Assembly: GCA_019671135.1 (NCBI GenBank)
Contig: JAHRHY010000002.1
Location: 1,612,001 to 1,676,000 of the forward strand
DNA: 64,000 nucleotides
Reading direction: 5' to 3'
From: Linnemannia hyalina
Taxonomy: Eukaryota > Mortierellomycota > Mortierellomycetes > Mortierellales > Mortierellaceae
In this document: piece after piece, positions 1 to 64,000 of the stretch
How positions within the stretch are numbered: position 1 is the first letter of the stretch
Layout: every line of letters starts with the position of its first letter
Translations under genes and position numbers: made by a program
Notes under the pieces: model-generated
What the model was told of the DNA's origin: nothing
What the model saw: only the letters and a program-made list of their open reading frames with translations
Databases searched by the model: none

Positions 1-2
1 TG

Positions 3-122
3 ACTGAGCACGATATCGAGAAGATGTTGATCTCGAAATTTGGAAGCAAGCAAAACAAGCACAACATGACAATCGTCATCTTTGACGATATCGATGCATC
101 TTCCCGAAACGTGTGCAAGTAG
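3..122 (+). CDS. 3' end of an unidentified gene (partial)
   Basis: The first 120 bases are open in one frame and end at a TAG (120-122). The visible tail is hydrophilic and Lys/Ile/Asp-rich, including MTIVIFDDIDASSRN. The window cuts the gene, so its start, length and family cannot be seen. The product is not recognised. It could also be a chance open stretch; the only support is an uninterrupted frame from the window edge and an ordinary fungal-like amino-acid composition. Confidence 0.35.
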   Translation, partial: TEHDIEKMLISKFGSKQNKHNMTIVIFDDIDASSRNVCK

Positions 123-1334
123 GCAACTTTATGTGAATGGGCCAGCCAACGCCGCGGTACAACTTTCTGAATTCCACGATATAGCTGTAAATACTATATA
201 TTTAAGAACTCTTATTAAAGAAGACATGCGTCAGTTTCAAAAAACAACTATATAGAGACACAAATAAGCAAATTAACATATGGGTCAACATTGCACTTGA
301 TGTCGCGCTCCTTTGAAGTACAATGCATCCACACCTTTGTCTTATGTGTAATCCATATTATTATTAATATTTTTTTTTGGGAGAGGAGGGACAAACACTC
401 TGATGTTTGCATTTGCACATCACAAACAGAGAGGGATGGAGAGATAAATGTTATTTATTTTGGAGGTTTTTTTTTCAGTACATGAGTGATACTTCAACTT
501 GATGGCACAGTGCAGTTCGGTACAGTTCAGTAAATGGCTTCTATACCGTGTAACATTCAGTACAATTTGGTAATTGGCTTCTACCCCGTGTAACCTATTG
601 TGCACCTGTTTCTGATACGGAAAAAGGTCCGTAGGAGGTACTGTACGTTGATAAAAGTGAACGAGATGGCCAAAGAGAGAGACCAAGAGGGGTGGCACCC
701 AATCAGATGTTCGGTAATCAATTGATCGATTGGTTCCTGGAAAAAAATTCCTTTGGTTAAGGGAATGATCAGTTTATGGCTCGTGCGCGTGTATCAAAGG
801 AGGGTGCTACATACCCTTCGGTGGATACATCATGCACCTCTCCGTACAATTGCATTCAAGATGGCGACATGCTGGGTATATATTTCTCCTTCATCCAACA
901 AACAGACACAGGAAACACCTGTATTATTGTGTCGAGGGGATTGGTTCCCTGTGTTGTGTAACCAAGACGGATGCCCTGACTAATGGAAAACACAAGATGT
1001 GGGCATGCATATACATGGGTGGGCACAGGGAAGCATAAGATTAATACAAACACAAACACAACAGACTAAATAGCACATCAGAAGGAGAGAGTGAGCCGTT
1101 GGAAGAAAGACGGAAGGAGGAAAGAGAGAAGAAAGGGATGGACGGAAAGCGCAGAGAAAAAATTGGTCCTCGACTCTCTCTCATCGTTCTTACTTCTTAC
1201 CTCTTCCATCCCTCATCATCAACCAAACGCCTCCATCTTCATTGACATTCACTCTCTTCACTCTGTCATTCCTTCATCCACTTTAACCACCCTCGTCTCA
1301 TCTCTGATTCCTTAACTCGGCTTTCGACTCCCTC
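123..1334. other. Intergenic region with duplicated promoter block
   Basis: No convincing gene is present. Bases 510-597 hold two imperfect copies of a roughly 40-bp unit (core 'tggcttcta(t/c)accgtgtaac'). The stretch from about 880 to 1334, just before monooxygenase gene 1, resembles the reverse complement of about 6814-7200 upstream of gene 2. For example, 'gtcgaggggattggttc' and 'ggaacacctg'-like motifs occur in the same order in both. The duplication that made the two genes therefore included their promoters, but these have diverged by many substitutions and indels. Confidence 0.55.
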
Positions 1335-3398
1335 ATGTCAGCAACAGTCGCAACCCCGCGCCCAACCGTCCTTATTGTCGGAGCAGGTCTGGGAGGTCTC
1401 GTGCTCGGTGCCTTGCTCGAAAGATGCAACATCCCCTATACCATCTTTGAGCGTGCCTCCACCGTCAAGCCCTTGGGTACGCTCACAATAATGCTACTAT
1501 GGAGCAAAATAGTGTTCCAGAAGAGTACTCTCGCCTTAGTTTAAGTCGCATGCACTGGTTGACTTACCCCCTTTCTCTCTCGCACTGTCGCTTTGGTCAA
1601 TCTTACAGGTTCCGCCATGAGTCTTGCTGGACAGATGATATACTTGTTCCGCCAATTGGGAATCGACGAGAAGTTCATAGCCATGTCCAAGTACTCGCGC
1701 TTTGCAAACGGTAGACGTGACGACGGCACACCGCTTCCTCCTTCGGACTTTATTGCTATGGAAGAATAGTACGTAACAATGTTTCAAACTATACTCGCTG
1801 TTTTGTTGTTTTTGAAGTCTCTTTTTATAAACAAACTTTTGTTACTTCAACTTATAGCGGTGGATCCCCAAGCTACATCGTCGCTCGCCCGCTACTGTAC
1901 GACCTACTTCTCAGTCTGATTCCACAAAAAAAGATTCACTTTAGTAAACGCATACTCACAATCAAGGAGGTGGACGACAAGGTCAAGATCCAGGCTGCTG
2001 ACAACTCTGTTTATGAGGGTGATATCCTTGTAGGAGCTGATGGAGCTTACAGTGCCGTCCGTCAGCAACTGTACAACAGACTCAAGAAGGAAGGGACCTT
2101 GCCCAAGTCTGACCATGAAGACCTCCCCTTCAGCTGCACTTGTTTGGTGGGACAAACTGACCCTTTGGATCTCGAGGAGTACCCTGAGCTCAAGAACCCC
2201 AAGGAACCCTTTGTCACCACCTTTGCAAGAGATAAGCCATTCACTGTAAGTCTGTCGTGAATGTGTTTGTGTATTGTCCCTCATCACCTTTGTGTTTTCA
2301 ACAACGGAATTAACACCTTTCCTTCTATTCTCTACGTTCCTCCTCCCAATTAGTGGACCATTTTCTCTACCAAGCAAAACACGCTCTGTTTTATGGTACT
2401 GGAGCATCTCTCGAATAAAACGAGCAGGGCAGCTCAGGAACAGCGGTTCAGGAACACGGATAACTCCGAGTGGGGACCCCATGCTGCCCAAGCTATGTGT
2501 GACCAGACTAGAGACTTATCCATCTCGTTTGGTGGTGGAAAGAAGACTTTGGGAGACATCTACGACAAGACGCCCAAGGAGCGCGTCGTCAAGGTGATGC
2601 TAGAGGAGAAGGTGTTCAAGACCTGGTCGTCTGGCCGCACTGTTTTGTTAGGCGATGGTAAGTGGCTCGTTGTTGGTTATTGTCCTTGTGAGAGGTAGTG
2701 TGCATGTTTCTGTTCTGGGATGTCTTTACTTAATTACTTTTCTGATTTTATTTAGCCTGCCACAAGGTCAACCCCTCTGCTGGAGTCGGTAAGTAACAAC
2801 GAGAGCAGGGTCAGTCGCTGTTGGCAATTTTCTTTATTTCGTCGCCCCTTACTCACCCACGCTTTACCATTCTTCTCATTGTTTACTTCAGGCGCCATTA
2901 CTGCCATGCACGATGCCATCGCATTGGCCAATCTCATCTACGCCTTACCATCCAACACCTCAGAGGAGATCACCAAGACCTTCAAGGAGTACCGTGACGA
3001 GAGATACCCACCTGCCATTGAAGCTTACAACAACAGTCTGCTGATGAGCAAGCTCCTCAAGGGCGGTATCACTGGTGCAATTGCCTCGTTTATGAAGAAC
3101 AATATGCCCAACTGGCTGTGGAGACTCGCGGTAAGAGACGTCGACGACTGCCTTGACAAGTGATGAGCTTTTTAATTTTTGTTTGTTTTGTGACATCGTC
3201 AACCCAACCACTCACGCAATCAAGCTTACCTTCTTCTCTATATCATGTTAGGTCAAGGGGCTGATTATGAACCGTTTGCAGGCTGGGTTCCTCAAGCCTG
3301 TAGAGGACAAGGGTACCGTCCCACCCAACATCTCGCCTAGCACTGAGAAGGCTCGAGCTCTCTACAACAAGCGCATGGGTATGGCTACTATTGTTTAG
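1335..3398 (+). CDS. FAD-dependent monooxygenase, class A (cluster gene 1)
   Basis: Seven exons can be read: 1335-1476, 1609-1768, 1858-2245, 2354-2657, 2756-2788, 2892-3130 and 3252-3398. They join in frame to 470 residues, normal for the PHBH/UbiH-like flavoprotein family. The N-terminal GAGLGG dinucleotide-binding motif followed by FERAS, the central GDILVGADGAYSAVR (DG motif) and the late LLGDACHK (GD motif, FAD ribityl contact) are all present. Such enzymes use NAD(P)H and O2 to hydroxylate or epoxidise small molecules; the substrate is not predictable. There is no signal peptide or membrane segment, so it is probably cytosolic. Exons 3-7 lie mostly inside a 1477-bp tract identical to gene 2. 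The start is the ATG 13 codons before the first Gly of the motif, shared with gene 2. Confidence 0.9.
1892..3368 (+). repeat. Left arm of a 1477-bp perfect inverted repeat
   Basis: Every position x in this arm pairs with 8115 - x in the right arm (4747-6223). Exons and introns are identical in all stretches compared, with no indel. The match stops sharply at both ends: substitutions appear at 1891/6224 and 3369/4746. Beyond these points the two genes are clearly homologous but diverged. The spacer is 1378 bp. Confidence 0.93.
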
Positions 3399-4300
3399 TT
3401 GTCTTCGAGATAGGCTTGTATTGGTGGAGAGGGTGGGGGCTGCGAATAGCTAAACATCTACAATGTAATGGAGTGATAACTATTAAATGTGTGAGCTGTG
3501 CACGTTTTCAAAACCAAACTCTTTTTTTTGAAACAGTGGACGTTTTTTTTCTTGCTCTTAAATCAATGAGAGATGAGACCAAGAAGGTTGATGATACTAC
3601 GTTGATCAGTTTTTTCGACTATTGTGCCTTTCTAACAAAATGAGTCAAAAAAATTTAAACTAATCCAACAAAGTCCAGTGGAGAGCGGAGTGTACACAGG
3701 CGCGGAACAAAATTTTAGTTGTGAACAGCAACTTAATCAAGGTTTAGCTGTCCGAATTAATTATTTTGGTTGCAAGGCGCAATAATTCGTTCCTGAAAAC
3801 AAAATTTATACCTTCTCCGTCGGTCTTCGTTAGCCCAGGAAAAAAAAGGATGACAAATGTAGTAGCATGTACCCATAACCAAGTTTCCTTGGTCAATCTT
3901 CCGAATGGCTATTTGGACTTGCATGCCCCTGGAATAGCATCCTGCATGCACGCTCTTGGTGTTGGACAGAGACAGGCAGGAAAGACCTGTTTGCCCTTTG
4001 TCAACTGATTCATATCGGGCATAGTTACACAAAGATAATACTGTTTTCCTTCTTCCCTCCTTCTCTCATGCCTTTTAACGCCCGCAAACACAAGGCTTTG
4101 ATGAACGATAGGTGAACAAACAGCTTTTCACGTATATTAAAAAAGGCCACCTCATGTATACGTACACTCTTCCTCTCTCTTTGATCATTGCTCCTCTGGT
4201 TCAGAGACCTTCTTTCATCTATTCCTTCCCTCGCCGTTATCTATATCTCATTCCTTCGCTCCACCTCGCTCTCATCAGTCTCGCAATAGTTGTATTTCCG
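3399..4300. other. Inner spacer of the inverted gene pair, left part
   Basis: This AT-rich stretch follows gene 1 and contains no supported gene. It separates the two convergent inverted copies. It includes scattered short open frames with no recognisable protein features and, near its right end, a pyrimidine-rich run that may be the decayed promoter of the exon relic that follows. Confidence 0.4.
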
Positions 4301-4415
4301 CATCATCACGTCCTTATTCTAGGTGGCAGTCTAGGTGGTCTCCTCCCGAGAGCCTTACTAAATCTGCAACATCCCTACACTATCCTTGAGGGTGCATCTA
4401 CTGTCAAGATCCTCG
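4301..4415 (+). pseudogene. Relic of monooxygenase exon 1
   Basis: One frame reads VLILGGSLGGLLPRALL, then PYTILEGASTVKILG, and a GT donor directly follows. This lines up with exon 1 of the cluster genes (VLIVGAGLGGLVLGALLE, IPYTIFERASTVKPLG), including the phase-1 splice site after the final Leu-Gly. The first Gly of the GxGxxG motif region and the conserved Glu-Arg are altered, and no ATG lies at the expected place. Downstream bases to about 4610 hold no readable exon 2 or later exons, so this is a decayed seventh cluster member. It lies in the loop between genes 1 and 2 and points the same way as gene 1. Confidence 0.7.
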
Positions 4416-4716
4416 GTACAAGGAATGATCCTCTCATGCTCCCCAATCGTCTCCGCTCATAGAGTTCAGTCAACTGCTCCTCCCCCTCTGATCCAAATGA
4501 GAGAACCGATTATGATTGTGGTGGGTCACTTGATGCACCATTATTGAATGTCCTATCATTGAACAACTGGCGGCTCTTTGAGCAGATCGCTGTTGCAGGT
4601 GAGCATATTTACCCGACGTTGATAATCAATGAAATCAAGGGGACAATGCGCTTCATAAACCTTCTTCTATCACACTCTTCGAATCCTCCGTGAACACACA
4701 ATTATCCTGATGGCAA

Positions 4717-6813
4717 CTAGACAGCAGCAACGACACCCACGCGCTCGTTGTAGAGAGCTCGAGCCTTCTCAGTGCTAGGCGAGATGTTGGGTGGGACGGT
4801 ACCCTTGTCCTCTACAGGCTTGAGGAACCCAGCCTGCAAACGGTTCATAATCAGCCCCTTGACCTAACATGATATAGAGAAGAAGGTAAGCTTGATTGCG
4901 TGAGTGGTTGGGTTGACGATGTCACAAAACAAACAAAAATTAAAAAGCTCATCACTTGTCAAGGCAGTCGTCGACGTCTCTTACCGCGAGTCTCCACAGC
5001 CAGTTGGGCATATTGTTCTTCATAAACGAGGCAATTGCACCAGTGATACCGCCCTTGAGGAGCTTGCTCATCAGCAGACTGTTGTTGTAAGCTTCAATGG
5101 CAGGTGGGTATCTCTCGTCACGGTACTCCTTGAAGGTCTTGGTGATCTCCTCTGAGGTGTTGGATGGTAAGGCGTAGATGAGATTGGCCAATGCGATGGC
5201 ATCGTGCATGGCAGTAATGGCGCCTGAAGTAAACAATGAGAAGAATGGTAAAGCGTGGGTGAGTAAGGGGCGACGAAATAAAGAAAATTGCCAACAGCGA
5301 CTGACCCTGCTCTCGTTGTTACTTACCGACTCCAGCAGAGGGGTTGACCTTGTGGCAGGCTAAATAAAATCAGAAAAGTAATTAAGTAAAGACATCCCAG
5401 AACAGAAACATGCACACTACCTCTCACAAGGACAATAACCAACAACGAGCCACTTACCATCGCCTAACAAAACAGTGCGGCCAGACGACCAGGTCTTGAA
5501 CACCTTCTCCTCTAGCATCACCTTGACGACGCGCTCCTTGGGCGTCTTGTCGTAGATGTCTCCCAAAGTCTTCTTTCCACCACCAAACGAGATGGATAAG
5601 TCTCTAGTCTGGTCACACATAGCTTGGGCAGCATGGGGTCCCCACTCGGAGTTATCCGTGTTCCTGAACCGCTGTTCCTGAGCTGCCCTGCTCGTTTTAT
5701 TCGAGAGATGCTCCAGTACCATAAAACAGAGCGTGTTTTGCTTGGTAGAGAAAATGGTCCACTAATTGGGAGGAGGAACGTAGAGAATAGAAGGAAAGGT
5801 GTTAATTCCGTTGTTGAAAACACAAAGGTGATGAGGGACAATACACAAACACATTCACGACAGACTTACAGTGAATGGCTTATCTCTTGCAAAGGTGGTG
5901 ACAAAGGGTTCCTTGGGGTTCTTGAGCTCAGGGTACTCCTCGAGATCCAAAGGGTCAGTTTGTCCCACCAAACAAGTGCAGCTGAAGGGGAGGTCTTCAT
6001 GGTCAGACTTGGGCAAGGTCCCTTCCTTCTTGAGTCTGTTGTACAGTTGCTGACGGACGGCACTGTAAGCTCCATCAGCTCCTACAAGGATATCACCCTC
6101 ATAAACAGAGTTGTCAGCAGCCTGGATCTTGACCTTGTCGTCCACCTCCTTGATTGTGAGTATGCGTTTACTAAAGTGAATCTTTTTTTGTGGAATCAGA
6201 CTGAGAAGTAGGTCGTACAGTAGTGGTCGAGCAACGATGTAGCTGGGCAACCACCACTAATATTACGAGGAAGAGCGGAAAAGAGAAAATATGCGATATA
6301 TAGATATTTTATCAACCTTGAGCGAAATGACAAACACGCAAGTTATGACACATAATAGTGAGAAACTAGGAGAATTCAGGCCCATACGTACTATTCTTCC
6401 ATAGCAATAAAATCCGCTGGAGGGATGGGTGTGCCGTCCTCATGTCTAAAATTCCCGAATCGAGAGTACTTTGACATTGCAACGAACTTTTCGTCGATAC
6501 CCAATTGGCGGAACAGGTACATCATCTGTCCAGCAAGGCTCATGGCGGACCCTGTAGTGTAAGTCAAGGTGGCAACGAGAGAGAGTTAGAACGAGAGCGA
6601 GAGTGAGCAAGTTAGTTAGTGCATCCTGATCGCAAGTTTCTTTGGTGCAAAAGGGGATGAGTGTATGTTACCAAGGGGCTTGACTGTGGAGGCACGCTCG
6701 AAAATGGCATAGGGGATGTTAGCCCTCTCCAGTAGGGCACCGAGCACAACGCCTCCCAGACCTGCTCCGACAATGAGGACGGTGGGGCGTGGAGTTGCGA
6801 CTGTTGCAGACAT
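4717..6813 (-). CDS. FAD-dependent monooxygenase, class A (cluster gene 2), possibly damaged
   Basis: Inverted paralog of gene 1. Exons 1 (6672-6813) and 2 (6393-6552) have the same lengths as in gene 1 (142 and 160 nt) but many substitutions. The rest, from 6223 down to 4747, is identical to gene 1, and the last ten codons have diverged again before a TAG at 4717-4719. The oddity is at the start of exon 3. Using the acceptor equivalent to gene 1 (TAG, exon from 6256), the copy is one base short and goes out of frame. Using a CAG 14 nt further on (exon from 6242) restores the frame but drops five residues (GGSPS in gene 1). It is therefore either a functional 465-aa enzyme with an altered acceptor or a young pseudogene. 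FAD motifs are otherwise intact. Confidence 0.8.
4747..6223 (-). repeat. Right arm of the 1477-bp perfect inverted repeat
   Basis: Reverse complement of 1892-3368, covering exons 3-7 and introns 3-6 of gene 2. Introns normally drift quickly, so identity across four introns points to very recent homogenisation or copying (or an assembly error). Confidence 0.93.
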
Positions 6814-7680
6814 GAGGGTGACGAAGGTTGAGTGGAGGAATTAGAGATGAAACCAGGGTGGTGAAAGCGGATTAAGGAATGACAAAGTGAAGAGAGTGAA
6901 TGTAGATGATAGAGATGACAGATGGGAGATGTAAGAGGTGAGAGAGATGAGGGTCGTGGACCCAATTTTTTTCTGCTCTTTCCCCCTCCTTCCACTTCCT
7001 TCTTCCTTCTTCCCGAGTGGGCCAACTCCATCATTATCTCTTGCGATGGATTCGTTTGTGTTACACAACAAAAAGAACCAATCCCCTCGACTTAAAATTG
7101 CAGGTGTTCCTGTCCAGTGCAAACAGCAAAGAGTCATAGGCATTATCCATTGGACTCACCAGCTCCCATAATATCCCCCAGTGAGGGTGGTATGTAGCTC
7201 CTCCCTTGAATGCACGGACCATGAATGAACTTCTTTTCGGAAACCAAACTGATCAATTGATCACTACAAACTTGAATTTGATTGGGTGTCACCTTTATTG
7301 GTCTCAGTGCTCTCTCTGACGGCGTCATATTTACATTATCTAACATAGTCCTGAGATACACCACTGCGATGCTTTTCTAAACAAAACAATGGTCAAAGAA
7401 AATATGTCTCACTTCTCGAAAGCAGTAACTCTCATATTAAAAGAGCAAGAAAACAGCACAACCCCCTGCTACCCTAACAAAAACGAGCCAAATGGTGGAA
7501 TAAACGAGGGAGGACTCGCACAGTGCGCACAAGTCCTTCCACGCTTGCTCATAAACCTCTGCCTTATCACAGACAAAAAAACCACACCTCACTGCATAAA
7601 TACTACAATGGTATTTTGTTTGGGTAGAAATTGTAAATACTTAAATTGCAAAAAGGAGGTAAAAAAAGCGCGGAAACGAA
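6814..7680. other. Upstream region of gene 2 and adjacent intergenic DNA
   Basis: Bases 6814 to about 7200 match the region upstream of gene 1 in inverted orientation (see the entry at 123-1334), with a pyrimidine/purine-skewed block next to the start codon and the shared 'gtcgaggggattggttc' motif. From about 7200 to 7680 nothing recognisable was found; the short open frames there look random. Confidence 0.45.
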
Positions 7681-8126
7681 TTAAAAGTTGCGTTCACAAA
7701 CGGCACCATAACAATTAGTACAGCTGCTTCCAGTTGTTAGATAACCAATCCATCCTGGCCCAAGAACGGCATCCACGACTGACGCGGGCATAGGGGTACT
7801 GATTGTTATACTTGGTTTGTTACGTTGTATCCTCAGCGTTGTAACAACTTCGATCGTCTTCCACAAACAATCCTCAAGATTGATCCTCGATTTGATATCT
7901 CACACTTCTATGCATCTGTAATACGGCGAGACCCAACGATTTGCCCTGAAGCGTAACCCCTATCCTGCAGATTATATTCGATGCATGCAAGGTAGGCGTC
8001 AGTCACACTCAATTTCTTCTCTTGGTCGAAGCAACTCAGAAACTTGGCTGTCGTGGCAGTCGTCAAAGCCATCAGGCTGGAGATCGTGACAGTGGTCACG
8101 AAGAGGGGGAGACTGCGGAAATGCAT
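7681..8126 (-). CDS. Probable small secreted cysteine-containing protein
   Basis: The ATG at 8126 begins MHFRSLPLFVTTVTISSLMA, a good secretion signal (basic residue, hydrophobic core, small residues before a likely cleavage near ALTTATTA). The mature part starts with KFLSCFDQEKKLS. The first frame stops near 7908. A GT at the NLQDR codons and an AG about 60 nt later would join in frame to a second open stretch that ends at 7681 with SSCTNCYGAVCERNF. The joined protein would be about 127 residues with six cysteines outside the signal peptide, enough for three disulfides. The intron is short and its GAG acceptor is weak, so the model is tentative. The family is not recognised; it could be an effector-like or cell-wall protein. 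Confidence 0.4.
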
Positions 8127-8616
8127 GTTGACGGACCTGGTAGATAGGCAGAGATGCATGGTTATTTTGAATGTGAAGGAATATTTGTTTTGGTGGAGAA
8201 GGAGAGGTGAAGGAAGGGTCTTTGTACGAGGGATAGAGATAAAAGGACCATTTTCTAGTTTGGCATGGACCGAACGATTGGTTGACTTACGATTGTAGCA
8301 GGCGTATGAGGAAGGTCTGAAGGAGAAGGAGTAGACTTTGAGGGAAGGTGCTGCATATCAGGTTTACAATTGCTGACTAGTTAGTCATTCTCTGTCACTC
8401 TCCCTCATCTCTGACTCTTATAAGCCACTAGACCAATAAACTTAGTTGGCAACTTGTGTTATATAGTTGCATCATAGTAACAACAATCGTCATCACTGCC
8501 TCAACCCTTGTCCCTGTCCCTGATCCCACTGTCTCTGCGTACAGCTATTGCAGAAGGGAGACGTGATCGGGTCGTGGTTGTTTGGATGGTTGGTGTTGTT
8601 GGAATACTACTGATTC

Positions 8617-8665
8617 AAGGATTGAAGGAGCCGACATTGAAGGGTCAAAAGGCAACGCTTCGCTG
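8617..8665 (+). repeat. Fragment of a dispersed repeat
   Basis: The string 'aaggattgaaggagccgaca' and following bases resemble 60342-60390 ('aaggattgaaagagccgaca...'). The same repeat also appears at 10571-10700. Only a short piece is preserved here. Confidence 0.5.
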
Positions 8666-8767
8666 CTACAAGCCAGTTCAAAATAAGATAAGTTAACAAC
8701 CAGCTAAAAAAAAGAGTGGATAGAATCGTACAATTGGGTTTATGACAAAAGAAAAATGATGGCTAGT

Positions 8768-10045
8768 CTACTTGTCTACTGGATGCGTCCTGTTAAGGTC
8801 AGAAAATAGTTTACGTCTAAGGATGGAGTAATCGCGACGATTATGAAACTTCTTCTCCTTGACCCTATCGTAATAACGCAGGGACTTGTACATGGAGACA
8901 TCGGACTTGTACGTCAAAAACTGGCGTAGATCGTCCAAAAAGATGGCGTTGACCTTATAAACCTCTTCCTTGGGGACGAGAATCCTCTTGTATTTAAACA
9001 CATCGTCCGGAGTGGAATGAGTCGCGAAGTCGAAATCCTTAGTCGGAGGTCCCTTCTTGTAGTCGGTCTCAGGATAGGTATGAAGCTTGTCACCGAACAT
9101 CGAGGTCCAACCAGGTTTCTTCTCGAGCCTCTCATTCAAGTACAAACGACTGACCAGGACGATCGCGAATCGGGGCGAGACGACGAAAAAATTGTGGAAC
9201 CAGATGCCAGGCTGACCTTCCCAAGCACCAAAACCACCCGCGGATAGGATAAATTCCGACCCTGTCTCTGCTTGCCAGATGCAAGCAATAGTTGAAGTCA
9301 TCAAGCCGCCGAAGTCCTCCAGTTCAGAAGCATGAATCGGTCCCAGGTATGGACCTAAAAGCGCAGCAGGTCTCTTTGACTCGACTCTCGCTGCGATAGC
9401 TTTGTCATACTCTGTTATGATGTCCTTGACGGAGGCTTCGATGAGCCACTTGAGATTCTCGAACCAGACTGTCGGAACGTTTAAGAACCTGTTGTACTCC
9501 ATGTGCCTTCTGATTGAGTACGCGGTGAGGAAGTCAAAATTCTGGTTGAAATACTGGCTCCTGCGGGCGTCACTACGGTATGCCATAACAACTAGAAACT
9601 TTTTCATATCCCCGAGTTGGGTTCGGGTCAACGAAAGGTCTTTTTCCTCATTCCAAATCTTTCGGATAAACGCAGCAGAAGTGCTCTCGTGTTTGGCAAG
9701 GAGCTTCTCAAACTTCATGCAATCGGCCTCGGTGACATCTCGGTACATGTCCTCGGCACCGTACGCTCGAGAGACGTTGGTCGGGTTCGTGGTGTGGTCG
9801 TCTAATCGGTATACATTGATATCGTATATGGGCCGCACTTTGCGCCTGCGCTTGCTTGGACTTCCTCGCTTGAACCATGAGAGACCTGGGTTTGACGTGT
9901 CCGTAGTGAACTCGTTGTTGTCAAGCGAGAAGTTGTCCGCAAACGTCTTGAGAATGAACCTTGGTATATAATGGTGAAACTGAGTTTGTGTCATGCTCTG
10001 TTTCGAGAAGGATGTTAATAATGTCAGGTCTAGGCTATCGACCAA
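8768..10045 (-). CDS. DUF4238-family protein
   Basis: A single uninterrupted exon of 425 codons, unusual beside the intron-rich neighbours. Near the N-terminus FHHYIPRFILKTFA is the hallmark of DUF4238 (HHY-P-x-FLLKxF). A Tyr/Arg-rich middle follows (DMKKFLVVMAYRSDARR), typical of the family, whose molecular function is unknown. Length is at the upper end for the family. Translation may begin at the first ATG or at the Met 17 codons later (position 9994), directly before TQTQFHHY; the latter gives a more family-like N-terminus. No signal peptide or membrane span is seen. Lack of introns and the wide bacterial distribution of the family make horizontal acquisition possible but not shown. Confidence 0.75.
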   Translation of the reverse strand: MVDSLDLTLLTSFSKQSMTQTQFHHYIPRFILKTFADNFSLDNNEFTTDTSNPGLSWFKRGSPSKRRRKVRPIYDINVYRLDDHTTNPTNVSRAYGAEDMYRDVTEADCMKFEKLLAKHESTSAAFIRKIWNEEKDLSLTRTQLGDMKKFLVVMAYRSDARRSQYFNQNFDFLTAYSIRRHMEYNRFLNVPTVWFENLKWLIEASVKDIITEYDKAIAARVESKRPAALLGPYLGPIHASELEDFGGLMTSTIACIWQAETGSEFILSAGGFGAWEGQPGIWFHNFFVVSPRFAIVLVSRLYLNERLEKKPGWTSMFGDKLHTYPETDYKKGPPTKDFDFATHSTPDDVFKYKRILVPKEEVYKVNAIFLDDLRQFLTYKSDVSMYKSLRYYDRVKEKKFHNRRDYSILRRKLFSDLNRTHPVDK

Positions 10046-10570
10046 AGTTTAAGATGGCGTGCCTCAGGGATACAAAATTCGGATTATATATGTACCTTGA
10101 GCTTCTGGTGGTTGTGATAAAGAAGGTGGAGAGGAAAAAAAAGACAGGGCAGAAGTGGGAGTGATAAGTGTGTTGTTGAAAATTTAGTCTAAGAAGGGCA
10201 TGTTGACCTTTCTCAGGGTAGAGTCGGGATAGAGAATGGAGAGCAAGGATAAAAAGGGCAGGGATAAAGAATGGGTGCAGACGAAGTCACCAGATGAGGG
10301 GACCCATGGGCTATATATGCTTGGGTGGCAATGCTAGCTTAATTACTTTGGAGAGTCAACCGATCACGCCAAAGTCGACCGATCGCTTGCAGGCACACTT
10401 GATCCTATTGTACAACGCGACAATGTACGGGATTGAGAAAGAAAGTAGTGCTCGCATTCGAGCAGGCAAGAGTGAAACATTAGGCATAAAAACCTAAATA
10501 CAAATACGAGTCCTATAGAACCACAAACCATGACGCGCGAATAGAGCGCTTTTAGGCACGTGTTGAAACT
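10046..10570. other. Intergenic DNA
   Basis: Promoter side of the DUF4238 gene. No gene, RNA or clear repeat was found apart from the start of the dispersed repeat at the right end. Confidence 0.4.
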
Positions 10571-10700
10571 GAGCTCAAAATTTTACCCCTTACAGAGAAA
10601 AGGCAGGCATCCACCGTAGTGAAAGTGAGCAAAGTATTGACGACGCGACTTCGAATAAAAATGAGGAAGATCGAAAGAGTTGAGATCGACGCTGCAACAA
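10571..10700 (+). repeat. Dispersed repeat, copy with match at 60.2-60.4 kb
   Basis: Begins 'gagctcaaaattttacccc', continues through 'ggaaaggcaggc(a/g)tccac' and 'gacgacgcgacttcgaat'. The same order of motifs, with scattered substitutions, occurs at 60245-60375. No coding capacity is seen in either copy. Its presence at three or four places in 64 kb suggests an old interspersed element. Confidence 0.6.
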
Positions 10701-10759
10701 GCCATTTATCTACATATGACTATGTTCCTTCGTCAAAGAAAATAGGGACAACGCGAAAG

Positions 10760-10885
10760 GCAATGCAAAAAGCAAACCAAAAGCAAACCAAAAAGTATAG
10801 TAAAAAGCATATCAAAAAGGCAAAGCAAAAGGCAAAGCAAAAGGTAAAGCAAAAGGCCAATCAAATGGAAAAGCAAAGGGCAGTG
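10760..10885 (+). repeat. Degenerate short tandem repeat (aaagcaaa-type)
   Basis: Tandem near-copies of 'aaggcaaagcaaa' and 'aaaagcaaaccaaaa' make a Lys/Gln-rich reading frame. It looks like simple-sequence expansion rather than a gene, since it is flanked by non-coding sequence and has no domain. Confidence 0.5.
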
Positions 10886-11069
10886 TCTCAATTTCAAAGG
10901 TACTTTCGACCACACCCTTGAAGTTTCCCTCAGTTCCCTTGAAATTTTAGTTGTGCAACCATGCTCGATATTTTCTCTTCGTTCCCCTTGTTGCTCTGTT
11001 GCTCTGTCAATTAACAATCCATCATAGTTACACGAGATAATTTCTATGAGAGGTAGGACTACCATGACT

Positions 11070-11240
11070 ATCTCTTTCACTTTCAGGACCATCTGACTTT
11101 CACGCCGTCATGCGGGATGACCACGATAATTACACGAATCGGCCTGCCTACATGGTAAAGGGACGCTACTGTAAGAGATGAGCTTCTCGCCATTCTTTTC
11201 CCAGATCCTTTAACTCTCATGTCCCGCCGCACCAAGCCTG
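11070..11240 (+). repeat. Diverged direct repeat, copy 1
   Basis: Shares an ordered series of motifs with 12008-12160: 'tatctcttt', 'cacgccg', 'gaccacga', 'agagatgagctt', 'attctttt', 'atgtcccgccg' or 'catcccaccgcc'. The overall match is partial, so the pair is old. Confidence 0.5.
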
Positions 11241-12007
11241 TCTAGATCACTGCGACTACAATGACTATGCAATGATCAAACAGAACTCGGAAGAATGTGT
11301 ATTGCTTTTGCTATGTTTTATTATGAAGAAAAAGAAAGGAAAAAGAAGAAGAGTGTGCAGAAGAAAAGCAGGGGACAGATGGAAGTGGGTTGTTGCAGAC
11401 TGGGGAACAAGACAGGGGAACAATGGGTCTACTTATGCTAAGGGCCGGATGAACAGAATGAACCAAGGCGGCGCTTGGACATTGGACGGGGCTTGGAACA
11501 TGGGGCGGGGTTTGGTATCTTGGATGGGGCTTGGAATGTCCAGTTGGTGGCGTGTTAGGATTCTCTGCTTCCCCTTAAGCAGGGTCACCTATATTCTATC
11601 TGGTCACCACGTCCCTACCGGCCCCTAGGATCCTGAGTCGCGGCACACTTCGGCATCTCTATATAAATAACTAGCATTTCCTTAGAATTACCTTTAGTTC
11701 CTTTCCGTTCTCCTTCATAAATATATGTTTCTTTCCTTATATTTTCCTCGTCTTCATATCCCTCTTCCAGTGGACCTTCATCTATCTATCCCTTCTCTTT
11801 TCACTCTTCCTTCTAGAACTCATTACATTTGGGCTGACACCCAAATCCTGTACCTTTGATCGCTTGTGCTGCACTTTCCCCAATGACAGTCACCCGATTC
11901 ACCGCTCAGCCGAACAGGCGGAAGTCACGTGACGAGTAATCTGAAGTCCTATTCTCGCGTGATCCAGGCAACCTGGGGCCTGGCAGCCTTGGGGCAAAAC
12001 GTGGCAG
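11241..12007. other. Intergenic DNA between repeat copies
   Basis: Contains open frames in G-rich sequence around 11440-11550 with 'ggcttggac'-like iterations, but no protein family is recognisable. No RNA gene was seen. Confidence 0.35.
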
Positions 12008-12160
12008 ACTATCTCTTTCGTCTTTGAAGGCCGTCTTACCTTTACGCCGGCATATGAGGTGACCACGAACCGGCATAACTGCATGCTAAGAGACGCCGTT
12101 GCGAGAGATGAGCTTAACATTCTTTTCACGATCTCACATCCCACCGCCATAACTGGCTGG
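12008..12160 (+). repeat. Diverged direct repeat, copy 2
   Basis: See 11070-11240. It abuts the larger dispersed repeat starting near 12200, so the two may once have been a single element. Confidence 0.5.
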
Positions 12161-12199
12161 GACAAGTTAAGGAGACATTTGGATGCCTTCCCTTGGAGA

Positions 12200-12665
12200 C
12201 ATCTCCTCTATTCAAGGACGCCAGCAGTAAAGGTGTTGTTGTGTACAAGAGCTGGCTGTCGAAGGCAGCGAGAAAGAAGTCGCATAAGTGCTGCGAAGAC
12301 GCTTCCATCACGTCTACCGGCTTGACATGCTATGAATAATCCTTTTCCTTATTGGCCACCTCAACTTCTGTGCCTGTGCTGTCTCAGACCCCGAACCCTT
12401 GTACTCGCACATCTGTCCCTGTCCCCTTCGTCCCGTCTCTTCCTGCCGTCTCAGCCCTCGAACCCTTGTACTATGGTACATCTGTCACCACCCTAAATAA
12501 AGCCTACATACCTTTTATCGTGCGCCCAAAATGGTTTTACAATTGTAACAGCTATTACACTTCCTGCTTCTCTCACAAACACAAGCATTGATCTCCTCAC
12601 ACTTTTATTTGTTTTACACACTTCCATCATCATGGCGCGAAGATTGTCAATAAACCTTCCCTTAC
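12200..12665 (+). repeat. Dispersed repeat, copy A (match at 16968-17360)
   Basis: Shares long runs with 16968-17360, for example 'cgaaggcagcgagaaagaag' and 'taccggcttgacatg', then 'atgaataatcc', 'ggccacctca', 'ctcagaccccgaac' and 'catggcg' before the end. Small indels separate the copies. The reverse strand of both contains a similar HLCDFFLAAFD-like reading, perhaps a remnant of coding sequence. Confidence 0.75.
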
Positions 12666-12716
12666 AGTGAAATGAGAGATGAGATTCAGGAAAAAAAGAG
12701 ATGGAGAGGAAAAGTG

Positions 12717-14299
<1,583 letters not shown>

Positions 14300-16374
14300 A
14301 TGGAGATCAACCCCGCAGTCACATTTAAACACGACCGTTCGATTATGTACGCCAAACGACCCAAGGTCCTTATCGCCGGTGCAGGTCTGGCTGGACTTAC
14401 CTTGGGCATGCTCTTGCACAAGGCCGGGATCCCTTTCGAGATCTACGAGCGTGCCGCAGAAATCAAACCCCTTGGTAATAGCCTGTTCCTGGATTACTCT
14501 TTTGATTCTGATGACTGTATTTCTCTCAGTAGAACGTCCTTCACCTAACCCAAACCCTCCGTGCTGTAGGTTCGGCGATGTACTTCAACTGCACTACCGC
14601 CAACCTCTTTAAGCAGTGCGGGATTTATGAAGAGTTTGTCGCCCTAGGCAAATACGTCTCTTCTATCAAGATGTGTAACGAGAACCGAGAGCTCGAATTC
14701 TCAGTTGATTTCGAAGGGCATGAAGAAATGTAAGATACTGGCGTATTTTTGATTTCCTCTTCTTGAACAAAGAGCGCCATGAGAATAAGAAACCAACATA
14801 GGACTCTCGTCTTCCCTGATAGGTATGGCGCCAACGGATACATTGTTTCTCGACCTCAGATTTATGACCTAATCCTCCGCCAGATTCCGGGGGAGCGTGT
14901 TCACTTGGGAAAGAAGGTCCTCACCATGCAGCAAGGCGGCAACGGCGTCCTTATTCGCTTCAGCGACGGCAGTGAAGCTGAAGGTGACATCCTCGTCGGA
15001 GCCGACGGAGCTTACAGCGCTGTCCGTCAAGGGATGTATGAAAAGCTGAAGAAGACGAATAAGCTCCCAGCATCTGATGCACTCCCACTTCCCTTCAGTA
15101 CAGTCTGCCTTGTCGGCCAAACTCATCCTCTTTCTGCTGAAGAGTTTCCTGATCTAACAATCGACACGTCTCAGTTCTGCAACTTTATCGCAACTGACAA
15201 GATGTACACGGTAACTACTTTTCTTGGATACATCCAACTGTATCCTAGCACTCTTATACCTTATCATCTCTAACGCCTACATCTTGTTCTTGTTATTCAC
15301 TGTTAGTGGTCCACAGCAACAACTGCCCAGAATACCGTGTGTTGGGCTGCCATTCTCTTCCTTGACGAAGAAACCAGCAAGGACAATGACTCTTTCCGTA
15401 ACTCGGAATGGGGCCAAGAGGCTGCCACAACGATGTGTGAGCAAGTCAAGGATTTTCCTATTATCAGCGGAGGCGACAAGATCCTCACTCTTCAAGACTT
15501 GATCGATCGTTCTCCCAAAGAATTCATCTCCAAGGTCATGCAGGAGGAGAAGGTCTTCAAGACCTGGTTCGATTGCCGCACGGTTCTCATTGGCGATGGT
15601 ATGTTTTTGTTTCGTCTGTTTTTCCTTTCACATACTTGTAAGCAGCGACGAAATAAGCAGAACTTCTTCGTCTCTGACATTTTTCTGTGTGGTATTCCAA
15701 TTACGCTTTTTCTTTGGATTTTGGATATTAGCATGCCATAAGGTAGAGGGAATGATTGTTGTTGTGAAATGATGAACCATGTTACCACAGTACTGTGGAA
15801 CCATTGTGCTTACTTATCCTATACTTTTCGCACTGCATCATAGTTCAACCCTGCTGGAGGAGTGGGTGCTGCCAATGCCATTCATGATGCCATAGCGTTG
15901 GCGAACGGCATCAACGGACTTCCCTTCCACCCTGTTGCTGATGAGATTGAAGCTGTATTCAGGGCCTACAAGGAGGAGCGCATCGACTGGGTTGAGAAGG
16001 CATTTGATAACAGCAAGGTCTTCAGGACCATGGCGGGCCAAGTAAAAGAAGGCCTTTTTCCTTACCCTATGAGGTAATGTCTGTGTTATACAAGGCACGA
16101 CGACCAGTGACTAATTCCGTTTTTTGTTTTCGTCTTGCTCCATCTTTAATGTGCATAATAGTCTTTCGCATCCAAGGTCACCCGGTATTTTGTGAAGCAT
16201 GCGCCTCTATGGCTCATGCAGAAGATTGAGCGTCGCCAGTTCACCCAACGATCTCAGGCTGCCTTTTTGCCTGCAGCTGAGGACAAGGGTATTGTTAAGA
16301 CTGCTCCTCAGCCTAGTTTGTCTATCAAGGCTCCTGAGGAGACCGAAGAATCGAAAACAACTCAAGCTGTGTAG
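14300..16374 (+). CDS. FAD-dependent monooxygenase, class A (cluster gene 3)
   Basis: Seven exons fit: 14300-14474, 14570-14729, 14823-15210, 15307-15598, 15732-15742, 15844-16041 and 16162-16374, giving 478 residues. The family motifs are LIAGAGLAGLTLG, then YERA; GDILVGADGAYSAVR; and LIGDACHKFNPAGG. Exons 2 and 3 have exactly the 160- and 388-nt lengths of the paralogs, but this is the most divergent member. Its N-terminus is about 11 residues longer, and its fifth intron follows CHK instead of the later Val-Gly site, leaving an 11-nt micro-exon. The last intron (donor at 16042) uses GTAAAA; this choice is needed to keep frame. The C-terminus carries a Lys/Glu/Thr-rich extension. The substrate is unknown. 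Confidence 0.87.
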
Positions 16375-16967
16375 AGAGAGAGAGTGAGAGAGAGAGTGGG
16401 AGAGAGATTAAGCGTTTATATTTTACCCTAATGCGTTGGACAAGAGCATAGTCACCGATGCGTAGCAATACATCCAGATACTAAAGACACACACTTCTCG
16501 TGGCCTGTTTCTCCAATGGATTCTGCTGCTCCATGTTGTGTGTCCGTAACTTTTAAAGCAGTCCGATTGAGAGCAATTGCATTCACCAGACAAAGCATGC
16601 ACTGTAATAGTATCTGCAACCCCATGATATCATGCGTTCGATTTTCACCATGGTGATTACAGTTGAACGTCTGTGCTAGCCGTTGCAGAGGAAAACGAGT
16701 TGGTGGACGTCGTGTTGCGGCCGCGACGATCCTTGCGAAGGCTATGGCGCCTTGGTCGCTAGTTGTTATTATTGCCGTAGTTATTGTTCTTGGAAGAGGA
16801 TACTTCTGGCTTGTCGTCAGAGTCGTCATCGATGAGACAGTTTGGTCTCCTTGAGCGAAATCATCGGGTCCGTCCATTTCCGTGAGGGCAGTGAGGATAT
16901 CATTGATCGAGTTCAACTTGACCTCGGACAAGGAGGTGTCAGCCTTCTGGAGTGAACTTTTAATGAA
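16375..16967. other. Intergenic DNA after gene 3
   Basis: Starts with a short (GA)-rich run in the 3' flank. A minus-strand open frame (16452-16970) shows no recognised domain and overlaps the edge of the dispersed repeat; not called as a gene. Confidence 0.4.
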
Positions 16968-17360
16968 CATCTCCTCTATTCAGGCGCACCAACAGCAATG
17001 GTGTTGTTGTGTACAAGGGCTGTCTGTCGAAGGCAGCGAGAAAGAAGTCGCAAAGGTGCTGTGAGGATGCTTCGATCACTTCTACCGGCTTGACATGCCA
17101 TGAATAATCCTTTTTCTTGTTGGCCACCTCACCTTCTGTCCCTGTGCCGTCTCAGACCCCGAACTCTTGTGCCCTTGTACATCTGCATGTACCACCACCC
17201 CAAATAGAACCCAAATAACATTTAGTGTGCTCCCAAATAGTGTTTCCATGACGACAGCAATTGCACCTCCTGCTTCTCTTACAAGTACATGCATTAATCT
17301 TCTCTCTCTTATTTGTTTTTTTCACCATGGCGAGAACTTTGTCAGTGGACCTTCCGGGGT
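16968..17360 (+). repeat. Dispersed repeat, copy B (match at 12200-12665)
   Basis: Direct-orientation copy of the element at 12200-12665, starting at 'aacatctcctctattca' and ending near 'ttcaccatggcgaga'. Copy B is shorter because of small deletions. Gene 3 lies between the two copies. Confidence 0.75.
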
Positions 17361-19805
17361 GAATGCAACTGCCTCTCTCCTGGCGTCGAAAAAATGTCGT
17401 CAAATCCAAAGCATCACTTTTTTGTCTTATCATTGTCATCTTCCTAGCCTCAGTAAAATTTGCTTTTTGCATCATGTCATCTCCGTCCTGTTACGTTCTG
17501 GGGGAGTGGAGCATCCACTCCTCCTTTTTTTATTCATAATAGCATATAAACGCTATAATATTCAGCTGGTCTGGTTCGGTTATAGTAGAAGGATCAGACC
17601 AGGACCCTAATACAACCCACCCTTCACTTCTCTTGACATCTCTCTCCTCAAATAAGCTAAATCTTCAATTCCACAAGTCTGAATATGGCTCTGTCAAGAA
17701 AGCAGACCAAGCAATAGAATGAAGTTGATAAAGAGAACCTTGATCAAGGACTAGGAAATGAGTATAAGGAATAGGTTAAAGCGTATGTTGTATTGGCGAT
17801 ACCAAGTAAAGAGCTATAGATTTGCTATCTAAGGCCCTTTTATATTTGTTAGGGCGAAGTCACAAGAGCAAGCTCTTGTCTCGTGACAGGCTCAATCTCA
17901 CAGATCATTTTTATCATTAAAGCGAGCGAATGAGGAACAATCCCAAAAAGCGCAAGTCAGTCGCCTTTGGCGAGTCCGACATTTCCGTCCTTCGCACCTC
18001 TAATAATCTCCTTCCCGAAAAGCCCTCTCGCTCGTCATCATTGTCCCCGACTAAGCTACTAAATATTTTCCCGGCTACCCTTCAACACGAGTTCAGCCGC
18101 AACAGATCAGAGTCAACTTCCTCTGAAAGCTAGCCCAGACGCAACGTGAATTATTCTCGACGCGGATCAAATTATCTCTCGACTTGTGCTCTTCACGGAT
18201 CAAGCCACCACGGACTGCAGTCCATGAGTCTCCTTTGCGATCAATCACTTTCAAGTTTCCCGGACTTGCTCTCAGAATCCGACCAGAGCGGCTGCGATGA
18301 GGGCAACGGTTCGTACAAGGAGAACAAAAGATCTAGCAGCATCCCTATCCACCAGGGAGTTCAAGGATTCAAGAGTACGCCCACCGACCGAGTCACAGCA
18401 CATGTATGACACTAGATCGTGGGAGAAGTAAGGCGACGTCGTTCCACTCCAACAGAGTGCGGCTGTGGGAATGAGCTTCTCCTTTTTGCCTTTTCTGTCG
18501 CAGTACCAGCCTGACTCTCAAGAGCTCTATGACAAAGGCGAGCGACTCGTGCCTTCCGATAACCACCCATCTTTTTCCGGTCCAAATGTGCAGTACCAAC
18601 TAGACTGAGTGGACATTCGCAAGACCAGGTCCAAGAAGGCTCCGAGGGTAGCCAAGGTTCGGAGGATCAGAACAGGTGGAATACAATGTTGATCGATTAG
18701 ATGAAGTCCAATAAAACACATAATGCCTTGTTAGAACCATCCACATCTTCCTCCCCTCGGAGGTTTATGGATGAAGAGAGTGGATGACATGAGAGGATAT
18801 TGCGCCTACAAGAGGCAAAGTTTCTTGAGGATAGAATTTACAATAGCCACGTTTTGTTACTTTTATGTTTATATAATGATGAGTTATAATAAGAATTTCT
18901 AAAGATAGCGACTGTCTAGTAAGAAGCCACACCTTCCTCTCTCTCTCTCTTCTTTTCTTCTTTACCAAAACGACTTGTAGGTATTGGCCTCCTTGTGGTA
19001 GCGGTAGAGTCTCCTTCTTTAAGATTTGCATCAATTACGTCCAAAATAAAAACACAGACGACAAAAACATCGAGACGGGCGACAGTGGGAGTTCAAGGAT
19101 CCGAGCGCAGCAAAGGCACATGGAAAACGAAATTGGGAAGGTCATTGAGGCAAACAATGGACAATGATACTTAGTATTTTTCAAGTCTAACGATACCCCA
19201 TGTTCAGCAAAAGAAAAATTATGGTTGTACAAAGAATCCATCCTCCATCCGTGCCGGCACAATCACACGCCTCTGTACTGATGTTAATATGTCAATGTGT
19301 TAATTTGTACCGTAACCCAGACAAATCGGTTTGGGACAAACAACAAACGACGACCGCAGTTCATGCATTTATTCATCTCCCCGCACATGAGGTTAGAACA
19401 CGCCTCGGAGCGGCCAAGGACCCACGCGCTGCTGAAGAGCGACTGCTGGGGAGTCTGTTAGGAAGGAAGACGTTGTCAATGATGGAGAGGATGGGAAAAT
19501 CACTTTAATTCGTATCTAGTATTTTTGTCTCCAGCTTAAGCTGTAAAGAGCGACAATTGTTGTGCAGAGCTAGGTTCTGGATCGGACTGCAACTGGTAGA
19601 TAGTACATTAAAGAGTTTGGTCTATAATCCTTTTTTACTTCCAAATGACTTTTCTGTGCAGTTTGTTAGAGAAATAAAATTGTGTACGGCAAAAAAGCAT
19701 CTATCCATCTCCTGCTGTCAGTGGCCTCGTTTGTACAGAGTCATCATCATCGTAAAATAAAGTGTCGATCTCTTTATTTATCGCTATACAACATGTCTCC
19801 AACCC
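17361..19805. other. Long intergenic region with weak open frames
   Basis: No domain is recognisable. The best open stretch, 17930-18133 on the plus strand, starts MRNNPKKRKSVAFGESDIS and is Ser/Lys-rich. A second open frame in a different phase follows at 18146-18409, Ser-rich and ending QGFKSTPTDRVT. The two could be pieces of one decayed or spliced gene for a disordered protein, but splice sites are not convincing. The remaining sequence appears non-coding. Confidence 0.3.
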
Positions 19806-21782
19806 TCATTTGGCAAGAACTGCACCCGCTCGCTTCTCAAAGACACTCCTAGCCTTCTCGCAACTAGGTGACACCGCAGGAACAACGCTTCCCTCAACTT
19901 TGACCCGTTCCAAGAACCCAATTTGAGGTCTGTGAACACACCCAGGCTTGACAATAAGGTTGTTCCACACCCACAAAGGCATGTACTTGGATGCTTGGAA
20001 CGCGATCCAGCCTCCGATTCCTCGCTCCATGCCCTTGGCCATAGCCTTGCTGCTGTTATATGCGTCGATGGCTGGAGGCATGCGCTCGTCCTGGTACTCC
20101 TTGAAGCTCGTCTCAATTGACTCGTTGGAGTTGGAGGGGAGGGAATAGATCAGGTTTCCCAACGCAATCGCATCATGCATTGACGTCAAAGCTCCTATCA
20201 AAGTGAAGGAAAAAAAATATAGTAAGCAACAAAACCAGTAAGCATGACTTTTCTCTTCATGTGTTGTAATGCAGTCGACTGTACCTACCTTGACCTGCAG
20301 CAGGGAGAAACTTGTGACACGCTATGTCAACACCAAGCAAGGATCGCGTTGAGCATTTAGTATCCATATACATACTCATTTCTTTACTGTTCATCCATCA
20401 TGAACAGCAAATGTCATTTACCATCTCCCAGGAGGACAGTGCGTCCAGAGAACCATGTTTCAAAGACTTTCTCTTCGAGCGACACCTTGGAGATCAGCTC
20501 CTTGGGTGTCTGATCGTACAAGTCTCCCAGAGTGAAATCTCCAGTACCGAAAGGGATATGAAAGTCTCGGGTTAGGTCGCACATCACCTGGGCTGCATTG
20601 GGACCCCATTCTGAGTTGTCATCGTCGCCAGCACGATCCCTTTCGGCCGTCTTGTTGGTGTATTTGTCGAGATGTTGCACCACCATGAAGCTGATCGTGC
20701 GACTGGATGTTGTGAACAGGACCCACTTTTGTTAATCCGTGTGTGGATTGAAAAAGAAAAACGATGTTAATGCGCCTATTAGAATCCAAGGAGGGAAAAA
20801 ATGAGGACACCATTCGCGAAAATATATTGAAAATACACAAGGATCACTTCAAGGTACTCACAGAGTAAGGCAGGTCCTTGCCAAGGGTGGTGGCGAACGG
20901 CTGATCAACGTTGTTCAGCTCCGGAAACTTTGTCGCATTCAAGGGCTTCGTTTCACCCACAAGACAAGTGCAACTAAAAGGCAGAGCTTCCTCGTCCGAC
21001 TCCGGCAGTTTGCCTTCTCTTCAACCGCTCATACAATTGTTGGCGGACTGTGCTGTATGCACCGTCGGCTCCGACAAGGATATCACCCTCGTAGACAGAG
21101 CCATCCGTGGAGTTGACAAAGACTTTGTTGTCCTTCTCAGAGATGGTCAGGACCCGCTTGTTGAGGTGGATCTTTTGTAAGGGAATGAGGTTGAGCAAGA
21201 GATCGTATAGCAAATGGCGAGAGAGGATGTGAGGTTGGTGTCCGCCACTACAGTAAGGCAAAGAGAAAGTTCAAAAATTCAGTGCTTTTTTCGCCCTCGG
21301 GTCTGTTCGCTTCCCGGTCTACATGTGCTTGTGAGTGAAAAGTAGAGGATAAGAACGTACAAGCCCTTGATAGCGGTGTAGTCCAGAGTGAGTAAGAGTT
21401 CCTTGGGCTCCCTCAGAACCAACGAGTGGAGGGAGGGATTGGCGAGGGAGACCAGCTTGTCAAAGATACCGAGTTGCTGGAATGCAGGGACAAGGCCACA
21501 CCCAACAGAAATCGCCGCCCCTAGAATTTTTATGTGCAATGGATAAAGAAAGTATGCATCAGTCTGATCGTTGCTGAGAGGGAAGAAAAGGAGTGGATGC
21601 GTTGTCTGCGTTAGGTACGTGTATATGCATGAAGTACCTAAGGGCTTGACGGCGGAGGCACGTTCCAGGATGACATATGGGACAGAGCACTTTTCGAGGA
21701 GCGCTCCAAGCATAATGCCGCCCAGACCAGCTCCTACAATGACTACGGTGGGAGGTTTAACTTGCGTGTGGGTGTTTGTCAT
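19806..21782 (-). pseudogene. FAD-dependent monooxygenase (cluster gene 4), frameshifted
   Basis: Six exons correspond to the paralogs: 21638-21782, 21361-21520, 20862-21247, 20422-20725, 20289-20321 and 19806-20194. Motifs GAGLGGIMLG, GDILVGADGAYSTVR and LLGDG/ACHK are preserved. Exon 3 is 386 nt, against 388 in genes 1, 3 and 5. The missing 2 nt are near 21012-21016, where the paralogs have a Lys-Lys-Glu-Gly-Lys stretch after YERLK. This puts the rest out of frame and gives an early stop in the same exon. All later exons would still read cleanly after the shift, so the lesion is recent or is a sequencing error. The intron equivalent to intron 6 of gene 1 is absent, as in genes 5 and 6. Restored length would be near 472 residues. 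Confidence 0.8.
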
Positions 21783-22544
21783 GGATCAAGAAAAAAAGTA
21801 ATAGTGATGGGATGCGTAATGAAAGAGATATCGGATGGAGAAACATGAAGATGAGAAAGAGAGATTCAGATGGGGAGACGAAAAGAGTGGGGGTGAGGGG
21901 ATGTGGACTTGTTTGTGAGTGTCTGTGTCTGCTCTCATTTCTTGTAGTTTGGTGTTGTTGATGTTGCTGCAGCTGTTGTCGAAGGGACAAGGGTGTTTGT
22001 ATGCAATGATTGTGTCACATTCATTTTGTGTGCCACTTTTTATATTTTTCTGCTCTCCTCCAATAGGCATAGGACGCATGCAGAAGGAACAAAGAAACGG
22101 CACTACAGGACAAACAAACATCCTCCACCTCACAGAGGCGCAACGCCTCGTCGCTTCCTTTCATCAACAGGGACCGTTTCAGAAACGCCTTCCAACGTAC
22201 TCGGGGACTATGCTTCAACCATTTCTTTTTGTAACCATTCAACAAAAGGAGGCTTAAAGGGAATGATGCTTCCCAGCCATATTCTATTTCTTTCCGTTGT
22301 CGTTTACCCCTTCTATGCATGCGCGACATGGAAGGCCTCACTTTTTTTCTTTTTCATGGGTGCGTCGACTCTCACTCATCTCTTTTAGTTAGGCACAGTC
22401 TTATGTGATAGATGGATTGCTTACTGAAAACCATCAGGCATGGAGCGCACACACACATAAATACACATTATTTAAATGAAGGCACTCATTCTAACCAAGC
22501 CATCCTTTATTCTCCCCTCGTCAAAAAAAAAAACTCCAACTTGC
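21783..22544. other. Intergenic region between genes 4 and 5
   Basis: Promoter side of gene 4 and 3' side of gene 5. There are A/G-rich runs next to the gene 4 start. No additional gene or RNA was recognised. Confidence 0.4.
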
Positions 22545-24569
22545 TTAAACAGAGACAGTCCCATGGCGCTGACGATACACCTCCCTCGCCTTAACACTAC
22601 TCGCTGCCTCTACAGGAACAACCGTCCCTTTTAGCTCAACCTCCTTCAAGAACCCTATCGTCGATCTCGAAACAACCATCTTCTTCACAAACTGCCTCCA
22701 CAAGAAATCCGGCAGGTTCTGTGCAACGAACAGAGCCACCTTACTACCAAAATTCTTGCCGGTGAGCATGGAGAGGGTTTGGCTGGCATCGAAGGCTTTT
22801 ACCGCGGCGGGGTAACGCTCGGCGCGGTATTCGGAGAATGTGGTTTGGATTTCGGAGAGGGAGGGGGAGGACATGGCGTAGAAGAGATTGGCGAGTGCCA
22901 TTGCGTCTTGCATTGCCGTGAACGCTCCTTTTGGAACAGAAAGATGGGTGGGTGAGTGGGTGATCGGCTTTTTGAGTGCTGGGATTTTTTCATTCCCTTT
23001 TACAAAAGTACGAGACGACGAGTACCTTGTCCTCCTGCAGGGTTCAACTTGTGGCAGGCTAAAACATACAGAAACGCAAATACATAAAAGTCAGTGCCAA
23101 ATGCCACAATTTCCCATCCTTCATTATCCCTTCTGCTCGCAACAAAAGAAAAAGGGTATACCGTCGCCCAAAAGAACAGTGCGACCGCCAGACCAAGTCT
23201 CAAAGATCTTCTCCTCCAGCGAGACCTTGGAGATTAAATCCTTTGGCGTCCTGTCAAACATATCCCCAAGAGTCCTTTTTCCATCCCCAAAATGGATCGG
23301 GAACCCGCGAGTCTTGTCCATCATTGATTGAGTAGCACTGGGACCCCACTCGGCGTTCTCGGCATTGTTGGTCGTACGTTCTTCCTCGGCGGATCTGCTC
23401 GTATAGGCGTCCAGCTGCTCTACTAACATCCATGCTATGGTGTTCTCTGCCGTTGGAAAAAGGGACCACTAACAGATTGATAGCGAGGTGGGCGAAGAGG
23501 AAAGAGTAGTCGTCAGTACGTTCATTTCGTGCTTTCACAAAGTCGCACATCTGGCAATATCCTTTTTTTTCCTTGTAGTGAATGATATGGCTTACGATAA
23601 ATTGCTTATCGTCGCCAATAGTCGTAAAAAACGGATACCGTGGATCCTTCAACTGCGAATAAACCTCCAAATCCAAGGGCTCAGTCTGTCCAACAAGACA
23701 AGTACACCTGAATGGCAAATCCTCCTGATCTGGTTCTGGCAATCGTCCTTCCTTCTTCAATCTCTCATACAACCCCTTCCGGACACTGCTGTAAGCACCA
23801 TCGGCTCCGACGAGGATGTCTCCCACAAAGGTTTCTCCGGTAGTGGTGTGGACCTCAACTTTGTCGTTTGTCTCAAGGATGGTGTCGACTCGTTTTCCAA
23901 AGTGGATCTTGGAGGTGGGGATCTGGTTTAAGAGGAGGCTGTAGAATAGAGGGCGTGCGACAATGAAGCCTGGGTATCCTGTGCTGCAAAAGAGCGAAGG
24001 GAGGGAACAAGCGACAGTGAGTGGAGGCTGTAGGGCGAAAAGTCGAACAAAAATCAAGGTTCATGCACAAAATTTGATGTTGCGATAAACAAAACACACA
24101 CAAGGAAGGAGGAGGGGGGAGTAAACATACAATTCATCCATGGGGCTATAGTCGAGGGCAAGCAACTTTTCCTGGTTCTCTTTGATGAACATCGAGTAGC
24201 GAGCTCGCTTTCCGAGGGCAAGGTATTCCTTGTCGATGCCCATTTGTTCAAACACCGGGACCATCGATGGACCCACAGCCAAGGCCGAACCTGCATATCA
24301 AAAAAGGGGAGCGAGATAGGTTAGGTCTGTGTGTTTATTATGTTACTGTGTGAGAAACAAAGGAGAGGGAGGGAGGTATGCATGAGAGGTACTTGGAAAA
24401 ATGAAAGTGTGGCTGCTTCATTACCAAGGGGCTTGACGGTCGTTGCACGCTCGACTATGAGGTAAGGGATATCTGCCTTTTCCAGAAGTGCACCTAGCAT
24501 AACGCCTCCCAGACCTGCTCCGACAATAAGGATATTAGGTTTCGATTCTCCCGACATCGCGTTTCTCAC
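22545..24569 (-). CDS. FAD-dependent monooxygenase, class A (cluster gene 5)
   Basis: Exons 24425-24569, 24131-24290, 23596-23983, 23162-23468, 23026-23058 and 22545-22927 join to 471 residues. If the second ATG (24557, MSGESKPN) is used, the protein is 467. Motifs are NILIVGAGLGGVMLG, then IVERATTVKPLG; GDILVGADGAYSSVR; and LLGDACHKLNPAGGQG. Frame is open throughout, so this copy looks functional. Exon 2 and exon 3 lengths match gene 1 exactly, and the 3' exons are fused, with no counterpart of intron 6. Genes 4, 5 and 6 form a same-strand tandem array with 0.5-0.8 kb spacers. Confidence 0.9.
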
Positions 24570-25073
24570 CCTTGTGGAATGTAAGTTGTGGAGGTGTGAG
24601 ATGAAGAAAGAGGGGATGAGAAGAAGATGGATTCTGAATTCAGATGAGGACAGAGATGAAAAGAGAAATGGGGGGAAGAGAGATGCCCACCTATACAGAG
24701 TGAATGCTCACAACTATTGTCCAGCCGTACTTGCTGTTTTGTTTTGTGCAACGTGCACAACAAGCCAAAAACATAAAATAATATGTGCCACGCCCATGCA
24801 AACAACAGGACGGTGCATGTATCTCCTTTTCTTCATATGCTACAGCCCTCAGAAGAACAGAGAGCATATAAGAGACCAGACAACCAAAACCCACCTGGCG
24901 CTTCCTGCAGTCACTCACAAAACAGTCCTCCCGATACCAAGTGCACGGAGCGCATCATCACCATAACCCATTTATCACCACCACTTCCCCTTTTTCACAT
25001 ACAAGCAGTCTCAGGCACACACGTCTGATTGGCAGAGTTCCTCTACAATCAATCACCATCACCTTCGCTTTAC
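24570..25073. other. Intergenic region between genes 5 and 6
   Basis: About 500 bases holding the promoter of gene 5 and the 3' flank of gene 6. A purine-rich stretch directly precedes the gene 5 start (on its coding strand, a C/T-rich leader), as in the other cluster members. Nothing else was seen. Confidence 0.4.
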
Positions 25074-27173
25074 TTAAAACCCGCCCTGCTGGCGTTGCCA
25101 AAACACCGCTCTAGCCTTCTCAGTACTCGGTGACACATCCGGCGCCACAGTACCCCGAACATCCACCTCCTGCAACCATCCAGCTGTCGGTCGATTCTGG
25201 ACCATCTTGCGCTTTGTGATCCTGAACACCCAATCTGGCAAGCCCTTCATCAAGAAGAATGCCACCCATCCGGTGATGTTTCTGTTCATGAATTTAGAGA
25301 GAAGTTGACTGTTCTCGAAGGATTCCATGACGTGCGGGATCCGCTCAGTTTGGTACTCTGAGAAGGCCTGGATGATGTCGCTCGAGGTTGGGTTGGAGGG
25401 AAGGGCGTAAATCAAATTTGCTAGTGCCAGTGCGTCGTGCATTGATGTCACCGCGCCTATGTGAAACAAATGAGAAAGAGAAAAGAATAAGGGGAAGAAA
25501 AAGAAAACGAGGTCAGTGGCAAACAAGTACTATGCATGTGAGCCAAAAAAAAAAAAAAAGTTATCTGCGTCGCTGTCATGCCCGATCCGCCCGAATAAAG
25601 AAATATCGTTCCGCATTGTCTTGCTCAATTTGGACATACCGTGAGCACCGGAAGGGTTCAGCTTATGGCACGCTAAATCATACAACGAGAAACAAAACAG
25701 CACCGTTAATATCATTGCCGATCCATCCTCGTCTCTCTCTCTCTCTCTCTTCTCCGCATTTCACACACTCCCTCCCCTCCCCTTCCCTTCCCTTCCCTGC
25801 ATTTTTTTTTTTCAAAACTCAAGAGCAAAACTAAAATCTTACCATCGCCCAACAAGACCGTCCTTCCGGAGTACCAAGTCTCAAACACCTTCTCCTCCAA
25901 CATGACTTTAGAGATCAGATCCTTGGGAGTTGCATCATAGATATTCCCCATCGTCATCACTCTAGTTCCAATCGGCAGCGGGTAATGTCGGGTCTGCTCA
26001 ATCATCGCCTTGGCTGCAACAGGACCCCACTCCGAGTTCTCACCGTTCCACGCTCGTTCCTGCTCTGCGGCTTTACTGGAGACAGAATCGAGATTGTGAA
26101 TCACCATCCATGTAATTGTTTTCTGTGCTGTTGCCCCGATAATCCACTATGTTCGCACAGACATAAGTAACCAAGAAGGAGGAAGCGTTAGAGTACTCCC
26201 ATACATGTGCTGTTTTCTCCTCTGTTAAAAAAAACAACAACTACAAAGAGCCTCAAGTCTCCAAGGCACTTACAGTGTAGGGCTCGTTGGCAGCCATGGT
26301 ATTATAAAAAGGACACAACGGCTGCTGGAACTCTGGGAACACATCCATATCAATCGGCCGTGTCTGTCCCACAAGACAAGTACTATGAAACGGCAAATCC
26401 TCCTGATCCGTAACCGGTAACCTGCCCTCCTTCTTTAACCGCTCATACAACTGTTGCCTAACCGTACTGTATGCTCCATCGGCCCCTACAAGGATATCGC
26501 CCTCGTAGGTTCGCTCCTTTTGGTCGTAAATGTCCCGTTTGGAGGTGTGGATCTTGACTTTTCTGTCAGTCTCGGTGATTGATAAGACTCGTTCTCCGAA
26601 ATGGATCTTGTGCGGTGGGACGAGTTTGAGGAGGAGGTCGTAGAGTAGCGCGCGTGGGATGTTGTAATTGTAGTATCCCGTTCTATTCGTTTTGGCATAA
26701 AAGAATGCGTTAAGATACTAGTTGAGGGAAACAATTCCTCCTCTCATTGTTGTGCTCGCTGTGTCAACCTTGGGACTTACAGCTCTTTGTGCACAAGAGT
26801 GCTGACGGTACAAAGAGGTCCCCCTTTCTCACGACTGATGATACACTCAGTAGTCGCCTTTCCCAGTGAAATAAACTCTTCCATGATCCCCAATTGCTCA
26901 AACAACGGCAGCAAGTTGGGTCCAATGATAAGTCCCGAGCCTACACATACAAAAGGAAAGGAAGAACGATGGTAAGAGACTGCCTTTGTTTGACCTGCGC
27001 AGGAGACATGTAAAAATGAGAGAGAGGAGGGTGTCAATACCAAGGGGCCGCACAACCAAGGCACGTTCAAAAATAGTATATGAAATCTCTGCTCTCTCCA
27101 GAAGTGCTCCCAAGAGAAGGCCTCCTAGACCAGCTCCGACAATGAGGACCGTGGGTTTCTTGATGTTCGACAT
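25074..27173 (-). CDS. FAD-dependent monooxygenase, class A (cluster gene 6)
   Basis: Exons 27041-27173, 26781-26940, 26274-26682, 25843-26146, 25640-25672 and 25074-25456 join in frame to 473 residues starting MSNIKKPTVLIVGAGLGG. The DG motif GDILVGADGAYSTVR and GD motif LLGDACHKLNPSG are intact. Exon 3 is 21 nt longer than in the paralogs: seven extra residues, rich in charged side chains, precede the DG motif (around KRDIYDQKERTYEGD). This lengthens a surface loop in the FAD domain. Introns 1-5 match the paralogs in position and phase; intron 6 is absent. It appears functional. Confidence 0.9.
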
Positions 27174-28240
27174 GTGCGATGTAAAGGAAATGAATGTAAC
27201 TTGGTGAGATGAATGGAAGTAAATAAGTGATCGAATGAAAAGAAAGGAAGAGGAAGAGAAGGGAGATGTTGATTCCTTCCCCTCTTCTTTTCTGTTTTCG
27301 TTGTTGTCTTCGGAAGGGAGGAGTCGGCTGCTCACTGAGACATCGGCTTTAATTTCGTAGCATGCGCATTTGGAACTGAACACTTCTACATGCAATTTGC
27401 CATATGCGCTGGGGTAGGCGCCTGTCTCTCTATTTTCCTCATATACTTGGAGAGCGGGAAAGAGGTGGTGGTAAATAAGCCAAGTAAGTACCTACCAAAA
27501 AAGAAGCACTGACAACAAAGGTAGCTTGTTGGTAAGGAGATCACCCATGCCATCCCGAGGCTTCCCTTCTTTCGCCCCCCTCTTCTATACCCAATGCACG
27601 GTCATGTCCACCTGCGATGCGCACGGTGCACATCTACATCACTTTCCCTCGATCACAATGATCACACATCACTAATTGGAGGTTCTTCGACTTGCCACAC
27701 CCGTCATCGCTCCCTCCATGGTCGACAGGCCATGCTGGCAACTCTTCCCCTCCCGAACAAAGAAATACACTGAATGTATCCAGTAAATCTATATCCTAAC
27801 GCGTTCGACGACCTGCATCACGACCTTTTTTCGGGACCTACCGCAAACAGAGGACCTATGGAACAAGTGATAACTGTATTGACTGAGTTTTGCTGTCAGT
27901 GTAGTGTATGTATGAGGGAGAGAAGGAAAGAGAGGGCGCCAGGAAGGAAGGATACTCAGTCTCCGCTTTCCAGCCAACTTGTATCCCACTCGAACAAAAA
28001 ATATGGACAGCTCATTCTACCACGACAGAATGAGAACAATGGGGGAAAGGAGAGAACAAAAAAAAAGGCACTAAACGAGTCTGCACATTCGCACATGAAG
28101 AGACAAGAAAAAAAGGCGATAAACTACAACAGACTACAAAAACACATTCACGTACTAGCGGGATCCATGGAGTCGTATTTCTCGTAATAGCAGTAGCAGT
28201 CGTAGTATTCGTCTTCCTTCTACACTTCGTCACCGCTACT
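27174..28240. other. Intergenic region at the right edge of the monooxygenase cluster
   Basis: Promoter of gene 6 plus the 3' flank of the POT1-like gene. An open frame at 27774-28187 is low-complexity, Lys-rich at its end and without a domain; not called. Confidence 0.4.
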
Positions 28241-31184
28241 TTACTCGATTAGATCACGCTGTGTCCCCAAAATCTTCGTGAACACAAGCCAATAGGAGAA
28301 GTCCCTAAAAATCCCCACCCCTGACGGTCGTGGCGGTTTGCCCGGTTCAGATTCATCCATCCCTAGAGTACCGTAGGCATGTCGTTTGGTCGGTCGAGAA
28401 GGAGGTGGGCTTCCGGCTCTCTTCAAATTGGAACCCACAGTCTCTATTCGGCTCTCCGAACGACTAATGCGTGTTTGCATATACATGTCGAAATAGATTT
28501 GCTTATCCCGATGCACCTCCGATACCCCAATCCGTGCAAGGCGTTCTGTTACCTTTTCCAACTTCTCACAATCATTCATCAGATCCCCTGCAAGAATGCC
28601 AATGAGCGCAGTCTACAAAATTCAACAGCATTGAGGAGTTTAGTATACTTGTTCAGGTTGTTCATTGACATATTTTGAGTCTTCACAATATAAATAGAAA
28701 TAGAAAATGCGGACATACTGCATGTGTGTCATCAACTTTGACAATATACTCCTGGCCAAACTCATCCATAAGCTTGAGCTTGAAGTCGTACTTGAACTCG
28801 ACCCCACCGTCGTGTTTGCAGCTCGGGCACCTGGGAGCAGGCACTTTCTTTGACCTAGGTCTATTTAGTACATCACATCGTTAGTGTGTCGTGTAGTTGC
28901 TGCACGTACAAGTATATAGTTTCTAGGGCAACCGTGTACCAACTTACGGGTACTTGTATTCACACCTAGAACACACTAGACTAGAAAAGTCGATAAGTGT
29001 CTTCGGCTCAAATCCGACGACACAAGCGCACAACGGCATCACACGAAGGCCCTAAACAGTCATTCCCAAATAATAAGATAACTGTGATTTAGTACTAAGC
29101 AGTCAATTGACTCTAGGTCCCTCAGATTGCTGTCCTGGGCAAATAATTACACTTCTCCCCGCCCCTTTAGCCTTTTCTGTGAGCAAGACTAGTAGATAGA
29201 AAAAGGTGGTAGTGACCAGCAAATTAGTCAATGACATCGTATCAACGGCAATCTAATGCGGGACCAATTAATAACTGCCCGTTCCATACCAGTAGGCGAG
29301 ACCCCAAAAGGGGTAGCAGCCGACCAACGCTGCGCTGAAACTGACGACAATGTTGGCGAGCTGGCTACGCTATTCAGCTCCAACTTTACTGCGACAAGAG
29401 GAGTGGTCTCGCGCTTGGAAGAGCGAGTGGAGCTGGTATTGATGAGGGGTATGGGTGAGCGAAGGCATTGGAAATCGGGCGCAACGGGGATGCTGAATTC
29501 GCGCCTAGAGGATTCGCGCTCGACAGGGAGGCTGGGGTTGCGCTCGAGAGGGGTGGGATCGCGCTCGAGTGGGGTATGAGGAAGTAGTCGAAAGTCCTGA
29601 GAAGGTGACCTCGTTGTGCTCGCGGTTTCCTCGGCAGACAGTAACCTCCTTGGCGTCGGGACCAGCAAAACCTCGTCCTCCTCGTCCTCGTTATCATCAA
29701 TAACAATAATGGATTGGCGCACGGAAGGGACATCGACAACTACTGGCTGGATGTCCTGAGAAGATGACCTTGTTGTCTTCGTGGTTGCAGTAGCGTCTGG
29801 AAACACGCTTGGTGTACTGAGTTCCTGAATCGGTTCCAGCTCATCGTCCTCTTGCACGCCATCGTCATCTCCATCATCTTCTTTAGAAGGGAAAATGAAT
29901 TCGCGATCGGAAAGGGTATCAACAACTGGCTGAATGTCCTGGGAAGGTGATCGGGTTGTGCTCAGGGAGGCAAAAGAACCGATAGGACTCCCTGGTACCC
30001 TGACTGGCCGAGGCGGTGCCAGCAACTCGTTCTCGTCCTCGCCCTCTTTTGAAGAGGACGAATGAAGCAAACTTGGATTGCGCTTGAAAGTGGGGTACTC
30101 AAATGGTTCGATTCCATGAGTAGGTGACCGCGTTCCTGATGTAGTGGGAGACCGAACATATCCTTCAGGGTATATCGGCAAATGGAGAGGGTGGTTCGGA
30201 TCGTATGGTCGTCGCATTGGTGGTGTTCTAGAAGGTAGAGGGGGGCGGGGACGTTTGGGCTCCTGCTTCGTTGGTGTGGGTTGACGCTGGCGCGGTAGAC
30301 TGACGTACCGTCGGGTTCGCTTCTCCTCCTGTGCAGTGAGATGTTGCTCGTATAGAGCCTTTCGCCTATTGAACAGTGCATTTAGATCTATATCTAGTTA
30401 TTGTGTTGTACTAGAACAAAAAATATAACATCGCTGAAAAACTGAAGTATACCCTATACTTACGATAGTAACTCCTTAACGTCGGTGTCGCTTGGGTCCA
30501 GTTTTGTGATGGGAAACCCCTGTTGATAACCGAAACCTCGGTACCCGTTCATGTTCAATTCGATTTTGCGAGTGAGATCGGTTTTTGCGCGGAGGTTCCG
30601 GAGGCGGATGAGATCGCCCTTCCTGATGCCTTTGTCTACAGCAGTCTGGTAATGTTCGTCCCAGAGTGTCGTGATGATCGAGGCTTTGCCGATTGGCCGG
30701 CCGTCTTCGTTCTGATGGGGGAGTTCCTCGTGTTCCGTGTAGTCTGTAAGGATCATGGTCACCTTATTCCCAGTCTGTTTCCCAGTCCTATGGTCGTAAT
30801 TTTGCACAGTGTCCGCGCGAAAGTAACAGACCTAAAGTTTTGCAGGAAGAAAGATATATTTATCATATATTGCTGTGAGTATTTATTTCTCGTTTTGTGT
30901 TGTCGACGCGGAATTAAATTGACAGGACTGCCCGTGAGCCGACGCGTTGTGCCTTACATTATTATTACCTCTGCCACAAAGTCGCAGTACGTGTCTGGCT
31001 CCAGTTGGCTGGTGGTCCTGAATCTTTTACCATCATGCTTAGGCTTGAACTGGGAGAGGAAACTCGGCGCCGTCAGCAAGTTGACCTCGTCTGTCCGGCC
31101 ATATGACCTGTCGTGGCGGCTGTCGTAGTAGTTGTAAGTGTTTTTGTTGTTCTTTTTTTTGAAGCGATCGTGTCGGGTGAACAT
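28241..31184 (-). CDS. POT1: POT1-like telomeric single-stranded DNA-binding protein
   Basis: Six exons fit: 30969-31184, 30464-30831, 29276-30365, 28948-29051, 28719-28860 and 28241-28612, giving 763 residues. Residues about 55-200 resemble the Pot1 ssDNA-binding OB fold: DTYCDFVAEVCYF, then KVTMILTDYTEHEELP, SIITTLWDEHY and GDLIRLRNLRAK. A long disordered segment (about 210-555) follows. It has repeated TRSPSQD-like motifs, acidic tracts and IIVIDDNEDEEDE, a textbook SUMO-interacting motif. The C-terminal part has cysteines spaced CAC, CSRC and CPSC, then EFKYDFKLKLMDEFG and YIVKV, like the zinc-containing OB domain of POT1. Expected role: telomere end protection in the nucleus. An N-terminal Telo_bind OB1 is not seen. 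It could be another OB-fold/RPA-like protein. Confidence 0.65.
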
Positions 31185-31857
31185 GGCAGAAAGTGCCGCG
31201 TTGGTGGTTTTTTTTTCTGCTGTGTGAGTGAGAGGGATTGTGCCTGTTGTGTGTTCGGACGAAGTTGACCTGAAGAGGAAGAGTGCACGCGTTGTTGTTG
31301 GTGTCGTTGTTGCGAGCTGTGGTTGTGTTGTTGTGTTGTGTTGAGAGTAGTGATGAGTTGGAGAGGTATGTGCAATGTGAGTGTACCGGGTGGATGATTA
31401 ACCGGGTGGGATGACCGCGGCCAAGGAATCAGAAAGAGTGCAAGAAGACGAGACGATGACCAAAGGAATTAAGGGTGGAGGCATGGATGGGAGTTAAATG
31501 TTCAAGTTGCAGCGCACCAACGCGTTTCTCCTCTTCGTCTATGTGGCTTAGACGCATGTTAGTCTGGGTCAGCACCAACGGTCCATGCTACTATCGATGC
31601 AATTGTTATTGTATTGTGCTCGCGCGTCTTCTCTCTCTCTCCGTCCTATTAGGCCTGCCTCGTTGCTCTTATTGACGGCGCGTTTTTTTTACTGCTCCAG
31701 GGGTATCAGCTTTAGGTCCAACTAGAAACATCGCCATCGGGCTACAAGCTATAACTGTTCATCCTGTGCGACCTAACAAAAGTGTGTATACATTTCACTC
31801 GTTTCGTGTGTTCTATGATTATATATATGCATCTCATTCATACCAGGCTGGGCATTT
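31185..31857. other. Short intergenic region between the POT1-like and MCD genes
   Basis: Promoter of the POT1-like gene and 3' flank of malonyl-CoA decarboxylase, both transcribed leftward. GTT-rich runs are present near 31290-31345. No further gene was seen. Confidence 0.4.
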
Positions 31858-34800
31858 TCATGCAGTAACAATCTCAAGCAACCGGAAGTTTGACCCATTC
31901 ACCTGTACAACCTGCCCCTCCTCCTCCTCTCCTCCTTGCCCCTCCTCCTCTCCATGACCGCCATCCTGTCTATATCCAGCCGCAGAATCCATCAGCACCT
32001 TCTGGAACCCTGTATCTTTTGACGAGACACTAATAGTTCCATCCCGCAAGTACTGCTGGTTGTTCATCTCGATATGGTCCAGCGAGTACAGGTAATTGAT
32101 CATCATCCCAAACGACTCTTCCATGCCCTTCGTTGATGTGTCACCGAGCCAGTTTAGGCGGTGTGCACAGGCGCCGTTGCGAAGGTGGAAGTTTGCAACA
32201 GGGTCCAGTGCCAAGTGACGGCGCTTCTCCAGCAAGATGTATCTATTTATGTTAAGAGGGAGAAATATGGACATTAGCTGTCTGTTCCAGGCTCATGTAC
32301 ATGTATTCAGTGTCCGATTGGTTCAGGATATCGGTGAGTTGGTTACCTAGCGCAGAGTCGGCCGAGGATGGGTCGCAGCTTGCCCATAATCTCACTGTCC
32401 GAGAATGTCGAAGGGTGCTTTAAGATAGCCTGATATCAAAAAAATAAAAAAATAAAAAAATAAAAATATAAAAATATAAAAATAAAAATAAAAATAAAAA
32501 TAAAAATAAAAATAAAAATAAAAATAAAAATAAAAATAAAAATAAAAATAAAAATAAAAATAAAAATAAAAATAAAAATAAAAAAGCGCTGAAGTTAGAA
32601 CCAAGTTCCATTATAGTCCCGATGTAGCACAGACGAAACTAACAGCATGGGAGCTTACACTGAATTGATCCTCGACATCTCCTGAGGCAGCCCCTGTCTC
32701 TTGGCCCAACTGCGAAACAACCGATTCCTCCTGAGGCAAGAGCAGCTTCTGTCCAAGGTTCTGGCATTGCACAATCCATGTTCTGAATCCTGGGATGGGC
32801 GACAAGGTGCTGAAGGTCTCGATCTGAGGGAACTCGACCTTCAATGACCGGACCACACGCTTAATCAAAAAGTTACCCAACTCAATTCCCGACAACCCTA
32901 GTTTGTTGGAACGTGTAACCAGATATGAAAGTTAGTACAAGAGATCTATTTGGCATAAGCATCAGATCCCATCATGTAAACACTGCAGATACTATTGCCA
33001 CTTGCCTACTTGAGTGGTGATGGAGTAAAAGATCGCGCACTTGACAGTCTCGGCTGGGTTGGCGTGTCCGGGTGAAGGGTCGCTCAGGATATCTTGGACA
33101 TTATCCGAAAGACGCTCAACCAATGCCACCTGGACAAAGACCAAGGGTTCATCAGGAAGACTCTTGTTCATCAGTGCAAACACTCTCCTGCCAGGCCCCA
33201 CTCGTCGCTTCAAATCCTGCACATCATTGAACTTGTGCACCGCTTCGTATTGTGTAATCTATTTTGGACCATTACGGTATATCCTTGGTTAGCAAGTCTG
33301 TAGTCGTGATTTCACACCCCGAAAAGCGCCTGTTGATATGAAAAGTGCACGATGTAGACAGTTACCTTCTCGAGCAAGACAGCGGGTGATTGCCAGGTCA
33401 AACGCTCCAGATCCAGGAATCCGACGAGCCATGCCTGCAACTTTTCCTTGAGCGACTCGTTCAACGACGACAAATACGCATCCCCTCTGTTTGCTTGAAT
33501 AACGCTCTACTTGCATCAGGACACAAAAAAAGGTTAGCCTGTGTTCATTCACCATGAATGCAAACCACGTCTTGACATACGTGCGTAGGTGTTGTTATTA
33601 CCAGGAGGTCTTGGCGCATGTCGATGAGGAATTTGAGTCCTCCGGGCAACCGACTGACGCGATCAAAGAACTTATTGTGACCAGGGACAATGGCATGACG
33701 AAGCAATTGCTCCGCACGCAGCAGTGCCTTACTCTCCGGTTCTTTGTGTGCGTAATCCTGGTACTGTTCGGCAGCCTTTACCACGTCCTCCTGCAGCACA
33801 CCTAGTTGTCCAAGACGAAAGGAGAGAAATACATGAGAATTAGAAGGATGATTGTTTGTTAGTGCATTGATATTGTGTTATTAGTGTTAGCGCTTCGTGG
33901 GTTCTTGGGGTCCCTGGGTCATGCGTTCCTGTGTGTTTATGTGTGCCCCTGTGTGTCTGTTGTTTGGGTGTTGTTCGCTGTTTGATGTGTCTGCGAGCCG
34001 GAAGGTATATTAATACTTTCCCTCAATGGATCCCATATGTGTATCAGTCTGTCCCCATATGGATTGGAGAAGTGACGACAGAGAAGGAAATCTTCCCCTC
34101 TTTGCCTTCCCTTCCCCCGCTTTTCTGTCCCCAATTAAATTCTTGATTTGAGCACGACTCACACACAGAAAGATATACCCACAAACATACCCACAAACAC
34201 AAACAACACCATGTGCATATCATCATCATCTCCAAGTAATTGAACATACCAAAATCGCGAGCCAAAAGCCTCAAGAACTCAGTCTTGCCATTGCGATCCA
34301 GACTCGAAAAGAAATCACAACTGCTTTTCGCAATCACGCTCGGTAAGATATCACCTTGCCCCGGTCGATCTGTAATGACCGCTAGCAACAGCTTCCTCAT
34401 AAACTCCGGGTCGCGGTCTGCGGCTCTTCGGGTACGTTCCTTATCAAAGGTTGAAAAGCCCGGTTCACGGAAGTGTGCAGCAATGTCGTTCCAGTACCGG
34501 TCTACTACGTTTGCCCGGAGTGCCTGTAGTGTTCCTGATCCCGCTGCATTGTTGGAGGAGGAGGAGTTGTTATTGTTGTTGTTGTTGTTTCCGCCGTTGC
34601 TGATAGAGGCCATGGTGCGATGTCTCTGTTATGTGTCAATTGATGAGCGATGAGCGCGGGTTAGTAACATGGATACTTTCGCACACATCTCTTAGAGAGA
34701 CAAAAAGGAAAAAAAAGCCGAGAGAGAGGAGAATGAAATGTACCTGCAGGGTGGCGTTGTGGAATGGAAAGCGGACAGTTGTAGAAACGGCAGGAGAATG

Positions 34801-34878
34801 AAAAGAAGAGGAGTAAGAAGATGACCAGACGCGGGATGATGGTTTTGAGAGGTGGGAGATGATCAGTCGTCTGGACAT
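31858..34878 (-). CDS. MLYCD: Malonyl-CoA decarboxylase, mitochondrial
   Basis: Multi-exon gene decarboxylating malonyl-CoA to acetyl-CoA. Exon 2 (34250-34625) encodes a poly-Asn stretch, then FFSSLDRNGKTEFLRLLARD, typical of the MCD helical domain. Exon 3 gives LLRHAIVPGHNKFFD and LPGGLKFLIDMRQDLL. Later exons give ERLTWQSPAVLLEKITQYEA, FALMNKSLPDEPLVFVQVAL, GIELGNFLIKRVV, FSTLSPIPGFRTWI and the C-terminal DPVANFHLRNGACAHRLNWL, all strong family signatures. A short first exon (34744-34878, starting MSRRLIISHLSKPSSRVW) splices in frame and is Arg/Ser-rich without acids, a clear mitochondrial targeting sequence. An internal ATG at 34613 would make a form lacking it. The C-terminus has a Glu/Gly-rich insertion and no peroxisomal SKL. 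Confidence 0.9.
32444..32585. repeat. (AAAAAT)n hexanucleotide repeat in an MCD intron
   Basis: About 20 units of 'aaaaat', with slightly impure units at the left, between the exon ending ...GDVEDQF and the exon starting AILKHPSTF of the malonyl-CoA decarboxylase gene. On the coding strand it reads (ATTTTT)n. Confidence 0.9.
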
Positions 34879-36398
34879 TGCTTCATGTGTTGTCCTGTGA
34901 GATCTTGTGTTGTCCTGTGAGAGAAGAGACCGAGAGGGTGAGGTGTGAAAAAGAGAGTCAAGTAAGAGTATCAAAGAAGGAGAAGAAACAGATGTAATTG
35001 GATCAGGACAACAAAAGAGGAGAGATTAAATGTGTCGGCGTGAGTGTGATGTAAGTGTGTGAGTGTGCGTGTAAAGTGTAAAGTATAAAGTGAACGGGAA
35101 CAGATAAAGACAGACAAAGTGGGGGAGACAGAGACCGAGAGACAGACGCGTGGGAAGAAAGTGGTGTGTGTGTGTCCGTGGCCGTGAAAAGGGGAAATGG
35201 TGCAGAGAGAGACATAATGGTAGTCCGACATCACTAGCCAATCAGACTACCCGTGGTGATCGGCACACAATCAGGTCAGGCACACCCTCAAAAGCAAAGG
35301 AGCGCTCCAAAGCACATTGAATACAATGTCTGCGATTCCCAAAGGTACACTCCTTCTTCGCTATGGCACGAAATGACCTGGGGACTCATCTGTAGAAACA
35401 CCACGAATGCATTCCATAAAATCGTGTTGCCAACAGTCGTTTTGCAAAGCCCATCTCTCGTCTCCCAAACAAAGATGCGTCCTATTATTACATTATTACT
35501 ATTGTTATTACTAGAATAGGTACCCGCGACTTCGCTCGCGGAGGTGTGGACTAATCCAAGCCACGGGAAGGAGGTGTCAGACGGGACCCCTGGAAGTGCG
35601 AATGCCTATGGTTATACAACTTGGGTCGCATGAATGCCTTGAAGTGGCCAGCACCGAGCCAGCCTTCCGCATCCCCTACGCGAACTATCGGGGTCCGATG
35701 AGGCCTCTGTTAGTCGAGATCTCGGGTCAAAGATTTTATGCAGCAGTCTCCTTTCTTTCCATCAAATGCAACACCGTCTTGCCATGAACGTGCTGTACAG
35801 TACAACCCTCTCGTCCGCCTTACTCAGACCTTGGTTCGACAAACCGACTCGTCGCCTTGGCGGGCCAAATCCTATCGGTTTTCCTCCCTTGCCCAAACCC
35901 GCCTTCTTCTCTCGACCTGTTACTCGGGTCTTCTCCCATTCGACCGTCGCCCTTGTAACGTACGTGCCATATCTCCGTCCGCCCAAAGTCCTCTATCGCA
36001 CTCACAATACCTTGGTTTTTATTATTTGCTTTCCCTTTACCATGCGGTCAACGCATGTCACGGTAATTTGTACTGGTACCCAAGGATGTAAAAGTAAAGA
36101 CATTGTTGAAGATCCGGGTGGTTGCAGAAAATAGCCTGGAGGGAAGGATATCACCTCTGAACAGGCTTTGCGATTCAGCAAGGGAAGCTTCCATGGTCGG
36201 CGTTTGACTCTTAGGCAGCACATAGAGAAGCGTGGATTAGCGACTGTACGTCCGACACGCTCCTGCGTATTCAAATGAAATAATTAAATCGAGTATCAAT
36301 AAAAGAAAGAAGAATATAGAATGGGTGTAGGTGATATCGTAACTGGTTACCTCTGTCCAATGTAAAGCACCACAATGAGAGCAGACCACGCTCATCAA
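34879..36398. other. Intergenic region upstream of the MCD gene
   Basis: No supported gene. The C/A-rich minus strand between 34980 and 35240 yields Ser/Leu/His-rich open frames with (CA)n character, typical of a leader or promoter. Open frames at 35596-36134 lack any domain, though 'cccgcgacttcgctcgcgga' at about 35523 contains a GC-rich palindrome. Confidence 0.35.
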
Positions 36399-36692
36399 TT
36401 ACAATATCATGTACACTGTGTCGTCTTGCTCCTTGACAACAGCTATTATATTTCTAAAAGCACTTAGATCAGCAGGAGCAACATGAGCAGCAAAGGAAGC
36501 ATGAGCAACAAGGGTAGCATAACCAGCAAGGGCAGCAGGAGCAGCAAGGACCGTGGAAGGAGTAGGAGCAAGATATTCTGCAACGATCATGCGCTGCCTG
36601 CTCATAAGGCAATCCGCATGAGTTGTACGATGGTGATCAAGTTGTCTGCAAGCATTGCATTTCATAGCAGAGGACTGAGGAGCATCATGCAA
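36399..36692 (-). pseudogene. Possible transposon remnant with a zinc-knuckle-like motif
   Basis: The minus-strand frame reads MKCNACRQLDHHRTTHADC, a C-x2-C-x4-H-x4-H-x2-C pattern reminiscent of the short zinc knuckles carried by fungal transposon proteins. It is followed by an Ala/Pro-rich stretch of near-repeats. No catalytic domain accompanies it and the frame ends without context. A chance match cannot be excluded. Confidence 0.3.
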
Positions 36693-36712
36693 TGCTATGG
36701 CAATAGGTCGCC

Positions 36713-36882
36713 CATGTTACCTAATGGGTCGGAATGGTTGACGTCGGGCTGGAACCAAGCATGACTGGTATAATCATGCGTGACTGGGACAACCTATGTC
36801 AGCGAGCTGTTCTCCTTCAGCAAGTCGTCGTTGTCACTTATGTTACCTAAATGGGTCGGAATGGTGGACCTTAGGCTGGATG
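36713..36882 (+). repeat. Pair of roughly 40-bp direct repeats
   Basis: 'atgttacctaatgggtcggaatggt(t/g)gac...ggctgg' occurs at 36713-36753 and again at about 36839-36880, with one indel and a few substitutions. It lies directly beside the zinc-knuckle remnant. Confidence 0.7.
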
Positions 36883-37733
36883 CATTCTCCGGTACCAATG
36901 CCTCCGCCGCCTGATCGATGGCTCACTTTCACTCCCCTCACCCTCCCACTCAACCGCTGTCTGACTTGTAGTCTCGAACTATTGAACCACGTCAGCAATT
37001 TCAGCGTAAACAACCTTGTCTAAAATAACATCAAAGCTGGTTTCGCAGTTGTCGCCATTATAGGAGTTGTGCTGCAAAGAAACGATGATCCGAGCAATCG
37101 TGGTCTGTTTGCCCTGATACCTGATATTGCCGTTTATTTTCCTTTATAGTAGCGACAGTAACAACTTGTCGGCCTTGGGTGACCGTTTCCATGTCCATGA
37201 TACTTGATACACTTACTAATGGAGGAGGAAGAGGAGGAATGGGGAGGAAGAGTAAAGGGTGATGGCATTGAGTTGGCGGTGCAAAGGATATCTAAGGATG
37301 CGCCACATGCTCTCATGGGGCAGAGAGGTATCTCATCTCATATCGCAAAATTCACGAATCTTGCATACAGGCGACGGTAAAAAAAAATGTAGAGAGTGAG
37401 AAAAAATAGTAAGCAAGGAGCTGCAATGGTCAGACATCAAGAGAAAAAATGCCCAAAAGAAATACCTCCTTGCTTGTTGCATTTTTTTTGGTCTGCAGTG
37501 ATTGGGCCTTCAGTAGTGGCGATGCTGGGCCTAGTAGCGGTAGCTATGGCAGTGGCGGCGCTGGTGCTGGCGCTGGTGCTAGTGCTGGCGAATGCAAAAG
37601 ACGACGATGAATACTGATCAGTGGAGGCAAATAGAAGACTCTTCTCTTTTTCGAGGGCGATCTTGGCTCTGTTCGGTCCCTTGTGAAAATGAAAAAATGA
37701 AAATTTTCTTTTGCTTTTGATAATGGATTAATC
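36883..37733. other. Intergenic DNA
   Basis: Low-complexity reading frames only; for example, 37500-37615 encodes an Ala/Val/Leu run built from 'gctggtgctggcgctggtg'-type iteration. No gene is supported. Confidence 0.35.
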
Positions 37734-38177
37734 TATTCTCACAGGGCTGTGTGGCCTTATTCTCACAGGGTAATATCACATCCATCAATGTAAAGTCCAA
37801 AAACGCAATATGAAGTAGCCCTTTCACTTTAGATACCTATTGTGCCTCATAAAGAGGTGCATCGATTGGTATAAGAATGGACATGATTGGGGTTCTGGTT
37901 CAATGAAATATTGGCATCAAAGTCTTTGTCAATTATAGGACCATTAGATGGTCAAAAAAGTTAAATTTGGTCGAAGAAAGCAGGAGTATGAAGGTAGTAG
38001 GCCATGGCAACAATAGTTAGGATGGCTTCAGAGAGTCTTGAAGTGATTGCGAGCAGTTTGAGAAAAAAAAGTAGAGAAACTGTTTTTGCACAAAGACCAT
38101 GTCACCTTCTTCATGCTAAGCCCATGTAAATTTTTAGGACCCTGTGAGAATAAGACTTCACAGGGCTGTGAGAATAA
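37734..38177. mobile_element. MITE-like element with terminal inverted repeats
   Basis: The left end 'tattctcacagggctgtg(tggcc)ttattctcacagggt' is matched by the reverse complement of the right end ('accctgtgagaataagacttcacagggctgtgagaata'). This gives imperfect inverted termini of about 40 bp, each itself containing two 'ttctcacag' blocks. 'tttgataat' flanks both sides (about 37717 and 38185), though not immediately adjacent. The 444-bp interior has no intact gene; a minus-strand frame reads TARNHFKTL near its middle. Confidence 0.6.
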
Positions 38178-38836
38178 CTTCATCCTTTGATAATAAAAAA
38201 AAAAAAGCAAGAACAAAAGACATACCTAATGGATGTACTGTACAGTATTAGTAAAAATATTTCACCGCAGAGACCGAGAACATATCTCGGGTTTGTATGC
38301 TCGCGTCTACGTGTTTGTCTATGCCAAGCTGCGTCCTCATGTTTGTCCATGCTGAAAAGTATGGTGTATGGTCGAATATGTCAATGGGAAGAGAGGGATC
38401 TTTTATCGCACCTACGCAACCCACTCTGGTATTGACGTTCTCACTTTGATGTTAACGTCATGACTCTGGTGCACTTCATTGAATAAAAAACCCGTACCGC
38501 AACAATGCCAATCTGCGTCCTCATGTCTGTCCATGTCATGCTGCGCCCTCATGTCTTTTGTCTGTCCATGCCATGCTGGTGGAAGTTTTTTGTAAAAAAT
38601 AATAAAAGATGGGTGGGTTAAAAAGGGGAACATGACATCAAGCAAATGGAGACGCCACGCGGTTGTGCAATTATGCAAAATTGTGTATATTTAGTATATG
38701 AGAGAAAGATGAGATCACATCCAAAATATCTTCCCTCATAAGTCGTGTCCCGTCTTTCCTTCTTTCTTTTCTCGACCCAACACGCACAGCGATACAAACA
38801 ACAATCAGTCCCATAGAAAAAAAACCTATCGACCAA
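38178..38836. other. Intergenic DNA upstream of the Cys/His-rich gene
   Basis: Contains several copies of 'gtcctcatgt(c/t)tgtccatgc' between 38330 and 38580, a degenerate direct repeat, and then a TATA-like 'tatatttagtatat' at about 38687, some 150 bases before the ATG at 38837. Confidence 0.45.
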
Positions 38837-39388
38837 ATGTCACAGTTCATCTCTTTCGCCCGAGGAGTAGGCCAGTCTTCGATGTCTCACACCACCTTTG
38901 CAGCAGCTGCTGTTATGACGAACCATAAGTACTCGCAGGTCACTGGCTTCCTCAACAGGGTCGCGATCTTCAACAGTAACAAAGACCTCCATTCTCGCGC
39001 CCACAACACCAACTCCAATAGCGTCAGCTACAGGAACTACACCATCGCAAACACGAACACCCCAACCTCCCCCTCATCTGCACCTCGAAACAACCTTCCC
39101 CGCTGCAGCGGTATGACCGCCAGGAATACGCCCTGCCAACGCGACGGCATCAACCTCGTTACGGAGTCGCCCACATCCGCCAACAAGGACAGCAAAGCGG
39201 TGGTCCGATACTACTGCTACCAGCATGACCCACGCCTAGCCGTCAGTCGCCGATGCCTGGGCTATGTTGCGAGCGAACATCGACAGTGTCGTTTGATTTG
39301 TTCCGAGTCTGAGATCAGGACTGGAGGGCGTCCTATTTGCAATAGACATTACCATCTTGGAGCCCGACTTGTCGCTCGTCGAAACTGA
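38837..39388 (+). CDS. Small Cys/His-rich protein, function unknown
   Basis: A single exon of 183 codons. The first half is Ser/Asn/Thr-rich and probably disordered. The second half holds a repeated arrangement of zinc-binding type: RCSGMTARNTPCQRDG, then YYCYQHDP; RRCLGYVASEHRQCRL, then PICNRHYH. That is two units of C-x8-C followed by C-x2-3-H, suggesting two small metal-binding folds. I recognise the pattern as one seen in fungal hypothetical proteins but cannot name a family. A TATA-like box lies about 150 bp upstream. No signal peptide. Confidence 0.65.
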   Translation: MSQFISFARGVGQSSMSHTTFAAAAVMTNHKYSQVTGFLNRVAIFNSNKDLHSRAHNTNSNSVSYRNYTIANTNTPTSPSSAPRNNLPRCSGMTARNTPCQRDGINLVTESPTSANKDSKAVVRYYCYQHDPRLAVSRRCLGYVASEHRQCRLICSESEIRTGGRPICNRHYHLGARLVARRN

Positions 39389-39489
39389 GAAAAGCAAATA
39401 AAAATACGTTTCTCCCTCCCTCCTTTCTTGACAACTGTTCACTCACACTCGTATTCTTTTTCTGAACCTTTTTGATGTTCTTGTTTCCG

Positions 39490-39636
39490 CATATTCTCTT
39501 TTTCTCTTTTGCTTTCCTTTGTCGCTTTCTTCCAGTATTTACTACCTCCTTGCTCTGTCCTCCCATATTCTCTTTTTCTCTTTTGCTTTCCTTTGTCGCT
39601 TTCTTCCAGTATTACTACCTCCTTGCTCTGTCCTCC
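39490..39636 (+). repeat. Tandem duplication, about 74 bp x 2
   Basis: The unit starting 'catattctctttttctctt' and ending 'cttgctctgtcctcc' occurs at 39490-39563 and again at 39564-39636, differing by one T. It lies in the 3' flank of the Cys/His-rich gene. Confidence 0.9.
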
Positions 39637-40253
39637 TTCCGTTACACTTGTCCTTCCACAGCAAGCCGAATAAAAAATAAAGATAAAAGAGCCAGCAGCA
39701 CAACCTCCTTTCGTCATCCTTCATCACCTTCCATCACATTTTTCACGCATTAAGCATCACTTGCAAGTTGCCAAGTAAGAGGACTGTGCAGGATGGAGAG
39801 TTTTCCGCGAGTCTGATTGTGATGGACGTGTTACCCTAATCAAACCGTAAATCATGACCTTACACGAACACACGGACTCTTGCAGTCTGAAAAAGAAATA
39901 GTCACCCAAGGTCTTCGGGCTAAACCATTCTCGTACACCCCTCCTCTCGCCTCACATATTACAGCAACCACGCCGTACGACAGCCACGACAACAACTACG
40001 ACCACGACAGCCACGATATCACAATCGAACGACCCCGCTTCCTATCGCGTCCACTGACCTTGATTTACCACCATTGTTTTGCCATCATGAATGGTGGCAA
40101 CACAACAATGAAACCGTCGGACCAAAAATAATTAAATGCTTGCAAAGACAAAACAACACACACAACACAATACAAAGTAGTCTTCTTAAGTAATCGTACC
40201 GTATTATTTTGCATGCTAAAAATCTACTTCTCAAGAAGCTCCTCCTTGTTTCT
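39637..40253. other. Intergenic region between convergent genes
   Basis: Separates the 3' ends of the Cys/His-rich gene and the protease gene. An open frame at 39880-40131 is His/Asp-rich from simple repeats ('cacgacagc'). Not called. Confidence 0.4.
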
Positions 40254-42995
40254 TTAATCTTCTTCATCGGGCTTGGGGGCAGTCTTGATAGAAATGTTTC
40301 CCATATCAAACACCTCATAATCTGCAGGGTAGACACCCTTGGTTAACTTCTTCTGAGAAGCAACGACGATCTGGTAAGTACCGCTGGGCACCGTCACGGG
40401 CGCGAGCGTTGGGTCTGCAGCGGTGATCACCTGGCCCTGCCAAGTCCAGCGCGAGAACATCAATTTGCCGTGGAAGCTCTGGTTGTTGACACGACCAGCC
40501 CATCCGAACGCGCGGCCAAGGTCGCTACTGAACAGGAATCCGACAAACTTCTTCTTGCTGTCAAACACACGGATCGTGAAATCTGGGGTGTGCGAACCTA
40601 GACGCGATACGACGACGGGGAGGGTTTCAGCGTTCTCGGGGTCGGTCAAATCGAAGGTGGTGTTGGCGGGGATCGCGCTCACCTGCCAGTCCTTCTGGGA
40701 CATAAGATCGGGGAATCCTTGCGCGGTATCTTGCATAGGAACCTTGGAAACGTCACCCTTGAGGCCAGTGTAAGGGACATGAACGGGGATGCCGCTCTTG
40801 GAGTTGGGGGTGGCAATAACGTATCCAGAGTAGATAGGGAACTCGCTGGCCTTTCCTTTCTTGGGTTCCTTGAACTTCAAGGTAATCTTGACGGTCTTTC
40901 CAGCGGGGATCTTGACTTTGTTGGTAGAGAAAGAGACTGTGGCATAGTCGGCTTCGATGACGGGGGTTCCCAGAGGGAAGGTGTTGTTGGCGTTGTACGA
41001 ATTCAAAGCATCAGCGGCAGTGTGCGAGAGGGTGTAGGTCTCGGTGTGCTTGCCGTGGTTCTTGATCGATATTTTGACGCTCTTCTTGAAGTGCTTCGAA
41101 TCCAGGAGATCAATGTGATCGGGGGAGATGGAGGTTGTTGTCATGATGGCGCTAAGGACGTTAATCAATCCAGCACCCTGTTTGGCGGCAGAGGCCTTGG
41201 TCTTGGAGCCATGGTTGGAGGAAATGGTGGCAGTATTCTTGAAGACCTTGCGGATCTCATCGCCATGGGGCTTGGCATTTTTGGCCTGCATATACAAGGC
41301 GTGGGCGCCAGCGATATAGGGTGAAGCCATGGAGGTACCAGAGAGGACGGTATAGCCGCCATCGGCAAGAGTGTAGGTTGATAAGATGTTACCACCGGGA
41401 GCGGCAAGATCAGGCTTGGAGCGGAGCTCACCATCGAGACCGAAGGAAGAGAACACTGAGGGAGATCCACCATTCTCGACGGTGAAAGTAGAAGGGCCTT
41501 TGCTCCAAGTAATGCGCGACTTCGCGTTCTTCTTCCAGACGGCAATCATTTTTTCGCCTGCTCCATGCTCGATCGAAGCCATAGGGTAATTGTAGCTGCC
41601 ACCCATAGTGGCGATTCCGGCGGGGGTTGTCTGGGTGAGGATGGCGGCTGCACCGGCGTTCTTGGCGTTGACACCACGTCCAGACAAGCAGCGACTTTCA
41701 TCACCATAGGCAAGGACTACCTTGCCCTTGACATCGATGCCATTGTAGATCTCTTCGTCACATCCGTCAGAGAGTGAGCCATCTTTCTCAAAGATAGGGA
41801 CAAGAGTGGCGTTGGCTGGCAGCTTGATGGCCATATTCCAGGCGTCAGAGGGAGCATATGGGTGCTTAACACCTCCATAGGTGAAGGAGTTGTAGAAGCC
41901 GTAGGCGTTGTCGAACGAGGCAACAGATGTACCGAGGTCGCCGAGACCGGTGTCAGCGACCATCCAAACACCATCGGTACCTTCATTACCAGCACCAGCG
42001 GCCAAGGCCATACCACGGGCAACCAGCTTGTCAGCAAGAATAGCGGTAGGGTTGGACTTGTAGGAGGAGCTACCGCCGAGAGACATGTTGATGACCTGGG
42101 TCATGGATGGAAAAAACAGAGAGCGTGAGTAGGGTGGTCTCATTCGCACGTACAAAACGATTCAGACATACTAAAATATCCAGGAACTCACATCCATGCC
42201 TTCATTGAAGGCCAGCTCCATGGCGGCGAGAATAACATCATCTGCAGAGGTACCGTAGCATCCAAAGACTCTGTAGGCACCGATGGTGACTTCAGGGGCG
42301 ACTCCAACAAAGGGCTGTGGGGGCTTGGGGGAGACCTTGATATTCAAGGCGTTACCACCAATGATACCAGCCACATGAGAACCGTGGCCGTTGCAATCCA
42401 TGGGGTCCCCGCCAGGCTTGGGAGTGTTGGATCCATTGTAATCATCGCCGACAAAATCCCAACCGTACTTGACACGGCAGTTCTTGCCATTGCGAGCGAA
42501 GCACCCCTCATTGGCGCCAGGGGCGGCGAAGGCAGGATGTTTGTAGTCAACACCAGTATCGATGATACCAATTTTGATGCCCTTTCCAGTTAGCTTGTGC
42601 TTCTTGTGGAGGACATCCACACCGGTCATACGGTGAAACGAAACAACCTCGGGGTCGGTGGGCTTCTTCGTGGACTTGTTGACCTTGGGGATCTTGTGAA
42701 GGGTGACGCGCCAGACATTCTTGATACCAGGGATCTTGGCCAAGGCATCGCCTTCGTGGCCTGACTTGACGGTCAGGGCGGCACCATTAAAGATGTTGTA
42801 CTCATTGCGGACCTTGTAGTCGACCTTGTTGGCCTTGAGGGAGTCGTGGGCAGCATTGCGTCGGACACCATCGCTGTACTCGATGATATATGCGTTGGGA
42901 ATGAAATCAACCTTGCCCTCCTCGACGGGGTGGAACTTGCCTGCGGAGACAAGTGCAGCTGCTGCAAGAGCAGAGAGAATAGCAGTCAATTGCAT
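40254..42995 (-). CDS. Secreted subtilisin-like serine protease (S8 family, Vpr/C5a-peptidase type)
   Basis: Two exons (42192-42995 and 40254-42095) join at Asp-Val to 881 residues. MQLTAILSALAAAALVSAG is a signal peptide. Residues about 30-105 form an inhibitor I9 propeptide (IPNAYIIEYSDGV). The catalytic triad is visible: Asp in IKIGIIDTGVDYKHPAF, His in DCNGHGSHVAGIIGG and Ser in VLSGTSMASPYIAGAHALY; the oxyanion Asn is in LAAGAGNEG. A protease-associated insertion lies between His and Ser (GKVVLAYGDESRCLSGRG, AAAILTQ). After the catalytic domain comes a roughly 300-residue Fn3-like C-terminal region. It probably degrades external protein. The ATG is the only one giving a signal peptide. 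Confidence 0.93.
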
Positions 42996-43052
42996 AATGG
43001 TTGAGGAGCGGTATTAGATATAGAAGATGTGTGAGATGATGATGGTGAGGAG

Positions 43053-43182
43053 GATGAAGGGTAGTAGCAGTGTCTGTCAAAGACCGTGAGGGATGGTGTC
43101 GGGTAGACGGAAGAGGGGATGAAGGGTCGTAGCGGTGTCTGTCAAAGACTGTGAGGGATGGTGTCGGGTAGACGGAAGGGAG
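43053..43182 (-). repeat. 65-bp tandem repeat in the protease promoter
   Basis: Units 43053-43117 and 43118-43182 ('gatgaagggt(a/c)gtag...gtgtcgggtagacggaag') are nearly identical. They lie 60-190 bp upstream of the protease start, so any factor-binding sites within are doubled. Confidence 0.85.
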
Positions 43183-44080
43183 GATGGAGGGCAGGACTAG
43201 ATGCTAAGGAGAGAAGAGTCGAAGATGCTGGGAACCAGATCATATTTATATCTGTGAATATTCACTAATGCAAACAATAGTTGTGTAACAAGCGTGTGAA
43301 AGCCAGCAGCGGTACCTTAGTAACCCGTTGGGCGTTTTTCCTCATACTTTGCCTTAAGTACTCACTTGTAGTGTGGGTAATGCCTCCTTTTTTGCTTTGG
43401 TGATCATTTCAATGGGAGTAAAATGCGCCCACCCTATTGATCTAGAGATACACTTTTTCAGGTACCTGCAGCATCGACTAGCTTGTACAAAAATGCCTCC
43501 AAATTGGGTACAGCCGTGCAGATGACACTCCGACCAGAGCCGGAGAGGGGTTTGTTGAGTAATCAGTTTTTACCAGCAGCAGACCAATGTATGGTTCTGT
43601 AGGGTGCCGTCTTCGATAACCCCTCAACCCAACAAGTTTCTTGCGCCTTCACATCATCCTGAGCTTTCTCTCATTGTCTCCAGATCCCCCCAGAGACGAG
43701 AAGCGACAGGAGGGAATTTTTTTTTTTTATTCTGTATTGTAAAACATAAACGCTGTGCCCAGGAACATCGAGATTTTCAGTTTGTCTGTCTCGTCTGTCA
43801 TGTTTATTTTTCTTTGCTCACAAATGTTTTTGCAAGTCCCTTGGTGGACTTTGCCCACTGGTTGTCGTCTATTCCTGTCCATCAGATAACTCTCTGTGGC
43901 ATTTTATAGTCCGCCTAATCAGATTTTTTCAAATGGCATGCCATCATATCTGGAGCTTCCTTTGCTCACAAAAAATTGGATGTCCACGCCTTAGCTGTAG
44001 CGAGTGAAATATTGGTCTTCACAATGGAATTAGGGCTAGTCTAGTCGGTAACCTTTCCATATTGGGCAATCGAAATATCA
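43183..44080. other. Intergenic DNA upstream of the protease
   Basis: No gene is supported. The first part is the probable protease promoter. An open frame at 43604-43909 has no domain. Confidence 0.4.
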
Positions 44081-44545
44081 TTGTGTTGTATACGTAGCTC
44101 CCACTACCTAGAATTCTCTGATCAGGTTTCAGAAGACGTCAATGAGCGGGAGGGTTTTGGTGACCTCACATGGCCTTTTATTCGAGGTACCTTGACCTTG
44201 GTCGGTATCCGTTCACGATGCTTTGAGATACCGGTGATAGGGACAAAGGAGAGGAAAAACCTTGGACGGGACCTTTCGGTGGAAAATGAAGAGCAGGCAT
44301 CCATGGCTGATGGCGTCGCTCTCTTTGAAAATTATCAGATCTTTATGGCGGAGGCTTGGAATTGTCAGATCCGATCCATCGCTCGTGAGTTTGTACCTCC
44401 TGTTGGTCTAACAGTCTTTGGGTCCACATTATTTCAAGACGAGACGAAGTTCTATGCACTGGATTATGTTGGCACATACCGACGGAGACAATGTGGGAGG
44501 ATGCTTGTACCGCTGAGAAAGTCACACTTCGCTACGAGGATGTGA
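44081..44545 (+). CDS. Hypothetical protein or gene remnant
   Basis: A 154-codon open frame with ordinary protein composition, including EREGFGDLTWPFIRGTLTLV and ENEEQASMADGVALFENYQI. It reads like the C-terminal half of a larger fungal protein. The start is uncertain because the first in-frame ATG gives a short unrelated leader. No known domain, partner or splice structure was recognised. It could be a fragment of a multicopy gene. Confidence 0.4.
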   Translation: MCCIRSSHYLEFSDQVSEDVNEREGFGDLTWPFIRGTLTLVGIRSRCFEIPVIGTKERKNLGRDLSVENEEQASMADGVALFENYQIFMAEAWNCQIRSIAREFVPPVGLTVFGSTLFQDETKFYALDYVGTYRRRQCGRMLVPLRKSHFATRM

Positions 44546-44767
44546 CATGTGTCCGGACTTGTTTGAGATTCGCACTTGATCTGGGAGGAGACAATTCGAC
44601 GAACCCATCTGGAGACAACCGATCAAGATTTAGGAGCAGCCTCTGACATGATTCAGCTGACAAGGACAACTCCAGTAAAAGAGGTTAAAGACGACTTAGC
44701 GGCATATATCATTAAACAGGTTTTTTTTAGTGTAGCGACGGTAATGTTAAAGAGTGAAGCGGATGGA
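44546..44767. other. Intergenic DNA
   Basis: Nothing recognised. Confidence 0.3.
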
Positions 44768-44905
44768 AGCTGTCACCATGAAGTCGTGGAGAATCAACGC
44801 CAACCCTTAACAGTACGCATGAGGTCGTGGGTTCGAATCCGGAGTGCAGCATTTGTTTCGCCAATGACTGATTTAAACAAAACAAAAAAAAAAAAGAGGA
44901 AGAAA
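44768..44905 (+). mobile_element. Degenerate tRNA-like / SINE-like element
   Basis: 'gggttcgaatccgg' contains a perfect RNA polymerase III B-box. The flanking 'gctgtca' (44768) and 'gtgcagc' (44850-44856) could form part of an acceptor stem, but D and anticodon arms do not fold and the T stem has mismatches, so it is not a working tRNA gene. About 30 bp past the tRNA-like part lies 'aaacaaaacaaaaaaaaaaaa', the kind of A-rich tail expected for a retroposed SINE. Confidence 0.4.
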
Positions 44906-44973
44906 GAAAGTGGTCCTCACAAGATACACCGTCTGCGTTTGGGCTCTAGTACTCATGTCTCCATCGACTCGTC

Positions 44974-45741
44974 TTAAGGCTCTCGCTCTTCGCAACCGGC
45001 AACAAGATCTCCATATCCATGGGCGCACTGGTCGGAAGCAAGGTAGCCCAGCAGCTCAGCAATATCGCTTGTGAAGATATTGTTGGTGTCGACAAAGTCC
45101 TGCATCTTCTTGAGAACAACAACATCGCCTGTGTTGGGATCTGAGAGATGATCGACAAGCTCCTTTGGAAGTTCTTCGAGGTGCGTCCGTGAGATAGTCT
45201 TCCCCACTGAGTTGCATACTCCTGATAGATCTTTGAAGAGCTGCCACTGTCCATCTTCCATAAACAGGGATCGGAGATCGGATTCTTCTTGGACGGTCCT
45301 GAGGGCTGGACGACCTTTCATATCTGTGATTCCAAAGTACCGACCCGTCGCCTTGTGAATGAACCCGGACCACCACGCCGACTTGTCCGTTTGCACGATA
45401 CGAACTCCCGAGGGGAAGGTGCAAGCCAGACGATAGAGGCACATGGGCGAACCAATGGCTTTGAAGGGTATCCTCTCCCATGGATTGGACATGCCTCTCG
45501 TTTCGAAATCGGCATAGATGTCGCTTTGAAAGACGATTTTCTCGAGGTTATCACCTTCATTCTTTTGCAAGAAGAAGCAGTCGTCGTCCATGCTACTGGT
45601 ATGATACTGTTCTCGGTGGCCTGCATAGATCTCCCACTTTCTGGCAATGATTCGTGCGAGGTCGTGGTTGGCAGAATGAGTCTCTGGAATAGGTCTCTCC
45701 TGAAGCGCGTTGAAAGTGAGAGAACTTGACGGGGACTCCAT
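44974..45741 (-). CDS. Hypothetical protein, 255 aa
   Basis: A single exon from an ATG at 45741 to TAA at 44974-44976. The sequence has globular character, with GSPMCLYRLACTFPSGVRIV, SAWWSGFIHKATGRYFGITD and DDVVVLKKMQ-like strands and helices. Asp/Glu-rich turns suggest a soluble cytosolic protein. No signal peptide or membrane segment. It is not assigned to a family. The hAT-type MITE at 45855 lies about 110 bp upstream of its start, so the promoter may contain the element. Confidence 0.65.
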   Translation of the reverse strand: MESPSSSLTFNALQERPIPETHSANHDLARIIARKWEIYAGHREQYHTSSMDDDCFFLQKNEGDNLEKIVFQSDIYADFETRGMSNPWERIPFKAIGSPMCLYRLACTFPSGVRIVQTDKSAWWSGFIHKATGRYFGITDMKGRPALRTVQEESDLRSLFMEDGQWQLFKDLSGVCNSVGKTISRTHLEELPKELVDHLSDPNTGDVVVLKKMQDFVDTNNIFTSDIAELLGYLASDQCAHGYGDLVAGCEEREP

Positions 45742-45854
45742 TCAGTGCGAGTGTTGTGGTGGTAGTGGAGTAATGGAGAAGGGAATGGGAATGGAGAGAA
45801 TGAAGAAAAAGAATGGCGAAAAGTCCACTCGAGGAAATAAATACATGTCTATGG

Positions 45855-46041
45855 TAGGGCTTCTATTCGAATCCATTCGAATCCACTATGGTTTGCATTC
45901 GGTTTGTGCGCATTCGAATTCGAATCTGATTCGAAATTTTTGTTCGAATAGGCGCACTATTGCAATGCGTTTAAATCGAGTTGAAGGCACTATATCTACT
46001 TAAACCAAGGCGAGTTCGAATGGATTCGAATAGAAGCCCTA
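45855..46041. mobile_element. hAT-type MITE with 8-bp target-site duplication
   Basis: The left terminus 'tagggcttctattcgaatcc' continuing 'attcgaa' (27 bp) is repeated exactly in inverted orientation at the right end (46015-46041). The element is flanked by direct copies of 'gtctatgg' at 45847-45854 and 46042-46049. A 'tagggc' terminus and 8-bp duplication are hallmarks of hAT transposons. At 187 bp it is non-autonomous. The interior is rich in 'attcgaat' palindromes. Intact ends and duplication imply a recent insertion. Confidence 0.9.
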
Positions 46042-46091
46042 GTCTATGGTGGCAAATACATTTTTTTCATGACGTTTTCTCATGGAGCTAT

Positions 46092-46909
46092 CTAAAAAAA
46101 GAGGCGGCGCAGCATCCTTACCGCCATTACGTACTCCGAGATGTCCCTAATGGCGTCCTTCCTATGAAGGAAACATATAGTTCCCAGAGGGTGGACGCAG
46201 CGGTATTTTCGTGGCTCTTCGGTAGATGACAATACAACAATGGTGCAGCAGAGATGAATGGCTAGTACGTGAAAGGACAGTGCACTTCTTGGCGATATAA
46301 TGATCGTGCGTTCGCTAGTACTAACGCAAAGTGACAGAGGAAGAGCTTGCAACCTTGTACTTGGGTCGAGCAGGTGACCCTTGATGGTATGGACAAGGAT
46401 GGAGAACGGACAGGACGAAGGAGTCGCCTCCGTTTCGATGTCCTCGCGAGCCAAGGCCTTGATAACGGAATCGATCTTCCCAGCAAAGGACTTTTTGAAG
46501 TATGGTTTCTCGGAAACGATTTCGTACTTGCTGGCAATAGCCGGATCCTGCGTCGGTGTTCCTCCAAGTATTCTTGACTGTGGGTCCCAGGCCGCGTCAA
46601 CTGTGTCTTGAATAGGACCCACGGAGAACCAACCCTTTTGGCATCAAAAATAAAAGTCAACTGGTCAGTGTTCGTTGTTTCACGTACAAAGTTGGCACAG
46701 TAAAAGTAGCACATGTAGAGCACCTTGAGCGAACAAGGAGCAAAGCGTACCTTGGTAGCATCTGCCTTGACTATCGTAACCAGTAGGGTTTGTTCACTCG
46801 ACACAATTGAATCGTCTTCCATTAGGGCAATGGAATGACTGGGCTCTTCCTGAAGTGATGAGGAATGAACGAATCGTGAATGTGAGCCATGAAAATCGTG
46901 TTCGGCCAT
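46092..46909 (-). CDS. Hypothetical protein, spliced (tentative)
   Basis: Exon 1 (46751-46909) starts MAEHDFHGSHSRFVHSSSLQ and ends at DATK before a GTACGC donor. Exon 2 begins at 46634 with GWFSVGPIQDTVDAAWDP and stays open to 46092, giving 233 residues. The early part looks protein-like, but the last 80 residues are Cys/Ser-rich and less convincing. A further intron (donor near 46373, acceptor near 46264) would give a different, shorter C-terminus. No domain was identified. Confidence 0.4.
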
Positions 46910-48392
46910 TGCGTAAAAAGCGACGAGAAGATCGTGGACCTAGATCTGTACCCGGTCTGTATCTGATTCCATCTTCGGGAGGAGAAAGATGAGAAAGGTG
47001 AGAAGGTGGTGTTTTGTTGTTGTTGTTAATGGAAAGTGGTGTGCGGGAGCAAGTTGTGGAGAAAAAAAAAGAAAAAAAAGGAAAAAGAGTGGTGGGGTGT
47101 ATTTGTATGACCTGTGAGACCACACTGATTACAATGATGCATGAATTTGGTACGCAAACAGTGAACTACAGTGCGATTTGGCCCTTGGGTAAGAAAACTG
47201 AGAGGCGCGTATCATTCAGTTCAATTACATATTTGTGAGCATCAAGCGTGTGTTTATTCAGCCAGACCATGTCTACGTTGCTTCTGTCGTTCTCGCATCG
47301 TACACGGCAAGTCTGTGGGGAGTCCATTCCGACCGTTAGACTTGAACTTTGAATTTGGTCGCCAAAGATGTGACAGCTATATATATATCTCCAATTACAT
47401 AGTACATGCAGCAACCTGGTGGTCGCGTTTCCTGTGGCTAAGAAAGTTGCAGCTGCGTACAAGGAGAGGCTGTTACTTGGGCGGGCGTTTGGGTCTGCGT
47501 GTGTAATGCTTGCAATAGTGCCACTCATGCTCCTGTCGCTTCTGGCCTGGTACTGGCTGGTTTTTGCGTCATAGCGCTGACACTTATGCTTGACATTGTA
47601 TTGCTCGTTGCTCTCGAGTAGAAGTAGCGATGGTAGTAGTATGCGCCACTTTTCTTGTATGGTGTATAAGTGTGAGAGAAAGGAGGCCTTAGTGATAGGT
47701 AATACGAGATAGGAGGATCGCAAGGCGAGAAACAAATGTGTCTGAGGTATGGCTAGAGTCGTTATTGATAGTATTGATAGGAGAGAGAGAGAGAGGGAAA
47801 GGCAACTGTGCTAATGAGTTGAAACGAAGGAAAAAGAAGAAAAGCGAATGAATGGTGGGATGCATGCATGCAGGTGAAAAAAAAAGAGGGTTGGATTACA
47901 CGGAAAATAAGCGCTGATTTGTGTTGACTTTATTTGGGGGTTTCAAACCTTGACATGATTAGGTCCTTCTCAGGGCAGTCGCTCAATGGTTGCAGGATTC
48001 ACTCTTGATGCGATTGGCTCTCAAAAAAAAGATGGCTTGATTTTCAGCAAAAAAAAGGTCGTAAGGGGCAAATGCTTTCAATCTTCCGGGAAAATGCATA
48101 TGCTGCACATATACGTAAAAAAACAGTCACGGTGGTGACATCAAAAAGACGCGCTCCCATCACAGTGCCAGGCGACATCAACTTCATTGTCACCTTTGCC
48201 ATCATAAACTCGCCTTTGCCTTTCTGCCCTATTCCCTCAGTACACATCACCAACTTTGTTTTCGCCAGTGCCTCCACTTTTACACCCACCTTCTGCCTCC
48301 AACCCTGTCTCCCAGGACTACAACGGTAAGCACCTCAGTACCTCATCTTCGGTTCCCACAGAAACGGATTTGTAACCGATGTAGGCTACGGG
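46910..48392. other. Intergenic region
   Basis: A 189-codon minus-strand frame (47166-47735) contains a plausible protein segment near its end (DMVWLNKHTLDAHKYVIELN), perhaps an exon of an unrecognised gene, but no splice partners were found. A short (GA)n run lies at 47781-47796. The rest shows nothing. Confidence 0.35.
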
Positions 48393-48595
48393 CTGAAGGA
48401 CAATGGGCGTTCGGGGCAATCCCGTGCAAAGCTTCTGGCTGGATCCATTGTTCTTCATTTCATGACTTTTTCTTGTCTTGAAGCGGCTTTTTGCCTGGCA
48501 TTGATGGTCTGCAGCACCTTCACTCTTTTGTGAAGATGTTGCCTCCTTGCGCTCGATTCGAACGAGTTTAACTTCTGGTTAGCAAGGTTGCCATC
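48393..48595 (+). repeat. 203-bp direct repeat, copy 1
   Basis: Identical to 48651-48853 except for one base (g/t at the eighth position). It starts 'ctgaag(g/t)acaatgggcg' and ends 'gcaaggttgccatc'. Confidence 0.93.
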
Positions 48596-48650
48596 ACAAA
48601 TTCGTTTCTGTTTAGCTCTGTCTTGTTAAAACTGGTGTGGGGGCACTGAG

Positions 48651-48853
48651 CTGAAGTACAATGGGCGTTCGGGGCAATCCCGTGCAAAGCTTCTGGCTGG
48701 ATCCATTGTTCTTCATTTCATGACTTTTTCTTGTCTTGAAGCGGCTTTTTGCCTGGCATTGATGGTCTGCAGCACCTTCACTCTTTTGTGAAGATGTTGC
48801 CTCCTTGCGCTCGATTCGAACGAGTTTAACTTCTGGTTAGCAAGGTTGCCATC
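48651..48853 (+). repeat. 203-bp direct repeat, copy 2
   Basis: Second copy, offset 258 bp, ending 86 bp before the predicted start of the nuclease-like gene. The 55-bp spacer between copies is unique. Confidence 0.93.
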
Positions 48854-48939
48854 CAAGACTAGCGTTTCATTAATACTTCCTCTCAGCTGTAGTCTTGTTA
48901 TGCAATTCATCATTCACGCTCTTTCTAGATTTGCAGGCC

Positions 48940-51636
48940 ATGTCGGCTGACCTTTACAAGGAGAGGCGTGAATTCATCTTGCAGAACGCCAACAAGAATA
49001 TCAAGCAAATAGCTCAAGAGTTTTTCGAAGTATTCGACCTCTCCAATAAGCAAACGGCTCTGGACGCTCTTCATACTTCGCTGTATAGTACCGACTACAC
49101 CGAACTTACGAAGCTGCTGAAGGTTTGTTTCAATTTTTTTATCCTGTGAGAACGTGGTCTGGTAGCAACGGAAAACTCACATCATATTTGTTGCATTTCA
49201 TAGGAAAACGATTTCAAAGAGTGGGCGACGCACTATTTCTCGCAGGCAAAGAAGCGGAAGAAGATGAGCGTCCAAAACATTGTCGACAAGGAGCGCAATA
49301 AGCTTCAAATCGCTGGGGTGGTTCAAGGCTCAAGGTTCATAGAGTCAGGCATGGGGCTACTCGCGCCAGAGGTAAGAACTCAATTCTGCTGACCACAAAA
49401 CTGTTTGTCGGTGCCTCAACCTTGAGCTAATGTCGATATTCCCTATTGATCAGGAGGATCGTATTGCTGCATCTACGCTCGCGAACCGGCCTCCCTCCAC
49501 TCTTACGTCCAGTTCATCAACCAGTCTCCCGCCATCGACTTACACAGCTCCCCAGCAGGATGAGGAACATATGTTCAGTGTGGCCGAGGGCGTGCCATTG
49601 TGTGTCACTGGTGAACATGACAAGCGCGCGACGCCACTCCTGACACGTTTATCTTCCGACACCCGTCCTTCCAGATCATTCACTTTCCCCTCATCATCAT
49701 CTTCTGTAGAGACAAAGAACCCATCCACAGAGCACTCGCCAACGGAGCCAGAGACAGGTATGTGTGATGTGTTCTGGCTCAGTAAAACCAACCCATATTG
49801 TATCGTACCCGCTCGCCTATTCATTACTAACCCGGCATCTCTGATACTGCTGATGTAGATGCTGATGCTTCGGAGGTGCAGATTGTTTGCTCACGCGCCA
49901 AGTCGACTCCTTTTTATGACTTGATCGCTTATGTCTTTCAGAAGGTACAACAAGCGCCTGTGCTGACCACCGGTAATGAAAACTCTGATGCTAATGTTGA
50001 AACGCTCGTCCTCGACTCCTGTAGGTCAAGAAGAAGCCCGCGGTCCTCCCTTCATTCATCCCAGGAGGTCTCTCAAGTAACCACAAAGAGCTCTACAAGG
50101 CTGCGTTGGACGAGCTGCGCAAGCCGGGACCAGTCCAAGCCAAGAAAGATGTACTGTAAGTCCATCTTCTCGCGTCGCAGGCAATGTCACTAAAGTATAT
50201 CTTGCTAATATGCTATCTGTTTCTCTCTTTAGGGTCATGCTATCTGGAATTATCAACACTGTGGTGCCGAGCGGACGGTGCTTCTCTCTCTCCAAGACTA
50301 TCGTGACCTCGTCGCAATTAACTCCTGTCGACCCTAACTCAGACACTCACAAGGCAGTCAAAGAGGTCTTGGAAAGGCTACTAAATGCATTGTACCCGAG
50401 TCTCGAAAAAGACCGGTACGCGGATCCCCAGTTTGTGCAGCTGCAGAAGACCATATGGCAAGGACTGTGTCACGCGGTCGATCTGAAGCAGACCGTTTCC
50501 GGTATGGCCACGTACACCACTTTACTGATCATACAACACATCGTTGCATGGGTCGAGCAAGGATCGTTCATGCCCCCGACCTCAGAGCATGTGTTCGTCT
50601 CTGCGTGGACATGGATCCTCAACGTTTTATTTACAGGAACCAAACTTCGTGTCGTTCCGTAAGTTTATACATGTGTACTTGTGTATTGAGCCGATTTCAA
50701 CTTTCGATGTGGTTTGCCATGCAAGGCCTCCTGAATGTAACCACCTGTCCTCTATTTTTGTTACCTCTAGTGGAGAGCTGATTTCCAAGTCGAGCACAGA
50801 TGCACGACAGCTTGCTGAGGCTGAATTTGGATCCACAACATCGTCCGTGTCCGGTAGAAAAGTGGATATGAGTCTGCGGATCCAAGTCGACAACCAATGG
50901 CGGAGCGAAATCGCCGTCTTTGAGTTCAAGACTGCCAGCGCCAGCCAGCATATCTGTGACATCCAGCAAAAGAAATCCGTCCGTTTGAATGCCGCCATTC
51001 TTATGGATCTTGAGGAGCGCGGCCTGGACCTCACTCGCCATTATCCCATAATTGCAGAAGGCAAGGGCCTCAGCATGGACTTCTACGCATTGAGGCGACA
51101 TGGTGACGTACTCGGCGCAGGTCGGGCCACAGTCAGGGGCATAACCTTACCTTCTGATGTCTCGAGTCTCAAAACATTCTTCCTATCCAACAGTATCCTC
51201 ACACTGTTTGCCTTCAAGGCAAGTTCCTTGATCAGAGATCTTTCAAATCCTGGTTATTCATTGCATCCCAAGAATGAACTGCTGACAACTTTTTCGTAAA
51301 TATTTATATCACAATATCACAATATCACAATAGGAGCATCTCCGTCGCTTTTCTATCGACGTCACGGATACCTTGGCCCAGTCCAACGCCACACCCTTTA
51401 ACGATGATGATTACGACTACTACGAACAAGAGGAAACACCAATGTCATCCCCACTCTCCAACACCAGGCCGCGACCATCCACGCCCCCGCCACGCAAGCG
51501 TTCGAACCCCTTTATTCTCTTCTCGCCCGCAAATAAGAACAAGCGAAATCATGGACGTCGCCGTTCGCAGGCAGAGAAGAAGGATGAACTTGACTACGAG
51601 GACGAGGACGATGACGAGTATGACGGCCATGATTGA
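48940..51636 (+). CDS. Protein with a PD-(D/E)XK nuclease-like domain
   Basis: Eight exons join cleanly: 48940-49122, 49204-49371, 49454-49757, 49859-49944, 50025-50155, 50233-50658, 50771-51218 and 51334-51636, giving 682 residues. A helical N-terminus (MSADLYKERREFILQN) is followed by a Ser/Thr/Pro-rich linker and a helical core (AVKEVLERLLNALYP). Residues about 465-540 carry GRKVDMSLRI, then EIAVFEFKTASAS, then IQQKKSVRLNAAIL. This is the D...ExK...Q/K layout of the PD-(D/E)XK superfamily. The C-terminus is acidic plus basic (HGRRRSQAEKK), possibly nuclear. The last intron has a GC donor (AAG|GCAAGT). It may start earlier, since an AG lies just before the ATG. Similar domains occur in fungal multicopy genes of unknown role. 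Confidence 0.65.
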
Positions 51637-54358
51637 ACGTACTAGCGAATAAAAAAATAGCATATTTGGATGCACTGCTACTTGTCCCGGTCACCAACAA
51701 TCTTTGATGTTTTATGACAAAACCAAGACCTTGAGCCTTCTTCTCCGCGGCTGTGCAGAGAGGGTTGTGAAGGTGACCCTGCTGGTAGGACGAATAAAAA
51801 ATGGACTTGTTTATTTTTCGCAGAACATTTGGATCCATAATAGCCGTATCAGCCATAGTCGCTCACCAAGGCAGAATAAAGGTGAGCAAAAATTCTATCG
51901 AATGATCTTTTATTGCATATACGACACCTTAAAAACAGTTCTTCGCGTTGTTTACTGAGAGGAGACATCGAAGTAGAAATGTCGCTTTGAACCCTTGGCT
52001 GTCACAAGCCAATTATCTGACTTATCTGTCCGTTGCAGTGTTGCACTCTTTTCTATGAAAAGCCCAGTATTCTACTGAATTAAAAATATGATATATACGT
52101 GATAGAAGTTTTTAGGATCCTTGATTAGTCAGCAATCAATTTAGTAGTCCTGGTGGGATTCGATCCATGACCTGTGTGTGACCATCTCATGACAGTCATA
52201 TCAGAGTGGATACTCTGACATCCTCTTCCAACATGAACCAGCACATCCAATACAACAACCCTCGAGGTAATTACTACCGAGGACACTATTGAGCTTCAGA
52301 GGCACTTACCAAGAAGGCTACCGAGGTGGCCATTATGGCAATCACCAAGATAGTAACCATTGCCACCACAATCTTTACAGCCATTATTATCAATATTCCT
52401 GTTATGACCCCAACTACTACTACAACAACAATCCCTACCCACCCTATCAACAACATGCAGTAACAAACACGTTCTCCACCCAGCGCCGACAACTGGTGTC
52501 AAGGATGTCAGCCATCTGAGAAATACCTGAACCGCTCGCCAAATATCCGTGTGTTCCTATTACATTTGGATAGATTCACGTGATTGTGACTGGTATTCAA
52601 CCATGTCCAGTAGTCCCACAGTAATTGCATGGGTGATGTTGGGCCATGCTGCCCATGTTTGCTTGCCTCGCCAAGCCAAGATGGCACTGACGTCTATGTA
52701 AGATTGAAGGGGGTGATGGATCGGGACCCTCGAAGAAACGAGTATGAGAAGATGATGTTATCCTTGATGCGCATCGGCCGAAAGTTCGTGCAACAGCTGA
52801 ATATCGACAGAGATCACTAGAGGGGTAAGAAAAAAATGGCGAAGCTTGTTTGAATTAGCCATAGCACCTTTTATTTTTTTCGCCTTCCTTTCGTCATCAC
52901 TCACATTCGCCTTTTTTTTCACTCGCCATCCCATATCTCTCTACTTTCTTCTCTATTCTTTCTCTCTCGCTGTTCATTCATTCCAGCTTGTCATCCCGTT
53001 CTCATTCCTCCCATTCTTGGAAGGAACAACTCTGGCAACCTCGTTTTTTCTGAGGTAATCGCACTCCTACATACAGACGTTCATTGTCGACCTACCATCG
53101 AGTTGTGAATCACCTTCATTTGTCAGTCTTTATTGTCCACCCCACTCCTCATTTGCACAGGACGAGTTTGTTGTCGTGACCAAAACGACAACGACGTAGC
53201 TACCCCAGTGCCTATTGTATGGAGTGCTGTGTCGACGCGTGTCGTGTGCTGGCCTATTGCTTTTATTCCAAGTCTCCGATGTCTCACACGCTTTAATTTA
53301 CTCACATATGCGTCTAGCAGCAGAGGAGCTCCGCAACCGTCGCCTAAGTCGACTTCCTTACCTTTTCGAGACACAAACTAACTGCCTGTCAACCGACTAA
53401 GTGTAATGCGTTGCTGCTACCAAGACACGGCCAAATATCACTGGAAGAAAGTGTCTAATCGTTCGTGGATTAACATAGGTCTCACTTGCTCCTAACTATC
53501 AGTGTAGTGGACATCCTCCACTGGACCTGCCCAACAAAAAAAAACATCCCAGTATTTCCATTCCAGGTAAAGTACATACAGATTAAGTAGACTACCTTTC
53601 TTTACCTTGCTTTCGATCCATTGTCTGATCACAGACCGAACACCATTATTCCCTTAGCCTTTTTTCCGACTAGTTGTAGTCGACGTCCTGCTGAGCCACG
53701 ATTTTGTACCCATCCCTGACCCGAATGTCTACCCAAGTGCATCACGACAGACCTACTAGGTAGGCAAAGTGGAATCATTGCGAGCCATCGTGAAATATTT
53801 GTCAAGGCATTTATGCATAACAACTTACCAGTTATCGCAACTAGTCCTCCTACCTACAAAGAATCATTTTTTCACCCCCAAGCCCAATATTACCCGCAAT
53901 TTGCAAGGAATATCCAGACGAAGGTACTGCAACTGCATTTCATATGCAAAAATAGAGAATGTACAAGTCTTGCCCAACGTAGCTAACTATTTTCATCATT
54001 AACTCAATAGACTTCTTACTCGTTCCAACAATCGAATATCTTCGACTTGAACAGTCTCTTGGAGTCCGTAAAGATGTCAGAGGTATGAATTTGTTAGTCT
54101 CCTGGTCACAACGTCTTCATCTCGCACACAAACGCTTTGTTTACAATGCTTTTAATTTTATCCGCGTGGTTATTTAGTTAACACAATCGGACCTTACATC
54201 GTGCAAGCTCATCTCTCGCATTTTGACTCAGCCAGGCTCGGTAGATCTTTTTTTGCCATCAAAGTAGGGCATACGATTTACGATGTTATTTACGATCGTA
54301 CGAATTTGAACGCACTATTAACTGCAGGTTTGCTCGCTTCTATTATAGTATCGGACGT
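51637..54358. other. Long intergenic region
   Basis: No supported gene over 2.7 kb. A Tyr/Asn/His-rich frame at 52289-52519 and an in-frame-interrupted MNQHIQYNNPRGNYYRGHY start at 52234 suggest a decayed low-complexity gene. A box-B-like 'ggatcgaatccca' is on the minus strand near 52150. A fragment near 51984 ('gtcgctttgaacccttggctg') matches the dispersed repeat at 60.38 kb. 'atgtcagag' followed by 'gtatga' at 54074 could be an upstream mini-exon of the next gene, but no in-frame join was found. Confidence 0.4.
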
Positions 54359-57300
54359 ATGCCTTCCTATACTTCGGAAACTGCGTCAACCACGTCGCCA
54401 ACTCCTCTTTCCATCCACTTGGAGCCTGAGCAGCGCCATCTGTCTCTAAGCGCAACCTTCGCGATCCCGAACACTGAGTTTCAGTCGGTCAAGGACGAAG
54501 AGCCCAGTCGTGTGTCATCTGAAGGGGCGCGACTTACTGAGCAATCGAACATACAGACGGCGTATCTTTCTATAACATCGAGATCTACCTCCGAGTACCC
54601 TCTTCAGACATCCGCCATCGATTTTATCCGTGTCAACCAGGCGAAAACACCTACTGATACTGGCGATTCGTCAGTGGAAAATGGCCACCATCCTCCAGCT
54701 GAACATTGCTACGAGTCCACCGTCTCAGACGACAAGGCTCTTGCCAACATGATGGCCACACACTTTCGCGCCACCACCGCCTTCAAGAACGCCTGCAGGC
54801 CTACAATCAAACCTCAAGTTCCAATGACAGGCCTAAACGATATCACGTCCACCCCGCAGCTTGTTTATTGCATTACTTTGTTGCTCAACAACTCCGAATC
54901 AGTACTCCATGGCGAAAGCGTAAAGAGGCCTGTTGATTTGAGTAAGAGGGAGGGCAGATGGCTGCGAGGTGCGAGGGAGGATCCAGAGATACAGAAATAC
55001 CTTTGTTCGCTGACGTCGATGATGGTGTGGGCATTTGTCGATGCCCGTTCCCAGTGCCCTGATCTCACTGCCGAGATAGTACTCCTTGGTCCTGTACTCA
55101 ACCGCGACGATTATCACACCCTGCTCTCCCACTTTATCAAGTCTCTCAACCATGCACGCTGGCAAAACATCGAATACCTCCGGGGGATGATTCGTTTGGT
55201 CCAGTCTGCCTCTCCTGGGGTCCTTGCAGACGACGACGTGGACAAGATTCTGACGGCCATTCGGGTACATTTAGGGATAACGACGAAAGACTATCACCAC
55301 TTGGTCTTTGCGGCCACGAAGGTCTTGGGAGTGATGGCGAGCGGCATAGCCAAGGACTTGGATCGACAGCGAGATTACCGACCTCTTTTGGATGTTCTGC
55401 ATGCCACAAGCTGCAAGGACAGATCGCTCGAGTTTCAAGTCGAATGTGCCCGTCAGGCCTGTCTGTATCTCTCCGCTGACGAGACTCCTTTGCGAAAGGT
55501 CCTGTGCTCTGCCCACCTGGCCACAACTGACGTCCCTATGATCGATGAAGTATCTACGTTGGATGTGCAATCTGTCATCGCCGCGGTGGAGCATCTTCGT
55601 CATGTATCAAGTACCTCCGCGATTGATGTTGACGTTGTCATAACCGAAGTCAATAGAGCGCGTGCGGGGGTCATAGCTGGTAGCGACGCAAAGGTTGTCA
55701 AGGAGGCCGGCCATATCAGACAAAAAGAGGCTTGGTATCCTGCCCTGCAAGCAGCGGAGACATTCGTCCAGCATGGCCGACTGGTTGAGTTCAGTCAGCT
55801 AGTTTGTGACGCCTCGTGTCGTTATGATTTGAACTTTCAACGTGGTGCCTGTCAGATCATTGGAGAGATTGCCATCGACCCTCTTTGGACCGTTGCCAGC
55901 AGGCGGAGCGCTATTGATTGTCTCCTTGGGCTGTATCATTTGCACGGGGCCGACATCGATTTCGATACGGGTCACAACATCAGACCATCGATTGTCGCCA
56001 TCCTCCGCCATATTTCCAACATGAAGCAGTCCGACATCAAGAAGTACGCCAGCACGCTACTGAGCGACTTGCCAGGGAAAGACTCTTGCAACCTCCAGAT
56101 CTTTCACCCATGGATGACCCGATTACCGTTGCCTCCATTTTACCGTCTTCTCCGTCGCGCTCAAGCCATTCCTCAAGAGGAGACCCAACTGAGGTATCTG
56201 CGACGTATGCGACTTCAGGAATGCCTCCAGCCCATATATGTCACCCTTCAAGCGACATCAAGCTGTGGAGCCTCCAGAGATACACCTTGTTCATTAATAA
56301 CCACCATGCAGGGATTCTTGAAATCGGATCGCCTCGTGTATCTTCTTTTGGGGGAATCTGGGTCAGGAAAAACGTCATCGTGCCGACGCCTGGAGCGGGA
56401 ACTCTGGGACGACTACAATAACGGCGGCATGATCCCAATATACATCGACTTGTCTTACATTGACACCCCAGAGCACAAATTGATCGAAACACAGCTACAC
56501 ACCCACGGCTTTTCGGACGATGAGATCCAGCAACTGTTGCAGCATCGACAATTTGTGATCATCTGTGATGGTTATGATGTACGCCGCCTCACGACAAACC
56601 TCTTCAAGACCAATCAACTAGGCCAATGGGACGTCAAGATGATCATCAACTGCAGGAGCACTTTCCTCCCTAGCGACTACCAAGGTCGATTTCGCCCTCA
56701 TGGACCCGACCACTATTTCGACAAATCGGCGAACCTTTACGAGGAGTCAACCATTGCGTCATTATCCGAGAGCGACATCAAGGAATTTATCCAGCAGTAT
56801 GTCCGAGATCTACCCGCGCAGGAGCCCTTGGGCAGGCTGCATCTCTCGATTGCAGATGACTACTGGAACGCCTTGGCCGCCATACCCAATATGGTGAACG
56901 TGGTCGAGAACCCGTTTCTATTGACGCTAGCGCTGAGGAATCTCCCGTCATTGTCGCACGATGCTTTGGATCCCGCCAGGAGAGAGACCACCCGAGATCA
57001 ACTCTACAACAACTTTGTCAACAGCTGGATCGACGCCAACAAAAAGCGACTTGATTCGACTATACTCAGTCAGGAATCTTCCGACGCCTATGATCTCTTA
57101 TGTGACCCCAACTTTCGATGGTGTGTAAGAGACTTCTTGAAGAGGTTTGCGACAGCGATGCGGAAACATCAGAAGAACCGCCTAGTTGTGAAATACACAG
57201 AGCGTGAGGACAAGAATTCCTGGAAGGCGGAGTTTCTCGGAAGAGCTATCGAGGCGACACTTCTGCGCGAGGCCAGTCCCCTCACAAAAACAGGGAATCA

Positions 57301-59945
57301 CCACAGATTTCTCTATGACTCTTTGTTCGTCTTCTTCCGGTTTCTGGCAGCATATGACCCCTTTGAAGACGATGACAGCCCCAACAACAACGATGACGAT
57401 GACTCCTTTGACGGTCAAGACGGCTTCCACGACGATGGGGACTTGACTGACGGCAACACTGGTTCGAGTGGCGGAAGTGACGGCTCGGCTGACGATAACA
57501 ACCGCTCAACTGGCGATAGCGACCGCTCGTCTGGTGGAAGCGATAGCCCAACTGATGGAAATGATAACCCAACTGGCGGAAACGATGGCTCAACTGGTGG
57601 GAACGATGGCCCAACTGGCGGAAACGATGGTTCGACTGGTGGAAATTATAGCTCAACTGGTGGAAGCGATGACCCAACTGGCGACAGAGTCGATTTTGGT
57701 GACAGCCATGGCGGTACTAGGAATGGCAGCAGTTCTGGCGGAGGCAAGGACGCTTCTGAGGAGGACAAGGGCGGCTCTCGCCGATCCAAGGACGTTTCTC
57801 GCTCCAAGAAGAAAAGCAGGTCCAATAAGCCTCTTCTTTCCACATTATTCTCGGATGTGAACTATCTCGATGATCTGGAAGTATTGGAGTTGCTGGTCGA
57901 GCGCGCCCAAGTTGATTCACGCATGAGGAAATGTCTTTTCACGGTCATCGAACAGTCCAAGTTGTCGACTGCTCCCAGTCTTGCCGCAGCTAACTCCATC
58001 ACCATCCTGTTCAAGGCCGGAGAGCGATTCCTCAATATCGATCTGAATGACGTACGGATACCGGGGAACTACATCTTGAGGGAGGCCCTGGAGTTCATGG
58101 AGACTGATCTCGTGCACATGCTTTGTCGACTCGCTATGCCGATCCTCAAACACTCTACCACTACAATTATGACTCCACTTGCCGATGTCAACTTCGACCC
58201 CACAACCCATGGTCCCATTGCCCCACCCCCGACACTCGTCATCCTCGAATCCCAGCAACAGATCGGATCAGAATACACGAGCAAGATGACTGCACTTGCC
58301 GATGTCAACTTCGACCCCACAACCCATGGTCCCATTGCCCCACCCCCGACACTCGTCATCCTCGAATCCCAGCAACAGATCGGATCAGAAGACACGAGTA
58401 AGATGACTGTCTCTGCCCGGCATCTCCAACACCATGCGCTGGTGCCCGAGTTTGTGTCTGAATATACCCTCGGCGACGAGCTCGGTTATGGCGGATCTTC
58501 AATTGTCGTATCTGCCACGCGCAACTCGGACCAAAAGGAGGTCGCGGTCAAGTTCATTTTCCGGGAAAAGGTCACCGTTCATGGGTGGGTCAAGGATCCC
58601 GAGCTTGGTGTGATCCCCGTGGAGATTTATATCCTCCGGAATGTTGCCCATGCTAATATCATTGGGTTCTTGAATGTCTACCAAGACCACAAGTACTTTT
58701 ACTTGGTCATGGAGATGCACGGTACTCCCTGGTCCGCCATCAATCCGCTGTTGAATAACATGCAGGGATCGATGATGGGCACGGTGGTTCAGGCGACCAT
58801 AAACCAAAGAAATGTCGCTGTTGCTGCTGTAGACCCTTCTGCTACCAGATCCACGTCAACTATAAGTTCAGGATCGTACCAGGACATCTCTATATCATCC
58901 TCCTCGTCTTCCTTATACCAGGCGACAGGCAGTAGCGACAAGGCACACCAACCTGCTAATTCAGCCCTTCTTGCCCACCGCGCCTCATGTGATCTCTTTG
59001 CGTGTGTCGAGTACCACTCCAGGTTCACCGAGACGCAGGCCCGTGTGATCTTCAAGCAAATTGTCGAGTGTGTTCACTACCTCAACTCGCGCGGAATCTG
59101 CCACCGCGACATCAAGGACGAGAACTTTGTCATCGACAATGACCTTCGGGTCAAGTTGATCGACTTTGGATCGGCTGTGATCATCCCCAAACCCCAGGGC
59201 AAGCTATTTGATCGCTACTATGGGACCATTGACTGTAAGCATCTCTCGTTGCATGCACATTGTCCTCATTTTTTTGTGTTCGCTCACCTTCCTTCTCCCT
59301 CCTGCCCCTTCACTCCGTTCTTTCTTTCTTTCTTTCCCTAATATCTGCGTGCCTGTCTGCCTGTGTTCTTGGCTGACCCCCTTGACCTCGGCAATAATGC
59401 ATTTATTGCAGCACCATTGAAGAGAGCCATAAATTCGTTCCTCGAATGTGGTCTAACGCATCCATCCATCCCTCCCTTCTTTCTCGCTTCTTTCTTCCCT
59501 CCCATAGATGCCTCCCCTGAGATCCTGAGGGGCGAGAAATACAGGGCAGAGGCAGCGGAGATCTGGTCTCTTGGCATCCTCTTCTACATCATCCTCTACG
59601 GCGAAGTGCCATTCAGTGACCCCGTCCAGGCCATCTCTGGACCTTACACCCTGCCCCGCGTAAGGTCTTCAGGCGAGTGCTTACACTTGCTCAACTGGAT
59701 GTTGGCCAAGAAGCCCGAACGGCGTGCGACCATTGAGGACGTTGCCAACCATCCATGGATCGTCGGAGTAAGCATACCCAATGTGTCGTGAATCTAGAAC
59801 GAGGCAAATGGTGATTGATCTTTCAATCCTGGCAATGCAGATGCAGAGGCAAAGGCTAGAAAAGGGCAGGGAAAGGGTTGAAAATGGTGATCAGGGTCCA
59901 GACCAAGTATTTTTCAGAGTACTTACTAAGTACTATCTAAAATAA
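54359..59945 (+). CDS. NACHT NTPase fused to a PAS-kinase-like Ser/Thr protein kinase
   Basis: A giant first exon (54359-59234) splices at a Tyr codon to 59508-59767 and probably 59841-59945, giving about 1746 residues (1719 if the last intron is not used). Residues 1-130 are Ser/Thr-rich. Residues 130-650 are helical, repeat-like. The NACHT domain has Walker A GESGSGKTS (about 664), Walker B FVIICDGYD (about 730) and INCRS sensor (about 763). After a Gly/Asp/Ser linker (1000-1120), AAANSITILFKAGERF resembles the post-NACHT segment of Mortierella-type NACHT proteins. A 39-residue unit is then duplicated (1273-1351). The kinase begins at YTLGDELGYGGSSIVV, with VAVKF Lys, HRDIKDEN and LIDFGS, GTIDYASPEIL and EIWSLGILFYI, closest in feel to PAS kinase. 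All catalytic residues are present. Predicted role: nucleotide-gated signalling or immunity-like sensor with its own kinase output. Confidence 0.85.
57440..57700 (+). repeat. Coding minisatellite in the NACHT-kinase linker
   Basis: Imperfect tandem units of about 21-24 nt ('actggcggaaacgatggctc'-type) encode GGNDGSTGGND/PTGGNDGST iterations. The same units read in all three frames, so length can change without stops. Confidence 0.85.
58177..58410 (+). repeat. 117-bp in-frame tandem duplication
   Basis: Units 58177-58293 and 58294-58410 encode two copies of ADVNFDPTTHGPIAPPPTLV and the following ILESQQQIGSE(Y/D)TSKMT. Near-identity implies a recent event. It lies directly before the kinase domain. 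Confidence 0.95.
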
Positions 59946-60043
59946 AAAGACAGACTCAAAAACACCGCCAAAAAAAAAAAAGGCACACATTACATGCGAG
60001 GATGACTTGTTGTTTTCCTATACCTTAAAAAAATGAATCAGAC

Positions 60044-60188
60044 CAGTCAGCCCTCTCTTAGTTGAATGGCAACTAGCAGAGGTAAGCACCCGTACTAAAG
60101 CCGAGCTGATATCAAAATGGGGCTGGTAAAAAGAACAACATTAAGGTCTAAACCTCATATCGCTCTTCAACTAAGAGAGGGTTGACTG
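60044..60188. mobile_element. Small inverted-repeat element (Tc1/pogo-like MITE)
   Basis: Left end 'cagtcagccctctcttagtt' continuing 'gaa' matches the reverse complement of the right end ('ttcaactaagagagggttga' plus 'ctg') with one mismatch, giving 23-bp termini on a 145-bp non-coding element. Termini beginning CAGTCAACCCTC resemble pogo-type transposons. A TA follows the right end, but the left flank is AC, so the expected TA duplication is not intact. Confidence 0.6.
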
Positions 60189-60244
60189 TACCCACAACAG
60201 GTAATGCACGTGGACACAGACCACATTAAAGGACGCGTCGATCT

Positions 60245-60390
60245 GAGCTCAAATTTGTACCCCCTAAATGGAAAAGGCAGGCGTCCACGGTGGCGGTATT
60301 GAACAAAGTATCAACGACGCGACCTTGAATTCTAATGAAGCAAGGATTGAAAGAGCCGACATCGAAGGATCAGAAAGCAACGTCGCTATG
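60245..60390 (+). repeat. Dispersed repeat, copy with matches at 8.6 and 10.6 kb
   Basis: Homologous to 10571-10700 over its first 130 bp and to 8617-8665 near its right end; a further fragment lies near 51984. It is located between the MITE and the DIRS element. Confidence 0.6.
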
Positions 60391-60597
60391 AACTCTTGGC
60401 TGCCATTATTCTTCCTTGCCAGGGACTCTATCTGTGTGTATCTTTCTTTTATTATTAGCCGTGACTTCCGAAAAAAAAAAAAAAAAAAATGAAAAAAATG
60501 AAAACAAAATAAAGGGGACTCTAGGTGATCTGTTGATCTCTATCTTTCTTTTTCACGGCCGGAACACTATCCCCGAATCTTTGAACGATCCTCCCCC

Positions 60598-61569
60598 ATG
60601 TCCCATGCATCCAACCTCACGGCCCCCGATGTCGATATCGACGTTCACACGACCCTTCGCCTTATTCAGGAGCAAATGCAGCAACAACAGGTCTTTATGC
60701 AGCAACAGCAGGCCCTTTTACAGCAGCAGCAAAACAGGATCCAACAACTGGAAGCCGAATCCATTGAGCAGGACGGCAAACTGGTCTACAGGAACCCTCG
60801 AGCGACCCTCATCAAGCTTCGCCAGGACATTCTCAAGGTTTACCCAGCCATCGGCGAACCCAAGTTCTTCTACTCGGAACTACCCAAGAACCACAACGTT
60901 TTCAACTGGAACGACTACCACTACACTGAGGGTATGGATTACAAGCCTCCCCCGGTTCTGCAGCACTCCGAGGTTACCCTCACAGACGCGGCTAAGCGAC
61001 ACGAACGCGATTTGGTATCGATCCAAGGATTTTTGGCTCAATCGACCCGGTTCTTCGACACTTTCGCTTTCGAAGTCCTTGAAGATGGAGACGATCAATC
61101 GGAGCTCGGCAAGAAGATACTCGGTCTCCTCAACACGGTACGCATATCAACAGCCCACGACGCTTCCAGGATCAGTCGGATGCGAGAGAACCTTTACCTC
61201 GACGAACTCGGCATCAAGCATGGCAACGACAAGGAGGAATCCCTTTTCACTTTGGAATCACTGGCTGCCAAAAAAGCAGCCGCTGATCTGGTTCGGAAGA
61301 CATATAAGAAGTTCGAGCCTCCAAAGGACAAGAACAAAAAACCTGACAACAAATCCAGCAAGGACAATTCAGGATCAGGCGACAAACGCAAGGACCAACA
61401 GTTCGGCAAGTCGCAACATAAAGACAAGTCAGGATACAAATCCGACAACGGCAAGTCGGGTTACAAGTCGGACGGAGGCAAGTCTGGTGGCAAGCCTCGG
61501 AACAAATCTGGTAGCGGACAAGGCAGGAAGCAGCCAGACAAGGGAAACGAGGGAGAGAAGTCGGATTAG
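60598..61569 (+). CDS. DIRS gag-like protein
   Basis: An open frame of 323 residues. The N-terminal Gln-rich segment (QQQQVFMQQQQALLQQQQNR) is a predicted coiled coil for assembly. A helical middle follows, and the tail is strongly basic, with Lys/Ser/Gly repeats of the type KSGYKSDNGKSGYKSDGGKS that would bind RNA. No CCHC zinc knuckle. Position just before the reverse transcriptase fits a structural protein. The frame is intact. Confidence 0.75.
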   Translation: MSHASNLTAPDVDIDVHTTLRLIQEQMQQQQVFMQQQQALLQQQQNRIQQLEAESIEQDGKLVYRNPRATLIKLRQDILKVYPAIGEPKFFYSELPKNHNVFNWNDYHYTEGMDYKPPPVLQHSEVTLTDAAKRHERDLVSIQGFLAQSTRFFDTFAFEVLEDGDDQSELGKKILGLLNTVRISTAHDASRISRMRENLYLDELGIKHGNDKEESLFTLESLAAKKAAADLVRKTYKKFEPPKDKNKKPDNKSSKDNSGSGDKRKDQQFGKSQHKDKSGYKSDNGKSGYKSDGGKSGGKPRNKSGSGQGRKQPDKGNEGEKSD

Positions 61570-61610
61570 TAGGAGGTCGACTTCTCCAGTTCTAGGAAGC
61601 ATGGAGGGAG

Positions 61611-63433
61611 ATGACGGATTCGACCTGGGTCAATAACATCATCAAGTCAGGCTACAGTATCATATTCAACCGACCTCCGCCACTACGCCTACCACCTCAG
61701 TACGATCCGTTCATTTCGCCGGAGGAACGCACAGCCATCGATACAGAGGTCCGTTCCTTATTACAAAAAAGGGCTATCGAAGGCTGCAGCGGGAAGGGAT
61801 TTTACAGTCGTATCTTCACGATTCCCAAGAAGACAGGAGACTTACGCCCAGTATTAAACTTACGTCCACTCAATCAGTTCTTGACAGCACCAAAATTCAA
61901 GATGGAGACCCTCAGCAACATTTGCCGGATGCTCAGACCAGGCGACTGGCTTACGAGTATCGACCTAAGCGACGCCTTCCTGCACGTGGCAGTCCATCCG
62001 GCATCTCGAAAGTACCTCCGCTTCAGATGGGGAGCGGCATCATACCAGTTCCGAACCCTGCCTTTCGGACTGTCACTTTCCCCTTTCATCTTCACAAAGA
62101 TCATCCGTCCAATTCTCAAGTGGGCGAGGGAGAAGGGGATCAGGATCTCGGCATATCTCGACGACATCCTCATCGCAGCCAGGACCAAGGAGGAGGCCAA
62201 GGAGCACACTCGTCTGGTTCGGGAACAACTAGAACGACTGGGTTTCCTCATCAAGGACACCAAGTCAACACTCGACCCTACCCAATGTATCGACCATCTT
62301 GGGTTCAGGGTCAACACCGCCGACATGACACTCTCAGTACCAAGATCAAAGGTCCGCGACCTGCGCAGGGAGGCGGAGAAGATGATCAGGGCAGGGACCA
62401 TCCAACTTCGGCGGCTGGCGGCATTTATCGGGAAGGCGATCGCGATGACGGTGGCAGTCTTTCCGGCTCGACTGAGGACGAGGAATCTGATTCAGGTTCA
62501 GAATGCTGCTTTGGCCAACGAATGCAAGTGGACGGACCCAGTTACATTGGATACGGCGGCACTGGAGAATCTCAGCTGGTGGAGATCTCATCTGTCGGAA
62601 TGGAACGGTCAAGGATTCTTGCCTCAGAGAACGGAGGTCGACGCGTACACCGATGCCTCGGAGGAGGCATGGGGGATTGTGATCGAGGGCAAGGAGATGT
62701 CCAGGACATGGAGTGCATTGGAGCAACCACACCACATCAACTGGAAGGAGCTACGGGTTATTGGCACTTGGTCCACCTTCCAGAAACGATCGGGAAGACA
62801 ATTCATGTTATTTGCGACAACATGACAACCATCGCTCAGATCAACAGATTCGGCGGGACGAGGTCTCAACCGCTACTCGATCTGACGACCAGGATATGGA
62901 ACCACTGCATGGAGACGGGCACGAGACTCAAGACGACATACGTTCCCTCACAGTTCAATCCAGCAGATGCACCGTCCAGGAGGATGACGACGCAACTGGA
63001 GTGGTCGATCGACAAGTCATTCTTTCAACACCTCGAGTCGATATGGGGTCAACACCACATCGACCTATTCGCAACAGCAACGAACGCCAAAGTTCCTCGA
63101 TACATTTCATGGAAGCGAGAGGAAACCGCCTGGAGCCAGGACGCATTCAACAGCTGCTGGTCCAACATGAACAGAGTCTATGCGTGTCCGCCGTGGTCTC
63201 TGATCAGCAAAGTCCTCCAGAAGATCAAGCAGGACAAGGTCAAGGCGACGGTCATCACTCCATTCTGGACAAGCGCGCCTTGGTACCCTACGATCACAGC
63301 CATGTCGGTCGACAAGCCTCTACGGATCCTGAGGAGCCAAGTCTTGCCAGCTCCGGGGAACAGTCCACACATCCTCGAGAGGAATCCAATGTGGTCGCTC
63401 TCAGCCTGGAACGTCGACGGCAGCAAGCAGTAG
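61611..63433 (+). pseudogene. DIRS reverse transcriptase-RNase H with frameshift
   Basis: The first frame (61611-62825) encodes the reverse transcriptase: FYSRIFTIPKKTGDLRPVLN, SIDLSDAFLHVAVHP, LPFGLSLSPFIF and the catalytic AYLDDILIA. The RNase H domain starts with VDAYTDASEEAWGIV. Near 62783-62790 the frame is lost: one A appears missing from an A run after TFQK. The rest of RNase H (TIHVICDNMTTIAQINRFGG, VPSQFNPADAPSR) and the C-terminal DIRS region (HIDLFATATNAKVPRYISW) continue in another frame to a TAG at 63431-63433. Both halves are otherwise open, so the lesion is young, or is read through by slippage. Confidence 0.85.
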
Positions 63434-63522
63434 AGAAGGGAGCAGGAACAGGAGTCCTCGCCAAGTTATTCGACTCAGGGGCAGCGCAGTCACGCCGCAA
63501 GAGACGAGTTCCCGGACAATAA

Positions 63523-64000
63523 GCTTTTATTCGGTGGATGCAGGATCACGAACGGGACCCCCTCAACCCATCGGCCATGGACCTCATGAACTTTCTCGAC
63601 TACGGACTGGAAGAGAAAAAGTGGAAGCTTACAACAGTTCTCACTTACAAATCAGCCATTCTACGGCTATTTCCCGCCAAGCAACAACTGAAGATCAAGG
63701 AGGATGAGCTCTTCAAGGACTTTATGAAGGTGATGGGCACAGGCACCTTCAAACGGCTCCATAACGCCACAGTGGATCTGACGCCGATATTGACTGGTCT
63801 TCAAGCACTCGGCGACAATCACAGCATGGACATCAAGGACCTTACCGCCAAGACATGCTTCCTCTTGGCCACATGCGGTCTCCTGCGACCGGACGACCTA
63901 GCCTGCACGGATGCGTCCCAGTGCAAGATCAACGGAAACAAGCTGGAGCTCACAGTCGTATTCCCCAAGGAACACCGAGGAGGTCAAATGATTATCAAGC
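63523..64000 (+). CDS. DIRS tyrosine recombinase, partial, with upstream in-frame stop
   Basis: Open from FIRWMQDHERDPLNPSAMDL to the window end. Residues match the N-terminal core-binding fold of DIRS/Crypton recombinases (LTTVLTYKSAILRLF), followed by the start of the catalytic domain (TAKTCFLLATCGLLRPDDLA), whose Arg is the first of the catalytic set. The frame upstream (FDSGAAQSRRKRRVPGQ) runs into TAA at 63520-63522, right before AFIRWM. A C-to-T change of a Gln codon would explain it. The remaining catalytic residues lie beyond the window. Confidence 0.75.

Follow-up and report, generated by a model that had tools for sequence, protein, structure and literature searches.

The question raised by this locus, which lies in a window of 64,000 nucleotides from the soil fungus Linnemannia hyalina, is whether a NACHT-type receptor and a protein kinase form a single protein, and what the kinase contributes to it. 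An open frame of 1698 codons (54245–59341) runs from the NACHT into the kinase without a stop, and when 59235–59507 is spliced out the product is identical to GenBank protein KI688_005902 from MPSY through to the end. The locus encodes one gene and one fused protein, which begins with an ARM-helical region and a NACHT switch, continues through a linker and an adaptor, and ends in a kinase. This bears out a preliminary description of a real NACHT-kinase fusion with a later spliced kinase exon; the feature end given there, 59945, moves to the stop codon at 59789–59791. The single long exon of that description holds from the NACHT into the kinase, but homology to L. elongata adds two 5' exons. 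Exon A, flanked by caatag on its 5' side and gtatga on its 3' side, is coding, and the start codon of the fusion gene is placed further upstream than 54011. In-frame splicing of exon B to exon C yields LFLPSNIGRMPSY, where the L. elongata protein P0031 has LFLPSSIGRM. The first exon in GenBank (52233–52457) is matched by none of the L. elongata N-termini compared. The features are as follows:

54011–54082, + strand: 5' coding exon A, located by tblastn with the N-terminus of L. elongata P0031 (68% over 25 aa)
54178–54263, + strand: 5' coding exon B (68% over 31 aa to P0031)
54349–59234, + strand: main exon C, with the ARM region, NACHT, linker, adaptor and first part of the kinase
54965–55864, + strand: ARM-like helical region (Pfam ARM_5, residues 203–502, E 1.7e-24)
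56339–56581, + strand: NACHT core containing Walker A and Walker B (Pfam stretch at residues 661–741, scoring under the family cut-off)
57401–57700, + strand: Gly/Asn/Asp/Ser-rich repeat linker, with 21-bp tandem units at 57479–57683
57806–58141, + strand: adaptor, found ahead of the C-terminal module in this NLR family; homology to P0031 ends at residue 1261 (58141)
58142–58168, + strand: junction of 27 nt (ILKHSTTTI), with a weak likeness to the 5'UTR of the parent kinase gene
58169–58402, + strand: two tandem copies of the kinase N-terminal tail, 39 aa (117 bp) each, each starting at the former start codon
58403–59234, + strand: protein kinase, exon-1 part, with an altered P-loop (58484–58507), VAVK, HRDIKDEN and DFG
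59235–59507, + strand: intron, placed identically in the two stand-alone kinase paralogs
59508–59791, + strand: kinase exon D, from SPE to the stop (Pkinase 53 bits; the joined protein is KI688_005902)

Judged by base composition at the three codon positions, the tail repeats look coding, with a third-position value of 0.60 versus 0.46–0.50 in the flanks; the 48-nt junction piece is too short for this measure.

That the fusion is an artefact of assembly or annotation is extremely improbable. The assembly was annotated by Funannotate, the paper does not mention RNA evidence (PMC8444964), and other models of this NLR family look merged. Against this, the locus is uninterrupted DNA within a 3.8-Mb contig of a PacBio assembly, with both halves continuous and no assembly break between them of the kind that the preliminary description had named as counting against the fusion; the join requires no intron, and the identical junction is present in proteins from two other genomes. 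Two separate genes, a NACHT gene and a kinase gene, merged by annotation were ruled out, there being no stop, intron or promoter space between them.

The search of Mortierellomycota that had been proposed for the same architecture recovered it in protein models of Mortierella sp. GBA39 and M. hygrophila, the other species being compared at the protein level. Both share the fusion and the same junction (KHSTTTI followed by MT), and ARM_5 and a kinase occur together in 3 of the 120 proteins listed, with one junction common to all three. Three genomes, a shared junction and a single kinase clade indicate that the fusion is conserved by descent, and its presence in two related fungi suggests that it is probably a working part. 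Identity between L. hyalina and GBA39 is 90% in the NLR half and 87% in the kinase half, and this similar divergence counts in favour of a real fusion.

Conservation at the junction also bears on whether the kinase is expressed separately, from an internal promoter that would give a short mRNA starting at 58169 or 58403 and leave the NLR part as an inert or rarely read leader. The Met codons at both positions are kept in all three fused proteins, as such an arrangement would have it, but P0031-like sequence continues to 27 nt 5' of the kinase ATG, so the parent promoter would not fit and was presumably not carried along. A resemblance of the junction to the parent 5'UTR is matched in score by 29 of 2000 shuffles. 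An NLR transcript would moreover read into the kinase, as no stop separates the halves; the joined frame is retained despite there being two, five and two tail units in the three proteins, and the NLR half is as well conserved as stated above. Separate expression is therefore improbable.

With residues counted from the Met at 54359, Walker A (GESGSGKTS) begins at residue 665 and Walker B (FVIICDGYD) at residue 732, both as previously described. The NACHT had also been called complete, which its motifs and paralog homology uphold, but its Pfam score of 20.0 bits falls short of the cut-off of 26.7. The M. hygrophila protein is likewise under the cut-off, at 20.8 bits, and a Pfam match to NACHT was not found in the GBA39 protein at E 0.001. 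The closest paralog, C44, scores above it, at 38.1 bits, and homology between the fusion and its paralogs across the NACHT region extends to about residue 1000 or further. These motifs and the clear homology to paralogs that pass Pfam identify the protein, at the level of sequence, as an NLR or STAND protein with a NACHT NTPase. Searched by sequence against the PDB, the NACHT region gave three weak matches, all to replication factor C (E 0.022–0.027). At the N-terminus, where an NLR would have its effector or signalling region, Pfam finds ARM_5 (86.8 bits); by its description in the available text of PMC9815663, the NLR_Helical N-terminal region of Mortierellomycetes NLRs is similar in that both have a long helical N-terminus. 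The C-terminal repeat domain expected as the sensor of an NLR or STAND protein was not found in the fusion, where the kinase comes after the adaptor.

The adaptor has 118 matches in the L. hyalina genome, the window's copy included. Among the 19 paralogs from the same genome for which the homology search gave loci, the module after the adaptor, judged by eye, is pentapeptide or WD40 in 18 and LRRs in one, confirming that the kinase sits where repeats usually follow. In the L. elongata model P0031, a second NACHT follows the adaptor. Two further L. elongata models from GenBank, both of which look merged, P0035 especially, carry other sequence: P0035 has a NACHT and then sequence matching two other L. 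hyalina loci, ending in what is presumably the beginning of a kinase of the PKA type, whereas P0126 has a NACHT and a homeodomain.

The kinase is recognised by Pfam Pkinase in both exons (110 bits in exon 1, 53 bits in exon 2). A stand-alone parent-type kinase of 402 aa, KI688_006770, lies on another contig (C14:521966) and is 80% identical to the fused kinase, with an intron at the same position. The fused kinase is thus, to judge by its sequence, a duplicate from the KI688_006770 lineage; a retrogene origin was ruled out by the identically placed intron. On a phylogenetic tree, the fused kinases form one clade (100/100) nested within the parent-kinase clade of Linnemannia and close kin (100/99). 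In another tree, of 25 chosen rows and built without an outgroup and so without a fixed root, a 99/99 branch parts the fused and parent-type kinases from a side that holds animal PASK, yeast PSK and fungal kinases related to them, the C11 kinase from the same genome among these. The preliminary description had the kinase taken from a PAS-kinase gene and proposed a tree to see whether it nests there; instead it falls outside, so that an origin from a PASK/PSK gene itself was ruled out, and the parent kinase appears to belong to a fungal sister group of PASK/PSK.

PAS kinase (PASK, PDB 3dls; yeast PSK) is the closest solved kinase to the fused kinase by sequence (E 1.8e-37), yet it forms a separate clade, and a PAS domain was not found by Pfam in any of the three fused proteins or in any of the 5 parent-type kinases scanned. 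This absence is a weak discriminator, since Pfam shows DUF7891 rather than PAS in the C11 kinase and in three kinases of filamentous fungi that fall on the PASK/PSK side. A PAS domain read by eye in the C11 kinase was dropped, as Pfam gives a kinase and a DUF7891 match below the cut-off. By its relationships the kinase is a non-canonical domain from another host gene, which is the mark of an NLR-ID.

Active eukaryotic protein kinases are marked by Lys, Glu, HRD, DFG and APE-type residues. The K, E, HRD, DFG and SPE residues are kept in all three fused copies, and dN/dS is 0.108 at a dS of 0.88, indicating that the fused copy is under constraint. The preliminary description credited the kinase with every catalytic element, which is correct for VAVK, HRDIKDEN, DFG and SPE but not for the glycine-rich loop. 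The P-loop of the L. hyalina fused kinase is GYGGSSIV, versus GSGGFGFV in the parent; the first two glycines are retained in the fused kinases, whereas the third is Ser in all three, a departure from GxGxxG. Four of ten P-loop sites are changed in L. hyalina, a significant clustering there (Fisher, p 0.011) but not in GBA39 (0.42) or M. hygrophila (1.0). The fused copy has accumulated 43 changes, whereas the unfused KI688_006770 has 7 and an intact P-loop. At sites invariant in 26 stand-alone kinases, the three fused copies have 20, 10 and 17 changes, compared with a median of 1 and a maximum of 9 for those 26 as controls.

Retention of the catalytic residues and of the first two P-loop glycines, together with the low dN/dS, would suit a kinase that acts as output, in which activation or oligomerisation of the NACHT would gather kinase domains and lead to phosphorylation, placing sensor and effector in one molecule, as the preliminary description had suggested. 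The loss of the third glycine in every copy, the four altered P-loop sites in L. hyalina, the rapid change at otherwise invariant sites and a position at the end where related receptors have repeats make this role rather unlikely. The altered P-loop, the fast evolution and the position instead fit a sensor or bait somewhat better. The best explanation, put forward with evenly balanced confidence, is that the kinase would serve as an integrated sensor or bait in a Mortierellomycota NLR whose usual C-terminal repeats are replaced by a host-kinase duplicate.

Such a receptor would be built of a helical N-terminus, a NACHT switch and an adaptor, followed by the duplicate of a host kinase that is itself conserved. 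A factor of foreign or endobacterial origin, if it binds or modifies kinases of this host family, would also touch the fused copy, this contact would release the NACHT switch, and the helical N-terminal part would relay the signal onward; some kinase activity may persist, though it would not be required. Against a role as bait, the conserved catalytic residues would be needless in a pure bait, the P-loop clustering is significant in L. hyalina only, the NACHT is under the Pfam cut-off in all three proteins, and repeats are missing here, whereas the comparable Sordariales architecture is complete. In the M. hygrophila model, in addition, about 167 residues are missing from the NACHT region, where sequence of another frame stands, so the fusion gene may be decaying in that species. 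This broken interior and the P-loop changes in L. hyalina would agree with a chance fusion that has no selected function as a fusion and is drifting to loss, but in the DNA of L. hyalina and in the protein model of GBA39 the NLR part is open and so is the kinase, and the dN/dS speaks for constraint, leaving drift quite improbable.

The integrated sensor or bait has precedents. Fungal NLRs with a kinase at the C-terminus have been published before, and the Linnemannia fusion adds another variant: the available text of PMC12258605 describes NLRs of Sordariales (Chaetomiaceae/Podosporaceae) with C-terminal CHK2-like kinases, proposed to be integrated decoys, in nine cases with the canonical three-part architecture complete. 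In both systems a NACHT-type NLR has gained a copy of a host kinase at its C-terminus, apparently through a single integration retained in related species (PMC12258605). The Sordariales kinase is CHK2/PRD-4-like and added to a complete three-part NLR, whereas that of Linnemannia, in a different phylum, comes from the PASK-like sister group and replaces the repeats (PMC12258605). As outlined in PMC5819176, plants too have NLRs with integrated domains, among them the grass major integration clade: a host domain is likewise fused to an NLR and, in that clade, varied modules follow one conserved segment; Linnemannia differs in having a NACHT and a module that substitutes for C-terminal repeats. 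It is possible, and suggested tentatively, that the Linnemannia NLR clade is a fungal counterpart of the grass clade, in which the module after the conserved adaptor has been repeatedly exchanged (WD40, LRR, second NACHT, PASK-like kinase, perhaps also a homeodomain gene and a kinase of the PKA type) and receptors acquire copied host signalling proteins as their ends.

With the parent kinase still present in the genome, and C-termini of the usual kind on related receptors, the pre- and post-integration states are open to direct comparison. The fusion provides a further case, in another phylum, of a fungal NLR whose C-terminal end carries an integrated host kinase. Convergence of such kinase integrations in fungal immunity thereby becomes testable, and a host kinase family is singled out that microbes living with or inside Mortierellaceae may target.

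The assembly that holds the window (51.5 Mb; L. hyalina strain SCG-10, PacBio sequencing, HGAP4 assembly and Funannotate annotation; PMC8444964) carries the fused NACHT-kinase gene on contig C12, where the window DNA at 54245-59341 (+) is open for 1698 codons without a stop. Read from the Met at 54359 and joined to 59508-59791, this frame gives a 1719-residue protein that matches KI688_005902 exactly from MPSYTSE to its C-terminus; both the continuous NACHT-to-kinase frame and the spliced kinase exon of the preliminary description are borne out. The GenBank model differs at its 5' start, with 52233-52457 in place of two exons supported by P0031, an L. elongata NLR model.

Exons and domains of the fusion gene (+ strand; residues of the protein)
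54011-54082: 5' exon, by homology to L. elongata P0031; splices in frame
54178-54263: 5' exon, by homology to L. elongata P0031; splices in frame
Residues 203-502: ARM_5 (Pfam)
Residues 661-741: NACHT (Pfam, 20.0 bits, below the 26.7 cut-off)
Between NACHT and kinase, ahead of the adaptor: Gly/Asn/Asp/Ser-rich stretch (sequence repeats)
After the repeat stretch: adaptor, with 118 genome matches, the window's own counted
From adaptor to tail units: junction of 27 nt
Before the kinase: two tandem 39-aa units, each duplicating the N-terminal tail of that kinase
Exon 1 and exon 2: Pkinase (Pfam)

The genome contains at least 100 NACHT matches (100 scored of 156 candidates), and by eye these and the adaptor matches are often clustered on contigs C6, C7, C12, C33 and C50, many loci being single frames of 1700-1900 codons. 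Elsewhere in the window, ORFs at 60529-63433 (+) include one with a reverse transcriptase (RVT_1, 93.9 bits) and an overlapping one that matches a Dam-type methyltransferase (32.3 bits), two features that typically occur together in DIRS-type retroelements. The first of these ORFs has no Pfam match and starts ~0.75 kb past the fusion gene stop. A subtilase-type protease split over two ORFs lies at 40254-43013 (-) and a DUF4238 protein at 8768-10048 (-).

A search of Mortierellomycota for the same architecture had been proposed, and a protein search (7999 candidates scored, 165 below E 1e-10, 120 listed) recovered ARM_5 and kinase together in three of the 120 listed proteins: those of L. hyalina, Mortierella sp. 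GBA39 (BGX30_011562, partial) and M. hygrophila (EC957_001492). All three share one junction, KHSTTTI/MT, followed by two, five and two kinase-tail units, respectively (by eye); the five 39-aa units of the GBA39 linker, one of them shortened, are all in frame. Identity of the L. hyalina protein to GBA39 is 90% in the NLR half and 87% in the kinase, and to M. hygrophila 91% and 86% in two NLR pieces and 87% in the kinase. The M. hygrophila model starts late and lacks roughly residues 812-978 (numbering of the GenBank protein), the gap being filled by sequence corresponding to another frame of the window, and its NACHT may therefore be broken or misannotated.

Two close relatives of the fused kinase are present in the genome, both stand-alone on contig C14: the closer, or parent, kinase (open frame of 401 codons) is 80% identical over the aligned part, and the second (378 codons) 67%. 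DNA similarity to the closer gene extends from its start codon to just short of its stop. The kinase intron occupies the same position in both genes, with intron sequences that do not align, and this shared position indicates that the kinase was duplicated via DNA rather than mRNA. The sequence ahead of the fused kinase start codon matches the parent 5'UTR at a score reached by 29 of 2000 shuffles, compared with 329 of 1000 for the second paralog, which is only suggestive of derivation from the parent 5'UTR. On a tree of 33 rows (29 picked from the 120 listed, the second L. hyalina paralog and the three fused kinases), with four non-Mortierellomycota rows flagged as long branches, the fused kinases form a single clade (100/100) nested within the parent-kinase clade of Linnemannia and closely related fungi (100/99), in which the tree does not single out an exact sister.

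The preliminary description suggested that the kinase was taken from a PAS-kinase gene and proposed a kinase tree to place it. A second, unrooted tree of 25 chosen rows, without outgroup, does not bear this out: a 99/99 branch puts the fused kinases together with the parent type on one side, and animal PASK, yeast PSK, kinases of filamentous fungi (the PSK label on these is our own) and the genome's own kinase on contig C11 on the other, the PASK/PSK side. No PAS match was found by Pfam in any of five parent-type kinases scanned (P0127, P0131, P0207, P0017 and P0022). On the PASK/PSK side, PAS was above the Pfam cut-off in one yeast protein and below it in another, three filamentous-fungal proteins have DUF7891 in place of PAS, and the C11 kinase (L039 875-2917 (+), C11:987 kb) has no Pfam match to PAS, its sole accessory match being a below-cut-off DUF7891 in the N-terminal part. 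Since several kinases on the PASK/PSK side show no PAS match, PAS cannot tell the two sides apart by itself; the split rests on the tree. By sequence, the nearest solved structure is PASK 3dls.

Comparison of the fused kinase with its parent over 402 codons, beginning at the second tail unit, gives dS 0.88, dN 0.095 and dN/dS 0.108. With the second paralog as outgroup, the fused branch carries 43 changes and the parent branch 7 (chi-square 25.9); if dN is divided in this proportion and dS is halved, the fused branch would have a rough dN/dS of ~0.19. At sites invariant in 26 stand-alone Mortierellomycota kinases (among rows covering each, at least 80%), changes occur at 20/195 in L. hyalina, 10/194 in GBA39 and 17/194 in M. 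hygrophila, against a median of 1 and a maximum of 9 for the 26 controls in leave-one-out scoring. The Lys, Glu, HRD, DFG and SPE elements are retained in all three fused kinases, and in all three the third P-loop glycine, invariant also in four outgroup kinases, is Ser. Kinases without this glycine can stay active. Enrichment of changes in the P-loop is seen in L. hyalina (Fisher p 0.011) and is not significant in the other two (0.42 and 1.0).

The proposed mechanism builds on features demonstrated at the sequence level, namely the fusion, the kinase origin, the constraint on the kinase and the P-loop change; in it, the NACHT would act as the switch, the ARM region as the putative signalling end and the kinase as a sensor or bait. 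PMC4986451 describes the C-terminal domain of NLRs as the autoinhibitory and ligand-binding end and lists PKinase among annotated fungal NLR domains. PMC12258605 reports 12 Sordariales NLRs with PKinase, 9 of these C-terminal and CHK2-like, for which integrated decoys are proposed, and PMC9815663 reports a helical domain at the N-terminus of NLRs from Mortierellomycetes. Among the literature matches listed (titles and abstract openings, with subscription papers and preprints outside the scope), there was no NACHT-kinase fusion in Mortierellomycota; the general kind is already known, and what is new, as far as these matches show, is where the kinase comes from, the lack of repeats and the phylum.

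Repeats had been described as the normal end of such NACHT proteins, and this holds in the genome itself: by eye on the DNA, the adaptor leads to pentapeptide and WD40 repeats in 18 of the 19 paralogs with loci, to LRRs in one and to a kinase in none. The LRR paralog (L038 2221-5745 (-), C19:166 kb) is a NACHT receptor of a neighbouring clade, with an LRR series after the adaptor and no WD40. In the kinase match set (155 matches; 117 of 473 candidates scored), the only kinase listed within 10 kb downstream of an adaptor match on the same strand is the window's own (by eye). The closest L. elongata proteins, P0035 (75%) and P0031 (72%), are 80% identical to each other; P0031, a partial gene model known as protein, no longer matches the fusion protein beyond residue 1261, where it runs on into a second NACHT (62.3 bits) followed by pentapeptide repeats.

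A NACHT tree was built from 29 rows; M. hygrophila was excluded because its core is broken, and L026, a paralog from the same genome, was removed together with some second NACHTs by a motif and length filter. In this tree the two L. elongata relatives group with the fusion (94/97). An L. zychae protein, with WD40 repeats confirmed by domain scan, joins this group (99/99), although it is flagged as a long branch and its placement is unsure. The neighbouring clade (97/96) comprises LRR and WD40 receptors, and the remaining L. hyalina paralogs of the tree carry WD40. These mixed C-termini indicate that the receptor clade surrounding the fusion varies in its C-terminal module, at one site after the adaptor. 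The tail of P0035, which ends in what is presumably the start of a PKA-like kinase, looks to come from a merged gene model, and P0126 is an L. elongata model of a related NLR joined to a homeodomain (53.7 bits); each of the two may be either a merged model or a further integration. Both are GenBank models, and if their PKA-like and homeodomain tails are real, they would widen the C-terminal exchange.
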